64,000 bases of DNA from Halorussus halophilus (GTDB taxonomy: Archaea; Halobacteriota; Halobacteria; Halobacteriales; Haladaptataceae). The position numbers and the translations under genes were made by a program. The notes under the pieces were generated by a model that did not search any database, was not told the origin of the DNA, and saw only the letters and a list, made by a program, of their open reading frames with translations. The stretch spans positions 1,674,001 to 1,738,000 of the forward strand of contig NZ_CP044523.1 in NCBI RefSeq assembly GCF_008831545.1, given 5' to 3'. Below are positions 1-64,000 of this stretch, piece after piece (the first letter of the stretch is position 1; each line of letters starts with the position of its first letter).

Positions 1-1
1 A

Positions 2-64
2 TTCGAGTTCTACGCGGGCGTCGAGAAGGACCTGCCTGACAAGAAGCACGGGACGATTCTCTGA
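2..64 (+). CDS. C-terminal end of an unidentified protein (truncated by window start)
   Basis: The frame is open from the first bases and ends at a TGA at 62-64, giving 20 residues that finish in KKHGTIL. The acidic and lysine-rich tail resembles a soluble protein, but it is too short for me to name a family. It precedes a 15-bp palindrome and the next gene on the same strand. Confidence 0.5.
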   Translation, partial: FEFYAGVEKDLPDKKHGTIL

Positions 65-73
65 AGACCGTCA

Positions 74-88
74 GGAACAGTCTGTTCC
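74..88. repeat. 15-bp perfect palindrome after the truncated gene
   Basis: GGAACAG and CTGTTCC flank a single T, 10 bases after the stop codon at 62-64. It could be a transcription-end hairpin or a protein-binding site. No T-tract follows, so a terminator call is weak. Confidence 0.35.
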
Positions 89-294
89 AGTTTACCGTCC
101 CTGTAATCAGGTATTTCGGCCGATAGACGGGTCCTCTGTTCAGTTTTCACCCACTCCGCTACACGTTGGTGAAACGAACTAGCAGACCGATTAATCTCCC
201 GCGTCGAAGGCTAAGGAGCCCTATAACAATACACCGAGCTATCCTCTGTGGAGACGTGACGAGGCGCAGTCGAGCGCCAGCACGGAACTCCATC

Positions 295-666
295 ATGAGC
301 ACGGACGGACAACCATCGCTGATTCGCAGTAAGGTAACGCACGCGTTCCCGGACACCGCCGGGACCCTCGGTAGCTGGGAGCGCGCCCTATGGGCACTCG
401 TCGCCGTCGCACTCGTCGGGGACTTGGTGACGACCTACTACGGACTGAAAGTCGGACTGACAGAGTCGAACCCGGTCGCCCGCGCCGCAATGCACCAGTT
501 CGGCTTCGCCGCGATGGGGGCACTGAAACTGTTCGCAATCGGCGTCGGACTGCTCTGTCGGCAACTGCTCCCCGAACGCTACGTCCTGCTCGTCCCTGCG
601 GGACTCGCCGTGCCGTGGATGGCGGCCGTATTCATCAACCTCTCGCTGGTCACGATGGTTGTCTGA
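295..666 (+). CDS. Small multi-spanning membrane protein, DUF5658-like
   Basis: 123 residues with about three hydrophobic spans (roughly residues 31-50, 68-88 and 94-120). The first span carries GDLVTTYYGL followed by ESNPVAR, which I recall as the signature of DUF5658 proteins common in Halobacteria; their function is unknown. The ATG at 295 gives a normal start, but a TATA-like CTATAAC at 222-228 lies about 30 nt before an in-frame GTG at 256, so a leaderless start there (13 extra basic residues) is possible. It converges on the MaoC-type gene, with a structured repeat between them. Confidence 0.75.
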   Translation: MSTDGQPSLIRSKVTHAFPDTAGTLGSWERALWALVAVALVGDLVTTYYGLKVGLTESNPVARAAMHQFGFAAMGALKLFAIGVGLLCRQLLPERYVLLVPAGLAVPWMAAVFINLSLVTMVV

Positions 667-667
667 A

Positions 668-790
668 CCAACCGTTTTCTGCGTCGGGTGGCCAGCGCGC
701 TTGCGTGCTCGGCCACCGCTCCTTGAAAAACGTCGATGAAAAAATGGACGCAGAGAAATCCGCACGCTTTGCGCGCGGATTTCTCGCGTC
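668..790 (-). repeat. Structured intergenic repeat, family 2, copy 1
   Basis: Read on the minus strand this is a hairpin with an 11-bp perfect stem (753-763 with 775-785, extended by 747-751 with 786-790), then the box TTTTTTCATCGACGTTTTTC, then a second hairpin (GGTGGCC at 687-693 with GGCCACC at 711-717), then CGCAGAAAACGGTTG. The two boxes recur in the same order and spacing at 27632-27739, where both hairpins have different sequences. It fills the convergent gap between 666 and 862, so it may also end transcription. Confidence 0.6.
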
Positions 791-861
791 TTCTGATACT
801 TGTGAGACTACCACAGTCGGCGCGCCAGCGGCGCCGAACCGCATGACCCCAACTCGACTGG

Positions 862-1329
862 CTACTGATTTTCCTGCTTCAGCGACAGCACCGTCCGCTC
901 GAACTCGCAGACGAGGGTTTCGTCCTCGTCACCGCCGTTCACTTTGAACGCCTCGACTCTCATCGTCACGATGCCGCGCTCGCCGTCGCTGGTCTCGCGT
1001 TTGTCCGTGACCGTCGATTGGGCGCGGATGGTGTCGCCGTGGAACACCGGGTTCGGATGCTCTACGTCGTCGTAGCTGAGGTTGGCGACGATAGTGCCGT
1101 CCGTCGTGTCGGGAATCGAGACGCCGACGGCGAGGCTCATCGTGAGGAGTCCGTTGACCAGTCGCTCGCCGAACTGCGTGTCCTCGGCGAACGCCGCGTC
1201 GAGGTGGAGCGGTTGCTGGTTCATCGTCATGTCGCAGAACTGCTGGTTGTCCGACTCGCTGATAGTTCGGCGTTTCTCGTGTTCGATAGTCTGGCCGACT
1301 TCGAACTCCTCGTAGTAGAGGCCACTCAT
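862..1329 (-). CDS. MaoC-family (R)-hydratase-like protein
   Basis: 155 residues, the length of a single hot-dog MaoC domain. Residues 33-44 (DMTMNQQPLHLD) align with the catalytic GDxNPLHxD loop of MaoC hydratases, but the Asp and Asn positions read Asn37 and Gln39. The same MTMNxQPLHLD variant is typical of MaoC proteins found beside CitE-like lyases, which act on mesaconyl-, itaconyl- or methylmalyl-type CoA esters. The CitE-like gene lies 1.4 kb away on the other strand. I infer a C4/C5-dicarboxylyl-CoA hydratase; the substrate cannot be fixed from sequence. The ATG at 1329 gives the normal MaoC N-terminus. Confidence 0.8.
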   Translation of the reverse strand: MSGLYYEEFEVGQTIEHEKRRTISESDNQQFCDMTMNQQPLHLDAAFAEDTQFGERLVNGLLTMSLAVGVSIPDTTDGTIVANLSYDDVEHPNPVFHGDTIRAQSTVTDKRETSDGERGIVTMRVEAFKVNGGDEDETLVCEFERTVLSLKQENQ

Positions 1330-1491
1330 GGCCGAGACGACGTTCCGGGTGGCAAAAAACCCCGCCGATTCGGGGACGACAGGGACTGTTTGAGTTCGTT
1401 ATCAGCGTTGAAATCCGGCGTTATGCCACCCATAACAAAGCGTATTTGCTGACTAACTGTGCTTGCAGTCAGACACAGTCGAGATTTACAC

Positions 1492-2652
1492 ATGTCTAAG
1501 GACGCAACCCGGTTCGAGTGGGCGACGCCACAGGGGGAATGTGAGCGCGCTGGCTCTGCCACCGGACACGAAGCGGTCGAGTCACCGTGGGGCGAGACGC
1601 CCTCGGCCGGAGGTCTGTCGAACGCCCGCGAAGAAGTATCGTCGCGGTCGCGTTCGACCACTGTCAGCGACGCCCACTCTGGGTCGTCCGAAGACGATAG
1701 AATCCGCTGGCGTTTCCGAGCCGACGGTCCTATCGAGACCGAACCGACGGTCGATTCGGGGACCCTGTACCTCGGCTGTGCGGACGGCTGCACGTACGCC
1801 CTCGACGCCGACGACGGAACGACTCGCTGGACGTTCCACTCGGGCGGCCGCGTGACCGCCCCGACCGTGGGGGACGAAGTCGCGTACGTCGGAACGAACG
1901 CCGGAACGCTGTTCGCAATCGATACCGGGACGGGAGACGAACGCTGGCGATACCACGCGCCCGACGCCATCGAGGCTTCGCCGGTCGCCGACGAGGAAGC
2001 CGTCTACGTGGCGGCCGACGACGGGCGGGTCGCTGCCCTCCACCCCGCAGACGGCGCGCCGCTACGGACCTTCCGCAACGCGGGGCGAGCGCCCTGCTCG
2101 CTCGCACTCGACGGTGAACGACTCCTGTTCGCCAGCCTCGACGGCGGCGCGTACGCCCGTGACCGCGCTGATGGACGCGAGCGATGGCGATTCAAGCCCG
2201 CCGTCGCAGTTCACGGGTCTCCGCTGGTCGCTTCGGGAACCGCCTACCTCGGGACGGTAGACGACGGCCGCCTCTACGCTATTTCCGCAGTGACGGGCCG
2301 CGAGCAGTGGCACGTCACGACGGACGCCGACATCTGGTCCTCGCCCGTGGTGGCCGATGGAACGGTGTACGTCGGCGGCGGCGACGGGAACCTCTACGCG
2401 TTCGACGCCGCGGACGGCACGGAACAGTGGCGCTTCGATACCGGGGAACGAGTCTGGTCGTCCCCGGCACTCGACGGCGACGTACTCTACGTCGGCAACG
2501 ACGCAGGCGACCTCTACGCGGTCGGGAAGCAGACGGGAACAGTCGCGTGGCACGTACAGGTCGGGGACGCAATCGTCGCGTCTCCCGTCGTCGCAGGTGG
2601 GACGGTGTACGTCGCCGACTGTGGTGGGACGGTGTACGCCGTCGATTCGTGA
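1492..2652 (+). CDS. PQQ-type beta-propeller repeat protein
   Basis: 386 residues. After a disordered acidic leader of about 75 residues there are about eight blades of the form W-x-F ... SSPVVADGTVYVGGGDGNLYAFDAADG, the repeat shared by PQQ-dependent dehydrogenases and BamB. No signal peptide, lipobox or catalytic dehydrogenase residues are visible, so it is probably a cytoplasmic scaffold or binding propeller rather than an enzyme. The ATG at 1492 is preferred over an in-frame GTG at 1459 because the 11 residues between look non-native. It starts divergently from the MaoC-type gene and sits 66 bp before the CitE-like gene on the same strand. Confidence 0.8.
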   Translation: MSKDATRFEWATPQGECERAGSATGHEAVESPWGETPSAGGLSNAREEVSSRSRSTTVSDAHSGSSEDDRIRWRFRADGPIETEPTVDSGTLYLGCADGCTYALDADDGTTRWTFHSGGRVTAPTVGDEVAYVGTNAGTLFAIDTGTGDERWRYHAPDAIEASPVADEEAVYVAADDGRVAALHPADGAPLRTFRNAGRAPCSLALDGERLLFASLDGGAYARDRADGRERWRFKPAVAVHGSPLVASGTAYLGTVDDGRLYAISAVTGREQWHVTTDADIWSSPVVADGTVYVGGGDGNLYAFDAADGTEQWRFDTGERVWSSPALDGDVLYVGNDAGDLYAVGKQTGTVAWHVQVGDAIVASPVVAGGTVYVADCGGTVYAVDS

Positions 2653-2718
2653 CGACGGCGCTTTTTCTGCGAGTCCGTTCCGGCCATCGTTAAACCGCCG
2701 GAGCGCGTCTGGCCGACC

Positions 2719-3585
2719 ATGCCACGACGAAGTGTCATGTTCACGCCCGGCGACAGACCGGAGATGCTGCGGAAAGCACCCGGAGCGGGCGCGGACGTCA
2801 TCGTCTTCGACTTGGAGAACGCAGTCGCTCCCGACCGGAAAGCCGAGGCACGCGCCGCGGTTAACGAAGTGCTCGCCGACCCCGAATTCGCCCCGGACTG
2901 CGAGGTCTGCGTGCGCGTCAATCCGACTGGTATCGCCGCAGACGACGACTTAGATGGATTCCTCGATGGGGGCGAGCGCGGCGACGCCAACGACACGCTC
3001 GACTCGGTGATGCTCCCGAAGACCGAATCGGCTGACGACGCCGAGACGTTGGCACGCTTGCTGGACGAGCATGATGCTGAAGTTCCGATTCTCGCGCTCG
3101 TTGAAACTGCCGCGGGAATCCTCAGTGCAGAGGAAATCGCAACCGTCCCCGAGGTAGATGCCCTCGTGTTCGGCGCTGAAGACCTCGCGGCCGACATCGG
3201 CGCAACCCGGACGAGAGAAGGAACGGAAGTCCTCCACGCGCGCGAACACGTCGTCCTCGCGGCCAGCGCGGCGGGCGTCGATGCAATCGACACGGTCTAC
3301 ACCGACATCGAAGACACCGAGGGATTAGCCGACGAAACGGAGTTCGCCATCGAGTTAGGATACGACGGTAAGATGGCGATTCACCCTGGACAGGTCGCGC
3401 CGATTAACGAGGCGTTCACGCCCGCCCAAACGCGTGTCGAGTGGGCCGAGCGCGTGCTGGACGCGAAAGAAGCGGCCGACAAAGAGGGCCGCGGCGTCTT
3501 CCGCGTGGACGGCGAGATGATAGACGCGCCGCTGATTGCGCAGGCGGAACGAGTCATGGAGTACGCGCGGGCGGCAGAAGAATAG
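2719..3585 (+). CDS. citE: CitE-like HpcH/HpaI aldolase-family lyase
   Basis: 288 residues, the usual length for CitE-like CoA lyases (TIM barrel, Mg2+). Recognisable parts are the N-terminal RSVMFTPGDRPEML, DLENAVAP (DLEDAV in most relatives), the acidic FGAEDLAADIG, and the C-terminal IHPGQ and MIDAPLI. Enzymes of this family split or hydrolyse malyl-CoA, methylmalyl-CoA or citramalyl-CoA. In Halobacteria CitE paralogues serve the methylaspartate cycle of acetate assimilation as methylmalyl-CoA lyase and malyl-CoA thioesterase. The nearby MaoC-type hydratase and glutamate dehydrogenases fit such a role, but this is inference and other cycle genes are not in the window. Confidence 0.82.
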   Translation: MPRRSVMFTPGDRPEMLRKAPGAGADVIVFDLENAVAPDRKAEARAAVNEVLADPEFAPDCEVCVRVNPTGIAADDDLDGFLDGGERGDANDTLDSVMLPKTESADDAETLARLLDEHDAEVPILALVETAAGILSAEEIATVPEVDALVFGAEDLAADIGATRTREGTEVLHAREHVVLAASAAGVDAIDTVYTDIEDTEGLADETEFAIELGYDGKMAIHPGQVAPINEAFTPAQTRVEWAERVLDAKEAADKEGRGVFRVDGEMIDAPLIAQAERVMEYARAAEE

Positions 3586-3594
3586 CGGCGAAAC

Positions 3595-4518
3595 TCACGG
3601 CTCTTCGACTACGTCGAGCGTCTCGTCGAAGGTGAACACGCGCCGCTCGTCCGCGATGGTGACCGGAACTTCGACGCGAAGCGGTCGCTCGTTCGCCACC
3701 GTCGCCATCGGCGGCCTGAGCCAATCGAGGTCCCACGGGGGCGTCTCCCGCAGGACGATGTCGTGTTCGTAGTGGAACGCAACGAGTGCGGGATGCGTGA
3801 GGACGACGATTGGAACGACGGTAGTCCAACTGTCTCCGCATCGTCTGCACCCGTAGGCGACGATAGCCTCGAAGTCGGTGCCACGGACCCACTCTGGCGC
3901 GTCGTCGTCCGTCGCCGCGTGGACCGACCGGTCGAAGCGGCCGTCGCAGTTCGGACAGAATCCCTTCTCCGCGCTCCAGTGCATCCTGTCGAGCCACCGG
4001 TCCACGACGCTCGGAATCTCCTCCCGAGGCCACGCTTCGAAGACGCCCGGCGGCACGTCGAAGTCCGTGTAATCCCCGCAGTCAGGGCAGGTAATTTTGA
4101 CGCCGCCGTCCCGAAATCTGAGTTTCATCGGTTCTCCGCACTCTAAACAGGGCGCCGCTGTCGCCATCCCGTCGGCGTCGAACCGTTGTGAGTAGCTTCC
4201 AGAGAGAACGGCTCCGACGACTCGCTTCCCTGCGGCGGTGAGTTCGTACCCACTGTCGCCGACAGCCTCGTCGTTGTCGGTGCCGTCGTCACCGTCGCCG
4301 ACACTGCGAACGAATTGACCGTCGATTTTCCCGAGATGGTAGTTGAACTGTCCGGCGTCGCGGACGCCGACCTGCCTTCGAAGTTCGCTGAACGCGAGCG
4401 GACTGTCGGCCGCCTCGTTCAGGGCTTCGAGGATACCGAATCGCGTCTCGTGTGCCAGCAGTTCGAACGCCTCCTCGGGCGACAGACGTTCGCTCGTCAC
4501 GTCGTCGGCATCGGTCAT
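3595..4518 (-). CDS. ArsR-like winged-helix regulator with two zinc ribbons
   Basis: 307 residues. Residues about 13-110 form an ArsR-like winged helix (LSPEEAFELLAHETRFGILE then QFNYHLGKID), a pattern frequent in haloarchaeal regulators. Four CxxC knuckles follow: CLECGEP with CPDCGDY, and CPNCDGR with CRRCGDS, making two zinc-ribbon modules in the middle. The C-terminal part ends in a basic/acidic beta-rich segment (VEVPVTIADERRVFTF). No ligand is evident. It converges tail-to-tail with the CitE-like gene and lies upstream of, and codirectional with, the minus-strand glutamate dehydrogenase gene. Confidence 0.78.
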   Translation of the reverse strand: MTDADDVTSERLSPEEAFELLAHETRFGILEALNEAADSPLAFSELRRQVGVRDAGQFNYHLGKIDGQFVRSVGDGDDGTDNDEAVGDSGYELTAAGKRVVGAVLSGSYSQRFDADGMATAAPCLECGEPMKLRFRDGGVKITCPDCGDYTDFDVPPGVFEAWPREEIPSVVDRWLDRMHWSAEKGFCPNCDGRFDRSVHAATDDDAPEWVRGTDFEAIVAYGCRRCGDSWTTVVPIVVLTHPALVAFHYEHDIVLRETPPWDLDWLRPPMATVANERPLRVEVPVTIADERRVFTFDETLDVVEEP

Positions 4519-4575
4519 GCGACCGCGTTCGCTCCCGACGCCTAAATAACAACTGCTAGGAAAGACAGTGGCGTT

Positions 4576-5877
4576 CTACGGCCAGAGGCCACGAACGCTC
4601 TTCGCTTCTGCGATACGCGAGAGCGCGACGGTGTACGCCGCGTCGCGCCAACTGAGGTCGTCGGCCTCGACTTCTTCGCGCACGTCGTCCCACGCCGAGA
4701 GCATCTTCTCCTCTAGCTCTTCGTTGACGCGGTCGAGCGACCACTTGCGGCGGTTGATGTCCTGCAACCACTCGAAGTACGAGACGGTGACGCCGCCCGC
4801 GTTCGCGAGGATGTCCGGAATGACCTCGACGCCCTTCTCTTCGAGGATGCTGTCTGCGGCGAACGTCGTCGGGCCGTTCGCGCCTTCTACGACGATATCA
4901 GCTTCCACGTCGTTGGCGTTCTCGGCCGTGATGACGTTCCCGATTGCCGCCGGGATGAGGATGTCAACGTCGAGTTCGAGAATCTTCTCGTTCGAGAGTT
5001 TCTCGGGCGCGTCGTGGCTCATGACGGCTTCTGGCTCTTCTTCGTGGGACGGAACCGCGTGGGTGTCCAAGCCGTCCGGGTCGTAAATCGCACCGTTCAC
5101 GTCGCTGACCGAGACGACGTTCGCGCCCCAATCGTCGAGCAGTCGCGCGGCGTTCGCGCCGACGCTGCCGAACCCTTGGACGGCGACGGTCGTCTCTTCG
5201 AGGTCGTAGTCGTAGTACTCTGCGGCCTGGCGGGCGATGATGGCGACGCTCCGACCGGGCGACTCTTCACGGCCTTCGCTCCCACCGACGGCCGTCGGCT
5301 TCCCGGTAACGACGCCCGGAATCGTCTCGCCTTCCTGCATCGAGTAGGCGTCCATGAACCACGCCATCGTCTGGGAGTCGGTGCCCATGTCCGGCGCGGG
5401 GATGTCCTTCTTCGGGCCGATGAATTTTCGTAGCTCTTCAGCAAATCGACGAGTCAGTCGCTCTTTTTCGCCTTCGCTGAGGTCTTTCGGGTCCACGATG
5501 ATACCTCCCTTGCCGCCGCCGAAGGGCAGGTCCATCACGGCACACTTCCACGTCATCCACATGCTGAGTCCGACACACTCCTGTTCGCTGACGTGCGGGT
5601 GGAATCGCAGGCCACCCTTGTACGGGCCGCGAACGTCGTCGTGCTGTGCGCGGTAGCCGGTGAACACTTCGACTTCGCCGCTGTCGCGCCGGAGCGGGAC
5701 GGCGACTCGATGGACCGTCGTCGGGTGTTTCAATCGCTCGATGACGCCGTCCTCTACGTCGAGGTTGGCGGCCGCGTGTTCGAGTTGGCGACGCGCGGTT
5801 TCGAGCGCAGTCTCTGGCTCTTCGGTTTCACCGTCGCTCCCGTTCGACTCGTTGGCTTCGAGGCTTCCTGTAGACAT
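4576..5877 (-). CDS. Glutamate dehydrogenase (Glu/Leu/Phe/Val family), paralogue 1
   Basis: 433 residues, typical of hexameric glutamate dehydrogenases interconverting glutamate with 2-oxoglutarate and ammonia. Visible motifs are [23 protein letters not shown] (glycine-rich loop with the catalytic Lys), PAPDMGT (catalytic Asp) and the Rossmann GFGSVG followed by [11 protein letters not shown]. An acidic N-terminal extension of about 25 residues distinguishes it from its divergent neighbour. The C-terminus [11 protein letters not shown] is complete. Cofactor preference cannot be decided safely by eye. The two paralogues share a 336-bp intergenic region. Confidence 0.92.
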
Positions 5878-6213
5878 AGTGTTGAGTGGGTTATCGCTCG
5901 GCCGACAGCAGTCGTCGCGGCGTCTGGGTCACCGATGGGCGCGTTCGCGCCACCGTCGAAACCCTAACTCGCGCCAGCACTGACTCGTCGCACTGCGTCA
6001 TTCTGTACGAGAAACGATTTCGCTCGCGTATAAAATATTAATGCTATGGATTCGAATTAGGTCCTAATACACATATGCATACTCCGGGGCGACTTGGAGG
6101 TTGCTTAGTCAAAATCGCGTGACGTGAGGGCGTGTCACGTGGGAACGACCATCTCGTTTCCGGAAACTGTATGAGTCGTTACGAACAGTTTTGGAACGTA
6201 GGCAGAATTTACC
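5878..6213. promoter_or_regulatory. Divergent regulatory region between the two glutamate dehydrogenases
   Basis: A gene-free stretch of 336 bp. It holds an AT-rich TATA-like block at 6030-6052 (GTATAAAATATTAATG), a 13-bp perfect palindrome ATTAGGTCCTAAT at 6056-6068, an inverted repeat CGTGAC/GTCACG at about 6118-6139, and a 12-bp perfect palindrome GTTTCCGGAAAC at 6156-6167, 47 bp before the plus-strand ATG. These are candidate operators, but no regulator can be assigned. Confidence 0.5.
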
Positions 6214-7470
6214 ATGTCCGACCAAGCGAATCCCTTCGAAAGTCTGCAAGAGCAGGTAGACGACGCGTCGGCGTATCTCGACGCGTCTGACGACGTAGTG
6301 AACCGCCTCAAACATCCCGAGCGCGTGCTCGAAACGAACCTCTCTGTCGAGATGGACGACGGGTCGGTAGAGGTCTTCAAGGCGTTCCGCTCGGAGTTCA
6401 ACGGCGACCGAGGTCCGTACAAAGGCGGTATTCGATACCACCCGAACGTCTCCCGCGACGAAGTCAAGGCACTCTCCGGCTGGATGGTCTACAAGTGCGC
6501 GATCGTGGGTATCCCCTACGGCGGCGGCAAAGGCGGCATCATCATCGACCCCGACGACTACTCCGAGGGCGAACTCGAACGCATCACGCGGTCGTTCGCC
6601 AAGGAACTGCGCCCGTTCATCGGCGAGGACAAGGACATCCCCGCACCCGACGTGAACACGGGCCAGCGCGAGATGAACTGGATCAAAGACACCTACGAGA
6701 CGCTCGAAAACACGACCGAACCCGGCGTCATCACGGGCAAGGCGCTCGACAGCGGCGGCAGTGAGGGTCGCGTCGAAGCGACCGGTCGCTCAACGATGCT
6801 CACCGCGCGCGAGGCGTTCGACTACCTCGGCCGCGACATGGAGGGCGCGTCTGTCGCCGTCCAAGGCTACGGGAACGCTGGTTGGATTGCTGCCAAACTC
6901 ATCGACGAACTCGGCGCGAACGTCGTCTCCGTCAGCGACTCCAGCGGTGCCATCTACCGCGAAGACGGCTTCGACCCGCGCGACGTGAAAGACCACAAGA
7001 ACGAGACCGGAAGCGTCTCCGGCTACCCCGGTGCCCAAGAGGAGTTCAGCAACCGCGACCTGCTGACCCTCGACGTGGACCTGCTCGTCCCTGCCGCGCT
7101 CGAAAACGCCATCGACGGCGACCTCGCGACGGACGTACAGGCAGACGTAATCGTCGAAGCGGCCAACGGCCCGCTCACGCCCGATGCCGACGACGTTTTC
7201 GCCGAGACGGACACCTACGTCTTCCCGGACATCCTCGCGAACGCGGGCGGCGTCACCGTCTCGTACTTCGAGTGGGTCCAGAACCGCCAGCGGTTCTACT
7301 GGTCCGAAGAGCGCGTCAACGACGAACTGGAGACCATCATCGTCTCCGCCTTCGACGACCTCATCGAAGCCTACGAGGAAAACGACGTGCCGACCATGCG
7401 ACAGGCCGCTTACGTCGTCGCAATCCAACGCGTCGTCGATGCCTACGAAGAGAGCGGCAACTGGCCGTAA
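6214..7470 (+). CDS. Glutamate dehydrogenase (Glu/Leu/Phe/Val family), paralogue 2
   Basis: 418 residues with the complete family motif set: [30 protein letters not shown] and the Rossmann loop GYGNAG followed by [11 protein letters not shown]. It is clearly paralogous to the divergent gene at 4576-5877, but the dinucleotide-fold loop differs (GYGNAG against GFGSVG) and the N-terminal extension is absent. Halobacteria usually carry several glutamate dehydrogenases split between assimilation and catabolism; the adjacent divergent pair suggests opposite regulation. The gene is followed by a low-complexity repeat and a pyrimidine-rich run that may end transcription. Confidence 0.92.
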
Positions 7471-7530
7471 CGGAAACGGGTAGACAGACCTTCGACAGAC
7501 TACAGTGGGACTCCACTGACTCACACCACA

Positions 7531-7592
7531 CCGGACTGGACCCAACTGGACCGACCCGAACCGGCTCGAACCGACTTGACCCGACTCGAACG
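7531..7592 (+). repeat. Degenerate 10-bp tandem repeat in the gap after glutamate dehydrogenase 2
   Basis: The 339-bp gap 7471-7809 has no gene. From 7531 to 7592 it contains six decamers of the type CCGACTCGAA / CCGACTTGAC / CCGGACTGGA in exact register. They are followed by the pyrimidine run GTCGTTTCTTTTGCTGG, plausibly a terminator. Before the archaellin gene there is a TATA-like TTTTAAGG near 7760 and a GGAG at about 7792. Confidence 0.55.
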
Positions 7593-7809
7593 TCGTTTCT
7601 TTTGCTGGTCCCCTCCGAAAACGTCTAGCTCGTTCGACTATTCTACGAATCATTCGAAATAATTATCAGCCCTATATGCCGAATAAACTGCTTTCAGGAC
7701 TTCTGCGAAGAAAATAGCCAATTCCAACCTCAATTCTCGTATGTGATAACCGCGTTAGGGTTTTAAGGGGGTATGCTGCAAACAAGCGCTCAGGAGAGCG
7801 TAGCGAAAC

Positions 7810-8397
7810 ATGCTAGAAAATCGAGACACACCGTTTGCAGACCGCGGTCAGGTCGGTATCGGCACGCTCATCGTGTTCATCGCGATGGTGCTGGTCGCCG
7901 CGATTGCCGCGGGCGTCCTGATCAACACGGCGGGCTTCCTGCAGACGAAGTCCGAGCAAACGGGTCAGGAGAGTACCGCAGGCGTAACCAACCGCGTGAA
8001 CGTCGTCAGTAGCGTCGGTGTCGTCGGCAACGACGAGACTGTCCATCTGGTGAATCTCACAGTGATGAAGAACTCCGGGTCCGGCGACATCAACCTCTCG
8101 ACGGCTACCGTCGAGTGGCTTGGGCCAGACACCGGCACGATTCTGGAGAACGGGTCGGAGGCCGACGCCGACCACTTCAACACCACCGTCATCCGAGACA
8201 AACAGGGGTCGTTCCCGGTCCTGCACAATCAGGAAGACCGATTCCGCATTACGATCAATGCGAACAAAGTCGGTGACCCCGGTGGTCTCGATGGTGGCGA
8301 CGAGTTCACTGTCAAAATCGTCACCTCTGCTGGGGCGATGACGTACCACCACAGCGTGCCGCCGTCACTGTCCGGCAAAGACGCGGTGCAGTTGTAA
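7810..8397 (+). CDS. Archaellin (archaeal flagellin-type filament protein), stand-alone
   Basis: 195 residues. It begins with a class III signal peptide (ADRG then [20 protein letters not shown]) that PibD would cut after Gly13, leaving the hydrophobic helix used to pack the filament core. The rest is beta-rich and acidic with four N-glycosylation sequons (NLT, NLS, NGS, NTT), as expected for secreted archaellins. No archaellum export or motor genes (arlC-J) are nearby, so it may be an extra or variant filament subunit, or an archaellin-like adhesion filament. A GGAG lies about 10 nt upstream. Confidence 0.85.
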
Positions 8398-8538
8398 GCG
8401 ACCTTTCTTCCTTTTTGCTCTCAGTGCAGTAGTCGCGTCTATGGAATCGCGTCGAGCGAATAGCTTCGACGAGACGTACTTCGATTACGATAGTCGTAGT
8501 CCAGAAGCAGTAAAATGAATCGGCGAGTTCGTTCTGAA

Positions 8539-9681
8539 TTACAGTCCCAGTTCGCGGCCGATGACGAGGTGCTGAATCTCGCTCGTCCCTTCGCCGATTT
8601 CCATCAGCTTCGCGTCGCGGAGGAATCGCTGTGGCGAGAAGTCCTCGGTGTAGCCGTAGCCGCCGAGTACTTGGACGGCGTCCTCGGACACTTCGCGGGC
8701 GGATTCGCTGGCGTCGAGTTTCGCCAGCGCGCTCTCGTGGGAGACGGAGTGGCCTTCGTCGTACTTGCAGGCAGCTTTGTGGGTCAGTAGACGCGACCGT
8801 TCGATTTTGCGGTCCATCGAGACGACCTTGTTCCGGATGGCGTCGAACTTCGAGATGGCCTGTCCGAACTGCTCGCGTTCCTTGCTGTAGGACTTGGCGG
8901 CTTCGAACGCGCCCTGTGCGATGCCCGTCGAGAGCGCGGCGATGGAGATGCGACCGCCGTCGAGGGTTTTCTTCGTCTGGTCCCAGCCCTCGCCTTCCTC
9001 GCCGAGCAGACGGTCTTCGCCGACTCGAACGTCGGTCAACTGAATCTCACACGTCGGCGAGGCGTTCAGTCCCATCTTGTCCCAGAGGGTCGTGACCTCG
9101 AAGCCGTCGTCGTTCCGCGGGTCCACGATGAACGTCGAGATACCGTCGTAGCCAGCGTCGGGGTCGGTGACGGCCTTCACGAGGACGCTCCCGGCCTCGC
9201 TGGCGTTCGTGATGAACTGCTTGGTGCCGTTGAGAACCCACTCGTCGCCGTCTTTCTCCGCGGTGGTGTCCATGTCGCTGGCGTCCGAACCACTGCTCGG
9301 TTCCGTGAGTGCCCACGAACCGAGGTACTCACCCTCGGCGAGCGGCTTCAGCCACTGCTCTTTCTGCTCCTCGGTGCCGAACAGTTCGATAGGCTTCGAA
9401 GCCAGCGAGATGTGTGCCGCGTAGGAAAGACCGATAGACCCGGAGACTCGCCCGAGTTCCTCGGTGACGAGTGCGTACATCAACTGGTCGCCGCCGAGGC
9501 CGCCGTACTCCTCGCTGACGGGGACGCCCATCATGTCGAGGTCGGCGAGTTCGTCGAAGATTTCCTCGGGGAACCGGTGTTCCGTCTCGATGTCCTGCGC
9601 GATTGGCTCGATTTCCTCGTCGCAGAACTCCCGGACGGTGTCCCGAATCATCCGATGCTCGTCGGGAAGGTCGAAGTCCAT
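8539..9681 (-). CDS. Acyl-CoA dehydrogenase
   Basis: 380 residues, the standard length for a FAD-dependent acyl-CoA dehydrogenase, which oxidises acyl-CoA to 2-enoyl-CoA. Motifs include GGLGGD, WALTEPSSGSDAS (flavin contact), FVERs-type middle-domain strands, QVLGGYGYTEDFSPQRFLRDAK and the C-terminal GEGTSEIQ with the likely catalytic Glu. The ATG at 9681 gives the classic MDFDLPDEHRMIRDTVREF start; an upstream in-frame extension to 9822 runs into repeat sequence and is rejected. Chain-length or branched-chain preference is not visible, and no electron-transfer flavoprotein genes are adjacent. Confidence 0.92.
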   Translation of the reverse strand: MDFDLPDEHRMIRDTVREFCDEEIEPIAQDIETEHRFPEEIFDELADLDMMGVPVSEEYGGLGGDQLMYALVTEELGRVSGSIGLSYAAHISLASKPIELFGTEEQKEQWLKPLAEGEYLGSWALTEPSSGSDASDMDTTAEKDGDEWVLNGTKQFITNASEAGSVLVKAVTDPDAGYDGISTFIVDPRNDDGFEVTTLWDKMGLNASPTCEIQLTDVRVGEDRLLGEEGEGWDQTKKTLDGGRISIAALSTGIAQGAFEAAKSYSKEREQFGQAISKFDAIRNKVVSMDRKIERSRLLTHKAACKYDEGHSVSHESALAKLDASESAREVSEDAVQVLGGYGYTEDFSPQRFLRDAKLMEIGEGTSEIQHLVIGRELGL

Positions 9682-9735
9682 GCGCAAAATTTGCGCGGGT
9701 CGGGCTATAAAGACTACGCAACGGCAGAGCCGTTG

Positions 9736-9770
9736 CGAGCCTTGGCTCACCTTCGTTCGCCAAGACACCG
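9736..9770 (+). repeat. Short dispersed hairpin module (second copy at 27545-27578, inverted)
   Basis: CGAGCCTTGGCTCAC followed four bases later by TTCGCCAAGACACCG recurs in reverse orientation at 27545-27578 with only a handful of changes. CTTGGC and GCCAAG can form a hairpin. The surrounding gap 9682-9905 also holds CAACGGC/GCCGTTG (about 9718-9734) and a direct repeat AAGACTACGCAACGG (about 9708 and 9811). No gene is seen in this gap. Confidence 0.5.
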
Positions 9771-9905
9771 AAGCAACGAGTTGTTCGAGCCTTCGTTCAC
9801 TGCTTTCACGAAGACTACGCAACGGTGATGCTGTCTAGAGTGGCCGAGGAGAAGTAGATGGCACGATTACTGGGTAGACACGAGACGACGCGAACTCGAC
9901 TGAGC

Positions 9906-10083
9906 TAGCTACTGCCGAAACTGATGAGAAACCGCACAGCACCGTGAGGACCACATTCCTCCCCAACCGACTCACTTCGGTCGTCCACTGGAAGAGCAAG
10001 CTCTTCCAAGCCTTCGGTCTCTACGCTCCCGAAGACCTCGCGCGGACGGTCGAATCACCGTGGAGATTCGACCGCACGCGCCG
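9906..10083 (+). repeat. Structured intergenic repeat, family 1, copy A
   Basis: A conserved block at 9906-9972 (contains GATGAGAAACCGCACAGCACC and ends TCCTCCCCAACCGACT) matches 38044-38120. It is followed by a near-gapless palindrome, GGAAGAGC/GCTCTTCC at 9990-10007. A second hairpin, GGTCGAATC/GATTCGACC at 10048-10073, sits between CCTCGCGCGGAC and GCACGCGCC, flanks also seen in copy B. A 61-codon open frame crosses it but looks accidental. It lies upstream of the kinase gene at 10191. Confidence 0.65.
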
Positions 10084-10190
10084 GGAGGTTAGTGAAGAGA
10101 CACGATTTTCGGGTGATGACGCGCACTGATAGCCGAATCCAAAAAGATGGCGGCGAGACTTTATGCATCGCCCCGACTAACGAAAAGTCG

Positions 10191-11009
10191 ATGAGCATCC
10201 GACGGCTGGTCCGTGGCACTATCGAATGGGACCGCCTCGAAGTCGTCTTCCGGGAAATGGCAGAACGCTACGACCGGTCGGAACTCCGGGTGGAATTTCT
10301 GGACGCCGACAACTGGCTCTCGACGCCCTGCGTGGTCAACGACCAGTGGTTCGTCAAAATCGTGACCGGCCAGAACTCTCTGGTGCATGCGCTGTTCACA
10401 GGAGCGCGAAATCTCGGAGCCTTCACGTCCGGCACCGAGGGCTTCTTCGAACACTTCGCGGACCCGATGGAGATGTGCGAACACGAGTTGGAGGCGACCA
10501 AGCGCATGCGGGAAATCGGCCTGCACGTGCCCGCCCCAATCGAGTCGTTCGAAGTGGATGGCATGGGCGTCCTCGTCATGGAGTACCTGCCGGAGTTCGA
10601 GACGCTGGACGACATCGACGAGGAGCGCGTCGAACACTACGCGCCGGAGGTGTTCGAAGCACTGTCCGCGATGCACGACCACCAACTCGCGCACGGCGAC
10701 TTCCGCGGCGAGAACGTCCTCATCTACGACGAGATTGTCTACTTCATCGACGCGACGAACGTCCGGGAAGACGGCATCGCCGAAGCCCGGTCGTACGACC
10801 TCGCGTGCGCGCTCGCGGCACTCGAACCACTCGTCGGTGCGCGAGACGCCGTCCAAGCCGCCGCCGAACACTACACGCCCGAGGAACTACTCGCGGCCCG
10901 TGAGTTTTTGGACTTCGTGAACATGCGGCCGGACCACGACTTCGACGCCGTGAGCGTGAAGGGGGAAATCGAGAAGTTAGCCGATTCGGAGGACGCGGAC
11001 GGGGAGTGA
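10191..11009 (+). CDS. RIO/Bud32-like serine/threonine protein kinase
   Basis: 272 residues. Kinase landmarks in order: WFVKIV with the beta-3 Lys at about residue 50, a VLVMEYLPE hinge, the catalytic loop HGDFRGENVLI, and YFIDATN in place of the metal-binding DFG. The short single-domain layout with HGDxxxEN and ID matches the RIO/Bud32 side of the kinase superfamily. The ATG at 10191 is supported by a TATA-like TTTATGC at 10160-10166, the correct distance for a leaderless mRNA; a longer in-frame start at 10092 enters the repeat. Substrate unknown. Confidence 0.82.
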   Translation: MSIRRLVRGTIEWDRLEVVFREMAERYDRSELRVEFLDADNWLSTPCVVNDQWFVKIVTGQNSLVHALFTGARNLGAFTSGTEGFFEHFADPMEMCEHELEATKRMREIGLHVPAPIESFEVDGMGVLVMEYLPEFETLDDIDEERVEHYAPEVFEALSAMHDHQLAHGDFRGENVLIYDEIVYFIDATNVREDGIAEARSYDLACALAALEPLVGARDAVQAAAEHYTPEELLAAREFLDFVNMRPDHDFDAVSVKGEIEKLADSEDADGE

Positions 11010-11129
11010 GCGTCGTTCTATTCGTACGAATCCAGACGTGTGAATGCGTAACAATCCACTAGGCGGGAGTAACGTCTGCCGCTAATCGGGTGGCTTTTTT
11101 ACTATGCCCGTCCCAATTTTTGCCAGAGC

Positions 11130-12668
11130 ATGAGCCAGCAAGCCAGCGAGCAACCGTACAAGCACTACATCGGCGGCGAGTGGACAGAAGGCACCGGAGA
11201 CGAGACCTTCGAGAGCGTCAACCCCGCGAACAAGGAGACGCTCGGCGAGTTCCAACGCGGCACCGAGCAGGACGTAGACGACGCCCTCGCGGCCGCGAAA
11301 GAAGCCGAAGACGAGTGGGCAGACCTCTCCTACATCGACCGCGCTGAGTACCTCTGGGACGTCTACCACGAACTCAAAGAGCGCACGGACGAGCTCGGCG
11401 AAGTCATCACGAAGGAGTGCGGCAAGGAGATTTCGGAAGGGAAAGCCGACGTGGTCGAGGCCGCGCACATGGTCGAGTGGGCCGCGGGCAACGCCCGACA
11501 CCCGCACGGCGACGTAGTCCCGTCGGAAATCGGCAGCAAGGACGCCTACATGCGTCGGAAACCACGCGGCGTCATCGGCTGTATCACGCCGTGGAACTTC
11601 CCGGTCGCTATCCCGTTCTGGCACATGGCGCTCGCGCTGGTCGAGGGCAACACCGTCGTCTGGAAGCCCGCAGAGCAGACCCCGTGGTGTGGCCAAATCA
11701 TCGCCGAGATGATGGTGGACGCGGGCATCCCGGACGGCGTCTTCAACATGGTCCAAGGCTTCGGCGACGCCGGAAACGCAATCGTGGAAGACGAACGCGT
11801 CGATACGGTCCTCTTCACCGGCTCGTCCGAAGTCGGTCACAAAATCGCGGGCAAGGTCGGCGGCGAACCCGGCAAACTCGCGGCCTGCGAGATGGGTGGC
11901 AAGAACGGCATCGTCATCACCGAGAACGCGGACCTCGACGTTGCGGTCCACTCCGCGCTGATGTCTTCGTTCAAGACGACCGGCCAGCGCTGTGTCTCCA
12001 GCGAGCGACTCATCGTTCACGAGGACGTGTACGACGAGTTCAAAGAGCGCTACGTCGAACTCTCTCAAGAAGTCTCCGTCGGCGACCCGCTCGACGAGGG
12101 CACCTTCATGGGACCGATGGTCAACGAAGAGCAGGTCGAGAAGTTCGGCAAGTACAACGACCTCGCTCGTAAGGAAGGCGCGAACGTCCTCGTGGACCGC
12201 GAAGAACTCGACGACGAGGAGATTCCGGACGGTCACGAAGACGGCTACTGGGTGGGTCCGTTCGTCTACGAAATCGACTACGACACGGACCTGCGCTGCA
12301 TCAAAGAGGAAGTGTTCGGCCCGCACGTCGCCCTGCTGAAGTACAGCGGCGACATGGACCGCGCGATGGAGATCCACAACGACACGCCGTACGGACTCGC
12401 TGGCGCGGTCATCAGCGAGGACTACCGCCAAGTCAACCAGTTCCGTGACGAGGCGGAACTCGGTCTGGCCTACGGCAACCTGCCGTGCATTGGCGCGGAA
12501 GTTCAGCTTCCGTTCGGCGGCGTCAAGAAGTCCGGCAACGGCTACCCGAGCGCCCGTGAGGCAATCGAAGCCGTCACCGAGCGCACCGCGTGGACGCTCA
12601 ACAACAGCAAGGACATCGAGATGGCCCAAGGTCTCTCCGCGGACATCAAGACCTCGAAGGACGACTAA
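11130..12668 (+). CDS. NAD(P)-dependent aldehyde dehydrogenase
   Basis: 512 residues, a full-length aldehyde dehydrogenase that oxidises an aldehyde to its acid. Key sites are CITPWNFP (substrate/cofactor loop), KPAEQTP, FTGSSEVG, the catalytic Glu in ACEMGGKNG, the nucleophilic Cys in GQRCVSSE, and LPFGGVKKSGNG near the C-terminus. The EMGGKN and long C-terminal tail recall aldehyde dehydrogenases acting on semialdehydes such as 2-oxoglutarate or aminoadipate semialdehyde, but substrate cannot be read reliably. It stands alone between the kinase gene and a convergent HerA-like gene. Confidence 0.9.
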   Translation: MSQQASEQPYKHYIGGEWTEGTGDETFESVNPANKETLGEFQRGTEQDVDDALAAAKEAEDEWADLSYIDRAEYLWDVYHELKERTDELGEVITKECGKEISEGKADVVEAAHMVEWAAGNARHPHGDVVPSEIGSKDAYMRRKPRGVIGCITPWNFPVAIPFWHMALALVEGNTVVWKPAEQTPWCGQIIAEMMVDAGIPDGVFNMVQGFGDAGNAIVEDERVDTVLFTGSSEVGHKIAGKVGGEPGKLAACEMGGKNGIVITENADLDVAVHSALMSSFKTTGQRCVSSERLIVHEDVYDEFKERYVELSQEVSVGDPLDEGTFMGPMVNEEQVEKFGKYNDLARKEGANVLVDREELDDEEIPDGHEDGYWVGPFVYEIDYDTDLRCIKEEVFGPHVALLKYSGDMDRAMEIHNDTPYGLAGAVISEDYRQVNQFRDEAELGLAYGNLPCIGAEVQLPFGGVKKSGNGYPSAREAIEAVTERTAWTLNNSKDIEMAQGLSADIKTSKDD

Positions 12669-12768
12669 GCGCGAGGAAGCGCGCAGAAACCCTTCGCGGT
12701 ACTTCGTCCGACTCCTTTTTCGATTGCGTTCTCGACGGAAAACAGATCAGTCAGGAAATGCTACGAAA

Positions 12769-14349
12769 CTACTCGCCGAGGTCCGGCAACTCTCCGGCGA
12801 CCGTAGAAAGCGCCTCTTGTCTGTCCTCGTCGTCCATCTCGCCGTCTGTCAGCGCCGCGAGCAGGCTCGGCAGAGCGGCGACGTACTCGCCGCCGCCAGC
12901 GTGCTGGACGAAGCCACGCTGGCGAAGCGTGCGGTTGTGACTGTAGGCGATTTCCCGGTCGTCGGTGCCGCCGGTCGCGACGTGGGCGTCCTCAGGAGTC
13001 GCCGGGCCGTCACGGAGGTAGAAGGCCAGCATCCGGCGCTCGACCGGTTCGAGCGCGTCGAGTTGTTCCCGAATCGCGTCGAGTGGGGGTCGGTTTTCGG
13101 CGGTCTCTTCTGATTCGTTCGCTTCCGATTCCGACTCTTGGTTCGCTTCGCCTTCGGCCGTGTCGGTGCCTGTTTTTTTGGTGTCGGTTTCGATATCTGT
13201 GGGAGAGTCGATACGGCCACCGGAATTCGGGACTCCCTGTTGTTCGTACGCGCCGAGGTTCGCCTGCTCGCCGCCGTCGATGTACGGATTCGCGCGCCGA
13301 TTTCTCGACTGGTCGAGCATCGCCTTCGCGAACTTGTCGGCGACTTCTTCCATCTCGCGGGCCTCCCGTAGTTGCCGTTCGAGGTCGGTGATGTGGTTCT
13401 CCTTCTCCTGCAACTCCTTGCGGAGTTCGTCTATCTTGTCCTCGCGCAAACTCTCTTCTTTGCTGATTTCTTTCAGGTCGGAGACGAGATCGTCGCTGAC
13501 GGACTTGAGGTCGGGCCGCTCGAAGTCCTCCAGTCCAGGTGTCGCCCCGGCGTCGAAGGTCTGCTTGCGGTGGAACTGCACGCGTCGGGTCTGCTCGGAC
13601 CAGTCGGTGACGAGGAACCCCTCGCCGTCGCCCATCTCCTCGATGGCTTCCGCGTAGTCGCTGCCGAGAATTCGGCCGACGACCTTGGTATCGTTGTTCC
13701 ACGTGAGGCGGTGCCAGACTAGCCAGTCGCACTGCGTGATGAAGTCCTTCTTCACGTCGGCCGGTCGCTGGCTGATGCCCGCGATGCCGAGACCATGTTT
13801 GCGCCCACGCTTGCCCACCTTGATGAGCATGCGGCCACACTCGTCCAAGCCGCCGCCTTCGGGAATGTACTCGTGGACTTCCTCGACCACCATCAGGAAC
13901 GGCTTCTTCAGCTTCTTCTCTTTGGCAAAGAGCTGTTTAGCAACTGCCGTGAGCAGTTCTTTGCCGTCCTCCTCGTTGAGATACCCCGACACGTCGAGGA
14001 TGATGGGGACGTTGTCCTCCAGTGCCAACTTCGCCAGTTTCCCGGCGTGTTCGGGGTTGACTTGGATGTCACACTCGTCGTCGGCCCCAGCGTGGAGCAG
14101 TTCGTACTCCTCTTTGAGGCCGTAGTACTCGCCGTCCGTGTCTACCAGCATCACCGGATAGCCGCCGTCCAGCAGTTTCTCGGCGATGACGGACATAGTG
14201 TTCGACTTCCCGGACCCCGACTTGCCAGTGACGAATCCGCGACCAGTGAGCAACTCTACGACCGGCATCTCGACGGCGTCCCCCGGTTCGCCGTCTTCGC
14301 CCCCTTGGCCCTCGCTCACCTCTGCGACGTCGATTATCTCCTCGGGCAT
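12769..14349 (-). CDS. HerA-like ATPase (DUF87) with C-terminal winged-helix domain
   Basis: 526 residues. Walker A TGKSGSGKSN is at residues 41-50 and Walker B is FLMVVEEVHEYIP, followed by the KRGRKHGLGIAGISQRP sensor region, all typical of HerA/FtsK-type pumping ATPases. Residues about 290-345 form a charged coiled coil, then an acidic Ser/Glu-rich linker, then a C-terminal helical domain (ERRMLAFYLRDGPATPEDAHVATGG) that looks like a winged helix. HerA proteins usually work with NurA in DNA end resection; no nurA is here, so this is one of the stand-alone haloarchaeal paralogues and its DNA target is unknown. Confidence 0.82.
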   Translation of the reverse strand: MPEEIIDVAEVSEGQGGEDGEPGDAVEMPVVELLTGRGFVTGKSGSGKSNTMSVIAEKLLDGGYPVMLVDTDGEYYGLKEEYELLHAGADDECDIQVNPEHAGKLAKLALEDNVPIILDVSGYLNEEDGKELLTAVAKQLFAKEKKLKKPFLMVVEEVHEYIPEGGGLDECGRMLIKVGKRGRKHGLGIAGISQRPADVKKDFITQCDWLVWHRLTWNNDTKVVGRILGSDYAEAIEEMGDGEGFLVTDWSEQTRRVQFHRKQTFDAGATPGLEDFERPDLKSVSDDLVSDLKEISKEESLREDKIDELRKELQEKENHITDLERQLREAREMEEVADKFAKAMLDQSRNRRANPYIDGGEQANLGAYEQQGVPNSGGRIDSPTDIETDTKKTGTDTAEGEANQESESEANESEETAENRPPLDAIREQLDALEPVERRMLAFYLRDGPATPEDAHVATGGTDDREIAYSHNRTLRQRGFVQHAGGGEYVAALPSLLAALTDGEMDDEDRQEALSTVAGELPDLGE

Positions 14350-14439
14350 CGTTCTTGCTCGCTTCCTTTCGCCCGACCCTCATAACTGTCAGGGCTTCGG
14401 TACCGGTCGACCTCCCCAGTGAGCGTTCCGGTCGGCCCG

Positions 14440-15096
14440 TCACGCCTCGTCGTCTTCTGGACCGACAGTGTTGGCCACGAGCGTCTGGACGGCGCGTCTG
14501 AACCGCTCGGACGCGGCGTTCTGGGAAATGTCGAGGTCGTCCGCGAGGTCGTCGAGCGACTGTTCGCGCGGGATTTCGAGATACCCCGTTTTCAGTGCGT
14601 GTTGTAGCGTCTCCCGCTGGTCGGTGGTCAGCCCGTACTCGTCCTGCTCCTCGTCCGAAATCTCCGCGTAGACGTGGCGCATCTCGAAGTCGATGTCGCG
14701 TTCGCGACAGAACTGATAGAGTCTGTCCAGCGACGAGCGGCCCGGAAAGCTAACGCGAGAGGTCCACCCGTCGTGGGTCGCCGTCAGTTCGTGGACGACG
14801 CCACCTTCCTCGACGACCAGCGGATAGACGCTCGCCTCGAACCCGGAGTCGGCGAGGGCGGCTTTGTACAACCGGCGGGGATACACCTCGGCCACGAGGT
14901 CCACCGAATCGACGGTGGGGTCCGCAGACAGGGCGTCCTCGAAGCGAGCGAAATCACCGCCTTCCGCCCACACGAGGAGGTGACTAGTCCCACCGTCGGT
15001 GACGTCCGAGCGCTCCCACGTTATCTCCATCTCGGGGACCGCCGTCAGTGCGTGCTTGAATATCGGGTTGTCGATGCGAAGCTCTACGATTATCAT
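14440..15096 (-). CDS. Bacterio-opsin activator-type HTH regulator (1 of 3)
   Basis: 218 residues. The C-terminal part, about residues 153-208, is an HTH_10 (Bat-type) domain: LTTDQRETLQHALKTGYLEIPRE followed by LADDLDISQNAASERFRRA, the recognition helix. The N-terminal 150 residues are the haloarchaeal sensor-like module paired with it (MIIVELRI..., ITWERSDV, VYPLVVEEGGVVHELTAT). Two proteins of the same architecture are encoded at 29852-30517 and 30654-31304. The ligand and target genes are unknown. It is separated by 90 bp from the HerA-like gene on the same strand. Confidence 0.85.
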   Translation of the reverse strand: MIIVELRIDNPIFKHALTAVPEMEITWERSDVTDGGTSHLLVWAEGGDFARFEDALSADPTVDSVDLVAEVYPRRLYKAALADSGFEASVYPLVVEEGGVVHELTATHDGWTSRVSFPGRSSLDRLYQFCRERDIDFEMRHVYAEISDEEQDEYGLTTDQRETLQHALKTGYLEIPREQSLDDLADDLDISQNAASERFRRAVQTLVANTVGPEDDEA

Positions 15097-15230
15097 CTGT
15101 ATCGGGTGAAGAGAACCGAATCGGTTGATAGTCGAGCGGACTGTTCGTCCATCAACTAGAGATTGCGCTACTTAAACTGCGGGAGTTTTCCCGCCGCGTA
15201 CTCTTGTCGATTGGGGTCTCCCGTTTGGAT

Positions 15231-15578
15231 ATGGTAGGTGGCAAAGATAGGGGAGCCGAACTCGATACCCTCTTCACCACGCTCGCCGACGAACAGCGCC
15301 GAATACTGGTCTCGTATCTGGCCGACGCGCCGACCGACACGTTCTCGCTGGACGAACTCGTCACGGCACTCGGTCGTCGGACGAAGGGGGAGCACGGGAC
15401 GAGTGACCGCCGCAATATCGAAATCGACCTCCGTCACAAGCAACTTCCCAAACTCGCGGAAGCAGGTATCGTCGAATACGACGTGGACGAGCAAGTAGTC
15501 CAGTATCGACCGTCCGAGTCGTCTGTGGCTACTGCCGACCGAATCCTCTCGTCCGTGGCCGAGTTGCACGCGGACTGA
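15231..15578 (+). CDS. Small winged-helix protein, DUF7344-like
   Basis: 115 residues. LDTLFTTLADEQRRILVSYL, then SLDELVTALGRR, then IEIDLRHKQLPKLAEAGIVEYD is the winged-helix pattern widespread in Halobacteria and now listed, as I recall, under DUF7344. The ATG at 15231 is preferred to an in-frame TTG at 15204. It is transcribed divergently from the Bat-type regulator and convergently with dinB. No effector domain is present, so it probably acts as a plain DNA-binding protein. Confidence 0.75.
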   Translation: MVGGKDRGAELDTLFTTLADEQRRILVSYLADAPTDTFSLDELVTALGRRTKGEHGTSDRRNIEIDLRHKQLPKLAEAGIVEYDVDEQVVQYRPSESSVATADRILSSVAELHAD

Positions 15579-15636
15579 GCCACTGCGCTACCAGTTCTCG
15601 GTCGCAAGGTTAACAGCGGAACCGCCCCGAACCGAC

Positions 15637-17067
15637 TCAGAAGTCCTGTAGCGACGACTGGCCTTCGGGGTCCGTCTCGGCGTCTTCGGAGTCTGTGTCT
15701 GCGTTTGCGTTTGTTCCGGTCGCAGCGTCTGAGGCGTCGGCGTCAGCGTAGTCCTCCAACGTCGGATTTCCCTGTGTATCCCTCTCTGCGGTCCCCTCGG
15801 TGGGGTTCGACGGTTCGCCAACGTCTCCTAAACGCTCCCTATCGTCTTCCGAACGCTCCCCGCCGTCTCCGGACCCGCCCCCATCGACTCCCTCCCACCC
15901 CGAAAGGCTCGCTTGCTCCGCGTCGGCAAAGGAGAGATTCGACACGCGAACGCCGACCTTTCGAACCACGTCGTCCTCGAACTCCGCCAGCAGTTCGAGC
16001 GCGACTTCTTCCACGAGTTCGGGGTCGTCTACCGGCCCTGGGAGCGACTTCGCGCGAGTGTTCACGTCGTACGGCGGCGTCACGGCCTTGATGCCGATGG
16101 TTCGGTACATGACGCCCTTGCGACTCGCGCGGTCGGCGACTGCTTCTGCGAGCGTGCTGACTTGCTCGCGTTTTCGCTCGATGTCGTCCGTGGCTTCGGT
16201 GAACGCCGACTCTCGCGAGAAACTCTTCGGACGACCCCTCGGTGTCACCTCTCGTTCGTCGTCGCCGCGCGCTCGCCGGTACATCTCCGCGCCGCGCTCG
16301 CCGAAACGGTCTTCGAGCGCGCGCCGGTCGGCGTCCGCGAGGTCGCCCGCCGTTTCGATGCCCATCTCACGCAACTCGCGGGCCGTGACTGGGCCGACGC
16401 CGTGAATCTCGGCCACGTCGAGCGGTGCGAGGAACTCCCGCACTTGACCGGGTTCCACGACGACCAAGCCGTCTGGTTTGTCGTGGTCGCTGGCGATTTT
16501 CGCGGCCGACATGTTCGGGGCGACCCCGACGCTCGCGGCGACGCCGACCTCTCGGTCGATTCGATTTTTGACGTGCCGGGCGAATCCTTCCGCGACTTCC
16601 CACGCAGTACGGTCGGTCACGTCGAGATACGCCTCGTCGATGCTCACCTCACGGACGACGTCGGCCGAATCGTGAAGGATTTCTTTGACTTCGGCCGCGA
16701 CCTCCTCGTAGTAGTCGATGTCCACCGGCCGGTAGTAGCCGGTGTCTTCGAGGTCCTCGGGGTCGGATCGCTCTTCATCACCGTCCTCCCCGTCTGCTTC
16801 CGCTCTTCTCGGAAGCCGCTCCAGCGCCGTGCTAATCGCTTGGGCACTCTCGACGCCGTACTCGCGGGCTTCGTAGCTCGCAGTGGCGACCGCGCCGTAG
16901 GTCTCGCCGCCTTCGTAGCCCATGCCGACGACGACTGGTTCGCCCCGTAACTCGGGTTCCCGCCGACGCTCGCAGGCCGCGTAGAAGCAGTCCATGTCCA
17001 CGTGGAGGACGATTCGGTCGGCCCGCTCTTCGTCGCTCGTCCCCGGCAATCGCGGGCCACCGGACAT
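15637..17067 (-). CDS. dinB: DNA polymerase IV (Y-family, translesion), with C-terminal PIP box
   Basis: 476 residues, longer than usual for DinB. Catalytic motifs are HVDMDCFYAACERRREPEL (first Asp) and EVSIDEAYLDVT (Asp-Glu), followed by ASDHDKPDG, helix-hairpin-helix IHGVGPVTARELREMGI, and the little-finger region ending KVGVRVSNLSF. An acidic insertion (about residues 86-110) precedes YYRPVDIDYY. After a disordered, acidic, Thr/Asp-rich tail of about 100 residues the protein ends in QSSLQDF, an exact QxxLxxF PCNA-interacting peptide. The ATG at 17067 gives MSGGPRLPG; longer starts add hydrophobic residues foreign to the family. Confidence 0.92.
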   Translation of the reverse strand: MSGGPRLPGTSDEERADRIVLHVDMDCFYAACERRREPELRGEPVVVGMGYEGGETYGAVATASYEAREYGVESAQAISTALERLPRRAEADGEDGDEERSDPEDLEDTGYYRPVDIDYYEEVAAEVKEILHDSADVVREVSIDEAYLDVTDRTAWEVAEGFARHVKNRIDREVGVAASVGVAPNMSAAKIASDHDKPDGLVVVEPGQVREFLAPLDVAEIHGVGPVTARELREMGIETAGDLADADRRALEDRFGERGAEMYRRARGDDEREVTPRGRPKSFSRESAFTEATDDIERKREQVSTLAEAVADRASRKGVMYRTIGIKAVTPPYDVNTRAKSLPGPVDDPELVEEVALELLAEFEDDVVRKVGVRVSNLSFADAEQASLSGWEGVDGGGSGDGGERSEDDRERLGDVGEPSNPTEGTAERDTQGNPTLEDYADADASDAATGTNANADTDSEDAETDPEGQSSLQDF

Positions 17068-17121
17068 GTTTGGAAGTAGTGAGGCAAGGGAGAATAAAGT
17101 TCGTGGAACGGAGGAAGACAC

Positions 17122-17535
17122 TCAGGCAATGCCGCCGTCCCGCAGGAGGTCGGCCGTCACGTGGACGTAGAGGACGACTGCGGTGAACAGTCCGTACACT
17201 GGCGCGAGGAGCGTCGTCGCAACGACGAGGACGCCACCGACGAGCGCGTGACTGAGCAGTCGGTGGGTTTCGAGGGTGTTCGTGTCCACGCCGTCGAAGA
17301 CCTGTTCCTGCTGGGTGAACGCGAAGACGGGGTCGGTGACGCATCGGCGCAGGTGCGACCAGTCTCCCGCGTGGAGGCGCGCCGCGACGAAGTGGTCCAA
17401 GTCGATGAAGACGCTCAGAAGGACGCCGTAGGCGACCAAAACCACTGCTTCGACTGGGAACGAGACGTCCGGGAGCGCGAAGACGAAGGAGACGGAGGCG
17501 ACCGACCCGAGGACGGCGTGTTCGTGAGACTTCAT
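17122..17535 (-). CDS. Small integral membrane protein, DUF457/YdjM-like putative metal-dependent hydrolase
   Basis: 137 residues with four hydrophobic spans. Conserved polar residues sit between them: HEHAVLGS near the N-terminus, DLDHFVAARLHAGDW in the middle and HRLLSHALVGG near residue 95, a His/Asp arrangement like the DUF457 (YdjM) family of membrane-bound putative metal-dependent hydrolases. The function of the family is poorly known. It lies 54 bp upstream of dinB on the same strand, so cotranscription is possible. Confidence 0.7.
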   Translation of the reverse strand: MKSHEHAVLGSVASVSFVFALPDVSFPVEAVVLVAYGVLLSVFIDLDHFVAARLHAGDWSHLRRCVTDPVFAFTQQEQVFDGVDTNTLETHRLLSHALVGGVLVVATTLLAPVYGLFTAVVLYVHVTADLLRDGGIA

Positions 17536-17595
17536 CGCTAGCGACGACCGACGGGAGAAAGATTAGTGTGTGGGTTCGCGCGTCAGTAGGGCTTT

Positions 17596-20232
17596 TCAGT
17601 AGGACTTACTCGTGTGGAGGGTGCCGTCCGGTTCGTAGAGGTAGACGGTGTCTCCGCTGTTGTTCCAGATGTAGCTGGTGTCCCAATAGAGTTCGCCGTC
17701 GGTACTGGAGTCGGTGCCGCTATCGGTGTACAGACGGACCGTTCCTCCTGCAGTGAGGGTGTAGTTGTCCGGGAAGGTGTAGGTGTGGCCCGCTTCGTCT
17801 TCGACGGTCCAGCCAGTCATGTCTTGGTCGGTGGAGCCAGTGTTGTCGAACTCGACCCACTCGCTGCTGGTCGAAGAGCCGTCCGCGTCGATTTCGCCGA
17901 CGACTATCTTCGAGCTACTGCCGCCACCGAGGTCCGCGGAGTTCTGCTTGTCTGCCAGCACTTCGTTGTCGTCGTAGACGTAGGCCGTGTCGCCGTCGTC
18001 GTTCCAGACGCCGATACCGTAGCCCCAGTAGAGGTCGGTGGCCGTGTCCGTTCCCTCGCCGGTGTGGACGCGAACGGTGTCGCCTGCACCGAGCGTGAAC
18101 GAGTCGGGGAAGACGTAGTCGTACCCCGCCTCGTCTTCGAGGGAGAATCCGGACATGTCGAGGACCGACGACCCCTCGTTCGTGATGTCCACCCACTCGT
18201 CGTTGAGCGTCTCTTCGTCGAGGCTCATGTCGGTGACGGAGACGCTGTACGGTGCCGGGTAGGTTCGTTTCTGCACGAGGTTCCCGCTGGCGTCGTAGAG
18301 GTACGCCGTGTCGCCGTCGTTGTTCCAGACGTAGCTGCTGCCCCAGTAGAGGTCGGTGGACGAGTCGGTGCCGCTCCCGGTGTGGAGTCGCACCGTGTCG
18401 CCGGACGCGAGGCTGAAGCTGTCGGGGAAGTTGTAGGTGTTTCCAGCCTCGTCTTCGACGGACCAACCTGTCATGTCCACGCTGTCGTCGCTGACGTTCT
18501 CGAAGTCCACCCACTCGTTGTCCCCGTCGATGCCGGGGATGATGACGTCCTGGACGCTCCACGAGGAGTCCTGCGCGAGGTTGCCGTTGCCGTCGTAGAT
18601 GGCGCATCTGTCGGCGTCGTTGTCCCAGCGGAACATCGAGGCACCCCAGTAGAGGTCGGTGGACGAGTCGGTGCCGCTGCCGGTGTGGACGCGGACGGTG
18701 TCGCCCGCCGCGAGCGAGAAACCGTCCGGGAAGGTGTAGCTCTCACCTTCCTCGTTGTCCATCGTCCACCCACTCAGGTCGAGCGAGGAGGCCCCATCGT
18801 TCGTCACGTCCACGTACTCCTCGTTCAGCGAGTCGGCGTTGCGCACGACTCGGTCGATGGAGAGGACGTACCCCGTGGAACTGCCGGAGTAGGCGCTCCA
18901 CAGCGAGAAATCGGTCGTGTTGTGGTTCGCCGAGGTGATGAAGTCGCTGTCGTCGTTGACGTTGTTCGTACTGTCCGTGACCTCGTCCTCGTTGAGGCGC
19001 AGGTCCGACCCGACGCCGCTCGCCACGTCGTCGAGGTTCGACCGCTGGGACGCTGTGGACTTGTAGCTACCCATCAGAATGACCGCTCCGCCGTCGCTGA
19101 TGAGGTTCTGCAACTCGGTTATCTCGGCGGACGTGAAGCTGTCCTCTGGACTGGTGACGATGACCGCTCTCGCGTCGGTGAGGTTCGGCCCAGTGGAGTC
19201 GCCGAAGCTGTTGATGCTCGCCAGTTCGATGCCCTGCCCTTCGAGGTACCGCTGGTAGAAGACGGTGTCTTCGGAGGAACAGGAGTGGTCGGCGTTGAAC
19301 TGGTGGTGGCCACCGTCCACGAGGACCATCCCCGAACGGTCGCCATCCGTCAGCGAGTCGATGAGGTTCGTCACGAACACGAAGTGTTCGAGGTGGTCCG
19401 ACATGTCTTCGTGGTCCTCCTGAATCGGCTGACTACCGAACAGCGCGAGGTTGTTCGCGGCATCGACGCCAACCAGCGGAATCGACCCGATCCCGTAATC
19501 GACCGCGCCGCTTTCGAGCGTCTGGGTCGCCTCCGATTCGGCCCAAATCGGGACGCGCGAATCCGCGATGGCACCACTGTTCGTCTTCACACTCGTCGTG
19601 TTCGGATGGAACGTCTGGGCCACGTCGTTGTCACGTACTTCCGAGGTGGTCGACGGGTCGCTCTGCTGCCAGACGCCAACGTCGTTCGCGCGGGCGTCGT
19701 TCTCGGCGTCCCAGTACTCGTCGGTGTTGCTCATGCTCGCACAGTAGACCCGCGCGTACCCCTGTTCGACCGCATACTTGTTGTACACGGTGTCCATCGA
19801 CCCGTCGCCGGTCCGGTCGTACCGAATCTTCGCAAGTAGCCGGTCGTACTGGTCGATCTCTTCGGACTCGGAGTCCACCGCTATCTGGACATTCGTTCCG
19901 ACCGGGAGTTCGTTCTTCGCGAAGTCAGAGGCGTTGTTCCCCCAGGTTTCGAGGTACGCCTCGTCCTCGATTCCTTCCCACCCCTCGACCTGCTCGTAGC
20001 GAGTGTTCCCCGACTTTTCGGGAGTGTCCATACCGAGCGTTCGGATGTTATACTGGGTGCCGTCGCTATCGAGTTCGACGTCTACCGTGTCACCGTCGAT
20101 GTTGTCGGTGATGGTTGCGTCGTACCACGTGCCCGACTCGAGCTTCGAATCCGCTGCGAGAGTTGTTCCAGTGCTGACCGATGTGGTCGTCACCGCTCCG
20201 GCCAACAGCTTGAGATAACTTCGCCGTTGCAT
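17596..20232 (-). CDS. Tat-exported protein: thermonuclease-like domain plus four lamin-tail domains
   Basis: 878 residues. It starts with a twin-arginine signal (QRRSYLKLLAGA), so it is exported folded. Residues about 35-190 resemble a staphylococcal-nuclease (SNase) fold: DATITDNIDGDTVDVEL, NIRTLGMDTPE, YDRLLAKI and a C-terminal GVW. Residues about 215-430 look like a Rossmann-type module (GMVLVDGGHHQFNAD, ARAVIVTSPEDSFTSAEI) of the DUF4350 kind. Four lamin-tail (LTD) repeats follow, each with EWVDxxN, MSGWxxEDEAG, FPDxFxLxxGDTVRxHTG and a WNNDGDTAYLYD strand. The ATG at 20232 is preferred because a TATA-like TATTTA lies about 35 nt upstream. Confidence 0.85.
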   Translation of the reverse strand: MQRRSYLKLLAGAVTTTSVSTGTTLAADSKLESGTWYDATITDNIDGDTVDVELDSDGTQYNIRTLGMDTPEKSGNTRYEQVEGWEGIEDEAYLETWGNNASDFAKNELPVGTNVQIAVDSESEEIDQYDRLLAKIRYDRTGDGSMDTVYNKYAVEQGYARVYCASMSNTDEYWDAENDARANDVGVWQQSDPSTTSEVRDNDVAQTFHPNTTSVKTNSGAIADSRVPIWAESEATQTLESGAVDYGIGSIPLVGVDAANNLALFGSQPIQEDHEDMSDHLEHFVFVTNLIDSLTDGDRSGMVLVDGGHHQFNADHSCSSEDTVFYQRYLEGQGIELASINSFGDSTGPNLTDARAVIVTSPEDSFTSAEITELQNLISDGGAVILMGSYKSTASQRSNLDDVASGVGSDLRLNEDEVTDSTNNVNDDSDFITSANHNTTDFSLWSAYSGSSTGYVLSIDRVVRNADSLNEEYVDVTNDGASSLDLSGWTMDNEEGESYTFPDGFSLAAGDTVRVHTGSGTDSSTDLYWGASMFRWDNDADRCAIYDGNGNLAQDSSWSVQDVIIPGIDGDNEWVDFENVSDDSVDMTGWSVEDEAGNTYNFPDSFSLASGDTVRLHTGSGTDSSTDLYWGSSYVWNNDGDTAYLYDASGNLVQKRTYPAPYSVSVTDMSLDEETLNDEWVDITNEGSSVLDMSGFSLEDEAGYDYVFPDSFTLGAGDTVRVHTGEGTDTATDLYWGYGIGVWNDDGDTAYVYDDNEVLADKQNSADLGGGSSSKIVVGEIDADGSSTSSEWVEFDNTGSTDQDMTGWTVEDEAGHTYTFPDNYTLTAGGTVRLYTDSGTDSSTDGELYWDTSYIWNNSGDTVYLYEPDGTLHTSKSY

Positions 20233-20474
20233 GACGTAAACCGACCAAACCGCTCTGCTCATAAATATTTACTTGAGAAACTACTAACATAAGTTCGATT
20301 ATCGATGGTATTTCTGTCTATACCAATTATAGTTCTTAGTTTTTAAATCAGTAATAATATGCCCGCGCGTAGAAAAACGACGGCGGAAAACCAGTTCGAC
20401 CTCGTGGTACACGAAGTTTCCCAACGGACCTCAAAGCATTTATTCACGACGCCGCAAACGAGAAGCGAGCAAAG

Positions 20475-20708
20475 ATGTCACGCGACCGACTTTCGGCGGC
20501 GAAGACGAGCGACTCGGCCAGCATCGGGCGAAATTTCCTCGACGCGGTCGGTGCGGGAGTGCTGATGCTCGTCGTCGGGTTCGTAGTCATCAGCATCTTC
20601 GCTATCCTGCCGTCGTATCTCGGGATGACAGAACTGTTGGTCATCCTCGCCGTCGTCGGTTTCGGCGGCATGTACGCGATTCTGAAGCTCAACGACCTCC
20701 GGCGGTAG
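20475..20708 (+). CDS. Small two-span membrane protein
   Basis: 77 residues with hydrophilic ends and two transmembrane helices at about residues 26-48 and 51-70 (VGAGVLMLVVGFVVISIFAI, TELLVILAVVGFGGMYAIL). A TATTTATTC-type TATA box lies about 30 nt before the ATG, indicating a leaderless mRNA. The AT-rich 240-bp gap before it serves as a divergent promoter region with the lamin-tail gene. I do not recognise a named family. Confidence 0.7.
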   Translation: MSRDRLSAAKTSDSASIGRNFLDAVGAGVLMLVVGFVVISIFAILPSYLGMTELLVILAVVGFGGMYAILKLNDLRR

Positions 20709-20760
20709 TGAAACCCGTCGAGTCGAGTAGTTTTTCCGGCGGCCGCTCTCTCCTTGAGGT

Positions 20761-21330
20761 ATGGAAGACGACGGGAGCTATCGCGTGCTCGCTGCGCCGG
20801 AGGTCGGTGGACTTCGCCTGCTCGACCGGGAGACGTACGAACCGGTCGTCACTGCGGAGTCGGGTCACGACGCGTCGGTAGACGCACTCGAACCGGGCTA
20901 TCTCGTGGATGTCAACTTGGATTGGTCTACGAGCGAGCCGACGATTCAGTCGTTTTCAGTTCGAAGAGAGACGCTGTACGTCTTCGCGGACGAAATCGAC
21001 CCCGTGTTCGAGGTCGCCCAAGAGGCGTGGGCCGACGCACAGATGGCTGGCGACTCGATGAACAGTCGCGTGACTCGCAACACAGACAACGAGGTGAACG
21101 GCGTGCTGTACGTGTTCGGCGAGAGCGAGATGACCAGCATGTTCGAGTCGTTCCGAGACGGGTCGCGGCCACTGGAACCGCTTGTGGACAAGGTGAACGA
21201 ACGTGAGGGAGATGAGGAGAGGGGGGTGTTCGTGCTTCGGCCAGCGATCGAGGAATTCGTCATCGTCGTGATTGCGTTGGCGAAAGGTGGGACGTATGCG
21301 AGGACGATTCGGGATACGTACGAGTTGTGA
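20761..21330 (+). CDS. Conserved haloarchaeal protein, possibly DUF6663
   Basis: 189 residues, soluble and acidic, with alternating beta strands at the start (YRVLAAPEVGGLRLLD, YLVDVNLDW) and helices toward the end (AIEEFVIVVIALAKGGTYARTIRDTYEL). I associate this pattern with a Halobacteria-only family (DUF6663 from memory) of unknown role. No catalytic motif is apparent. It follows the small membrane protein by 52 bp and could share its transcript. Confidence 0.65.
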   Translation: MEDDGSYRVLAAPEVGGLRLLDRETYEPVVTAESGHDASVDALEPGYLVDVNLDWSTSEPTIQSFSVRRETLYVFADEIDPVFEVAQEAWADAQMAGDSMNSRVTRNTDNEVNGVLYVFGESEMTSMFESFRDGSRPLEPLVDKVNEREGDEERGVFVLRPAIEEFVIVVIALAKGGTYARTIRDTYEL

Positions 21331-21622
21331 GGGTTAGAGAATTGGGCGGGGTCAGGAGCATACTAGCGGCTACTGTAACTGGGCGTATTGTTCGTCACAA
21401 GAAGCCGGGTGGAAAGAGTTTGAACTACGTCAAGAGGTTCCGGAGTGCTCGCTCCGCTGTCGTTCTAGAGAGTGTCGCGCCCCTATACTGGCTAAAATCA
21501 GGGTTTTAGGGCCTCACTTCCGAACATAGGTCTTGTAGCTCTATTCGTTTTACTGACAGAATTCACAGCTCACAAAGTGGCGAGCAGACAAACTGTTCGC
21601 CGAGTAGTTCGCGGAAAAGGTA

Positions 21623-21801
21623 TGGGGTCGAAGGGATTTGAACCCCTGATCGACTGATATCTCCGGTGTGTGCGCCTCGGAACTCCAGAGGGTCGTCAAC
21701 GCGACCGATGATCAGTCGGTCGCTCAGTATATCAGCTGGAGTTTCGTCGTCGGCGCGTTGCCTCTGGAGTCAGTCGCCATTCCGGGCTTGGCCACGACCC
21801 C
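21623..21801 (-). tRNA. tRNA-Trp (CCA) precursor with 105-nt intron
   Basis: Exon 1 (21764-21801) runs from GGGGTCGTGGCC through the anticodon stem ACTGA and loop CTCCAG; exon 2 (21623-21658) resumes ATCAGT and ends CGACCCC plus discriminator A. Acceptor GGGGTCG/CGACCCC and T arm AGGGG-TTCAAAT-CCCTT pair. The intron (21659-21763) interrupts after position 37. It contains an 8-bp hairpin (GCGACCGA/TCGGTCGC at 21701-21723) and several CTGA and GACGA motifs resembling box D and box C. Haloarchaeal tRNA-Trp introns are known to carry a C/D-box guide for methylating the tRNA itself. Confidence 0.92.
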
Positions 21802-21844
21802 GCATGATTTCGTTGGTCGATTCGCCCTAAAGGGGTTTCGATTC

Positions 21845-22072
21845 TCAGTCCTCGTCGGTCTCGGACCAATCGCACTCTTGGCACTTCCATCCGGTGACGA
21901 ACGCCGTCACGCTCGGCATGTAGCCGACTTTCAGCACGTCACTGCCACATTCCGGACACTCTCGGTCGGCGTCTTCGATGGCTTCGGCGTCCATCACGTC
22001 GTCGCCTTCGATAATCTCGGCGAGTGCCTTCGGCGTCACCATGCGACCCTGCACGACGCGGTTGCCGGTCAT
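21845..22072 (-). CDS. Small zinc-ribbon protein, DUF5795-like
   Basis: 75 residues. The N-terminal half (VVQGRMVTPKALAEIIEGDDVMDA) precedes a zinc ribbon formed by CPECG and, after a beta turn (YMPSVTAFVTGW), CQECDW. The order matches DUF5795, a haloarchaeal family of unknown function that I recall occurring beside DUF5794 as it does here. It could bind RNA or protein. It lies 75 bp downstream of the DUF5794-like gene on the same strand and 43 bp before tRNA-Trp. Confidence 0.78.
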   Translation of the reverse strand: MTGNRVVQGRMVTPKALAEIIEGDDVMDAEAIEDADRECPECGSDVLKVGYMPSVTAFVTGWKCQECDWSETDED

Positions 22073-22146
22073 GTTCGCAACGAAGAGACAAACAGTGATA
22101 CGCCTTGTCCTCCGCGGTCGGAGTCCGTTTCAGCGACTCTCTACAG

Positions 22147-23118
22147 CTACGGTTCGCGCGCTGCGTCCGAATCTTCGCCGGGGTAGCCGTATCCGGCTTC
22201 TTCGGGGTCGGTCTGGGAGTCACCTGCACCGTCGGTGACCATCGCTTGCGCACCCGTTCCGGAACTACGTCGCGCACTCGTCCCGTCCGGCGTCGGCGAC
22301 GGGTCAGACAGAGGTTGCACGTCGGAGAGTTCGTCGTCGTTCTCCTCCACGTCGAATTCGCCGTCCTCGACGCCTTCCACCTCGCTCTGGGAACTGGGGT
22401 CGTAGGCCAGTAGACTGGTCACGGCCAGCACGACCAGTGGGGCCTGTCCGAGCGGATGGCCGAGTATCGACAACGGGAGCAGTCCTAGCGCGACGGCGCT
22501 CCCGAAGCGGAAGCGGTCGATGTCCACGACGCCGCGGAGCCACGGACTCGTTAGGGCGACAGCCATTGCGAAGCCGACACCGACCCCAGCGGCCGCGGCC
22601 GCGTGTAGAATCCGCTCGGCGTTGGCCAGTCCGAGTTGGATTCCAGTGAGCCCACTTGGTTGGAAGCTCGCTATCATACCCAAGCCGACGATGACCGCCG
22701 GACGGGGTAGGTACTCGCCGATGGTCGAACTCGCGGTCTTCGCGGCGATGGCCGCCATCACGAGCGCGGCGAATCGCTTGAAGAGTTCGAGGTTCAGCAC
22801 GCTCTCGATAGTCGGCGCGAAGGCGGCTTCGAGCGCCGCCAAGCCGATTATACCGACGCCGACGATACCGACCGAGAGTGCCTGCTCACGCGGCGAACCG
22901 TCCATCTCGGCGAGGATGACGGCGACCGTGGCACTCCCGCCGAAGACGAGCAGTCCGACTTGCAGGATGCCCGCGGGGCTGGAGAGCGCGCCAGCCAACA
23001 CCAGCGCGGGGAAGATGCCATCGACCAGCGGCAGGCCCATGACCGTCGCGAGCAACTTCGTCGCGCCACCGACCTGCCGCTCCATGCGTAGGGCGACCGG
23101 ATGTTGTGAGCTACTCAT
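22147..23118 (-). CDS. Polytopic membrane protein, DUF5794-like
   Basis: 323 residues. About seven hydrophobic spans occupy residues 15-245 (LVDGIFPALVLAGALSSPAG, LQVGLLVFGGSATVAVILAEM, ALGLLPLSILGHP), followed by an acidic cytoplasmic tail rich in Glu, Asp and Ser. The arrangement matches DUF5794 membrane proteins of Halobacteria, which have no assigned function. The ATG at 23118 opens MSSSQHPVALRMERQVGG; upstream in-frame sequence is basic and proline-rich and is rejected. Gene order with the DUF5795-like zinc ribbon suggests a functional pair. Confidence 0.78.
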   Translation of the reverse strand: MSSSQHPVALRMERQVGGATKLLATVMGLPLVDGIFPALVLAGALSSPAGILQVGLLVFGGSATVAVILAEMDGSPREQALSVGIVGVGIIGLAALEAAFAPTIESVLNLELFKRFAALVMAAIAAKTASSTIGEYLPRPAVIVGLGMIASFQPSGLTGIQLGLANAERILHAAAAAGVGVGFAMAVALTSPWLRGVVDIDRFRFGSAVALGLLPLSILGHPLGQAPLVVLAVTSLLAYDPSSQSEVEGVEDGEFDVEENDDELSDVQPLSDPSPTPDGTSARRSSGTGAQAMVTDGAGDSQTDPEEAGYGYPGEDSDAAREP

Positions 23119-23339
23119 TCGTTCTAACTCGCGTGACCGTGACCTTCGGCCGAATGGTAGTGACGTTCGCGGTACCGGTGGTGGCGGTGGTCTGCACAGC
23201 CGAACTGCCGCCGTCGTCCCACGAATAGATTGTCTACCAGTGTAAGGTTCCCACCTGCGAAAATCGGTTTCCGAAAGCTGCCGGAGTCGCTGGTCGTCTG
23301 ACCGGCAATGCGTGCGGTGGTGGGACTGGTAGCGTCCAT
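23111..23339 (-). pseudogene. Possible remnant of an exported or surface protein gene
   Basis: Within the 475-bp gap 23119-23593 two minus-strand frames look protein-like in succession. One (from 23339) reads MDATSPTTARIAGQTTSD and later FAGGNLTLVDN. The next frame (23233 to a TAG at 23113-23111) reads TIYSWDDGGSSAVQTTATTG then TANVTTIRPKVTVTRV, resembling the end of a PKD/Ig-like extracellular domain. A stop and a frameshift separate them. This may be a decayed gene; chance is not excluded. The rest of the gap (23340-23593) is promoter-like with AT-rich stretches. Confidence 0.3.
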
Positions 23340-23593
23340 ACTCCAACAAAACGCAGTTTCGAGCATAAACGTTGCGTGAGAGGGAACCTCAATCAACAGC
23401 GATGAATCAGCTTTACTTAAGTACAATTTTGAAATATCGGTATTTTCGGCCCCTGGTTTCGTGAATTCGTAACCTCGTCTCCGAACCCGAAGCGACGAGA
23501 ATGTATGCAAATACGTGAGTATCTTGGCTGAGAAGAGGCGACAAACCGGCAGTATCTCGCAACGCTTTTCACGCCCCTCGTCTTTTGGCTTAT

Positions 23594-25087
23594 ATGGCGA
23601 GAGATTCTCGACCCGAGGGCCAGTACACCGACAAGCTACGGGTCCCCGAGGCACTGACCTTCGACGACGTGTTGCTTCGACCGAAAGAGAGCCGCGTCGA
23701 ACCCGACGAGGCCGACGTATCGACGCGCGTCTCTACCAACGTCGAGTTGAACGTCCCCGTCCTCTCGGCGGCGATGGACACCGTCACCGAAGGCGAGTTG
23801 GCAGTCGAGATGGCCCGACAGGGTGGTCTCGGCGTTCTTCACCGCAACATGGACCTCGACGAGGTCGTCTCTGAGGTCGAGTACGTCAAGCGTGCCGACG
23901 AACTCATCATCCGCGACGTGGTGACCGCGAGTCCCGACCAGACCGTTCGCGAAGTGGACGCGATGATGGAGAATGCTGGCGTCTCCGGCGCACCAGTCGT
24001 GGACGAAGACGACGAAGTTCTCGGTATCATCTCGGGGACGGACATCCGACCGTACCTCGAAGTCGGCGACGCCGACGAAGTTCGGGAGGCGATGACCGAC
24101 GAAGTCATAACGGCCACCGAGGGCGTCACCGCTCGCGAGGCGCTCGAACTGATGTACGAACACAAGATAGAGCGCGTCCCCATCGTGGACGACGAGGACC
24201 GACTCACCGGTCTCGTCACGATGCAGAAGATTCTCCAGCGCCGCGAGTACGGCAACGCTGCCCGCGACGACGACGGAAGCCTACTCTGCGGCGTGGCCGT
24301 CGGTCCCTTCGAAACCGACCGAGCAGTCGCCGTGGACGATGCGGGCGCGGACGTACTCTTCATCGACTGTGCGCACGCGCACAACCTAAACGTCATCGAC
24401 GGCGCACGAGACATCAAGGAATCCGTCGAGGCCGACGTGGTGGTCGGCAACATCGGGACAGCGGAAGCCGCCGAGGACATCGTTGGCTTCGCGGACGGTC
24501 TGAAGGTAGGCATCGGCCCCGGCTCCATCTGTACGACGCGCGTCGTCTCCGGGTCGGGAATGCCCCAGATTACGGCCGTCGCGCAGGTCGCAGACGTCGC
24601 CGCCGACCACGATGTGCCGGTCATCGCAGATGGTGGGATTCGATACTCCGGCGACGCTATCAAGGCCATCGCAGCCGGTGCGGACGCCGTGATGCTCGGC
24701 TCGTACTTCGCGGGCACCGACGAGGCACCTGGGCGAGTCATCACCATCGAGGGCAAGAAGTACAAGCAGTACCGCGGCATGGGGTCGGTCGGTGCGATGC
24801 AGTCGGGCGACGGGGACCGATACCTCAAGGACGAACCGGACGAGGAAGACGAGTACGTCCCGGAAGGCGTCGAGGCCGCCAAACCGTACAAGGGAAGTCT
24901 CGAAGGCGAACTCCACCAACTCGTCGGCGGGATGCAGTCCGGCATGGGGTACGTCGGTGCCGAGACGATTCCGGAGTTCAAAGAGCGCAGCGAATTCGTG
25001 CGCGTCTCTTCGGCCGGACAGCAGGAGAGCCACGCACACGACGTGATGATTACCGACGAAGCGCCGAACTACAGTCCCGGCGAATAG
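23594..25087 (+). CDS. guaB: IMP dehydrogenase
   Basis: 497 residues, normal length. It converts IMP to XMP with NAD+, the first committed step to GMP. Domains: TIM barrel split by two CBS domains at about residues 105-220 ([36 protein letters not shown]). The catalytic loop is [18 protein letters not shown] with the active-site Cys, followed by [11 protein letters not shown] and the flap [10 protein letters not shown]. The ATG at 23594 gives [25 protein letters not shown]... as in relatives; a start three codons earlier is less likely. Monocistronic by spacing. Confidence 0.96.
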
Positions 25088-25272
25088 TCAGGCCGAGCGA
25101 GTTCTCGTTCTCTTCTGCAGTTCTCCCTATCGGGTGATTGGGCCGTTCAGCAACGGCAGCCACGATAATCGTTAACTTACGATACTAACTGGGTTGAAGC
25201 ACAAATTAGGCACTATTTTAATTTATACTTGGTGGCACAAATATTATTAATTCTTCATTCGTTTAATAGTCC

Positions 25273-27060
25273 ATGGTTCGCGACCAGACGACCGACGAAG
25301 AGCGCGCACGCGAGAATCACACAGTAAACCGCCGAAACTACCTGAAAGGCGTCTCGACAGCGGCCGCCGCCGCTACCGTCGGCGTCGGGTCGCTCACGGC
25401 CGCGACCGGAACCGCCGCGGCCGTCTCACGGTCGAGTTACACGATTCGGACGGACACGGCCGAAGAGACGACGGTCTACGTCATCGACGCCGACGAAGCA
25501 GGGCCGACCGTGATGGTCGTCGGTGGGATGCACGGCGACGAAGAAGCAGGGTACATGACCGCCAACAAAATCAAGGACTGGTCCATCGACCGCGGAAAAC
25601 TGGTCGTCCTCCCCGAAGCGAACAAGAAAGCCATCAACAACAACAGTCGGAACGCCAATCTCGCTGGGAACGACGACGGCGTGGTCGACCTCAACGACCA
25701 GTTCCCCGAAGGCTCGTCTCCGGACGGCTACCTCCCCGAAGCAATCTGGGGCGTCGTCACCGACGAGAACATCGACTTCCTCTGGGACATGCACTCGGCG
25801 CGAGGGCGATACAAGAACGGTAGTGGTAGCAGCGTCGGACAGGCCCTCTTCTCGACGGTGGCTGGAGATGCCGAGCGCCACCGATACCACCTCCAGTCGT
25901 ACCTCAACGACAACTACGTCCAGAACTCCGAGAACGACTTCACCGGTGCGACGAGCGGTTCGGTGAAACCGATGCTCAAGCACAAGGTCGGCGCCGACCT
26001 GAACACACCGGCGATGATCTTCGAGACGTACGAAGACTTGAACCTCGACCGCCAGATAATGTGGGGCACGACCGTCTTCCAAGAGTTCCTCCAAGACGAA
26101 GGCCTCCTCGACGAGAACCTCTCCTACGACGGCGACGGCCACGCGAAGAACACGCCGCAGGACAGCAACGACAAGAACTCCGGTCTCCAGTTCGGCGTCT
26201 CCAACGAATACGGCCAGAACGTCTCGATTACGGACCTCGAAATCCGGCCGGTGAACGGCGCGTCCGACCAACTGCGCGACCACACGCTCGAAGAGGGCAA
26301 GTGGAAGAGCGAACTGTTCATCGACGCCGACGTGCAGAACGGCCTCACCGACGTGAACAACGGCCTGTCACTGCCCGGTACCATCGACTTAGACGCCGAC
26401 GGCCACAGCGACAGCGCCGACAAGGAAGCCATCCTGTCGAGTGGCAGTAGCTCGAAAGTGTCGCTCTACCAGTTCAAACTGAACGGGTCGCCGACCAACA
26501 TGGGGGCCGAAGAGTGTGAGTTCACGCTCCACTACGAGATGGCCGACGGCACTCGTGGCTTCGATACCTTCACTGTCTCCGGGTTCCACCGTCTCGAATA
26601 CACCGGTGACGCCAAGCCAATCAACGCGCCCGAGGACAGCAACAACCACAGCTCTGGCGTTCACTTCTCCGTCGGGAACAACACCCACTCGGAGATGACC
26701 ATCGAGGAGATGACTATCGACCCCGCGAACTCCAATATCGACCAACTGCGCGACCACACCTACCAAGAGAGCAAGTGGAACAGCGAACTCGTCATCGAAG
26801 CTGACGTGCAGAACGGTCTCACCGACGTGAACAACGGACTCTCACTGCCCGGTACCATCGACTTGGACGCCGACGGCCACAGCGACAGCGCCGACAAGAA
26901 CGCCGTCCTCTCGTCCGGGACGACTGCCGATGTCTTCCTCTACCAGTTCAAGGCCGGTGGCTCCCCGATAGACCTCGTGGGCGAAGACATCGACATCACC
27001 ATCGACTACTCGCTCGCCAGCGGAAGCAGTGGCTCGGAGACGTTCACGCTCTCGCTATAA
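25273..27060 (+). CDS. Tat-exported M14/AspA-SGD-like metallocarboxypeptidase with duplicated C-terminal domain
   Basis: 595 residues. A twin-arginine signal (NRRNYLKGVSTAAAAATVGV) targets it for export. Residues about 65-290 have the zinc-peptidase pattern of the M14/succinylglutamate-desuccinylase group: VVGGMHGDEEAG (HxxE), later DMHSARG (third His) and a Glu in FETYEDLN. Two tandem C-terminal copies (about 310-445 and 450-595) each contain QLRDHT, a 33-residue identical block and IDLDADGHSDSAD, a DxDxDGxxDxxD calcium-binding-like loop. AT-rich TATA-like sequence precedes the ATG. The substrate is probably extracellular peptide or amide; unproven. Confidence 0.82.
   Translation: MVRDQTTDEERARENHTVNRRNYLKGVSTAAAAATVGVGSLTAATGTAAAVSRSSYTIRTDTAEETTVYVIDADEAGPTVMVVGGMHGDEEAGYMTANKIKDWSIDRGKLVVLPEANKKAINNNSRNANLAGNDDGVVDLNDQFPEGSSPDGYLPEAIWGVVTDENIDFLWDMHSARGRYKNGSGSSVGQALFSTVAGDAERHRYHLQSYLNDNYVQNSENDFTGATSGSVKPMLKHKVGADLNTPAMIFETYEDLNLDRQIMWGTTVFQEFLQDEGLLDENLSYDGDGHAKNTPQDSNDKNSGLQFGVSNEYGQNVSITDLEIRPVNGASDQLRDHTLEEGKWKSELFIDADVQNGLTDVNNGLSLPGTIDLDADGHSDSADKEAILSSGSSSKVSLYQFKLNGSPTNMGAEECEFTLHYEMADGTRGFDTFTVSGFHRLEYTGDAKPINAPEDSNNHSSGVHFSVGNNTHSEMTIEEMTIDPANSNIDQLRDHTYQESKWNSELVIEADVQNGLTDVNNGLSLPGTIDLDADGHSDSADKNAVLSSGTTADVFLYQFKAGGSPIDLVGEDIDITIDYSLASGSSGSETFTLSL
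26326..26424 (+). repeat. In-gene 99-bp repeat, unit 1 (unit 2 at 26800-26898)
   Basis: The two 99-bp units encode 33 identical residues and differ at only five third-codon positions, while flanking parts of the duplicated domains have diverged. Each unit includes the DxDxDGxxDxxD loop. Confidence 0.85.
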
Positions 27061-27544
27061 CCGCCGAACCTTCCCCAACAACCACTCTTTTTGATGCCCT
27101 ACGAGTTCGAGACGACGTACCGCGACCGGCAACCCCTCTTGAAAGCTGCGCAAATACAGCCGTTTGCTTTCGGAAATAGAGCCGTTACAGAAAGATGACG
27201 CGAGAGCGTCACAGACAGACCAGCAACTACAGCCGTTGTGACATCGTGACTCCGGCCACTCTCTCGCCGGGAGTTCCACGAAGGACTGCATCCGTCGCTA
27301 CCGCTCCCGGTAGCGATTCCCTCCAACGATTGCACGCACGTTCCGAGCCAAGACGCACGGTAGGTGGGTGGGGTGGATGGTTTTCAGAAATTTTCTCCCG
27401 GTAGCGGTTGCTACGAGTCACTTCGCACCATCGTCTCGGCAATTGAAACTTCTCCCAGAGCTAGCATTCGAAAGCGAGCGGTTCGAAGAACCCGAGCATC
27501 GCGATTCACCGCGAACGAGATTCCGGAAGAATCTCGAAGTGGAG

Positions 27545-27578
27545 CGGCGTCTTGGCGAACGTAGTGAGCCAAGGCTCG
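27545..27578 (-). repeat. Short dispersed hairpin module (inverted copy of 9736-9770)
   Basis: On the minus strand it reads CGAGCCTTGGCTCAC, then TACG, then TTCGCCAAGACGCCG, matching 9736-9770 except in the central bases and one position near the end. It can fold through CTTGGC/GCCAAG. Confidence 0.5.
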
Positions 27579-27631
27579 GAAGCCGAGCGGAGCGAGTCTT
27601 CCGGCGAACGCCGCGGAACGCGAAGCGAGCG

Positions 27632-27739
27632 CGTCCGAGGAACCACCGGAGGTGGTGACGACGTGATTTTCATCAACGTTTTGCCAGCGAAGCAGCCAGA
27701 AGCCTCTGGCTTCTGGCAACTGAGCGCAGCAAAAGGTTG
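27632..27739 (+). repeat. Structured intergenic repeat, family 2, copy 2
   Basis: Hairpin ACCACC/GGTGGT, then the box GATTTTCATCAACGTTTTGC (27665-27684), then a perfect 10-bp hairpin GCCAGAAGCC/GGCTTCTGGC at 27695-27717, then CGCAGCAAAAGGTTG at 27725-27739. Boxes, order and spacing match the copy at 668-790. It abuts the 3' end of tRNA-Lys. Confidence 0.6.
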
Positions 27740-27740
27740 A

Positions 27741-27814
27741 CGGGCCGGAAGGGATTTGAACCCCTGACCGTCTGATTAAGAGTCAGACGCTCTCCCTAAC
27801 TGAGCTACCGGCCC
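27741..27814 (-). tRNA. tRNA-Lys (CTT)
   Basis: Minus-strand sequence starts GGGCCGGTAGCTCAGTTAGG, has anticodon arm CTGAC-TCTTAAT-CAG (anticodon CTT), T arm AGGGG-TTCAAAT-CCCTT and acceptor 3' strand CCGGCCC, pairing with GGGCCGG. The discriminator is G; CCA is not encoded. No intron. The 3' end touches a family-2 repeat. Confidence 0.95.
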
Positions 27815-27991
27815 AACGCATTCTGACGTAACGCCGGGTAACTGAAATACGTTTCCTTTCGCACCGACAACCAGCCGGAGTCGAGTACGGCGATTTCACC
27901 CGAAAAATACGAGCGAGCGTGCCGAGTTGTCCGTTCCAGAGAAAGACGCTCCGGGACTGTTAAGTGTGGCCCGGAGCAACGCGACACTATC

Positions 27992-29443
27992 ATGAGCGCC
28001 GGGATTACTATCTCCTCGATGTCCGACTACGCTATCTTAGGGTGTGGTAGCGTCGGGCACGCTGTCGCCGAGGAACTCGTCGAGCAGGGCAAAGACGTCC
28101 TCATCATCGACCGTGACGAGGACCGCGTCGAGGCACTGCGCGACCAAGACCTCAACGCCCAGACGGCCGATATCCGCGAGGAGGCGACCGTAGACACCGT
28201 CGCCGACAACGAAGCCGTTCTCATCCTCTCGTCGGACGTGGAGGCGAACAAGGAGGCCGTTCGAAACATCCGCGAGAACGGGAGCGAGCAGTTCATCGTG
28301 GTCCGAGCGAGCGACCCCGTCTCCGAAGACGAACTGACCGAACTGGGCGCGGACGTGGTCATCAACCCCTCGACGGTCATCGCCGACTCGGCACTGCGGG
28401 CACTCGAGACCGGCGAACTCGAACACAAGGCCCAGAAACTCGCCGACGTCATCGAGGAGTCGGACGGCAAACTCGCCATCATCACCCACGACAACCCGGA
28501 CCCCGACTCCATCGCCAGCGCGACGGCCCTGCAGGCTATCGCCGACTCGCTCGGCGTGGAGGCCGACATCCTCTACATCGGCGACATCGGCCACCAAGAG
28601 AACCGCGCGTTCGTCAACCTGCTCGGCATCGAGTTGCTCTCCTACGACGAGACGGACATCTCTGGGTACGACAAAGTCGCGCTCGTAGACCACGCGAAGG
28701 CGACCGAATCTACCTTCGACAAGCCGGTCGATATCTTCATCGACCACTTCGAACCCGACGAGGAGTACGAAGCTGAGTTCGTGGACGTTCGCCCCGGCGT
28801 GAGTTCGACCTCGACGATTCTGACGAAGTACATCCAAGAGTTCGACATCAGCATCGGCGAGGAAGTCGCGACCGCACTGCTCTACGGTATTCGCGCGGAA
28901 ACGTTGGACTTCAAACGCGACACTACCCCCGCAGACCTCACTGCCGCGGCGTTCCTCTACCCGTTCGCCAACCACGACACGCTCGAACAGGTCGAGTCGC
29001 CGTCGATGTCCCCCGAGACGCTGGACGTGCTCGCGGAGGCCATCACGAACCGCGAAGTACAGGGGAGTCACCTCGTCAGCAACGCGGGATTCATCCGCGA
29101 CCGCGACGCCCTCACACAGGCCGCCTCGCACCTACTGAATCTGGAAGGCATCACGACGACTGCCGTCTTCGGTATCTCGGACGACACCATCTATCTCGCC
29201 GCTCGCTCGAAGGACATCCGCATGAACATCGGCAAGGTGCTCCAGGACGCCTTCGGCGAAATCGGCGAAGCCGCAGGCCACTCGACGCAGGCCAGCGTCG
29301 AGATTCCGCTCGGCATCTTCACCGGCATCGAGACGACCGACGACAACCGAGACACCCTGCTCTCGCTCACGGAAGAAGCGGTCAAGCGAAAACTGTTCGA
29401 CGCGATGGGCGTCGAGAGCGGCGAAGGCGGAAACGGAAATTAA
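27992..29443 (+). CDS. RCK/TrkA-N plus DHH-DHHA1 phosphoesterase fusion
   Basis: 483 residues. The N-terminus is a Rossmann RCK (TrkA-N) domain: YAILGCGSVGHAVAEEL, VLIIDRDEDRVEALRDQ, AVLILSSD. From about residue 150 a DHH phosphoesterase follows: AIITHDNPDPDSIASA (DHNPDxD metal loop), DHAKATE, IFIDHFEPD, and a DHHA1 domain toward the C-terminus. DHH-DHHA1 enzymes cleave cyclic dinucleotides, oligoribonucleotides or pAp; the RCK part senses nucleotides or K+. A TATA-like TTAAGT at 27959-27964 sits about 30 nt before the ATG at 27992; a second in-frame ATG at 28019 is the alternative start. Confidence 0.85.
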   Translation: MSAGITISSMSDYAILGCGSVGHAVAEELVEQGKDVLIIDRDEDRVEALRDQDLNAQTADIREEATVDTVADNEAVLILSSDVEANKEAVRNIRENGSEQFIVVRASDPVSEDELTELGADVVINPSTVIADSALRALETGELEHKAQKLADVIEESDGKLAIITHDNPDPDSIASATALQAIADSLGVEADILYIGDIGHQENRAFVNLLGIELLSYDETDISGYDKVALVDHAKATESTFDKPVDIFIDHFEPDEEYEAEFVDVRPGVSSTSTILTKYIQEFDISIGEEVATALLYGIRAETLDFKRDTTPADLTAAAFLYPFANHDTLEQVESPSMSPETLDVLAEAITNREVQGSHLVSNAGFIRDRDALTQAASHLLNLEGITTTAVFGISDDTIYLAARSKDIRMNIGKVLQDAFGEIGEAAGHSTQASVEIPLGIFTGIETTDDNRDTLLSLTEEAVKRKLFDAMGVESGEGGNGN

Positions 29444-29455
29444 CAGTCGATACTG

Positions 29456-29752
29456 TTAGGCTACTACTTCTGCGTCCTCTTCGTTCTCTGGCTGCTGCAG
29501 TCGTTCGATAATATCGTTGATGAGAACTACGTCGCCGACAGCGCGAACCCAACGGTAGGGAATCATCACGCCTTGGCCACCCTCTGTGACGTTCGTAAAT
29601 AGTTCGCTGTTGAGTTCGCCCAGTGCAAGTCCGGTCACGGCGCACGCATCGACGTTCAGTCGTACGTCCTCGATTTCCCCCACGAACACGCCGTTGTTGG
29701 AGTACACCTCCCGTCCGACTAAGGTAGTTATCTCCTGCGGTGTTCCGTCCAT
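29456..29752 (-). CDS. PRC-barrel domain protein, CdpB-like
   Basis: 98 residues forming one PRC-barrel: ITTLVGREVYSNNGVFVGEIEDV, VTGLALGELN, VMIPYRWVRAVGDVVLIND, then an acidic tail. Small PRC-barrel proteins CdpB1 and CdpB2 were shown in Halobacteria to act with SepF at the FtsZ division ring, and CdpB1-type genes, as I recall, adjoin a DHH-family gene as here. I infer a cell-division role, moderately sure. It converges on the RCK-DHH gene, with only 12 bp between stop codons. Confidence 0.8.
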   Translation of the reverse strand: MDGTPQEITTLVGREVYSNNGVFVGEIEDVRLNVDACAVTGLALGELNSELFTNVTEGGQGVMIPYRWVRAVGDVVLINDIIERLQQPENEEDAEVVA

Positions 29753-29851
29753 GTTAAAACTGATTGTGCGGGGTGGGTATTAACTTTTGGTAGAACGCTC
29801 CAAAACGATGGTATTCGGTGTTCGGTTGGAAGCTCGCCGAAGCACGAACCC

Positions 29852-30517
29852 TTACGATTCTCCGTTCGCGGTCGGATACACCGTCTGTTCGATGAGCGAC
29901 TTCACACCGCGCCGAAACAGTTGCGACGCGGAGTTCGGAGACACGTCGAGGTGGTCCCCGAGTTCCGAGAGCGACGCCTCGCGCGGAATCTTGAGATACC
30001 CCGTATCGATTGTCGCGACGAGTAGCTCTCGCTGACGGTCGGTGAGTCCGGGGAAGCCAGTCGAGTGCTCGCTGGTCGCTTCCGTCTGGAGTCGCCGCAC
30101 TTCGATGTCGAAGTCGTGTTCGCGACAGAAGTCCCGGAACTGCTCGAACGACTGCCACTGCGGGAAGACGACGCGGAACTGCCACTTCGAGGCAGTCACG
30201 GTCAGCTTTCGAACGAGAGCATCTTCCTCGACCAGCAGTGGGTAGAGGTACGGTAGCTCATCGTCCTCGGCCAGTTGGAGCCGAAACAGGTCTCGTTCGT
30301 CCGTCTCGGTCAGCCGACGGCTCGTCGAGACAGTCGGGTCGTCGTCGAGCGCGGCTCCGAACGCGTCGATGTCGCCGTCGGCCCAGAGGAGTGTCTGTAC
30401 TCGACCGTCGTCTACGACGTCGGAACGTTCCCACGTGAGTCGCGTCTCCGGAGTCTCTGCGAGTGTCCTCCGGAGCGCGGGATGGTTCACGTCGAACTCG
30501 GCGAGTATCATAGTCAT
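29852..30517 (-). CDS. Bacterio-opsin activator-type HTH regulator (2 of 3)
   Basis: 221 residues with the same layout as the gene at 14440-15096. An N-terminal sensor-like region (MILAEFDVNHPALRRTL, LTWERSDVVDDGRVQTLLWA, YLYPLLVEEDALVRKLTVTA) precedes a C-terminal HTH_10 domain (LTDRQRELLVATIDTGYLKI, then LGDHLDVSPNSASQLFRRG). Its closest window relative appears to be the copy at 14440, not its neighbour at 30654, judging by shared segments. Targets are unknown. Confidence 0.85.
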   Translation of the reverse strand: MTMILAEFDVNHPALRRTLAETPETRLTWERSDVVDDGRVQTLLWADGDIDAFGAALDDDPTVSTSRRLTETDERDLFRLQLAEDDELPYLYPLLVEEDALVRKLTVTASKWQFRVVFPQWQSFEQFRDFCREHDFDIEVRRLQTEATSEHSTGFPGLTDRQRELLVATIDTGYLKIPREASLSELGDHLDVSPNSASQLFRRGVKSLIEQTVYPTANGES

Positions 30518-30653
30518 GGTGGGCTATGGAGACCGGGACTCCGAGTTACTCCCGAGCGGGGGAGCCCCGTTTGTACTCTTACTGAGTCCTGAATAAGGAA
30601 ACACGGCAGGGCTGTCTCTACAAGAGATTTAAGTCAGAATTGAAGGTTAGTTG

Positions 30654-31304
30654 TCATATGGTCTCCGAGAGAAGGACGTTGCGAAGCACTCGCTCGTTCC
30701 CGCGTCGGAGTCTGTCGGAGAACGCCTGCTGGGAAATGTCGAGTTCGCCGGCTAGCTCTTCCATCGACACGTCGCGTGGCGTGTCGAAGTATCCGCGCCT
30801 GAGTGCGAGGACGAGGGCTTCTCGTTGCTCCGAAGTGAGGTCGAACGATCGCCCCCGAATACTCTCTTCGGTGAGCGAGTAGACTCGCTCGATGTGGATG
30901 GAGATGTCGTGGTCGGTGCAGTAGTTGTAGAACTCTGCGACGCGCTCGTGGTCGAGGAATCGCACGTGGAACGTCCACTCGGAGTTACCGCTCGCCACGA
31001 GTACCGTCCCCTCGGTTTTGACGATGCCCTGTACCAAGTCCTCGTAGTTGCCGGTCCAATCGACGCGGTAGAGGACGCGCTCACCGACGCTGTCGAGCGC
31101 GGTGAGGTTCTCGATGTAGTCGCTGTCTCGGACCCCGCGTTCGAGCTGTTCGACGTCACCCCCCCGAACCCAGAAGAACGGCATGACCGATTTCGGCGTC
31201 GGAACGACGCGTTCGAGTTCGATGTACATCCCCTCTTGTTCACCCAGCGACCGGCCGAGTGCGAACGAATCCGCAGTCACAGTAAATTCGACGACGACGC
31301 TCAT
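30654..31304 (-). CDS. Bacterio-opsin activator-type HTH regulator (3 of 3)
   Basis: 216 residues. The N-terminal half differs from the other two copies (VVEFTVTADSFALGRSL, ERVVPTPKSVMPFFWVRGGD) and resembles the sensor part of haloarchaeal Bat-type regulators that follow MSVVVEFTV. The C-terminal HTH_10 reads LTSEQREALVLALRRGYFDT then LAGELDISQQAFSDRLRRG. A TATA-like AGTATACTT lies 30-40 nt before the ATG on the minus strand. It is adjacent to, but 136 bp from, the regulator at 29852. Confidence 0.85.
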   Translation of the reverse strand: MSVVVEFTVTADSFALGRSLGEQEGMYIELERVVPTPKSVMPFFWVRGGDVEQLERGVRDSDYIENLTALDSVGERVLYRVDWTGNYEDLVQGIVKTEGTVLVASGNSEWTFHVRFLDHERVAEFYNYCTDHDISIHIERVYSLTEESIRGRSFDLTSEQREALVLALRRGYFDTPRDVSMEELAGELDISQQAFSDRLRRGNERVLRNVLLSETI

Positions 31305-31572
31305 TCGTGTCGTCGTATGTGCTCCACCAAAGTATACTATCCGCTGTTACTTCGTCCGGCAAAGGGTTCGAATCACGGCTTCTCGGGTTGATTCAGTACG
31401 GATAGCCGACACGCGTATTATAAACGTCGGGACAGAACAGCCAGTTTGGGGGCAGTGATGTGGGATGCCAGCCCAGGATGACAACCATGCGCCAATGCGC
31501 ATCATGATAATGGGGAACATACTACAAAAACCTGTCTGTGGCCGCGAATAATACGAGATTCAGGGCTGACAT

Positions 31573-32712
31573 CTAGTCGAGTTCGTCGGCGACCGCTCCG
31601 AATCGACTCACAGCTTCCTGCATGTTCTGACTCTCCTGGCAGACGCCGACCCGGAATTTCTCGGGGTCGTCGAAGAAGCGACCGGGAGAGACGAGCGTGT
31701 CTGCCTCCCAAGCCGCCGCAGTGACTTCGTCGCCGTCGGCCGAGTCGTGGGCGAGGAACGCGAACGGACACGAGTCGGCGACGTAGCCCGAAACGTCCTC
31801 GCGAGTAGCGACGAGCTCCGCGAGCAGGTCGTGGTTCGCCCGAATTCGGTCCCGCGACTCTGCCGCCAACTCCGAGGCGTGAGCGAGCGCGCGACGCGCA
31901 AGTCGGCGACTCGGTTCCGCAACTGCGGGGACGTGATACTTGACCTGCTGGGCGCGCTCCACGAACTCCTCGTCGGCGATTAGCCAGCCGAGTCGCACGC
32001 CCCCGAAGCCGAAGAACTTCGTCAGGGAGTTCGTGACGACCGTGTACGGCAGACTCGCGGCCGTCGGTCCGCCAAACGCGCCTTCGACCGGTTTTGCACC
32101 GAACGGTGCGTACACCTCGTCCACGAGCAGTCGCGCGTCGGCGTCGGCGACGGTTCGGGCGACTTCCGACAGCGTCTCGCGACTCACTCGGCGACCCGAG
32201 GGATTGTGGCGGTTCGTCACCGTAACGCACGTCGTGTCGGCCGTCATCGCCCCTTCGACTCTCCCGGGGTCGAGTGCGTAGTCGTCTTCGGTGGGTCGCC
32301 GGAAGCGGTCCACAGTTGCGCCGAGTCCCGCGGGCGTCGCAGTCAGCGGTTCGTAGCCCGGTTTCTCGACCAGCACGCGGTCGGTGGCCGTTGCTGCGCT
32401 CTCTTCGTCACTGCCAGCAGTTGCGTCGCCTTCGTCCTCGGACGGGTCGCGGAGCGTCGCCGCCACCGCGAGGAAGTTCGCGTGCGTCGCCCCTGCGGTC
32501 ACGAGGACGTTCTCGGGAGCTACGTCGTACGCGTCCGCGAGGAGGGCTTCCACCGTCACGTCTTCGGGCGGTGCCGGAAGGCCAGCCAGTGCCGGGGGAA
32601 CGACTTCGTCGGGTCCGGGCGGCGTGCGACGGAGGTCGCTCGACCCTAAGTCGAACTCGGCGCGCTCCGGACGGCCGGTAATCCAGTCGAGATACTCGAT
32701 GTCGGGGAACAC
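31573..32712 (-). CDS. PLP-dependent class I/II aminotransferase
   Basis: 379 residues with fold-type I landmarks: VTAGATHANFLAV, VLVEKPGYEPL, VTVTNRHNPSGR (NPSG loop), LLVDEVYAPFG (Asp binding the pyridine nitrogen), and TNSLTKFFGFGGVRLGW carrying the PLP-linked Lys. It transfers an amino group between an amino acid and a 2-oxo acid; the amino-acid substrate is not evident. An acidic Asp/Glu/Ser insertion near residue 95 is typical of haloarchaeal proteins. The region 31305-31572 before it holds only a doubtful 28-codon frame. Confidence 0.88.
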   Translation of the reverse strand: MFPDIEYLDWITGRPERAEFDLGSSDLRRTPPGPDEVVPPALAGLPAPPEDVTVEALLADAYDVAPENVLVTAGATHANFLAVAATLRDPSEDEGDATAGSDEESAATATDRVLVEKPGYEPLTATPAGLGATVDRFRRPTEDDYALDPGRVEGAMTADTTCVTVTNRHNPSGRRVSRETLSEVARTVADADARLLVDEVYAPFGAKPVEGAFGGPTAASLPYTVVTNSLTKFFGFGGVRLGWLIADEEFVERAQQVKYHVPAVAEPSRRLARRALAHASELAAESRDRIRANHDLLAELVATREDVSGYVADSCPFAFLAHDSADGDEVTAAAWEADTLVSPGRFFDDPEKFRVGVCQESQNMQEAVSRFGAVADELD

Positions 32713-32786
32713 GCCGGGGAGTACGGCGAGGAGGGAATTAATCTTCGGGAAGCGGACGCGAGTCGAAAACTAGTCCGAATCCTCGG

Positions 32787-33215
32787 CTACTGAAGCGCTT
32801 CGGTCGTGTTCCACGCGTTCGCCGCCAGTTCCTCGAACTCCGATTCTGCCCTCTCAGCCAGCGGGATGGTCCCGTGATAGGGGTCGGGATTGTCGTCCAG
32901 ACCCGCGACCGTCCGAATCGCGTCGGCGAGCGACTCGTAGTTGTCGCCGACGACGTCCTGAACCAGCGTCGGCATGCCCGCCCGCTCACAGAGTTCGCGG
33001 GCGGCCTCGCGGCCGACCCAAACTTGCTGTTCGTCTCTGTCCACGAACACCATCGCAAACGGCGTCTCGCCGAACTGCGCGCGGAGGAAGTTTTGAGCAG
33101 ACTCGTCTTCCCACGCGATTGCTCCGATTCCTTTCAGTCGTCGGAGCGCGGAGGCGGCCGCCGAGCAGAACGGACACTCCCCGTCGTAGACGAGGACAGC
33201 GTGGTAGTCGCTCAT
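32787..33215 (-). CDS. DUF393 (DCC-type) thiol-disulfide oxidoreductase-like protein
   Basis: 142 residues. The DxxCxxC motif YDGECPFCSAA at the N-terminus and WVGREAARELCERAG in the middle are characteristic of DUF393, a small thioredoxin-like family. The partner or substrate is unknown. It is first in a codirectional run, DUF393, [2Fe-2S] ferredoxin, ferritin-like, with short gaps (31 bp and 64 bp in genome order), suggesting redox or iron handling. Confidence 0.82.
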   Translation of the reverse strand: MSDYHAVLVYDGECPFCSAAASALRRLKGIGAIAWEDESAQNFLRAQFGETPFAMVFVDRDEQQVWVGREAARELCERAGMPTLVQDVVGDNYESLADAIRTVAGLDDNPDPYHGTIPLAERAESEFEELAANAWNTTEALQ

Positions 33216-33246
33216 GGTCGGAAACTCGACTGCCGAAAAGTTAGGA

Positions 33247-33609
33247 CTAGCGTTTCGACCGACCCGGTGGCTCGTCGTGTTCCGCGCGATGGTCCAACAT
33301 TTCCTCGTACTGGCACGCTCGGATGTGGAGGTCCGAGCGTGGTTTGGCGGTACAGGGCAGAATCATGTCCTCTTCTTCGTCTACGTCGTAGTATCGCTTC
33401 GCGTGACTTTGGTCCACCTCGCCCGCCAGCAACTCTGCGGCGCAGGTCGTACACCAGCCTTGCTGGCAGTCGGCGGGCAGCCAGAGACCTGCCTCGCGGG
33501 CCGCCGCGAGGACGTACTCGTCGGCGGCGACTTCAATTTCCACTGTCTCGCCCGCTCGCTCCACGTCGCAGTCTTCGGGCACTTCGATGGTGACTGCGTA
33601 GCTACTCAC
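33247..33609 (-). CDS. [2Fe-2S] ferredoxin
   Basis: 120 residues. The plant-type cluster motif is CQQGWCTTC with the distant fourth ligand in MILPCTAKP; the N-terminal beta-grasp part (YAVTIEVPEDCDVERAGETV) and acidic surface are typical of halophilic ferredoxins. The long haloarchaeal electron carrier usually has an N-terminal acidic insertion; this one is a shorter paralogue. It shuttles electrons to an unidentified partner, possibly the adjacent DUF393 or ferritin-like proteins. Confidence 0.9.
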   Translation of the reverse strand: MSSYAVTIEVPEDCDVERAGETVEIEVAADEYVLAAAREAGLWLPADCQQGWCTTCAAELLAGEVDQSHAKRYYDVDEEEDMILPCTAKPRSDLHIRACQYEEMLDHRAEHDEPPGRSKR

Positions 33610-33673
33610 GACTCGATTTCGGGACCGCGAAAGAATGAGGCTGTCGGCGGTCGAGTGGTCGAGAGACCGCCAG

Positions 33674-34300
33674 TTACGCGGAGTCGTTCATGCGGTTGTT
33701 CGTGGAGTACGGTGCCTCGCCGGGTTCGCCGCGGACGAAGTGGCCCGCCGGATTGGCCTCACCGTCGCGCTCTCTGCTGAGGAGTTCGATGAACCACGCT
33801 TCGTGGTCCACTTCCTCGTTGTAGATGCGCGCCGCCATGTCGTAGGTGCGTGGGTCGCAATCGCGGGTCATGTCGCAGACCTCCGCCCACGTCCGAATCG
33901 CACAGCGTTCGGCCTCCAACAGCGTTTCGAGGATGTTCTCCGGCGTCGGGTCGTCGGGCAGATACGCGTCCGGACAGGACGCCCGGTCGGCGAAGTCCCG
34001 GATGTCGTTCGGGAGCGACCCGCCGAGTTCGAAGACGCGCGGCATCACGAGTTCGAAGTGCGCGCGGTCCTCCAGTCGCGCGTCCTCCGTGATTTCCTTG
34101 TAATCTTCCTCCCCAGCGAGGAAGCAACGCAGGTTCGTGTAGTAGTAGTACGTCGTGAACTCCGCGCCGATGGCGTCGATGAGTTTCTCTCGAATCGCTT
34201 CCGGGTCCCCACCGCGCTCGCGGACGACTTCTGCGCCGACTCGCTTGCTGGTGTCTCCGGGCGCGACGCTACCGCTTCCGTGTGGCTTGTCACTAGACAT
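33674..34300 (-). CDS. Ferritin-like (Dps/thioferritin-type) protein
   Basis: 208 residues, mostly helical. Iron-ligand-like Glu/His pairs are in [44 protein letters not shown] and EEVDHEAWF, as in four-helix ferritin/Dps-like diiron proteins. The Cys-containing segment RASCPD and CDMTRDCDP recalls thioferritin-type Dps-like proteins. The glycine/serine-rich N-terminal 30 residues are probably disordered. Likely role: iron storage or oxidative-stress protection. A different, classical DpsA is encoded at 60301-60834. Confidence 0.8.
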
Positions 34301-34392
34301 TGTTTCCCCCGGGAGACGAACTACTTACGATACCATAAAAATTTCTTCCGAACGGAGACCATTCATTTTCGTAGCCAAAATGATTGGTGGTA

Positions 34393-35313
34393 TTATCCGC
34401 TGGAAGAAGTCGTCTCGGACGCCACCTCGACGGTGAGTTCTCGGGCGTCGAGTGGTGACAGGAAGTTGAACGAGTACTGGTCTGTGTCACCACTTTCGTG
34501 GTCACCGCAAGGCTCACTCCACTCGCGCTGTTCTCCTGCTGGGACAGGAACTACCATCGGGTTCGGATAGTACGTCGGACGTGTCTGGTTCAGCACCCCG
34601 CGGAAGGTCGCGTCGGACTCGCCGACGTTCTCGACAGTGACCGAAACGTCGAACACCTCCTCGGCACCGACCGACTCGGGTGCGTCGAGCGAGACGAGTT
34701 CGAACTCCGGCGGGGCGTCTGCGAGTTTCGAGAGGGCGTCCGAAGACAGGGGCTTCGAGACCGACTCGCCTCCCGTTTCGTAGACCAGTTCGACGGAGTC
34801 TGCGTCGAGCGAATTCGGCACTTCGAAGGCTATCCACCCGGTTTCGCGCACGTCGGGGTCGTAGGGTGGATTCGGACTGTGGACCATCCGCGGCCCGGAC
34901 ACGGGACCGGGTTTCTGTGTTCCATCGACTCGTACGTCGTCCACGACTAGTTCGAAGGCGTCCACTGTCGGTGGGAGGGCGTCAGACGACGAAGGCGTCA
35001 CGTCGGCGAAGACGAACTGTCTCTCGTCTGGCGAGGCCACCTTCATGGAGTCGGGCGTGTTGAGATAGAGCAGCGACGACTGGACGCGGACGCCTTCGAC
35101 CGAGAGAGCTTGTCCGGCCGTGGTCGTCTCGGTGTCTGTCGGTCGCTGTTCGGTCTTCGGTTCGTCCGTCGTGGTCGAATCGGTCGTCGTATCGACCGTC
35201 GTGCCGCCGGGCGTGTCGGCACCCGACTGACCGAGACAGCCAGTGAAACCTGCGACTGCGAGCGCACTGCCGGTTCGCAGGAGGGAACGGCGACTTCGGG
35301 GACTCGTCATCAT
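34393..35313 (-). CDS. Tat-dependent lipoprotein of unknown function
   Basis: 306 residues. The start (SRRSLLRTGSALAVAGFTGC) combines a twin-arginine motif with a lipobox ending FTGC, so it is exported folded and lipid-anchored. A Thr/Asp-rich linker of about 45 residues follows. The remainder has beta-sandwich character; residues about 200-300 (DAPESVGAEEVFDVSVTVEN, GESDATFRGV) resemble CARDB/Ig-like domains. No enzyme motif. An AT-rich TATA-like ATATTTTAAT precedes the gene. Confidence 0.75.
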   Translation of the reverse strand: MMTSPRSRRSLLRTGSALAVAGFTGCLGQSGADTPGGTTVDTTTDSTTTDEPKTEQRPTDTETTTAGQALSVEGVRVQSSLLYLNTPDSMKVASPDERQFVFADVTPSSSDALPPTVDAFELVVDDVRVDGTQKPGPVSGPRMVHSPNPPYDPDVRETGWIAFEVPNSLDADSVELVYETGGESVSKPLSSDALSKLADAPPEFELVSLDAPESVGAEEVFDVSVTVENVGESDATFRGVLNQTRPTYYPNPMVVPVPAGEQREWSEPCGDHESGDTDQYSFNFLSPLDARELTVEVASETTSSSG

Positions 35314-35453
35314 ATTTTAATTTTCCGACAGGAGCAATAAGTTTTGTGTCCTCGTGGAGAGGTCAGCGGTCGCTCCGGTCTCGCGTTCCCGTCACTCGTT
35401 CACTTTCGCTCCGCGGCGAAAGTCGTTCAAGGACCCCGCCCTACCGAGCAGTC

Positions 35454-37787
35454 GTGGACGAGACTATCGAGTGGCTTCGGGGCAGAAGCTACTACGCTGG
35501 GCAGGTCGAGGCCCACGAGACGCTCGCCGGGCGGAACGGGACCTTCCGGGACGTTGACCTCGATCCTCGCTTGGAGAGCGCCTTCGAAGACCGGGGCATC
35601 GAGCGCCTCTACAGCCATCAGGCCGAGGCCATCGAGGCGGTGCGCGACGGCGAGAACGTGGTACTGGCGACGCCGACGGCGAGCGGGAAGAGTCTGGCGT
35701 ACACCGTCCCCGCGGTCGAGCGCGCGATGGACCACGGCGGTCGCACCCTCTACGTCGCGCCGCAGAACGCACTCATCAACGACCAAGAGGAGACGCTGTC
35801 CGAACTCGAACGAGATTTGGGCTTCGGCAGTCGCGTCTCCGTCGCGCAGTACACCGGCCGACTCGACAAGGCCGAGAAGCGCGCAGTCCGCGACCGGCAA
35901 CCGACAGTCGTCCTGACGAACCCGGAGATGCTCCACTACGCTCTCCTTCCCTACTCCTATCGACTCTGGGACTGGTTCTTCAAAGGTCTCGAAACGGTCG
36001 TACTGGACGAAGTTCACGAGTATCGAGGTGTCTTTGGGAGCCACGTCTCGCTGTTGTTGCGCAGATTGCGCCGCGTCTGCGAGCGATACGACGCGGACCC
36101 GGAGTTCGTCTGTTGCTCGGCGACCATCGGCAACCCCGTCGAACACGCCGCGAGCGTGACTGGCTGTACGGAGTCGTCGTTCCGCCTCGTGAGCGACGAC
36201 CAGAGCGAGACGGGCGACACGCACTGGTTGCTGTGGAATCCGCCGGAGTACGAGGACCCCGAGGCTGGCGGCGCGCGCAGGCGCTCCAATCACAGCGAGG
36301 CCAAGCAGTTGTTCGCCGACCTCGTCTCGAAGGGGTACCAGACGCTGACCTTCACTCGCGCCCGACAGGCCGCGGAGCGATACGCGATGGAGAGCGCCGA
36401 CAGACTCAGAGAGCGCGGGCAGAAGGACCTCGCGAACGAGGTGACCGCGTATCAAGCGTCACTGGGCGACGACCGGCGCGGCGAAATCGAGGACGGCCTG
36501 CACGACGGGAGCGTCAGCGGTGTGTGGTCCACGAACGCGCTGGAACTCGGCGTGGACATCGGTGGTTTGGATGCGGTCCTGCTCGACGGCTACCCCGGTA
36601 CGCGAATGGCCGCCTTCCAGCAGGCCGGACGCGCGGGGCGCGGCGACGACGCCAGTTTGGTCGTCATGGTCGCCGGAGAAGACCAACTCGACCAGTATCT
36701 GATGGGGAATCCGGACGACTTCTTCGCCGGGAATCCGGAGCGTGCCGTCGTCAATCCCGAGAACGACCAACTCGTGCCCGACCACGTGCGCTCCGCGGCA
36801 CAGGAAACGTGGCTCAAACCCGACGACGACCGCTTCTTCGGCGAGGAGTTCCCGGACCTCGTGGCAGACCTCGAATCTGCGGGCGAACTCGAACGCCGCG
36901 ACACGGCCGAGGGCGTGCGCTGGACCTACGACGGCGGCGGAAGCCCCCAACACGAGATGAGTCTGCGGAGCATCGACGACCGCGAGGTGAATCTGGTAGA
37001 CCGGCGCAACGGAGAGACTATTGCGACGCTCGCCTTCGACGACGCCCTCAAGGACGCCCATCCGGGCGCGATTTACTACCACCAAGGGCAGGCTTACGAA
37101 GTGGTCGATTTAGACCTCGGGAAGGAAATTGCGGAACTCTCGCCGACGTGGGCCGACTACTACACGAAGGTCCTCCACGAGAAGACGATTACAGTCGAGG
37201 AAGATTTGCGGGAAAAAGAACTGCTCGTCCGGCCGGACGTTCCGGTCAGATTCGCGGAGGTGACGATGCGCAAGCAAATTACGGGCTTCGAACGCATCGA
37301 TAGAGCGAGCGGCGAGACGCTCGGGGAAGGAACAGTTGACCTCCCGGAGACCACGCTCACGACCAAGGCGCTCTACTTCACCGTCCCGAACGACGTGGAG
37401 CAGACGATGCGCGAGGACGGCGACTTCAACGGCGGCATCCACGCCGCCGAACACGGGATGATTTCGCTGTTCCCGCTCGAACTGCTCTGTGACCGGGGCG
37501 ACATCGGCGGCCTCTCGACGCCGATGCACCCCCATACCGGGAAGAGTACCATCTTCATCTACGACGGGTATCCGGGCGGCGTCGGCCTGACGAGGGAAGG
37601 CTACGAGTCCGTCGAGGACCTCATGATGCAGACTGCCCGGATGATTGCGGCCTGCGACTGCGGGGCGGTCGGTGGTTGTCCGGCCTGCGTGCAGTCGCCC
37701 CACTGCGGCAACGCGAACGACCCGCTCGACAAGGTGCAGGCCCAATACTTGTTGGAGCAGTTGACTGGCATCGACGCTGAGGAGTGA
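35454..37787 (+). CDS. Superfamily 2 DNA helicase of the Hrq1/MrfA type (DUF1998)
   Basis: 777 residues from a GTG start. Helicase motifs: Q-like LYSHQAEAIEAVRDG, Walker A ATPTASGKSLAY, DEVH box VLDEVHEYRG, motif III SATIGN, and the second RecA domain with STNALELGVDIGG and QQAGRAGRG. The C-terminal half ends with a DUF1998 zinc region (FIYDGYPGGVGL, then CDCGAVGGCPACVQSPHCGN). Hrq1/MrfA proteins repair crosslinked or mitomycin-damaged DNA. The GTG at 35454 (VDETIEWLRGR) is preferred; the frame is open to another GTG at 35346, but those residues look spurious. Confidence 0.87.
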   Translation: MDETIEWLRGRSYYAGQVEAHETLAGRNGTFRDVDLDPRLESAFEDRGIERLYSHQAEAIEAVRDGENVVLATPTASGKSLAYTVPAVERAMDHGGRTLYVAPQNALINDQEETLSELERDLGFGSRVSVAQYTGRLDKAEKRAVRDRQPTVVLTNPEMLHYALLPYSYRLWDWFFKGLETVVLDEVHEYRGVFGSHVSLLLRRLRRVCERYDADPEFVCCSATIGNPVEHAASVTGCTESSFRLVSDDQSETGDTHWLLWNPPEYEDPEAGGARRRSNHSEAKQLFADLVSKGYQTLTFTRARQAAERYAMESADRLRERGQKDLANEVTAYQASLGDDRRGEIEDGLHDGSVSGVWSTNALELGVDIGGLDAVLLDGYPGTRMAAFQQAGRAGRGDDASLVVMVAGEDQLDQYLMGNPDDFFAGNPERAVVNPENDQLVPDHVRSAAQETWLKPDDDRFFGEEFPDLVADLESAGELERRDTAEGVRWTYDGGGSPQHEMSLRSIDDREVNLVDRRNGETIATLAFDDALKDAHPGAIYYHQGQAYEVVDLDLGKEIAELSPTWADYYTKVLHEKTITVEEDLREKELLVRPDVPVRFAEVTMRKQITGFERIDRASGETLGEGTVDLPETTLTTKALYFTVPNDVEQTMREDGDFNGGIHAAEHGMISLFPLELLCDRGDIGGLSTPMHPHTGKSTIFIYDGYPGGVGLTREGYESVEDLMMQTARMIAACDCGAVGGCPACVQSPHCGNANDPLDKVQAQYLLEQLTGIDAEE

Positions 37788-38043
37788 CGGAGAGGACGGT
37801 TGATTTTGGGGCTGTGACGGCCAACTGACTTTGGAACCGTGACAGCCAGTGAATCAAACACAGGTGGGAATGAAAGGGGCTGGACGCTCGCGTTTATGTA
37901 GTCGTCTCAGCGACCCCTATCGGTGTCGGGCGTTGCGGAGAGACACCGATATGTCGCTGAGCGACCGCGAGCGTCCGGGGGCTTTCGTAGAAGAAACGTT
38001 AGGTGTGTTAACTGCTACGGACCAACGACAAACGCAGTGACGG

Positions 38044-38226
38044 TAGCTACTCCCGAAACCAATGAGAAACCGCCCAGCACCGCGACCGCATCGCGACAGC
38101 CACACCCTCCCCAACCGACTGCGCTACTCGATTCGGAAAACCGCGGCATGCCGCTGTTTTCCAGCTGCATTGCTCGTCCCTCGCGCAGTTCGGTGCGACA
38201 CGAGGTCGCACCAGCGCGCGCCGACT
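38044..38226 (+). repeat. Structured intergenic repeat, family 1, copy B
   Basis: In the 514-bp gap 37788-38301. Block 38044-38120 (AATGAGAAACCGCCCAGCACC ... CCTCCCCAACCGACT) matches 9906-9972. Then comes a near-perfect 28-bp palindrome at 38135-38162 (GGAAAAC...GTTTTCC, GCGGC/GCCGC inside). A second hairpin GGTGCGAC/GTCGCACC at 38192-38212 is framed by CCCTCGCGCAGTTC and GCGCGCGCCGACT. Palindrome sequences differ wholly from copy A while architecture is kept. The remaining parts of the gap contain nothing I recognise. Confidence 0.65.
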
Positions 38227-38301
38227 GTTTGATTCAGAATTACGAGACACCTCGGTTCCGTACCTAGAACTAAGTCCCCCGACCAGAAACCCCGCGACAA
38301 G

Positions 38302-38697
38302 ATGAGCGACGGCGAGGACATCGACAAAGTGCGCGAACGCAAAAAGCGCGCGCTCATGCAGGAGAACGGACTCGGCGCGCCGCCCGCTCCCGTCTACGTA
38401 GATGGCTCACAGAACTTCAGGAAGACGGTCAACGCTCACGAAGTCGTGCTGATTCACTACTACGCGGGGCGCGGCGCAGGCCAGCGACTCCATCCAGTCG
38501 TCGAGTCCGTCGCACGCGAGACGTTCGCGGCAGTAGCGAAGGTGAACGTCGTTCGACTCCAGAAGTTGGCGCTCGAACAGGGCGTCGAGGGAACCCCGAC
38601 GTTCGACCTGTTCGTGGACGGCGAGCGAGTCGAACGCGAAGAAGGTGCGCTCGATAAAGAAGAACTGACGGCTCTCGTCAGGGAATACGCCGAATAA
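38302..38697 (+). CDS. Thioredoxin-fold protein lacking the CxxC active site
   Basis: 131 residues. The thioredoxin pattern is clear: VVLIHYYA, a helix LHPVVESVARETFAAVAKVNVVRL, then GVEGTPTFDLFVDGERV with the cis-Pro. Where thioredoxins have WCGPC this protein has GRGAGQ, so the redox cysteines are absent and there is no other Cys. It therefore probably acts as a binding or chaperone-like domain, not a disulfide reductase. A charged N-terminal helix (KVRERKKRALMQE) may mediate interaction. Confidence 0.78.
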   Translation: MSDGEDIDKVRERKKRALMQENGLGAPPAPVYVDGSQNFRKTVNAHEVVLIHYYAGRGAGQRLHPVVESVARETFAAVAKVNVVRLQKLALEQGVEGTPTFDLFVDGERVEREEGALDKEELTALVREYAE

Positions 38698-38753
38698 CCA
38701 TCTGGTTCGTTCCGGAAATTCACCCTGCCGAGCGACGCTTACCGCAACACCTT

Positions 38754-38787
38754 TTAGGCCAGCCTAATTTGGATTAGGCAAGCCTAA
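38754..38787. promoter_or_regulatory. Tandem DtxR/SirR-type operators overlapping a promoter
   Basis: TTAGGCCAGCCTAA (38754-38767) and TTAGGCAAGCCTAA (38774-38787) are perfect 6-2-6 inverted repeats with centres 20 bp apart, two helical turns. They fit the pattern of DtxR/IdeR/SirR iron or manganese repressors. CTTTTAGG at 38751-38758 is also a plausible TATA box about 35 nt before the ATG at 38791, so binding would block the promoter and a leaderless start. Confidence 0.75.
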
Positions 38788-38790
38788 ATC

Positions 38791-39237
38791 ATGGCCGCTA
38801 CGCTCCCCACTCTCCGCGAGAAACTCGACAAATTGACCGCAGAAGACGGCGACTTCGCGGTCGCTTGCGCTGACACGGGCGACTCTCCGGTGCCACTGAC
38901 CGGCACACGATTCGAAAGCGAGGACGACGCCCAGAAGGCGGCGGAACTCGCACACGCCTACCGCGAGCAACTCCGCGAGACCGACCCAGACCTCCCCGAG
39001 CGGAGCCTCACCGTCTACGAGACGGCGAGCGACCCCATCACGCTCGTCTCGACGCGGGAACCCGCCGACGGACGCCGCGAGAACGGACTGCCGCGCTCCT
39101 CGCGGTCGGTGACGCTGTCCGGCGACGACGAACACGAATGGCTTCGGATGGACAACGCACCGCTCGTCCACGTCAGCCACGACGGCGACCCACTGGACGA
39201 CGCCGCTATCGAGCGGCAACTGGACGCCAAGCTATGA
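38791..39237 (+). CDS. Conserved haloarchaeal protein of unknown function, possibly DUF7552, metal-regulated
   Basis: 148 residues, acidic and soluble, with a helical start (LPTLREKLDKLTAEDGDFAVAC) and a beta-rich middle (ITLVSTREPADG). I tentatively relate it to DUF7552. The start codon is three bases after the second TTAGGCNNGCCTAA operator, so expression probably answers to iron or manganese through a DtxR-family repressor. The next gene starts within its stop codon (ATGA overlap), indicating a translationally coupled pair. No metal-binding motif is obvious. Confidence 0.7.
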   Translation: MAATLPTLREKLDKLTAEDGDFAVACADTGDSPVPLTGTRFESEDDAQKAAELAHAYREQLRETDPDLPERSLTVYETASDPITLVSTREPADGRRENGLPRSSRSVTLSGDDEHEWLRMDNAPLVHVSHDGDPLDDAAIERQLDAKL

Positions 39238-40055
39238 GCGTCGAACTTCGCACCCACGCGGCTATCGAGCGCGCGACGGCAGAGCGCGAACGCGTCGAGG
39301 AGAAGGCCGCGGCGTTTCGACAGTTCGACGAGCGAGTGCAGGCAGTGTCGGCGACTGGCGGGGCCTCGACTGGCGGAGTGAGCGCGAACGCGACCGTATC
39401 GAACGCAGTCACACCGAGCGGTGCTCAGCAGTCGCCGGTGGGCACTACGCTCTCGGTCGGGAGTAGTTCACGTTCGAGCACCGACGCGACCGACACCGTT
39501 CGGGAGGCGTTCGCGGCAACTATCCTCCCCTACGCCGAAGTCGAAACGACGCAGAACGCACTGGCAGACGAACTCTCGACGGACCTCGCTGCCGCGCTCT
39601 CGCCCGCGGCAGGCGGGTTCGCGCCCGGACTGAAGAAGCAACTGCTCGCGCGCGTCTCCGAGCGCCGACGCGAGTGTCAGTTGCTCTCGGACGCTATCGA
39701 GACCGAGCGCGAGCGACTGGAGCCGATAGCTGAGGAACTCGACGCGATTACGTCGTGGGTCGCCGAGGCGGACGAGACGCCGTTGCTCCAACTCGGGTTC
39801 GAAGAACTACGGAGTCGTCACGACCACCTCGACGCCCACCGCGAGACGTGCGAGGAACTAGCCCACGAGCGACAGACTGCGATTCGTGGCACGCGAAACG
39901 ACGGCCTGACTGGTATCCGCCAGCGCGAACTGCTCGACTTGCTGTACGAGGACTTCGCGGACGACAACCCCGTACTGGCGGACATCGCGCGACTCGACGA
40001 CCTGCTCGCTGAGTGCCAGCGGGCGGTGCGGCGGCACCTCTGCGCCCGCGTCTGA
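39234..40055 (+). CDS. Coiled-coil haloarchaeal protein, possibly DUF7260, coupled to the metal-regulated gene
   Basis: 273 residues, almost wholly helical: AIERATAERERVEEKAAAFRQ, later LLARVSERRRECQLLSDAIE and LDAHRETCEELAHERQTAI, with a Ser/Thr/Gly-rich insert at about residues 40-85. No transmembrane segment or catalytic motif. The ATG at 39234 overlaps the upstream stop by four bases, so the two proteins are likely made together and may interact. I associate the family with DUF7260, from memory and not certain. Confidence 0.7.
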   Translation: MSVELRTHAAIERATAERERVEEKAAAFRQFDERVQAVSATGGASTGGVSANATVSNAVTPSGAQQSPVGTTLSVGSSSRSSTDATDTVREAFAATILPYAEVETTQNALADELSTDLAAALSPAAGGFAPGLKKQLLARVSERRRECQLLSDAIETERERLEPIAEELDAITSWVAEADETPLLQLGFEELRSRHDHLDAHRETCEELAHERQTAIRGTRNDGLTGIRQRELLDLLYEDFADDNPVLADIARLDDLLAECQRAVRRHLCARV

Positions 40056-40089
40056 TTTTCCCCCTCGCTGCCCACCGCGAACCTGTCCC

Positions 40090-41091
40090 CTACCTACTGC
40101 GAATCTTCCGACGCAGGTCCGGAATCAGGTCTAGCGAACTGTTCGCGTCGCCCAAGACGAGTAGCGAGTGGTAGCGAAGATACGTCTGCACCGGAACCAG
40201 CACGATAGCCAACACTGCCAGCAGCGTGACTACGTACCCGACCAACAGCAGTCCGGCAACTGCCAGCGCCAGCGAGTTCGAGAAGAGCGCTTCGATACCA
40301 CCGACCGCAGGGAGGAACACGACGCCGAACACGGCGAGCGGTGCGAACAACACCGCGCCGACGACGCCCCCGACTATCGAAGCGAGCAGGCCGACCGCCA
40401 TCGAGAGGACGAACCGGACCAAGACGTAGACGCCGAACTGTCGCCACTGCTCTCTCAGCGTCCGCCAGAACGTTCGCCACCCGTCGAGGACCCCGGCGTT
40501 CCGCTGAATCATCGTCGGCACGACGAAGTTCGTGGTGAACCCGTCTACGAGGGCGACGAAGAACCCGAGGAGGACTAACAGCGGGGCGAGTACAGCCAGT
40601 GTCAACAGTGACACGCGAAACGGGCCGCCGCCGGCAACCGACAGTACGGCCAGTACGACGCCGAGCGCAGGGATGCCGACCAGCAGTCCGAGCGCGACGC
40701 GAAAGCCGAACAGTTGGACGCCCCGCTCGAAGTGCTGGTCGGCGTCGCGTCGAATCTTGACGCGTCGCCGTCGCAACGACTCGACGAAGACGAACTCCAG
40801 CAGCGACCCGACGGCGAGATACAGGAGTCCGAGAACGAACGCGACAGCCGCGACGGCGAGAACGACTGGCACCAACTCTTCGGGCGAGACGAACGGCGGC
40901 ACGTTCGCGGGGGTCGTGGAAGAGCTAGACGAACTGCTGAACGACGCCGACGGGCCGCCGGTCCCGCCAGTCCCGCCGAGGAAGAAGACGACCAGCGCGA
41001 GTTTGAGCCACTGGCGAGCGTCGAGCGGCGCGAGAAACTGTTTCGTCACGTCGTATGCGTCACCCACTGCATCGACGGCGTACCACGACAT
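40090..41091 (-). CDS. Polytopic membrane protein, DUF7544-like
   Basis: 333 residues. WYAVDAVGDAYDVTKQFL then LDARQWLKLALVVFFLGGTG opens the protein, followed by a low-complexity Gly/Ser segment with a run of eight serines and five or six transmembrane helices (residues about 75-310). The cytoplasmic tail ends in DLIPDLRRKIRSR. The layout matches haloarchaeal DUF7544-type proteins of unknown function. It converges on the coiled-coil gene. Confidence 0.7.
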   Translation of the reverse strand: MSWYAVDAVGDAYDVTKQFLAPLDARQWLKLALVVFFLGGTGGTGGPSASFSSSSSSSTTPANVPPFVSPEELVPVVLAVAAVAFVLGLLYLAVGSLLEFVFVESLRRRRVKIRRDADQHFERGVQLFGFRVALGLLVGIPALGVVLAVLSVAGGGPFRVSLLTLAVLAPLLVLLGFFVALVDGFTTNFVVPTMIQRNAGVLDGWRTFWRTLREQWRQFGVYVLVRFVLSMAVGLLASIVGGVVGAVLFAPLAVFGVVFLPAVGGIEALFSNSLALAVAGLLLVGYVVTLLAVLAIVLVPVQTYLRYHSLLVLGDANSSLDLIPDLRRKIRSR

Positions 41092-41153
41092 GTACTGGTG
41101 TACGCCGCCGACCTACGAAAAGGTTGGTAGCGGAAGATGTCGAGAAAAAGTAG

Positions 41154-41924
41154 CTACACGTCCAGCGAGTCGCCGAGACCGCCGTCGATGAGTTGGATGA
41201 GGACCGCCGCGATACCGGTCTGCGAGGACCAGATAGCGGTCTCCTCGTCCAAGTCCGCGGAGTCGCGGTCCCCGCGGACGCTCAGGAGGACTGTTTCGCC
41301 GTCCACGACGAGGACGCGACCAATCGGGTCGTCGCCGGGCGGTTTGTCCTCCGGCAGAGAGAAGACGACCACGTCGGACTCCTCGAACTGCGTTTCGATT
41401 GCGGGGTCGTCGGCGATGAGGACGACGCGAACGCCCGCTTCGGAGAGTTCGCGCAGTTGGTCGGCCATCTGGGCGGCGAGGTTCTCCCGCTCGCCGACGC
41501 CGAACAGGACGCGCTCTTCGGCCTCAGCCAGCAGTTGCTCGACGCGGCCGTCGATGCTCGTGTCGCCGTGGACCGTCCAGATGTCTTCTTGCTTCTCGTC
41601 GCCGTCGCCACGCTGTTTGCGGGCCGTTTCGAGATAGTCGAACGCCTTCTCTTGAGTGCGTTCGAACTCGCCGCGCAGATGCGACTGGGCGGCCTCCAGG
41701 CTGACCGGTCGGTACTGCATCGGCTTGGACTGCTGGACCTCCACGAGGCCGCGGTCCTGTAGTGACTCGGCGGCACCGTACACCTGCGAGCGCGGTACGT
41801 CGGTCACGCGATGCACGTCACGCGCGGTTCCGGTGCCGAGCTTCTGCAGGGCGGTGAACACCTTCGCTTCGTAGTTCGACAACCCCAGCGTTTCGAGGGC
41901 GTCGATGGCGTCGTTCTCTTCCAT
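41154..41924 (-). CDS. TrmB-family transcriptional regulator
   Basis: 256 residues. The N-terminal winged helix (AIDALETLGLSNYEAKVFTAL, then RVTDVPRSQVYGAAESLQDRGLV) is typical of TrmB regulators. A coiled segment follows, then a PLD-like effector domain (VEQLLAEAEERVLFGVG, GVRVVLIADDPAIE) rather than a sugar-binding TrmB C-terminus. The start ATG shares its A with the TGA of the MMPL transporter gene, so the two are translationally coupled; the regulator probably controls that transporter. Confidence 0.87.
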   Translation of the reverse strand: MEENDAIDALETLGLSNYEAKVFTALQKLGTGTARDVHRVTDVPRSQVYGAAESLQDRGLVEVQQSKPMQYRPVSLEAAQSHLRGEFERTQEKAFDYLETARKQRGDGDEKQEDIWTVHGDTSIDGRVEQLLAEAEERVLFGVGERENLAAQMADQLRELSEAGVRVVLIADDPAIETQFEESDVVVFSLPEDKPPGDDPIGRVLVVDGETVLLSVRGDRDSADLDEETAIWSSQTGIAAVLIQLIDGGLGDSLDV

Positions 41925-44900
41925 CAGTCCTCGTTCACCCCGCTGGCCGTGGTCGGCGGTTTCGTCGCCGAAATCTCGTCGGGGTCCGGCCCGAGGTAGC
42001 GCGTCCAGATGACCAGCAGACTCGGGAGTACGAGGACGCTGGCGAGGAACGCGTAGATGATGGTCAGGCCGGTGATGATACCGAACTGCTGGAGCGCGGG
42101 CAGGATGGCGAACGAGAGGACACCGAACCCGCCGACGGTCGTCGCCGCGCTCCCGAGGAGCGCGCCGCCGGTGCCGGTGACGGCCTTCTCCATGGCGTCC
42201 CAGATGGAGCCTTGCCGGTCCAGTTCGTCGTTGTAGCGCTCGCTCAGGTGGATGCTGTACGCGACGCCCAGTCCGACGGTGAGGCTCGTAATCATCCCCG
42301 TTAGGACGTTGAACGGCATGCCGAGCAGATACATCGTCCCGAGAATCCACGAGACGCTGAACCCGACCGGCATGAGCGTGATTGCTCCCAGCGTGGCGCT
42401 CCCGTGCGTGAATCGGTAGACGATCATCAGGAACGCGAAGGTGACGCCCAGCGTGATGAGCAGGCTCTGAATCACCGTGTCGAGCAACTGCTTCTGGACG
42501 ATTTCGAAGACGATTGGTTGGCCCGTCGCGGTGGCTTCGAGACCCGACCCAAAGGTTCCAGCGATTTCGCGCATCTGCTCGGTCACCTTCGAGGAACTCG
42601 CGCCGCCCTTCACCGAGACGACCATGCGAGCGGCCTCGTAGTCGCCGCTCTCGGTGCGGTGGAGGACGCTTCCTGCCTGCTCGGGAGCGACCTCGAACAA
42701 CTTGTCGTACACCTGCTCGACGTTCTTGTCGGGCAGACCGTCACCGTCGGTATCGGCAGCAGCGAGTGTCTGGTTGAACGACTCGTTCTGCGCGGCGACC
42801 TGCTCCACCGTGGAGATGGGACTCTGAATTCGCGGTTCGCCGTTCGAGAGGACGACTGCCACGTCCGTCTCGGCCGCGCTATCTTTCGCCGCCTCCATCT
42901 GCTGTATCGCCTGTGGCGTCGCCACGTCGCCCTCTATCAGAATCTGGGCTTGCGAGTCCTGTCGCAGGAAATTATCGTTGACGTAGTTCAGGTTCGCCTT
43001 CGCGTTGTACTCGCCCGGTTGCATCGGGCCAGGGAGACTCTCGGTCCACGCGGGCGGGTCTTCCGCGAGGAAGTCCTCTTGGGAGAAACTCGTATCCACC
43101 TTCGTCGCACCGTACCCACCTGCGGCGGTGACGACGAGCGTGAGCGCGACGACGACCCACGGAGCCTTCCGGGCGGCAGTCGCGCCGACCGAGAGGACCG
43201 AACCGAGCACGCCGCCGCCGGTACCGAACGCGCGCTTCTTGCGGTCGAAGCCCTTCGATTCGAGGAAGCCGTCGATTTCGACCTTCAGCGCGGGAATCAG
43301 CGCGCCGAAGACGAGCAGTGCCGACAGGATGCCGACCGAACTCACGATACCGAAGTCCTGAATCGGCGGCAGGGGACTGACGAGGTTCGACATGAAGCCG
43401 ATGACCGTCGTCGCAGTCACCCAGACGAGCGCGACGCCGACGCTGGCGAGCGCGACTCGCATCGAACCGCGAACGTCAGAATCGGGGTGTGCTTCGCGCT
43501 CTTCGCGGTGACGCATGAAGACGTGAATCGCGTAGTCGATGGACAACCCGATGAGCAACACTGGCACTGCGATGAATATCTGGTTGAACGTGACGCCCGC
43601 CCAACCCATGAAGCCGAACGTCCAGACGAGGACGGCACCGATGCCGAAGACGCCCAGAACGATGTCGAGCAGGTCGCGGTACGCCACGAGGAGCGTCAGC
43701 ACGACGAAGATGAGCGCGAGCGGCCCGACGATGGCGATGCTGTCTGCCATCGACTGGTTGGTCTCCTCGCTGATGATGCCGGACCCGAACACCAGCGCGT
43801 CGCTGTCCATCTCTTGCTTGGCGAGGTCCTGCATCGCCAGTTGGGAATCGACGATGCGGTCGTTGGCTTGTCCAGTCTGCATCGTCTGGCTCTGCTGGCT
43901 CTGGAAGACGACGAGCATCGTCGCTTCCGCTTCCGTCGAACCGGGTTCGTAGGAGGTCGGCATGAACGCGAACGCCTGATTCGACCCACCGTCTCCGCCC
44001 TCACCGAGGACGGTCGTGATGGTCTCGTCGATTTCGGACTCGTTCATCGACTGTATCTGGTCGATTTGAGCCTGCAAGGACGGCTGAGAGCCGTTCTGCA
44101 ACGCGGTGCGCATCTCTTCGAGTTCCTTGCCCTGCTCTTGCAGTTGGGCGTACTCGTCGCGCAGAACGCCCGGCAGTCCGCGCGAGTACACTTGCTCGAA
44201 GCCCTGACTGACCTGTCCGGCGCGCTCTCGGTAGGTCGATTGGTTGATTTCGCCCGCCGCGTAGGAGGCGTTGAGTCTGTCGAGTTGCCCCTGCAGCGTG
44301 CGGGTCTGGCTAACGAGCGGTTCGAAGCGCGCGTCTTGTTCGCTCGTCAGGAGTTGGTCCGCGGACGAACGAACCTGCTGGAGTTGACTCTCCAACTCGT
44401 CGGCGCGCTGGCGGTACGTCGAGTTGTTGACGTTACCCTGCGCGCGCGACCGATTGAGTTGGTCGTACTCCCGCTGAATCTCGCGGGTCTGGTTGAGCAA
44501 CGACGAGAGGTTCTTCGTCGTTGCGTTCAGACGGGCTTGCTTCTGCTTGAGTGCGCCCGCCTGCTGCTGTAGTTCTGCGGCCTGTTCCTGCTTGATGGCC
44601 GTAATTGCGACGATGTTCGAGACGCCAGTCGTCGGTGTCCCGTTCGCCAACGTCGGGCCTATCGTCTCGTTCTTCCGGAACGACTGCTGGAGTCGCAACG
44701 TCTCGACGAGCGTCCCCTTCGAGAGGACGTTGTCACCGCGGACGATGACCTGTACTGTCGTGCGATTCTCCTGACCAGACGAGAAGTTCGCGTTGATGTA
44801 GTCGAGTTTCTCGGCGGCCGTACTGTCGCTCTGGAACTGGTCGAGCGACGAGGACTGCTCGACCATCGGTGCGCCCGCCCCCACCAGTACGGTGAGTACC

Positions 44901-44965
44901 AGCAAGACGGCGATGGTCACGCGACTGTGCTTCGTGACGGCGGCGAAGAGGTCGTCTCCGTTCAC
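41924..44965 (-). CDS. MMPL/RND-superfamily membrane transporter
   Basis: 1013 residues, two internally homologous halves. An N-terminal helix is followed by a long extracellular segment (residues about 35-340) rich in Gln/Asn with coiled-coil character and many N-glycosylation sequons, then five or six helices (VLTLLVAYRDLLDIVLGVFG, LLIGLSIDYAIHVFMRHREE with the GxSxDY motif). The second half repeats this, ending GLGVAYSIHLSERYN. RND/MMPL proteins export lipids or hydrophobic compounds using ion gradients; the cargo here is unknown. An inverted repeat lies upstream, and the coupled TrmB-like gene follows. Confidence 0.9.
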   Translation of the reverse strand: MNGDDLFAAVTKHSRVTIAVLLVLTVLVGAGAPMVEQSSSLDQFQSDSTAAEKLDYINANFSSGQENRTTVQVIVRGDNVLSKGTLVETLRLQQSFRKNETIGPTLANGTPTTGVSNIVAITAIKQEQAAELQQQAGALKQKQARLNATTKNLSSLLNQTREIQREYDQLNRSRAQGNVNNSTYRQRADELESQLQQVRSSADQLLTSEQDARFEPLVSQTRTLQGQLDRLNASYAAGEINQSTYRERAGQVSQGFEQVYSRGLPGVLRDEYAQLQEQGKELEEMRTALQNGSQPSLQAQIDQIQSMNESEIDETITTVLGEGGDGGSNQAFAFMPTSYEPGSTEAEATMLVVFQSQQSQTMQTGQANDRIVDSQLAMQDLAKQEMDSDALVFGSGIISEETNQSMADSIAIVGPLALIFVVLTLLVAYRDLLDIVLGVFGIGAVLVWTFGFMGWAGVTFNQIFIAVPVLLIGLSIDYAIHVFMRHREEREAHPDSDVRGSMRVALASVGVALVWVTATTVIGFMSNLVSPLPPIQDFGIVSSVGILSALLVFGALIPALKVEIDGFLESKGFDRKKRAFGTGGGVLGSVLSVGATAARKAPWVVVALTLVVTAAGGYGATKVDTSFSQEDFLAEDPPAWTESLPGPMQPGEYNAKANLNYVNDNFLRQDSQAQILIEGDVATPQAIQQMEAAKDSAAETDVAVVLSNGEPRIQSPISTVEQVAAQNESFNQTLAAADTDGDGLPDKNVEQVYDKLFEVAPEQAGSVLHRTESGDYEAARMVVSVKGGASSSKVTEQMREIAGTFGSGLEATATGQPIVFEIVQKQLLDTVIQSLLITLGVTFAFLMIVYRFTHGSATLGAITLMPVGFSVSWILGTMYLLGMPFNVLTGMITSLTVGLGVAYSIHLSERYNDELDRQGSIWDAMEKAVTGTGGALLGSAATTVGGFGVLSFAILPALQQFGIITGLTIIYAFLASVLVLPSLLVIWTRYLGPDPDEISATKPPTTASGVNED

Positions 44966-45007
44966 GGAACGACCCTCCCCGCGACTGTTTGTAGGAACAT
45001 ACTATCA

Positions 45008-45037
45008 GTGCTGTTGTTAGAAGGTTACTAACAGCAC
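45008..45037. promoter_or_regulatory. Inverted-repeat operator upstream of the transporter-regulator unit
   Basis: GTGCTGTT at 45008-45015 and AACAGCAC at 45030-45037 flank a nested GTTAG/CTAAC. On the minus strand this lies just after an AT-rich TATA-like ATATTTAT (45041-45048) and 43-72 nt before the transporter ATG, where a repressor would block initiation. The downstream TrmB-like protein is the obvious candidate ligand. Confidence 0.6.
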
Positions 45038-45160
45038 GTGATAAATATCGGGGTTCCCGAATCGATTTGGTAACGATGACCACTATCTGGCGAGACCCGA
45101 CGCTCCTCGCGGGTGAGGACCGCCGTCCAAGAAAAGAATTCGAATCCGTCTGTTACCGCG

Positions 45161-46489
45161 CTACTCTTGCAGTGCCGCGAGTGGGTTCAGCACGCCCGAG
45201 CCGTAGTACGCCCTGTCGAACTCCTCGGGCACGTCCGCCGTGTTCCGAAGCACGCTTCGAACGTTGTTCGCGCTGTACTCGGGGTTCTGGCTCTTGAGGA
45301 GCGCGGCGGCACCTGCAACTTGCGGCGCAGCCATCGAAGTTCCAGCGAGCCACGCGTAGCCGTACGTCGCTCCTTGGTAGTTGCCGTCGCTATCGAAGAC
45401 GGGTTCCGCGATGGTGTTGAACACCAAGTCGTAGTACCAACCGGTCGGGAACTCGGGGTCGTAGTTGCCGCCGGGCGCGGCCACGTCGATGGCGCTTGTC
45501 CCGTAGTTGGTGTACTTCGCGGGCGTGTACGTCGGACTCTCCAGTCCGGCGTCGCCCCAGTTGAAGCCAATCGGGCCAGTCGCGCTGACAGACATGACGT
45601 TGGCCGCCTCGTTCGGGAGGCTGATGAGATTGGCGTCGTGCTGGAGGTCCGCGGCGTCGTTGCCCGCGGCGATGACCAGCACAGTTCCTTGGTTGTGAAC
45701 GTAGCTCGTCGTCCGGTTCAGTACCTTGCCGTAGAACTGTCCGTTGGACTCACGCAGGACGGGGTACGCGCCGAGGCTGAGGTTCGCGGCGTCACAGCCG
45801 ATGTTCGCGCTGTACACCATCGCGGCGAGTATGTCGGCGAACGACGCCAGCGAACTCGGGGAGAACACGCGGCAGTCCACGATTTCCGTCTCGGGAGCGG
45901 TGCCGACGACGCCTTCCTCGTTGTCGTCGTTGGCCGCGACGATGCCTGCGACGTGGGTGCCGTGGTAGCCGCCGTAGGGGCCGCCAGCACCGTAGCCGTC
46001 GCCGGTGAAGTCCTGCGAGAGGTCGGTGTTGACTGCGTGTGCGAGGTCCGGATGGCCCGCCGCGACGCCAGTGTCGATGACGGCGACGCGGGTGCCTTCA
46101 CCTTGCGTAATTTCGTGGGCGTCCGGGACGTTCTGGGACTGCTTGTCCCACTGAATCGGGTAGTACGGCTCGTCTGTCGCAGACGCTTCTTCGGCCGTGA
46201 TAGGTGCCGAAGTGTCCGGGAGGTCGAGCGAGTAGACGGTGTCAGGTGCGTACTTCGCACCGAGCGACTCGACGTCGGACTCGGCACCGCTCACGACGAG
46301 CAGGTCTACTTCGCTCAGGTCGTGAACGACTTCGAGGCCCGCCGCCGTTGCGTCGCTCTTCGATGTCTTCTTGCTATCCACGATGAACCGCTCTGTCGAG
46401 GTCGCTACTGCGACCGAGGAGCCGACTGCGATGCCACCCATTGCTGCGCCACTAACTTTGAGGAACGACCGCCTGGTATGACGAACCAT
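45161..46489 (-). CDS. Tat-exported subtilisin-like serine protease (S8 family, halolysin-type)
   Basis: 442 residues. The start MVRHTRRSFLKVSGAAM is a twin-arginine signal. A propeptide-like domain spans about residues 40-115 (STERFIVDSKKTSKSD, VSGAESDVESLGAKYA). The catalytic triad is Asp in VAVIDTGVAAGHPDL, His in GYHGTHVAGI and Ser in AGTSMAAPQVAGAAALL. Secreted as a zymogen that would degrade extracellular protein. An alternative ATG four codons upstream (46501) exists. It ends NPLAALQE, without the C-terminal extension seen in classical halolysins. A run of AT bases at 46503-46523 supplies the promoter. Confidence 0.92.
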   Translation of the reverse strand: MVRHTRRSFLKVSGAAMGGIAVGSSVAVATSTERFIVDSKKTSKSDATAAGLEVVHDLSEVDLLVVSGAESDVESLGAKYAPDTVYSLDLPDTSAPITAEEASATDEPYYPIQWDKQSQNVPDAHEITQGEGTRVAVIDTGVAAGHPDLAHAVNTDLSQDFTGDGYGAGGPYGGYHGTHVAGIVAANDDNEEGVVGTAPETEIVDCRVFSPSSLASFADILAAMVYSANIGCDAANLSLGAYPVLRESNGQFYGKVLNRTTSYVHNQGTVLVIAAGNDAADLQHDANLISLPNEAANVMSVSATGPIGFNWGDAGLESPTYTPAKYTNYGTSAIDVAAPGGNYDPEFPTGWYYDLVFNTIAEPVFDSDGNYQGATYGYAWLAGTSMAAPQVAGAAALLKSQNPEYSANNVRSVLRNTADVPEEFDRAYYGSGVLNPLAALQE

Positions 46490-46789
46490 GGTATCTTCCA
46501 ACGTTCATCATAATATAATATCTTTGGTATTCGGTTGCATTACCCGCAAACGAAAGAAATAGACATCGGGGGTGCCTGCATAAGAAAGTAGTTTCTGCAC
46601 GTGCAGTTGGAAACTTCGACACTTCCCGACCGATATCAGAACCTATCGCAGAACTTCGTGTCACTCGCTCCGTTCGCGCGCTCGAACACCGAGTGGCCGC
46701 TCGCTCTACGGATAGTCCGGAAGTTCGAGTGAGGGTATGCAACCGTTGAGAAAATCAGCTACTAACCGATGTCAGAATAGACTCGACGC

Positions 46790-47545
46790 TCACCCAGTGA
46801 CCTTCGTAGCGGTCAGTTCAGAGAGTTTGCCCTCGATGGTGTACTCGGGTGTCTCGACGTTGACGACCGAGTTCGGACCGACGTCGTAGAACTTGAGGTG
46901 GAGTTCGTAACTTCCGTCGTCCTCGATGTCGGTCGATTCCATCTGTTCAGTCTCAAGGTGTCGTGCCCACGCGTTCTGACTGGCGTAGGAGGGGTCGGTC
47001 TCGCCGCGAATGACCCAGTTTTTCGGCATGTTGCTCACGTCGTTTCCAGCCATCGGGTAGCCACGCTGGTGCCACGGCCCGAACCCTTCGTCGATGACGT
47101 AGACGTTCTCGTAGCCTTCGTTGATAAGTTGCGAAGCGCGGATGGACGAGAGGTGGTGCGGACAGCCACAGTAGCAGACGATCAGGTCCTCTTTCGGCCA
47201 GTCTTTCACCGGGTCGTTCGACCCCCGCATGTTCTTCGGTGCTGGACTGAGAACCGCACCGAGGATGTGTGCCGCCTTGTACGACCGCTCTCCGCGTGCG
47301 TCGGCAAATCGTGCCTCGCCCCGCTGGTGCCAGTAGTACGCAACGTCGATAGGAGCCAACGGCACTTGGACGCCGTTCTCTTCGACGGTGTCGAACGAGG
47401 CGGTGTCGATTGACCGCTCGGTCGGCGTCTGGTCGGATTTCGGTGGATAGCCGTCGCCGTCACCGCTACTGCCGCCGCCGCCGAGGCAACCGGCAATCGC
47501 GGAGAGCGAAACCGCACCGGTCGCTAAAAACGTTCGTCGATTCAT
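46790..47545 (-). CDS. Tat lipoprotein with rhodanese domain
   Basis: 251 residues. MNRRTFLATGAVSLSAIAGC joins a twin-arginine motif to a lipobox, followed by a Gly/Ser linker. Residues about 70-160 are rhodanese-like: RFADARGERSYKAAHILGAV, then the active-site loop VCYCGCPHHLSS with two Cys, and YVIDEGFGPWHQRGYP. The remaining 90 residues form a beta-rich domain (SYELHLKFYDVGPNSVVNVE). Extracellular sulfur transfer or redox role is inferred. It is separated by about 290 bp of gene-free sequence from the protease gene downstream of it. Confidence 0.82.
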   Translation of the reverse strand: MNRRTFLATGAVSLSAIAGCLGGGGSSGDGDGYPPKSDQTPTERSIDTASFDTVEENGVQVPLAPIDVAYYWHQRGEARFADARGERSYKAAHILGAVLSPAPKNMRGSNDPVKDWPKEDLIVCYCGCPHHLSSIRASQLINEGYENVYVIDEGFGPWHQRGYPMAGNDVSNMPKNWVIRGETDPSYASQNAWARHLETEQMESTDIEDDGSYELHLKFYDVGPNSVVNVETPEYTIEGKLSELTATKVTG

Positions 47546-47651
47546 CTCTGGGTACCCTTAGCAATCGCGCGGCTATTAATTTTATTATGGTGTATTTCGC
47601 AGACATCCGGTGGAAAACTATCGTCAGGAGAGCGGAAACAATCCTGTCGTC

Positions 47652-48185
47652 TCACTCCTGCTGGACGGCAACGTCACAGAGACCGCTCAGTTGCGCGTAC
47701 GTTTCGTCGGTGACGGCGTCGCGGACCAGACAGTACGCCCCGCGTGCTTTCTTCCCGCGAACGGTCGAGATAACCGAGTCGAGCAACCGGTAGACGCTCT
47801 TCTCTGCGGCGTACATCAACAGGACGTTGACGTTGTCGAAGACGACCCACCCCTCTTTCGTGACGTACTGCAACGCCTCCGAGAGGCGGATGCTGATGCC
47901 GGTCAGGTCGCTCGGGTCCACTGGGTCGGTCGTCCACAACGGCCCGTCGTACTCGCTCGGCGACCCCGTGACTGGGATGACCCCGACCGTCGCGGGGTTG
48001 CCGCCGCGACGGACGACGAGTTGCTCGACTTTCTTCGGCGACGTCGTCGCAGAGACGACGAGTAGGTTGTCGAACGCCTCGGCGGGCAACGCCGACAGCG
48101 GCGACTGCATCGACGGCACTGAGACGAGCGCCTGTTCGCCGGGCGAGAGCGCGAGCGAGCTGACGGAGTCAGTCGTCTCGCGCAC
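47652..48185 (-). CDS. RecA/KaiC-like haloarchaeal protein lacking a clear P-loop, possibly DUF7504
   Basis: 177 residues from GTG at 48185. The fold hints at a RecA-like core (NLLVVSATTSPKKVEQLVVR, WVVFDNVNVLLMYAAEKSVY, LLDSVISTVR) but no GxxxxGK[ST] is present, so nucleotide binding is doubtful. I place it near DUF7504, from memory. It is third in a tight minus-strand unit after two small membrane proteins; the GTG start lies 17 bp inside the preceding gene's end. The ATG at 48224 would add 13 basic residues and a larger overlap. Confidence 0.65.
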   Translation of the reverse strand: MRETTDSVSSLALSPGEQALVSVPSMQSPLSALPAEAFDNLLVVSATTSPKKVEQLVVRRGGNPATVGVIPVTGSPSEYDGPLWTTDPVDPSDLTGISIRLSEALQYVTKEGWVVFDNVNVLLMYAAEKSVYRLLDSVISTVRGKKARGAYCLVRDAVTDETYAQLSGLCDVAVQQE

Positions 48186-48537
48186 TGTCGAACCCTCCTG
48201 TCGCCTCGGAGTTCGTCTCTTCAATCTTCTCTGGACTCGGTCGCGTCTCGAACGTCTCGTCGCCGAACCTGACGAACGGCCGCGCGAACTGCCAGATGCC
48301 CGCGGCGGTGACGACTGCCGCGAGCAAGTCGAGTGCGGACGAGAGGACGTTCATGTGGAAGATAGCCCAGACGACGTAGGAGACGGTAACGGTCAGGAAA
48401 CTCGCCGCTAGCAGTAGTAGCCCACGAGTGTACGCGACGTTGCGAGCGTACGCGACCACCGGGTAGACGAGCAACAGGCTCGCGACGACCATCGCCGTCG
48501 TCTCGGCGAGGAAGAAGAACGACGCGAGGTCGGTCAT
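48169..48537 (-). CDS. Small membrane protein (DUF7521-like), middle gene of triad
   Basis: 122 residues with three hydrophobic helices (about 7-27, 40-60 and 65-87: AMVVASLLLVYPVVAYARNV, GLLLLAASFLTVTVSYVVWA) and an acidic C-terminal tail. The start ATG overlaps the stop of the 94-residue protein gene by four bases and its end overlaps the RecA-like gene, so all three are likely translated together. Family name is from memory. Function unknown. Confidence 0.65.
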   Translation of the reverse strand: MTDLASFFFLAETTAMVVASLLLVYPVVAYARNVAYTRGLLLLAASFLTVTVSYVVWAIFHMNVLSSALDLLAAVVTAAGIWQFARPFVRFGDETFETRPSPEKIEETNSEATGGFDSARDD

Positions 48538-48818
48538 AGCTTCCTCCGTTCGGTGAGCAGGACGAGGACGTGCGCGGCCGACACGAGCGTGCCCGCAGTC
48601 GCTACTGTCGAAGTGACGATGTAGTACGCGGGCGACGGTTCAACGTCGAGTACCCACGGTGCGTTGAGTGCGATGTACGCGAGCAACACGACCGGAATCG
48701 GTCGGAGTACCGACGCGAACGGCGCGCCGCGGAAGCCACGAACGGCGACGACGGACAGCGGAAACGTCGCCGAGAGAACGAGGACAGTCGCCAACGACAG
48801 CATCTGTTCGAGACCCAT
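48534..48818 (-). CDS. Small membrane protein, first gene of triad
   Basis: 94 residues with three hydrophobic helices: LEQMLSLATVLVLSATFPLS, RPIPVVLLAYIALNAPWVLD and YYIVTSTVATAGTLVSAAHV, then a short basic end (TERRKL). It begins a four-base-overlap operon with the 122-residue membrane protein and the RecA-like protein. I do not recognise a named family; topology resembles its neighbour, suggesting a membrane complex. Confidence 0.65.
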   Translation of the reverse strand: MGLEQMLSLATVLVLSATFPLSVVAVRGFRGAPFASVLRPIPVVLLAYIALNAPWVLDVEPSPAYYIVTSTVATAGTLVSAAHVLVLLTERRKL

Positions 48819-48882
48819 TCGTCCGCGGCGTTGTCACGCGGGTAGTATATAACCCCGCGGTATCTGTAGTGCGCCCTGCAGG

Positions 48883-49410
48883 TCACTGCTCCCACTCGTC
48901 TGCGAGCGCGCCGTAGAACACCACGTCCACGTACTCGCCGTTGGTGAACGCTGCCTCGCGGTGGAGGCCCTCCTGCTCGAAGCCGAGTTTCTCCCAGATG
49001 CACTTGGAACCCTCGTTGAAGGCGTACGCGCGGGCCATCACGCGGTGCATCCGCAGTTCGTCGAAGGCGTACGTCGTCAGCAGACGCGACGCCTCGGTTC
49101 CGTAGCCGTTGCCGTGGAACTCGGGCGCGATGGAGATGCCGATTTCGGCACTGCCGTGCCGGTCGTCCAGCGTCAGGCTAATCATGCCGACTGCTTCGTC
49201 GTCGGCACAGATGAGCAGGTGAACGTCGTCGTCGCCGGAGATACGCTCCTCGAAGTACTCCTGTTCCTGCTTGCCGTTGATGGGCATCGACATCGACAAT
49301 CCTGCGCGCACGTCGGGGTCGTTGACGTAGTCTTGGACGAACTCGATGTCCTCTTGTTCGACCGTCTGAAGCGTCACGTCCGCACCGCGGAGAAAGACTG
49401 CACCGGGCAT
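48883..49410 (-). CDS. GNAT-family N-acetyltransferase (RimJ/SpeG-like)
   Basis: 175 residues. The acetyl-CoA-binding region is GSAEIGISIAPEFHGNGYGTEASRLL, followed by RVMARAYAFNEGSKCIWEKL and GFEQEGLHREAAF, the order found in RimJ/RimL-type acetyltransferases that modify protein N-termini or small amines. No ligand can be assigned. It is divergent from the zinc alcohol dehydrogenase gene. Confidence 0.88.
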   Translation of the reverse strand: MPGAVFLRGADVTLQTVEQEDIEFVQDYVNDPDVRAGLSMSMPINGKQEQEYFEERISGDDDVHLLICADDEAVGMISLTLDDRHGSAEIGISIAPEFHGNGYGTEASRLLTTYAFDELRMHRVMARAYAFNEGSKCIWEKLGFEQEGLHREAAFTNGEYVDVVFYGALADEWEQ

Positions 49411-49521
49411 GGCAAGATGTACTCAGGACACGGTGATAAAGGAGACGGAAGTGTGAGAATTAGTAACAATGTCCGTCGAGACGCAGTAGTCGATTTACGT
49501 CTCGCCTCCCAATTCACAGCC

Positions 49522-50553
49522 ATGCGCGTCGCAGTCCTGCAAGACCCCGGGCAACTCGCCGTCGAGGAGTGGCCACGACCCGACCCAGGCCCCGACGAAG
49601 TGCTGGTCAACATCCGCGAAGTCGGCATCTGTGGCTCTGACGTTCACTACTACGAACACGGCCGCATCGGCGACTACGTGGTCGAAAGTCCGCTCGTGTT
49701 GGGCCACGAGAGCGCAGGTGAAGTGGTCGAAGTCGGTGCAAACGTCGAAGGTTTCGAGGTGGGTGGCAGAGTCGCACTCGAACCGGGCGTCCCCTGCCGC
49801 CGATGCGACCACTGCAAGCGCGGCGAGTACAACCTCTGTCCCGACGTGACGTTCATGGCCACGCCGCCGGACGACGGCGCGTTCGCCGAGTTCGTCGCGT
49901 GGCCCGCCGACTACGCGTATCGACTCCCGAATTCAGTGTCACTGCGTGAGGGCGCGCTCTGCGAACCGCTGAGCGTCGGCATCCACGTCGCCCGGCGCGC
50001 GGAGGTTGGCGTCGGCGACTCCGTCCTCGTGACAGGGGCCGGACCAATCGGCCTGCTCGTCGCGGAGGCAGTTCGGGCGGCGGGTGCGACGGACGTACTC
50101 GTCTCGGACGTGGTCGAATCGAAACTCGCACTCGCCGCGGAGCGCGGTGCCGACACCACCATCGACCCGCGAGAAACCGACCTCGAAGACGCCGTCGCGG
50201 CGTACACCGACGGCGAGGGCGTCGATGTCGTCGTGGAAGCTTCCGGTGCAGAGTCGGCCATCGCTGGCTCTCTCGACGCTGTTCGGCGCGGCGGCACCGT
50301 TGTCTTCGTCGGGCTCGCCGATGAAGCGACCGTCCCACTGGACGTACTCGAAATCGTGGACAACGAACTGGACGTGCTGGGGTCGTTTCGGTATCGGAAC
50401 ACCTACCCCGCGGCCATCGAACTGCTCGCGGACGGCGCGGTGGACGTGGAAGGCATCGTAGACTTCGAAGGGGGCTTGGACGACATCGGGTCGGCGTTCG
50501 AGCGAGCACGCGAGCGCGAGACGGTGAAAGGGATGATTACCGTCGAGAACTAA
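49522..50553 (+). CDS. Zinc-dependent alcohol/polyol dehydrogenase (MDR family)
   Basis: 343 residues. Catalytic zinc ligands: Cys in EVGICGSDVHYYEHG and His-Glu in LVLGHESAGEVV; structural zinc: CRRCDHCKRGEYNLC; Rossmann VTGAGPIGLLVAEAV. The pattern GxxxDYVVESPLVLGHESAG and the C-terminal IVDFEGGLDDIGSAFERA are close to sorbitol/xylitol dehydrogenases (polyol to ketose with NAD+). Substrate not certain. The ATG at 49522 follows a divergent 111-bp gap; the long frame open upstream overlaps the acetyltransferase gene and is rejected. Confidence 0.9.
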   Translation: MRVAVLQDPGQLAVEEWPRPDPGPDEVLVNIREVGICGSDVHYYEHGRIGDYVVESPLVLGHESAGEVVEVGANVEGFEVGGRVALEPGVPCRRCDHCKRGEYNLCPDVTFMATPPDDGAFAEFVAWPADYAYRLPNSVSLREGALCEPLSVGIHVARRAEVGVGDSVLVTGAGPIGLLVAEAVRAAGATDVLVSDVVESKLALAAERGADTTIDPRETDLEDAVAAYTDGEGVDVVVEASGAESAIAGSLDAVRRGGTVVFVGLADEATVPLDVLEIVDNELDVLGSFRYRNTYPAAIELLADGAVDVEGIVDFEGGLDDIGSAFERARERETVKGMITVEN

Positions 50554-50562
50554 CCGAAGAGG

Positions 50563-51663
50563 TCACGCTTCTTCGTCGTCCGTTTCTTCGCCGTCCGTTT
50601 CTTCGCCGTCTCCCAGTATCCCTGCAACGTCCGCGTGGTCGTGGAGCAACTCGCCCATCAGTTCGACTGTCTCGGCGTCTCGCGTGCGCCCGCTCCGAAC
50701 CACGTCCTCGGCACGCTCGATGGTCGTGAGCGTGTCAGACTGCACGAGCAAGATAGGAACGCCCTTCTGTTCGGCCTCGCCGACGATGGCACCCGGCGGG
50801 CGGAACCCGCCGGTCAGAATTAGACACTTCACGCCGGGCGCTTCCAGCGCGACCCGCTGAAGGTCCGGCCGGTCGCCCCCGGTAATCAGCGCGGCGTCCT
50901 TCGTCCGGCGGAGGTGGCGTAGCGCGGAATCTCCAGACATGGCACCGACGAGGAACCGTTCGACGAAGGCACTCCCGTCTGCGTCGGTCAGAATTTCCGC
51001 GGATAGTTCCGTCGCGAGGTCGGCCACCGTCACGCCCGCGAGGGTCTGCTGACGCGGTACGACGCCCAAGACTGGGATGTGCTTGCCTTCGAGGAACGGC
51101 ACGACTTCGGTGTCGAGTTGGTCGAAACTCGCGTCCGGGACGGCGTTGAATAGCACCCCGAGCAGTCGGTCGCCGACGTCTTCGACGGCCGCGAGGACCT
51201 CGTCTACGTCGCGCGGTCGCTCGTAGTTCGAGAGCAACAGCACCTCCGCGTCGAGCAGTTCGGCTACGTCGGGGTCGGTCAGGCCAACGATGCCGCCCGT
51301 GGTGAGGTCGCCGCCGCCCTCGATTATCATGAGGTCCTTGTCCTCGGCGAGCGAGTCGAAGCTCTCTCGAACTTGCTCGCGGAGTTCGGTGGAATCTTCC
51401 TTGCCGCGCAGTGCCTGCTCGACGAACGTCGGGGAGTAGACGACTGGCTCCAAGTCGTGCATCTCGGCGTCCAAGTCGAGCAGTTCGCGGGCCAGCATCG
51501 GGTCTTCGTCCAGCGTCTTGCCGACGTTGCTCTGTAGTCGCGTGCCCTTCGGTTTCATGTAACCGACCGACAGTCCCCGTTCGGCGGCCAGTTTGGCCAG
51601 CGCGAGCGCGACGGCGGTCTTGCCTGTACTTTCTTCGGTTGCGGTGACGAGTATCGTGTTCAT
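50563..51663 (-). CDS. DRTGG-domain protein with BioD-like P-loop NTPase (PTA-N-like)
   Basis: 366 residues. The N-terminal half is a dethiobiotin-synthetase-like P-loop fold: ILVTATEESTGKTAVALALA, then MIIEGGGDLTTGG and LLLSNYERPRDVDEVL. The second half is a DRTGG domain (ALRHLRRTKDAALITGGDRP, CLILTGGFRPPGAIV, ILLVQSDTLTTIERAEDV), the unit found at the N-terminus of bacterial phosphotransacetylases, but no phosphotransacetylase catalytic domain is present. It begins 14 bp after the ADP-forming acyl-CoA synthetase gene on the same strand; a regulatory role over acetate metabolism is inferred. The ATG at 51663 is preferred over 51681. Confidence 0.84.
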   Translation of the reverse strand: MNTILVTATEESTGKTAVALALAKLAAERGLSVGYMKPKGTRLQSNVGKTLDEDPMLARELLDLDAEMHDLEPVVYSPTFVEQALRGKEDSTELREQVRESFDSLAEDKDLMIIEGGGDLTTGGIVGLTDPDVAELLDAEVLLLSNYERPRDVDEVLAAVEDVGDRLLGVLFNAVPDASFDQLDTEVVPFLEGKHIPVLGVVPRQQTLAGVTVADLATELSAEILTDADGSAFVERFLVGAMSGDSALRHLRRTKDAALITGGDRPDLQRVALEAPGVKCLILTGGFRPPGAIVGEAEQKGVPILLVQSDTLTTIERAEDVVRSGRTRDAETVELMGELLHDHADVAGILGDGEETDGEETDDEEA

Positions 51664-51677
51664 AGCTCGGTAATCGT

Positions 51678-53789
51678 TCACAGTTTGTCTGTATCGACGG
51701 TCAGTCTCACGTCCACGGCTTGCACGCCGTCCGGCCCAGCGACCAGCGGGTTCACGTCCAGTTCGAGTATCGCAGGGAAGTCGGTCACGAGTTGCGAGAG
51801 TCGCTGGATGGCCTCGGTGACGGCCGCCCTGTCTGCTGGTTCCCTCCCTCGCGCCCCCCGAAGGAGCGGCGCGGCGCGGATGCCGTCTACCATCTCGGTC
51901 GCTTCGCGCTCGCTCACGGGCGCGACTCGGGTCGTCGTGTCTTCCAGAATCTCCACGAAGATGCCCCCGAGCCCGAACAACAACAGCGGTCCGAACTGCG
52001 GGTCGCGGTTCACGCCCAGAATCGTTTCCGTCCCGGAGTCGAGGTCCACCATCTCCTGCACCTGTACCCCGAGAATCGTCGCGTCCGGCTGGTAGTTGCG
52101 CGCTCGGGTCACCAAGTCTTCGTAGGCGTCGTACACGTCCTCGTTCGGAACGCCGACTTTGACGCCGCCGATGTCGGACTTGTGGAGGATGTCCGGGCTG
52201 ACGATTTTCATGACGACTTCGCCTTCGATGTCCTGTGAGACCGAGACAGCGTCCTCGGGAGTCTCGGCGATTGCGCCCTCGGGTGTCGGAATGCCGTACG
52301 CGTCCAGCAGGTCCATCGCTTCGACGCCGAGTCGGTTCTCACCGCGTGCTTCTGCACTTTCCAGTACTTCGCGAGCGCGCTCCTCGTCCACGTCGAACTG
52401 CTGAGGTGCTTCGTACTCCCGCTCCTGAATCTCTCGATACGTCGCCAGCGCCTCCAGACTCCGAACCGCGCGGGCTGGGTCGAAGTAGTTCGGAACGCCG
52501 CCCGTCCCGAGGACTTCCTTCGCCGATTCCGTTCGCTCGCCACCCATCAGAGTGGCGGCAACGGGTTTGCCGTGTTCGGCCTGCAACTCGACGATTACCT
52601 CTGCGAGGTCGCCGTAGTCGATGACCGCCGTCGGTGCTGATAGAACGACGGCACAGCCGACGTTCTCGTCGGCGAGTGCGATGTCGAGTGCCTCTTCGAA
52701 TCGCTCTATATCGGCGTCCCCGATGGCGTCGATAGGGTTGTAGATGTTCGCCTCCTCCGGCATCGACTCGGAGAGCGCTTCGAGCGTCTCGTCGGTGAAG
52801 GAGGCCAGCGACAGCGACGAATCGCCGACCGCGTCGGTGGTCATCACACCCGGCCCGCCAGCGTTCGTCACGATAGCCACCTGCTCTGACTCCGGGAGTG
52901 GCTGGCCAGAGAGAATCTGGGCGAAGTCGAACAGTTCTTGGACGTTCTCGACACGGAGGACGCCTGCTTGTTCCAACCCGGCCTCGTAGGCCTCCTCGCT
53001 TCCGGCGAGTGTGCCGGTGTGCGAAGAGACGGCCTGCGCTCCGGCGTCGGTTCGTCCCGACTTGACCATCACGACGGGCGTCTCGGCGGTCGCCTCGCGT
53101 GCCGACTCGATGAACGCACCGCCGTCCTCGATGCCCTCCAGATAGGCTAGAATGACGTCCGTTTCGGGGTCGTCGCCCCACGCTTCCACGAAGTCCGACT
53201 CGTCCAAGACGGCTTTGTTGCCGAGCGACACAACGTCCTTGAAGCCGAGACCTTCATCGTTGGCCCAGTCGAGGACGGCCGTGATGAACGCGCCCGACTG
53301 GCTCATGAACGAGATAGAGCCTTCGAGCGCGTTCTCGGGGCCGAACGTCGCGTTCAGTCCCGTCGGCGTACTCAGCACGCCCAAGCTGTTCGGGCCGACC
53401 AAATTCAGGTCGTACTCCTCGGCGATTTCGGTCAGTTCGCGCTCCCGACTCGCGCCTTCGCTTCCGGTCTCGCCGAATCCGGCCGTGATGACGACCACGT
53501 TTCGGATTCCGGCCTCGCCGCACTGTCGGACCGCCTCGACGGCGATGCTCGGCGGGACGACCACGACGGCCATCTGCACCTCGCCCGGAATCGACGCGAC
53601 GTCGGGGTAACACGCTGCCCCCAGCACTTCGTCGTAGTTCGGGTTCACCGGGACCGTCTCGCCCGCGAAGTCCGCTTGCAGATTTGCGGTGATAGCGCGG
53701 CCGATGGACCCCTCTGACGCGGTGGCACCCACGACGGCCACGCGCTCGGGGTCGAACAGTCCCGTCAAACCCCCGGTGTTTTCGTCCAC
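51678..53789 (-). CDS. ADP-forming acetate/acyl-CoA synthetase (alpha-beta fusion)
   Basis: 703 residues, the normal size for the haloarchaeal fused enzyme. It makes ATP from acyl-CoA, ADP and phosphate (acetate overflow). The alpha part has FDPERVAVVGATASEGSIGR (CoA-binding), GPNSLGVLSTPTGLN, SQSGAF and the phosphorylatable His in AVSSHTGTLAGS. The beta ATP-grasp part contains MKIVSPDILHKSDIGGVKVG and LELDVNPLVAGPDGVQAVDVR. The GTG start at 53789 lies 26 nt after a TATA-like box (53811-53820), fitting a leaderless mRNA; the extended frame upstream overlaps the divergent gene. Confidence 0.92.
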   Translation of the reverse strand: MDENTGGLTGLFDPERVAVVGATASEGSIGRAITANLQADFAGETVPVNPNYDEVLGAACYPDVASIPGEVQMAVVVVPPSIAVEAVRQCGEAGIRNVVVITAGFGETGSEGASRERELTEIAEEYDLNLVGPNSLGVLSTPTGLNATFGPENALEGSISFMSQSGAFITAVLDWANDEGLGFKDVVSLGNKAVLDESDFVEAWGDDPETDVILAYLEGIEDGGAFIESAREATAETPVVMVKSGRTDAGAQAVSSHTGTLAGSEEAYEAGLEQAGVLRVENVQELFDFAQILSGQPLPESEQVAIVTNAGGPGVMTTDAVGDSSLSLASFTDETLEALSESMPEEANIYNPIDAIGDADIERFEEALDIALADENVGCAVVLSAPTAVIDYGDLAEVIVELQAEHGKPVAATLMGGERTESAKEVLGTGGVPNYFDPARAVRSLEALATYREIQEREYEAPQQFDVDEERAREVLESAEARGENRLGVEAMDLLDAYGIPTPEGAIAETPEDAVSVSQDIEGEVVMKIVSPDILHKSDIGGVKVGVPNEDVYDAYEDLVTRARNYQPDATILGVQVQEMVDLDSGTETILGVNRDPQFGPLLLFGLGGIFVEILEDTTTRVAPVSEREATEMVDGIRAAPLLRGARGREPADRAAVTEAIQRLSQLVTDFPAILELDVNPLVAGPDGVQAVDVRLTVDTDKL

Positions 53790-53810
53790 ACCGAGTCGTT
53801 GGACAGAAAC

Positions 53811-53820
53811 GCGCTTAAAA
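53811..53820 (-). promoter_or_regulatory. TATA-like box for the ADP-forming acyl-CoA synthetase gene
   Basis: TTTTAAGCGC on the minus strand, ending 21 nt before the GTG at 53789. The distance suits a leaderless start and decides between the GTG and longer readings. Confidence 0.55.
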
Positions 53821-53897
53821 GTAGTCACCAGTCTCGGATACCGGGAACACCCGGCGACCTTCGAAGTCGTTATCCCCTCCCCCGACGACCGACGAGT

Positions 53898-54365
53898 ATG
53901 CTCGACCCACGCTTTACACAGCGAGACGGCCTCACGGTCGTCGGACTCCACTATCGCGGCACGAACGAGGACGACGAGATTTCGAACCTCTGGGAGCAGA
54001 CCGACGCTCACGCGGACGAATTCGCGGACCTCGCGCGCTCCGAGGAGTGGTTCGGTCTCTGTTTCGACTTCGACCACGAGTCCGGAGCGTTCAGCTACGT
54101 CGCCGGGGTCGAAACCGAGTCGGAAGCAATCGCTCCCAGCGAGATGGAGCGCGTGGACGTTCCCGGCGGCGAGTACGCCGTGTTTACGACGACGCTCGAC
54201 ACCGTAGGCGAGACGACGGACGAAATCTACCGCGAGTGGCTCCCGAGTTCCGGGTACGAGCGCGCAGATGGCCCAGAAGTAGAGCGATACGGCGAGTCGT
54301 TCGACCCCGAAGATGCGAACTCGGAGTTCGAAATCTTCGTGCCCGTCGAGGAGTCGAACGACTGA
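53898..54365 (+). CDS. GyrI-like effector-binding (SOUL/AraC-type) domain protein
   Basis: 155 residues forming a single GyrI-like domain: RDGLTVVGLHYRGTNEDDEI, FGLCFDFDHESGAFSYVAGV, VDVPGGEYAVFTTTLD, EIYREWLPSSGYERADG and a closing IFVPVEE. Stand-alone members bind small molecules or gyrase-like partners, and in Halobacteria their role is unknown. The ATG at 53898 (MLDPRFTQRDG) is normal. It is divergent from the acyl-CoA synthetase gene. Confidence 0.85.
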   Translation: MLDPRFTQRDGLTVVGLHYRGTNEDDEISNLWEQTDAHADEFADLARSEEWFGLCFDFDHESGAFSYVAGVETESEAIAPSEMERVDVPGGEYAVFTTTLDTVGETTDEIYREWLPSSGYERADGPEVERYGESFDPEDANSEFEIFVPVEESND

Positions 54366-54370
54366 CTACA

Positions 54371-54799
54371 CTACTCCTGCGCCGATTTCTGCGCGGTCTC
54401 GTGTGCCGACCGGACTGCTTGCTCTAACTCTGCTCTCGCCGACGCGTACGTGAGATGTGACTCACAGTCGCAGTCCGAACAGCCGACGCCTTCGATTTCG
54501 CCGGTATCGATTGCTCTGCTCACGGCACACTCCACATCCTCTCCTATCGACTTCACGACCTCCGCGATTCGAGTCGCTTCGTGGCCGAGCAGGTAATCGA
54601 CGTGCCAGTGGCGCGCGTCGTTGTCACCTTGCGCCACGTCGCGGTGGCGCTCGACGCGCGAGAGTCCGCCTGGGCCGAACGCGCTTCCTGTGTAGGCGTA
54701 CCAGCCTGCCGAGAGTGCGCGCTCTCCGAGCGCGCCGAACTCGATTGCCGCGTCTCTATCGAGTTCCACAAGCAGGGTGTAGGTGCCCGTCTCGGCCAT
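54371..54799 (-). CDS. DUF123 (GIY-YIG-like) domain protein
   Basis: 142 residues. YTLLVELDRDAAIEFGALGERALSAGWYAYTGSAFGP and RHWHVDYLLGHEA are the conserved parts of DUF123, a GIY-YIG-nuclease-like domain that in other archaea is often fused to endonuclease III. The single-domain form here ends with a Cys-rich GCSDCDCESHL. A DNA or RNA nuclease function is inferred only. It is convergent with the GyrI-like gene (6 bp apart) and starts 10 bp from the tRNA-editing gene. Confidence 0.8.
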   Translation of the reverse strand: MAETGTYTLLVELDRDAAIEFGALGERALSAGWYAYTGSAFGPGGLSRVERHRDVAQGDNDARHWHVDYLLGHEATRIAEVVKSIGEDVECAVSRAIDTGEIEGVGCSDCDCESHLTYASARAELEQAVRSAHETAQKSAQE

Positions 54800-54808
54800 C
54801 TGCTCGAC

Positions 54809-55306
54809 CTACTCCGCTACGTCCGCGACTTCGCCGCCAGACAGTTCGACTAGCTCGTCCGGGTCGATGGGGAAGACGGCCTCCGGCGTCCCGGCCGCCG
54901 CCCAGACCGTATCGAACTCCGTGAGCGTCTCGTCTACGTACACCGGCACCGCCGAATCGTGGCAGAACGGCGGCACGCCGCCGATGGACCATCCGACTGT
55001 CTCCTTGATTTCTGCGGCGTCGGCCATCTCCACGTCGCCTGCGGGAACGTCGCGTAGCTCCGCCAACTTCGCTTCACTCACGCGGTTCGCGCCGCTCGTG
55101 ACGACCACGACTATTTCGTCGCCCGCGCGCAGTGCGATGCTGCTGGCGATTTGCGCGACGTCACACCCGACTGCCTCGGCCGCGTCGGCGGCCGTCTTCG
55201 TCCCCTCTGGAAACTCCTTCACTCGGGGGTCGAAGTCGTACTCCTCGCGCGCCCGCTCGACGAACTCCCGCGCTCGCTGGTGCATGGCAAGCAGTTGGGC
55301 CGCCAT
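54809..55306 (-). CDS. YbaK/ProX-type aminoacyl-tRNA deacylase-like protein
   Basis: 165 residues. The YbaK fold is shown by RVKEFPEGTKTAADAAEAVG, QIASSIALRAGDEIVVVVTSGANRVS, and the loop GWSIGGVPPFCHD with the conserved GG-PPF. Members hydrolyse mischarged tRNA (Ala- or Cys-tRNAPro). An internal ATG seven codons in (55285) could be the start. It is codirectional with the DUF123 and MazG-like genes with gaps of 9-28 bp, suggesting an operon. Confidence 0.87.
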   Translation of the reverse strand: MAAQLLAMHQRAREFVERAREEYDFDPRVKEFPEGTKTAADAAEAVGCDVAQIASSIALRAGDEIVVVVTSGANRVSEAKLAELRDVPAGDVEMADAAEIKETVGWSIGGVPPFCHDSAVPVYVDETLTEFDTVWAAAGTPEAVFPIDPDELVELSGGEVADVAE

Positions 55307-55333
55307 CGCTCAAGAATGTACGGGTCGGGGTCC

Positions 55334-55678
55334 TTATTCGCCGGAGGACGCCTCACCTTTCTCGGCGATTCGACCCTCGTACTTTTCGAGGGCAGTGTCG
55401 AGCGCCTCGCTCGCGTCGTAGCCTTGCGAGTCGGCGAGTGCGAGTAGACAAAAGAGAGCGTCGCCCAGTTCGTCTTCTTCGATGGTCGCGTCGTCCGGGT
55501 TTGTACCGTAGTCGCTCGATTCGTTGACGTTCTTGGCGAGTTCACCGAGTTCGGAAAGGAGGTCGAGCAGTCGGAACTCGGCGGTCGTCTCCATGTCGTG
55601 TGCCGCGACGAAGTCGGCGACTCGCCGCTGGTCGGCGTTCGAACGCCGTTCGTCGTCCAATTCTCGTTGTTCGTCCAT
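55334..55678 (-). CDS. MazG-like nucleotide pyrophosphohydrolase
   Basis: 114 residues from the ATG at 55678. The helical MazG pattern with metal-binding acids is visible in LLDLLSELGELAKNVNESSD (ExxE) and EEDELGDALFCLLALADSQG (ExxD), followed by EKYEGRIAEKGE. It likely hydrolyses NTPs (or a modified one) to NMP and pyrophosphate. The in-frame start at 55708 adds 10 residues but is less acidic and less likely. It is upstream in an apparent operon with the deacylase. Confidence 0.85.
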   Translation of the reverse strand: MDEQRELDDERRSNADQRRVADFVAAHDMETTAEFRLLDLLSELGELAKNVNESSDYGTNPDDATIEEDELGDALFCLLALADSQGYDASEALDTALEKYEGRIAEKGEASSGE

Positions 55679-55744
55679 ACTCCAGACTGTGCGGGAGTGA
55701 CTGTTCAAAATTTCGACTGCTCGCCCTGGTGGAGTCGTCGTACG

Positions 55745-56635
55745 TCACGACCGGTCGCGCGCCGCGAACTCAGAGAGCCACGCCAGCAGACGACCGACGC
55801 CCTGCGGGTCAGGCACGCGGTAGTCGGCGGCGCTCTCGCGCTCCCTGCCGACGACGAACGACACGCCGCGGTCGATACTCTCGCCCCGGTCGATGGCTTC
55901 GAACGCCGCTTCGTCCGTCGTGTCGTCGCCGGCGTAGACGACCAGCGGATCCTCGGCGAGCGAGTCGGCCAGCCACTCGACGGCCCGGCCCTTGTCCCAC
56001 TCGACGGTCGGTCGAACCTCTAAAATCTGCTTGCCGTCGGTGACTTCCAACGCCTCGACGCCTTCGACGCGGCTCTGCACGGTTCGCTCTATCTCGGCGA
56101 CTCGCTCCTCGGCCGCGAGTCGGTAGTGGACCGTCGCCGTCACGCCTTTTCGCTCGACGAGCGCGCCGTCGATGGCTTCGAACTCGACGGCGAGGTCGTC
56201 TGCGACCGACTGGACTGTCGGCCGATGGCGGTCTGCCTCGGGATGAATCGTCGTCTCGTCCTCGTCCGCTTGCAGTTCCAAGCCGTGATTTCCAGCGTAG
56301 GCGAGACCGCCGACCGCCACGCGCTCCTGAACGTCGTCTAAGGCCCGGCCGCTGACGACTGCGGTACGGACGCCATCGGTGTCGTGCAGTTCCCGAACTG
56401 CCGCAGCGTTCTCGGGCAGGATTTCGGCGTCTTCGGGCCGTTCGACGATAGGGGCGAGCGTGCCGTCGAAGTCCAGACAGACGAGCAGTTCGTCGGTTTC
56501 GGATAGTTCGTCCGCGAGCGCGTCTAGCTCGTCGGTGGCGCGCGGTCGAAGACTCGCTAGGTCTGGGTCGGTCTCGGTCTCGATGTCAGTCTCGGCCTCC
56601 GCACCGGTCTCCGTATCGCTGTTCGCGCCCACCAC
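55745..56635 (-). CDS. otsB: Trehalose-6-phosphate phosphatase
   Basis: 296 residues. HAD motifs: DELLVCLDFDGTLAPIV (nucleophile Asp), VVSGRALDDV, NHGLEL, DKGRAVEWL and VVYAGDDTTDEAAFEAI. Removes phosphate from trehalose 6-phosphate. An N-terminal 45-residue acidic region (TETGAEAETDIETETDPDL) is an unusual low-complexity leader. A GTG start at 56635 (or 56632) follows the otsA stop directly, so it is coupled to otsA; a longer reading would overlap otsA. Confidence 0.92.
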   Translation of the reverse strand: MVGANSDTETGAEAETDIETETDPDLASLRPRATDELDALADELSETDELLVCLDFDGTLAPIVERPEDAEILPENAAAVRELHDTDGVRTAVVSGRALDDVQERVAVGGLAYAGNHGLELQADEDETTIHPEADRHRPTVQSVADDLAVEFEAIDGALVERKGVTATVHYRLAAEERVAEIERTVQSRVEGVEALEVTDGKQILEVRPTVEWDKGRAVEWLADSLAEDPLVVYAGDDTTDEAAFEAIDRGESIDRGVSFVVGRERESAADYRVPDPQGVGRLLAWLSEFAARDRS

Positions 56636-56637
56636 TA

Positions 56638-58152
56638 CTACCACTCGCTCTCGGCTCGGTCGCGTTTCTCGCGCCGTTCGCGTACTGTCTCGACAGTTCC
56701 GAGAAAGTCGTCCATCCACGCCGAGAGGTCGTAGACGGTCACGAGTTGTCGCTGGCGGCGCATTCGCTCGCGGCGTTTCGGTCCCGGCGTCGTCACCGCT
56801 TCGTGGATGGTGCTGGCGAACTCCTCCGGGTCGTAGGGGTTGATGCTGTAGGCGTACTCGCCCAAGTCCTCGTGTGCGCCCGCGAGGTCCGAGAGCAAGA
56901 GCGCGCCCTCAGACTCTAGTTGGGCCGAGACGAACTCTTTGGCGACGAGATTCATCCCGTCCCGAACGGGGCTGACGAGCGCGGCGTCGGAGTGGCGGAA
57001 CAGCCCGTACAGTTCGGCTTCCGAGAGATACTCTGTGAGCGAGACGACCGGTTGCCAGTCGTCGGTCGCGAACCGGTCGTTGACCCGCGAGATGGCCGCC
57101 GACACGTCCGACTGCAGTTGCTGATACGCCGGTATCCGACTCCGACTCTCCGCGCCCTTCTGGACGTAGACGAAGTGCTCCCGATATTCGGGGTAGTTCT
57201 CCAGCAAGTACTCTATCGCCCGCAGTCGCTCTGGGATGCCCTTGGTGTAGTCGAGTCTATCGACGCCGACCGCGACGGTCGTGTCGCTGTCGATGTTCTG
57301 CTCGTCGCAGAACTTGCTCCAGTACTTCGCGGCTTCGGGACTCGCCGCGAGGCTCTCGATGCGACTCACGTCCACGCCCATCGGGAACGACTCCACGACG
57401 GTCGTTCTGCCCTCGTGGTGGACGCGGCCGCACTCCCAGTCGATGGTCGCGTCCAGAACCGACGCTTCGACGCACTGCAAGAAGTTCTGGCAGTAGCGGT
57501 CCACGTGGAACCCCAAGAGGTCGTTCGCGAGCAGTCCTTCGAGCAACGCGCCACTCTTCGGGCACGCTCGGAACGTGTCCCACGCGGGCCACGGGATGTG
57601 CCAGAACTGCGCCAGCGTCGTCTCCGTCGGGACCGAGTCCCGAACCATCTCGGGAGCGAGCGCGAAGTGATAGTCCTGAAACCAAATCGTCGAGTCAACC
57701 GCAGCCTGCTCGACCGTGGCGTCGGCGAACTTCCGATTGACGCGCTCGTACTGGTGCCAGTAGCGGGGTTCGTAGCTCATGTTTCCCATGGCTCCGTGGC
57801 AGAGCGGCCACAGCACGCGGTTGGCGAACCCGTAGTAGTAATCTTCGACCTCCTCTTCGTCGAGCCAGACGCGCTGGAGCGTGTAGGCGGGGTCCCCTGG
57901 CGGCACTTCGACCGCGCCGTCGGCGTCGGCGACGAGGCGGTCTGCGTCGCCGTCGCCCCACGCGACCCACGTTCCGCTCGCTCGCTGCATGACCGGGTCG
58001 AGTCCGGCTGTCAGTCCGCCTGCGGGTCGAGAGACCGCGACGTCACCGTTCTCGTAGCCGTGACTGTACGGTTGGCGATTCGAGACGACGACGAGCCCGT
58101 CGGTTCGAGTTGCATCAGACTCTCGGTCGTCTGCTTTCGATTTCGTTCCCAT
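56638..58152 (-). CDS. otsA: Trehalose-6-phosphate synthase (GT20)
   Basis: 504 residues. GT20 features: VVVSNRQPYSHGY, GGLTAGLDPVMQ, IWFQDYHFALAPEMVRD, FWHIPWPAW, LLGFHVDRYCQNFL, VGVDRLDYTKGIPERLRAI, and the nucleotide-sugar-binding end DGMNLVAKEFVSAQ. Makes trehalose 6-phosphate from a nucleotide-glucose and glucose 6-phosphate; with otsB this is an osmolyte route. A GC-moderate 184-bp leader region (58153-58336) with AT-rich candidates for TATA boxes lies upstream. Confidence 0.94.
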   Translation of the reverse strand: MGTKSKADDRESDATRTDGLVVVSNRQPYSHGYENGDVAVSRPAGGLTAGLDPVMQRASGTWVAWGDGDADRLVADADGAVEVPPGDPAYTLQRVWLDEEEVEDYYYGFANRVLWPLCHGAMGNMSYEPRYWHQYERVNRKFADATVEQAAVDSTIWFQDYHFALAPEMVRDSVPTETTLAQFWHIPWPAWDTFRACPKSGALLEGLLANDLLGFHVDRYCQNFLQCVEASVLDATIDWECGRVHHEGRTTVVESFPMGVDVSRIESLAASPEAAKYWSKFCDEQNIDSDTTVAVGVDRLDYTKGIPERLRAIEYLLENYPEYREHFVYVQKGAESRSRIPAYQQLQSDVSAAISRVNDRFATDDWQPVVSLTEYLSEAELYGLFRHSDAALVSPVRDGMNLVAKEFVSAQLESEGALLLSDLAGAHEDLGEYAYSINPYDPEEFASTIHEAVTTPGPKRRERMRRQRQLVTVYDLSAWMDDFLGTVETVRERREKRDRAESEW

Positions 58153-58336
58153 TACTACGAACTCAGCCTCCTCCCAGCAGTTGCTCCTGCCACGCCCCGT
58201 CTCGCTAGCGGTCGCTGTCGAACCGCGGCGATTGAACCAAAACCCATCTGTCTTTTTACAGTGTCAAGCCAGCGTCTTTCGTGTTGTGTTTTAATACTAC
58301 ACCGTATTTTAAGTAAGTGAGAAGTAGGTTAGGTTT

Positions 58337-59374
58337 TCACTCCAGGTCGCGGAACCGCCGCACCTCCTCACGGGTCGGGAGTGCGGTCATCGCACCCGCC
58401 GCAGTCGTCGTCACTGCTGCCACCGCGTTGGCGAACCCGAGAACCGACGAGAGTGTGTGGTCGTCGCTAATCTCGCTACCGCCGAGTTCGTCGTCTGCGA
58501 GTGCGGCCAGCGCGCCTGCAGTGAAGGCGTCACCGGCACCGGTCGTGTCTGTCGGTTCGACCGTGTACCCGCCGTGTGAGGCCGCATCTGCGCCCCACGG
58601 CGCTCGGTCGGTCGAGTAGGCGAACGACCCCGAGTCCCCGAGCGTCAACAGGACGGTGTGTGGCCCGGCGTCACAGACCGCTTGCGCGAGCGCCTCGGGA
58701 TTCACTCCATCTTCCTCGCTTACTCCGTCGAATCCCGCGGCGTCGAGGTCTTCCGGCGTCGCCTTCACCACGTCGGCGTAGTCCAGCATCTCGCCGACTG
58801 CTTCGGCGAATTCCTCGTCGCTTGACCAGAGTTCGGGCCGCGCGTTCGGGTCGAAGACGACGGTGCAGTCGCGGTCTGTGGCGCGTTCTGCGAGGTCCAA
58901 CGTGGCCGTTCGGCCCGGTTCCTCGGCGAGCATGACGCCACCGACGTAGACCCACGACACGCCGTCGAGTACGTCGTCGGGTACTGCACCGGGTTCGACG
59001 CGCGTGTCGGCGGTACCGTCGCGGTAGAAGGTGAACGCCCTATCCGCGTTCTCGTCGTGACTGACGAACGCGAGGGTGGTCTTCGCTTCCGGGTCGCGTT
59101 CGACGAATCGGTCGGAAAGCCCGTGGCCCTCCAGCGTGCGAACCAAAAAGTCGCCGAACGGGTCCGCGCCGACGCGCGTCCAGAACCACGGTAGTACGTC
59201 GAGGTGGGCCAACCCGACGGCGACGTTCGCCGGGGCACCGCCCGCGCGTTTCGAGAAGTTCTGTACGTCGGCGAGCGACCCGGTGCTGTCGGGGAGGAAA
59301 TCGACCAGCGTCTCACCGGCGACGAGTACGTCGGGCGAGTAGTCCCCGTTCGAGGAAGCGTCTTCGTTCGACAT
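58337..59374 (-). CDS. PfkB-family carbohydrate kinase
   Basis: 345 residues from the ATG at 59374 (MSNEDASSNG). PfkB signatures: VLVAGETLVDFLPDSTG, GGAPANVAVGLAHLDV, WVYVGGVML, VVFDPNARPELW, and the C-terminal DTTGAGDAFTAGALAALA with the catalytic Asp. Likely a sugar kinase (fructokinase/ketohexokinase-like), phosphorylating an unidentified sugar; its position beside otsAB and near a polyol dehydrogenase suits sugar metabolism. It is divergent from the cupredoxin gene. Confidence 0.9.
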   Translation of the reverse strand: MSNEDASSNGDYSPDVLVAGETLVDFLPDSTGSLADVQNFSKRAGGAPANVAVGLAHLDVLPWFWTRVGADPFGDFLVRTLEGHGLSDRFVERDPEAKTTLAFVSHDENADRAFTFYRDGTADTRVEPGAVPDDVLDGVSWVYVGGVMLAEEPGRTATLDLAERATDRDCTVVFDPNARPELWSSDEEFAEAVGEMLDYADVVKATPEDLDAAGFDGVSEEDGVNPEALAQAVCDAGPHTVLLTLGDSGSFAYSTDRAPWGADAASHGGYTVEPTDTTGAGDAFTAGALAALADDELGGSEISDDHTLSSVLGFANAVAAVTTTAAGAMTALPTREEVRRFRDLE

Positions 59375-59492
59375 GTGTCGGTCTCTGTCTCTCGTGTCGT
59401 CACCAATCGTGTTAGGGTTTTTCGGATGGTCTGGCGTTCGTTCGGGCCGAACTTTCTTGCGGGCGTCCGTCGAAGACGGGTCGGGGGAGACG

Positions 59493-60068
59493 ATGGGGAA
59501 CCAACAAGTTACGGGGGAGAAGCTAACCCGGCGGACGTTTCTGACCACCGCCGCGGCGGGTAGTCTCGCCACAGTGGGGAGCCAAACCGGGAGCGCACAG
59601 GCAGAGACGTTCCAGTTCGGCGGCGAGGTACAGGCGTGGCAGGGTCGCGCACCGGAGTCAATTTCGGGCCAATCGAATCCGACCATGCAACTGACCGCCG
59701 GACAGGAGTACCAAGTCGTCTGGGAGAACTTAGACGGGCAACCGCACAACTTCGCGCTCCAAGATGCGGAGGGGAACAACATCGTGAGCAGCAACATCAT
59801 CTCCGAGCAGGGCGCGACCCAGACGGTGACGTTCACCGCCAGCGAGGCGATGGAACAGTACATCTGTGAAGTCCATCCGACGACCATGGTCGGCGACGTC
59901 GAAGTCACGGGCGGTGAGTCGGGAGGCCCCACTGGCCTCCAAATTCCGACCGGGGCGTATGCGATTGCCGTCGCTCTCGGTTTGGCGTTTCTCTCGCCGC
60001 TCGTGTTCGCATTCTTCCTGTTCTCACGAGGAGGACGCGAACGGGAGGCCGAACAAGTCGTTCGGTGA
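59493..60068 (+). CDS. Tat-exported, C-terminally anchored cupredoxin
   Basis: 191 residues. TRRTFLTTAAAGSLATVGSQ is a twin-arginine signal. A plastocyanin-like domain has type 1 copper ligands: His in GQPHNFALQD and Cys-His-Met in YICEVHPTTM. A C-terminal transmembrane helix (AYAIAVALGLAFLSPLVFAF) and basic tail anchor it. Likely electron transfer at the outer membrane face, akin to halocyanins. The ATG at 59493 is preferred to upstream in-frame positions that overlap the kinase gene region. Confidence 0.88.
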   Translation: MGNQQVTGEKLTRRTFLTTAAAGSLATVGSQTGSAQAETFQFGGEVQAWQGRAPESISGQSNPTMQLTAGQEYQVVWENLDGQPHNFALQDAEGNNIVSSNIISEQGATQTVTFTASEAMEQYICEVHPTTMVGDVEVTGGESGGPTGLQIPTGAYAIAVALGLAFLSPLVFAFFLFSRGGREREAEQVVR

Positions 60069-60300
60069 AGCGACCAGACGCGCCAGAGTATAGCCGGCCC
60101 TCAATTTCCGTTTCAGGGGTCGAACGGCCAGAATTCGAAGACGATCCGATTCCCAAGCCGCCTTCAAAATGATATAGCTGAATTCAGTTTATATGGTCCG
60201 TTTGCGCCAGTGTGCGCCAGCGGAACGTGCGGGATGATAGCGCATCGAATCCCGGACGAAGACGAAAAATGGCCGCAAACCTGACTGCCCGCGACGCCGA

Positions 60301-60834
60301 CTACCACATCGTCAGCGAGTCGTGTGCGAGGAAGTGGTCGATTTCGTGGGCGTAGTTCTCGATTTCGAGCAGTTGTTGGCGCAGGAGTTCGCCTGTCGCG
60401 TGGTCGCCCAAACTTTCCGCCAGTTCGATGTGACTGGAAACGGTCTCGATGATGTCGCCGTAGGCGGTGAGGTCGTTCTCCAGCGAACTGCGAACGTCGT
60501 ACACGTCGTCGCCCTCGAACGGGACCGGACTGTGGCGTTCGATGGCCGCCGGACCGCTGACCGGGACGCCGCCGAGCGCCTGAATCCGCTCGGCGAGTTC
60601 GTCGGCGTTCTCCTCGGCGTCCTCGGCAGCCGTCCCGAGAAACAGATGCAACTCGCGATACTGCGGTCCCGCGACGTTCCAGTGATGTTTCTTCAGTTGG
60701 TGGTAGAGGACGTAGGTCGCCGCGAGGTCCGCGTTCAGTGCTTCGACCACCTGTTCGGCCTTCTCGGCGTCTAGACGAACGGGATTCGATTCGAGCGTGC
60801 CCGCCTGTTGCAGTACCTGCCGCTGTTGACTCAT
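60301..60834 (-). CDS. dpsA: DNA-protection/iron-storage protein DpsA
   Basis: 177 residues, closely resembling the halobacterial DpsA: AEQVVEALNADLAATYVLYH, KKHHWNVAGPQYRELHLFLG, DELAERIQALGGVP and DVYDVRSSLENDLTAYGDII. The His and Asp/Glu set at the dimer interface forms the ferroxidase site. It oxidises and stores iron and protects DNA. A purine-rich GGGGGAG lies 8-14 nt before the ATG, an unusual Shine-Dalgarno-like element for this region, and a TATA-like TTTAAG about 40 nt upstream. Confidence 0.94.
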   Translation of the reverse strand: MSQQRQVLQQAGTLESNPVRLDAEKAEQVVEALNADLAATYVLYHQLKKHHWNVAGPQYRELHLFLGTAAEDAEENADELAERIQALGGVPVSGPAAIERHSPVPFEGDDVYDVRSSLENDLTAYGDIIETVSSHIELAESLGDHATGELLRQQLLEIENYAHEIDHFLAHDSLTMW

Positions 60835-60907
60835 GCGTATTCTCCCCCGGGCACAGTAACGATTGCCGGTCGCTTAAACGTAGGGCAGGTGGCTATCGCT
60901 GAGGGTG

Positions 60908-61702
60908 CTATCGCTGTTCGTCGTAAATCGGGATGAATTCGCGGGTCTCGGACACCACTGCGGGGTCGAGTGCAGCGACGAGGTCTTTTTCTCCGCGGTT
61001 GAGTCCGGCCTTGACACTCCCGTCCGGGCGAACCACCCGCGAACGCCCGGCGTACTGCGTCGGGTCGCCGACGGTGCTCTCGCCCGTGCGTCCCGCGCCG
61101 ACGACCCAGCGAACGCCGTCGAGTGCGCGGGCGCGCAAGAGCAGTTTCCAGTTCTGACTGTGAGCGGCGAACCACGCGCCTACCACGAACAGTGCGTCGA
61201 TTTCCGGGCGGGCGAAGGCCGCGCTCTCCCCGACGAAATTCAGGTCGTAGCAGGTGAGCAAGCCAGTCGTGCCGACCGGCGTCTCGACGGTGACTCGTTC
61301 GTCGCCGGGGTCGAGGACTTCTCGTTCTCCCGCCCAGAGGTGTCGTTTTCGGTAGACGGTCGTGGCAGTGTCGGGGGTGTCGTCAGAACCAGTAGAATCG
61401 ATGTACGCGGTAGCGTTGTAGTAGGCATCGCCGCCGTCCTCGACGAATCCGACGACGAGCGCGCAGTCGTGGTCGGTGGCGAGGGTTCGAAGCCTGTCGA
61501 GTTCCGGACCGTCTCGGGAGAGCGCGGCGTCCTCGGCGCGCTCGTCGGAGACGAACCCCGTCAGCGCGTACTCGGGAAACAACGCAACGTCGGTTTCGGG
61601 GGGAAGACCGGCCACGCGCGACTCCACGGCCGCCAGATTCCGCTCCGGTTCGAGGTCCGCGACGGTCATCTGGCAGGCCGCGACCGTCGGATTCGCTGGC
61701 AT
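60908..61702 (-). CDS. Carbon-nitrogen hydrolase (nitrilase superfamily)
   Basis: 264 residues from the ATG at 61702. Catalytic triad Glu (LFPEYALTGF), Lys (YRKRHLWAGE), Cys (TTGLLTCYDLNF). The family hydrolyses amides or nitriles; substrate unknown (omega-amidase or N-carbamyl type plausible). The frame stays open upstream through a 21-bp tandem repeat, giving heptapeptide-like residues (HRPMDPF, NRPMDIS, HRTIDAF), but the family N-terminus starts at the chosen Met. Confidence 0.88.
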   Translation of the reverse strand: MPANPTVAACQMTVADLEPERNLAAVESRVAGLPPETDVALFPEYALTGFVSDERAEDAALSRDGPELDRLRTLATDHDCALVVGFVEDGGDAYYNATAYIDSTGSDDTPDTATTVYRKRHLWAGEREVLDPGDERVTVETPVGTTGLLTCYDLNFVGESAAFARPEIDALFVVGAWFAAHSQNWKLLLRARALDGVRWVVGAGRTGESTVGDPTQYAGRSRVVRPDGSVKAGLNRGEKDLVAALDPAVVSETREFIPIYDEQR

Positions 61703-61732
61703 GTCTGAGTGCAGTTCGGGTCGGGGCAAAAA

Positions 61733-61814
61733 GGCGTCTATCGTTCGATGGGAGATGTCCATGGGTCGATTGAAGGGGTCCATCGGTCGGTGGACAGCGT
61801 CTGTCAGTCGATGG
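61733..61814 (-). repeat. Degenerate 21-bp tandem repeat upstream of the nitrilase-family gene
   Basis: Four units of about 21 bp (minus-strand consensus CCATCGACCGATGGAC plus five variable bases). The nearest unit ends about 30 bp before the ATG at 61702. The rest of the gap 61703-61993 is gene-free; the next gene has a TATA-like AAATATTTTA about 30 nt before its ATG. Confidence 0.55.
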
Positions 61815-61993
61815 CCAAAAACGACTACTCGCCGGTGGATGATACCTATCTCCCAGTGAGCGATTACGCTTTCGCGCGGGAGCGCCAGCGACTCCGGTCC
61901 TCCTTGTAGCGACTCCGGACCCCGTTGTCAGCGAGTAGAGCGTTAATCCGATTTTGAGTAAATATTTTACCCGCGGAGTTCTAAGGGTGACCT

Positions 61994-63424
61994 ATGTCAC
62001 AACAACCACTCCATCGGCGCGAGCGCCTCTACATCGACGGCGAGTGGCGCGACGCCGACGACGCCCTCGAAGTCACCGACCTCGCGGACGGCGGGACGTT
62101 CGCGCAGGTCGCGGCGGCCAGCCCCGAACAGGCAGACGGCGCGCTCGCGGCGGCCCAACGCGCACAGGCCGAGATGCGCGAGACCACCATCCCCCAGCGC
62201 GCGGAGTGGATGGACCAGATTGCAGACGGCCTTCTAGAGCACAAGGAAGAACTCGCGGAGGTCATCGTCCGCGAAGCAGGCAAGCCAATCTCGTCCGCGC
62301 GCGGGGAAGTCGAGAGCGCGGCCGAACGGTTCCGCCGCGCGAAAGAAGAGATTCGCTCGATGAAGGGCGAGTTCCGCGAGGGCACCACCGACGGCCACGA
62401 GGGCTGGAACGCCATCGTCAAGCACGAGCCAATCGGCACCGTGCTGGCGATTACGCCGTACAACTACCCCCTCGCGACGACCGCTCTCGAAGTCGCACCT
62501 GCGCTGGCGGCGGGCAACTGCGTCGTCCAGAAACCCGCGAGCGACACTCCCGTGAGTGCCGCGATTCTCGCCGACGTGATTTCCGAGATTGGGCTTCCCG
62601 ACGGCGCGTACAACTTCGTCTCGGGCCGCGGGAGCGCCATCGGCGACGTTCTCGCTGGCGACGACCGCATCAACATGGTTGCGATGACCGGGTCGTCGGC
62701 CGCTGGCAAGCACGTCGCCAAGGAGAGCGGCATGGTCGAACTCCACATGGAACTCGGCGGCAACGCGCCCGCCGTCGTCTTCCCGGACGCGGACTTGGAC
62801 GAGGTCGCAGGCGCGTGCGCGAAAGGTTCGTTCAAGTACGCCGGACAGCGTTGCTCGGCAGTGAGTCGCGTGCTGGCACACGAGTCGGTCCACGACGAGG
62901 TAGTCGAGAAGATAGAGGCGGAGATGGATAGCTGGCAACCCGGCGACCTCTTCGACGAGGACACCGCGCTCGGGCCGCTCATCAACGAAGGACAGGCCGA
63001 GTGGGTCGAGGAACTGGTCGAGGACGCCGTCGAGAAAGGTGCGGAGGTCGTCCGCGGTGGCGAGCGCGACGGCACCACGTTCGAACCCACCCTCTTGGCG
63101 AACGTCCCCCACGACGCTCGCATCGTCCACGAAGAGCAGTTCGGCCCGGTCGCAGTCGTCACGACGTTCGAAGACCGCGAGGAAGCGATCGAAATCTCGA
63201 ACCACGGCGAACTGGCTCTCGACGCCGCCGTCTTCACCAAGGACTACGACCGCGCGATGGAGCTAGCCGACAAATTGGACGCAGGTGCAGTTCGCATCAA
63301 CGGCGCGCCGAGCCACGGACTCGGCGACGTGCCCTTCGGCGGGAACAAGGCCTCCGGCATCGGTCGCCAAGGGCTTCACGACACCATCGAAGAGATGGTC
63401 CGCGAGAAGAGTATCATCCTCTAA
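61994..63424 (+). CDS. Aldehyde dehydrogenase, GapN/lactaldehyde dehydrogenase-like
   Basis: 476 residues. Active-site residues: Asn in TPYNYPLA, Glu in HMELGGNAPAVVF and Cys in YAGQRCSAVS; cofactor loop KPASDTPVSA and MTGSSAAGK. The C-terminus SHGLGDVPFGGNKASGIGRQ resembles archaeal NADP-dependent glyceraldehyde-3-phosphate and lactaldehyde dehydrogenases. Substrate undecided. A strong TATA-like AAATATTTTA lies about 30 nt before the ATG at 61994. Confidence 0.88.
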   Translation: MSQQPLHRRERLYIDGEWRDADDALEVTDLADGGTFAQVAAASPEQADGALAAAQRAQAEMRETTIPQRAEWMDQIADGLLEHKEELAEVIVREAGKPISSARGEVESAAERFRRAKEEIRSMKGEFREGTTDGHEGWNAIVKHEPIGTVLAITPYNYPLATTALEVAPALAAGNCVVQKPASDTPVSAAILADVISEIGLPDGAYNFVSGRGSAIGDVLAGDDRINMVAMTGSSAAGKHVAKESGMVELHMELGGNAPAVVFPDADLDEVAGACAKGSFKYAGQRCSAVSRVLAHESVHDEVVEKIEAEMDSWQPGDLFDEDTALGPLINEGQAEWVEELVEDAVEKGAEVVRGGERDGTTFEPTLLANVPHDARIVHEEQFGPVAVVTTFEDREEAIEISNHGELALDAAVFTKDYDRAMELADKLDAGAVRINGAPSHGLGDVPFGGNKASGIGRQGLHDTIEEMVREKSIIL

Positions 63425-63447
63425 TCCTGCGTTCGTCACGACGAATC

Positions 63448-64000
63448 TCATCGTTTTCCACGGACGTTCAGGACGTCGAGCAGTCGGCTTAGGAAGGACT
63501 CGCGCCGATTCAGGAACGACTCGCCCTCCGCTTCGGTCTCAGATTGTTCGTCCGAGTCGAGTTCCGTCATGGCGTTCGATTTGCCCTGCTGGGTCACGGC
63601 CCGGGAGCCGTCCGACTTCGATTGGTCGTTCGGTTCCGACGCGTCAGCAAATCCGAATTCGGTGGTAGGGTGTGCCGTTTCGGAGTCGTTCGTTCCGACC
63701 TTGGGGTAGGGAAACGGATGTGACTGCCACGACGACGGAAACGCGTGCCGCTCGGGAACGTCGAGTTCCGATAGTTCGTCCGCTGGCATGCCGCCACCGG
63801 TCCCCGACAGCGAAGCGATCTTCTCGGGTCCAGTCGCGTCGCCCGTCGCCACTGCCGCGGCGTCGGCCTTCGAGTAGACTGCGCCGTCCGCGTGGAACAG
63901 CCCGTTGACTCGCCCGCGTTCTCGTGGCGTCTTGAGGTACGCGGGTTTGAGCATCAGGCTCCAAAAGAAGTCACCGTCGATAGTTCCGTCGGCGGTTGCC
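63448..64000 (-). CDS. Unidentified haloarchaeal protein (5' end outside window)
   Basis: At least 184 residues; the frame is open to the window end and reads DGTIDGDFFWSLMLKPAYLK across an internal Met, so the true start lies beyond 64000. The middle (RVNGLFHADGAVYSKADAAA) looks like a globular domain, followed by a long acidic, serine-rich disordered tail ending LSRLLDVLNVRGKR. I do not recognise the family. It converges on the aldehyde dehydrogenase gene, 24 bp apart. Confidence 0.65.
   Translation of the reverse strand, partial: ATADGTIDGDFFWSLMLKPAYLKTPRERGRVNGLFHADGAVYSKADAAAVATGDATGPEKIASLSGTGGGMPADELSELDVPERHAFPSSWQSHPFPYPKVGTNDSETAHPTTEFGFADASEPNDQSKSDGSRAVTQQGKSNAMTELDSDEQSETEAEGESFLNRRESFLSRLLDVLNVRGKR

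Follow-up and report, generated by a model that had tools for sequence, protein, structure and literature searches.

Transposase-free repeats with palindromes are reported for the haloarchaeon Haloquadratum walsbyi in the form of MITEs, PATEs, and SMRs; PATEs carry near-terminal palindromes related to the ends of IS605-type transposons, and SMRs, around 110 bp long and with terminal inverted repeats, insert into the palindromes of larger repeats (PMC3119063). In bacteria, REP, BIME, and REPIN sequences (PMC2817692, PMC3116915, PMC3733652) are high-copy, intergenic, imperfect palindromes with conserved mismatches, which frequently form inverted pairs and are old, vertically kept, and variable in copy number; a REP or REPIN is defined by a unit of 20-40 bp, one end of which carries the tag GTAG or CGTC. 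A survey of REPs in bacteria and archaea from 2025 does not mention haloarchaea (PMC12306157), and a review of MITEs gives few archaeal families (PMC10969869).

One intergenic repeat is present more than 100 times in the genome of Halorussus halophilus, and two of its copies, A (9903-10082) and B (38041-38222), are situated in the window, i.e., the whole stretch of 64 kb that was analysed. The repeat shares with REP, BIME, and REPIN sequences all of the properties listed above, but its unit is much longer (a core of ~105 bp, ~180 bp including the head), contains two hairpins of variable sequence, has no RAYT, and falls outside the size and tag that define a REP or REPIN. It works like a REP/BIME-type repeat; it does not belong to the REP-RAYT system. 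With the Haloquadratum repeats it has in common the lack of a transposase and the possession of palindromes, and small modules nested in some copies resemble SMRs in their choice of site, although at ~45-55 bp they are shorter. By description, the repeat can also be likened to ERIC and RUP, which are intergenic, exceed 100 bp, possess large and imperfect inverted repeats, and persist vertically, whereas a covarying helix flanked by mismatches is particular to the haloarchaeal repeat; the attC sites of integrons, as an analogy only, are single-stranded DNA in folded form, recognised by its structure and by bases left unpaired, and have a terminal stem that varies. Neither a cassette arrangement nor an association with an integrase was seen for the repeat. 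No prior description of the repeat was found in the open-licence literature searched; an older account may exist.

The core consists, in this order, of GCCACAC-CCTCCCCAACCGAYT, hairpin I, CTCRTCC, CTCGCGCG, hairpin II, and AGCGCGCGCC, the block between CTCRTCC and hairpin II reading CTCGCRCG. It is preceded by a head, which starts with AGCTAGCTACTCCCGAAACC (alternative starts exist) and continues with ACCGC-rich repeats up to GCCACAC-CCTCCCCAACCGAYT. GTAG is present when the head start is read as its reverse complement (GTAGCTAG), where it does not adjoin a hairpin. On the 3' side of the tail, a GTGAAAATTCG-like motif is found in 16 of 90 copies, mostly at a distance of 8-9 nt (0.3 expected from shuffling). 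The most conserved block (9958-9968 and 38106-38116) reads GGTTGGGGAGG on the minus strand and could possibly form a two-layer G-quadruplex; the haloarchaeal cytoplasm is rich in potassium.

The sequence-only reading had taken A and B for homologues because of three shared runs, ATGAGAAACCGC, CAGCACCG, and CCTCCCCAACCGACT. This homology is real: each run is present in both copies where it had been placed, and CCTCCCCAACCGACT has exactly two perfect matches within the 64-kb window, at 9958 and 38106. A chance similarity is excluded, since copy A as a BLAST query yields 62 matches in its own genome (best non-self E=4e-25) and, with a profile of the head, 141 copies are recovered from ~0.49 Mb of own-genome sequence around known copies; copy B as a query yields 56 own-genome matches. 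The family was analysed by profile, BLAST, and direct pair counts, and the own-genome statistics cover these ~0.49 Mb and the window and use home-made gene calls.

Table 1. Features of repeat copies A and B, in positions of the window
Feature	Position	Strand	Description
Copy A, head	9903-9972	+	AGCTAGCTACTGCCG ... ACCGCACAGCACCG ... CCTCCCCAACCGACT; from sequence, family profile match 9904-9973
Copy A, nested small module	9988-10035	+	palindrome GGAAGAGC/GCTCTTCC, AAGCCT, hairpin CTTCGG...CCGAAG, AC
Copy A, palindrome 1	arms 9989-9997/10000-10008	+	9 bp, 2-nt centre
Copy A, tail with hairpin II	10037-10082	+	20-nt arms 10040-10059/10062-10081, 85% complementary; end CACGCGCC
Copy B, head	38041-38120	+	CGGTAGCTACTCCCG ... 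AACCGCCCAGCACCG ... CCTCCCCAACCGACT; from sequence, family profile match 38042-38122
Copy B, hairpin I	38121-38175	+	GCGCTACTC, apical stem GGAAAACCGCGGCA/TGCCGCTGTTTTCC, GCATTGCTC
Copy B, palindrome	arms 38135-38148/38149-38162	+	14 nt, 93% complementary
Copy B, tail with hairpin II	38180-38222	+	GGTGCGAC-ACGAG-GTCGCACC; arms 38192-38199/38205-38212, 8 bp, 5-nt loop; end AGCGCGCGCC

The palindromes and the second hairpins that had been described for both copies likewise exist (Table 1), and the second hairpins are the same part of the element. Concerning the first palindromes, it is true that their stems share no sequence; the comparison was, however, one of non-homologous parts. Palindrome 1 of copy A belongs to a nested module inserted between GTCC and CTCGCG and is not the counterpart of the palindrome of copy B, which is that copy's own hairpin I; the two share no sequence because they are different parts. 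Modules of this kind, ~45-55 bp long and of the form [palindrome]GAGCCT[hairpin]AGAC, are found in many copies, either inside a hairpin or with CRTCC on one side and CTCGCG on the other, and are missing from others. Between the close species G002 and G016, two of them are present in one species and absent from the other (pairs p1 and p3), which indicates recent mobility of the small modules. The sites concerned, in otherwise common elements, are hairpin II (p1) and hairpin I (p3); the modules apparently prefer hairpins as insertion sites and may be secondary parasites of the repeat. Two free-standing modules of the nested kind lie in tandem upstream of copy A (9717-9815), and another is situated near 27549 on the minus strand. 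Copy B is immediately preceded by a large hairpin element of another kind (37872-37986, GAAAGGGGCTGGACGCTCGCG...CGCGAGCGTCCGGGGGCTTTC).

Genome-wide, the short core motif has 127 exact matches, with some places counted double owing to its variable gap, compared with 0 for the reversed control. The copies on the main contig form 106 clusters, of which 74 are single, 31 are head-tail/tail-head pairs, and 1 shows the reverse arrangement; tail-to-tail inverted pairs thus make up ~30% of the loci. With regard to MITE-type ends, the 31 tail-to-tail pairs carry long inverted repeats, and the 74 single clusters are single halves. A GGGGGCTTTCGA-like end within ~130 bp upstream accompanies 28 of the 74 single copies, compared with only 2 of the 64 halves that belong to pairs and with 2.5% of random windows, as though it stood in for the second half. 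None of the clusters overlaps a predicted gene, with a coding share of ~86% in the window, and no significant orientation bias relative to neighbouring genes was found for the copies on the main contig; a coding, promoter, or terminator role linked to gene orientation was rejected on this ground. An origin from phages or plasmids was also discarded, no phage record matching and three haloarchaeal plasmid records showing partial matches.

That the element is dispersed, as had been proposed, is borne out well beyond this genome. The consensus core is present in 17 of 18 congeners, with no copy in G008, 5 matches in G006, and at least 21-48 in the others; its function is dispensable, to judge from these two species. 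Within the class, the exact motif occurs in 119 of 292 genomes and in many genera of Halobacteria. In other genera the head differs, and the core from GCCACAC to GCGCGCC is unchanged. Two matches in non-halophiles come without the remaining core and look like chance.

The suggestion that the element is mobile holds in part only: copy number varies between 0 and more than 40 among congeners, but orthologous sites are kept. G002 and G016, the closest pair (94% identical at the compared locus), have all seven compared sites in common, such that fresh insertions of the main element between them were rejected, and these sites offer no clean empty site of the main element at which a target duplication would show. 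In the seven orthologous pairs, core identity amounts to 93.6% vs. 73.8% for the DNA 55-150 nt upstream; the core evolves much more slowly than the adjoining intergenic DNA and is constrained. A degenerate head in G016 (L283:4790-4867) has no counterpart in G002, its flanks being too diverged to define ends. Near both of its ends (47-55.5 kb and 3578-3586.5 kb), contig C1 of G002 carries near-identical sequence that includes one element copy, possibly a duplicated contig end. Between H. halophilus and the more distant G012, 6 of 13 syntenic sites are common, with compatible orientation, at a rough chance rate of ~3% per site, whereas 7 of the 13 are not; gapped alignments of the intergenic regions of these two are too diverged for base-by-base reading. 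No close species pair was found among the named high-copy species. At site A, the element is missing from G013 and G015, whose intergenic gaps are short there, and in G001 a copy stands in the opposite orientation. Since sites are retained and yet differ between species, copies have been gained and lost over species time and mostly inherited: they multiplied differently in each species and then persisted at the same sites, and most are old and vertically inherited, not freshly mobile.

Covariation within the hairpins was confirmed as well. The main class of hairpin I has the form GCGxTzCTC, apical stem, GCGx'Tz'CTC, in which x and z' form a Watson-Crick pair in 110 of 118 copies and z and x' in 107; the maxima over 20,000 permutations, with the relatedness of the copies ignored, are 58 and 52. 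Copies from the own genome (35/35 and 32/35) and from other genera (57/58 and 55/58) give concordant results, and copy B conforms to the rule with x=C, z=A, x'=T, and z'=G. In a scan of all column pairs (98 columns, 118 copies) these two pairs rank first with z scores of 15.5 and 14.7; the next scores, 6.6 or less, include inner helix pairs and shifts within the repetitive head. The mismatches between the covarying pairs are largely fixed (C.T in 106, T.T in 87, and T.C in 87 of 118 copies), and the base of hairpin I accordingly repeats a pattern of two pairs followed by one pyrimidine mismatch. In about one third of the copies in the own genome, hairpin I is simpler and lacks the GCG repeats; Y36-R63 is paired in 33 of 36 of these. 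Hairpin II possesses a stem, mostly of 8-10 bp, in 104 of 118 copies; over these, 916 Watson-Crick pairs face 15 other combinations, with 68 different inner arms and a mean likeness of 42% between copies, so that complementarity is kept while the sequence changes. Because variable bases covary as Watson-Crick pairs while the intervening mismatches stay largely fixed, the element strand must be able to self-pair. What is upheld of the earlier idea, for hairpin II and the base of hairpin I, is that the stems are preserved in their complementarity and not in their sequence; selection purely as shape is not supported, given the largely fixed mismatches within the covarying helix and the long conserved blocks outside the stems.

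The explanation that we consider best, with a probability of slightly below one half (about 0.48), is that the family represents haloarchaeal interspersed, strictly intergenic double-hairpin repeats, REP/BIME- or ERIC-like, whose folded hairpin is read by a trans-acting protein and which spread rarely and by a non-Y1 route. The half-element comprises the conserved head, hairpin I, and hairpin II, with two halves often placed tail to tail. The protein would recognise the hairpin folded as single-stranded DNA or as a cruciform, less likely as RNA; its cues would be the mismatches that stay fixed and the conserved CCTCCCCAACC/GGTTGGGGAGG block, and selection would act on this recognition. Spread to new sites would be rare, and its enzyme in most of these species would not be a Y1 (IS200/IS605-type) transposase. 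Concerning the latter, PF01797 (Y1 transposase) is absent from G001, G003, G005, G007, and G010, each of which has at least 40 core matches, which excludes a RAYT as a general requirement. The own genome contains two Y1 genes, on another contig and with no linked element: around them, no element profile match was found, only 11-12 nt matches at chance level, and no relation like that of PATEs to IS605-type ends was found for these two genes. An origin from RAYT/IS605 as a general requirement was rejected for these reasons. Neither a protein partner or mobiliser nor a target duplication or fresh insertion of the main element turned up in the genomes compared.

The main rival is that the G-rich (minus) strand is transcribed into a structured non-coding RNA or an RNA regulatory element; on this strand, the mismatches turn into A.A, G.A, and A.G and the bulged bases into A. 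We regard this rival as rather unlikely. An arrangement in which helices covary around mismatches that stay fixed is typical of RNA. At two basal pairs of hairpin I, 36-63 and 47-52, A.C occurs 59 and 15 times and G.T not at all (Fisher p 0.0002 and 9e-14), i.e., G.U is tolerated on the minus strand and A.C never seen there; this one-sidedness fits folding of the minus strand, be it as RNA or as single-stranded DNA. An AT-rich patch 12-18 nt past the tail might also speak for transcription as RNA, but it appears unlike the TATA box usual in haloarchaea. G.T and A.C, on the other hand, are uncommon in hairpin II and the apical stem and roughly balanced between strands, which fits pairing at the DNA level with neither strand special; strand-specific wobble, suggestive at the two basal pairs and not seen in these stems, was therefore dropped as a proof of RNA. 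The lack of a consistent orientation to adjoining genes also stands against an RNA, as does the result from Rfam, which returned no match to the element and just two tRNAs in the window. These tRNA genes lie on the minus strand (21623-21801 and 27741-27814), the first, with 179 bases against a 71-position model, probably containing an intron. On balance, recognition of folded DNA is mildly favoured over minus-strand RNA.

A host chromosomal DNA site, cruciform-forming and never mobile, to which a nucleoid, topology, or repair protein binds and which is retained because of its own function, would account for the strictly intergenic position without strong gene-orientation bias, for persistence at orthologous sites with a conserved core, and for presence over much of the class. 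It is nevertheless clearly unlikely: within one genus, one species has no copy, another has 5 matches, and copy numbers differ widely, 7 of 13 sites are not shared with G012, and the copy at site A is inverted in G001, differences that spreading and loss fit better than a site that never moved. Quite improbable, finally, is a neutral relic of an ordinary DDE-transposon MITE with palindromes perfected by templated (quasipalindrome) correction instead of selection. In its favour, the tail-to-tail pairs resemble a long-inverted-repeat element, several own-genome pairs correspond to a single half in G012, and the near-absent wobble of the apical stem fits templated correction. Such correction, however, would remove the C.T, T.T, and T.C mismatches, and these persist in most copies and in different genera; moreover, between orthologs the core shows stronger conservation than the adjoining intergenic DNA, and no related transposon is found in the stretches examined.

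The reading in terms of a protein-recognised hairpin can be extended to a haloarchaeal system common to the whole class: a hairpin with the two-pairs-then-one-mismatch pattern (C.T, T.T, and T.C fixed, the paired bases free to covary) would serve a dedicated protein, or a minus-strand RNA, and would have been dispersed without a RAYT to as many as 100-plus intergenic sites, where selection has maintained it since; in this extended form we hold it to be doubtful. The structure-reading process to which the repeat points seems to be undescribed so far. The repeat would constitute a major family of Halobacteria, with dozens to more than 100 copies per Halorussus genome, that is absent from the literature searched. 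Its covariation pattern provides a ready genetic test, breaking x or z and restoring the pair, of whether a folded nucleic acid is read, and its absence from one congener and near-absence from another offer a route to the partner gene via comparative genomics. In archaea without the Y1 transposases that are held responsible for REPs, the spread and retention of such repeats could then be put to the test.
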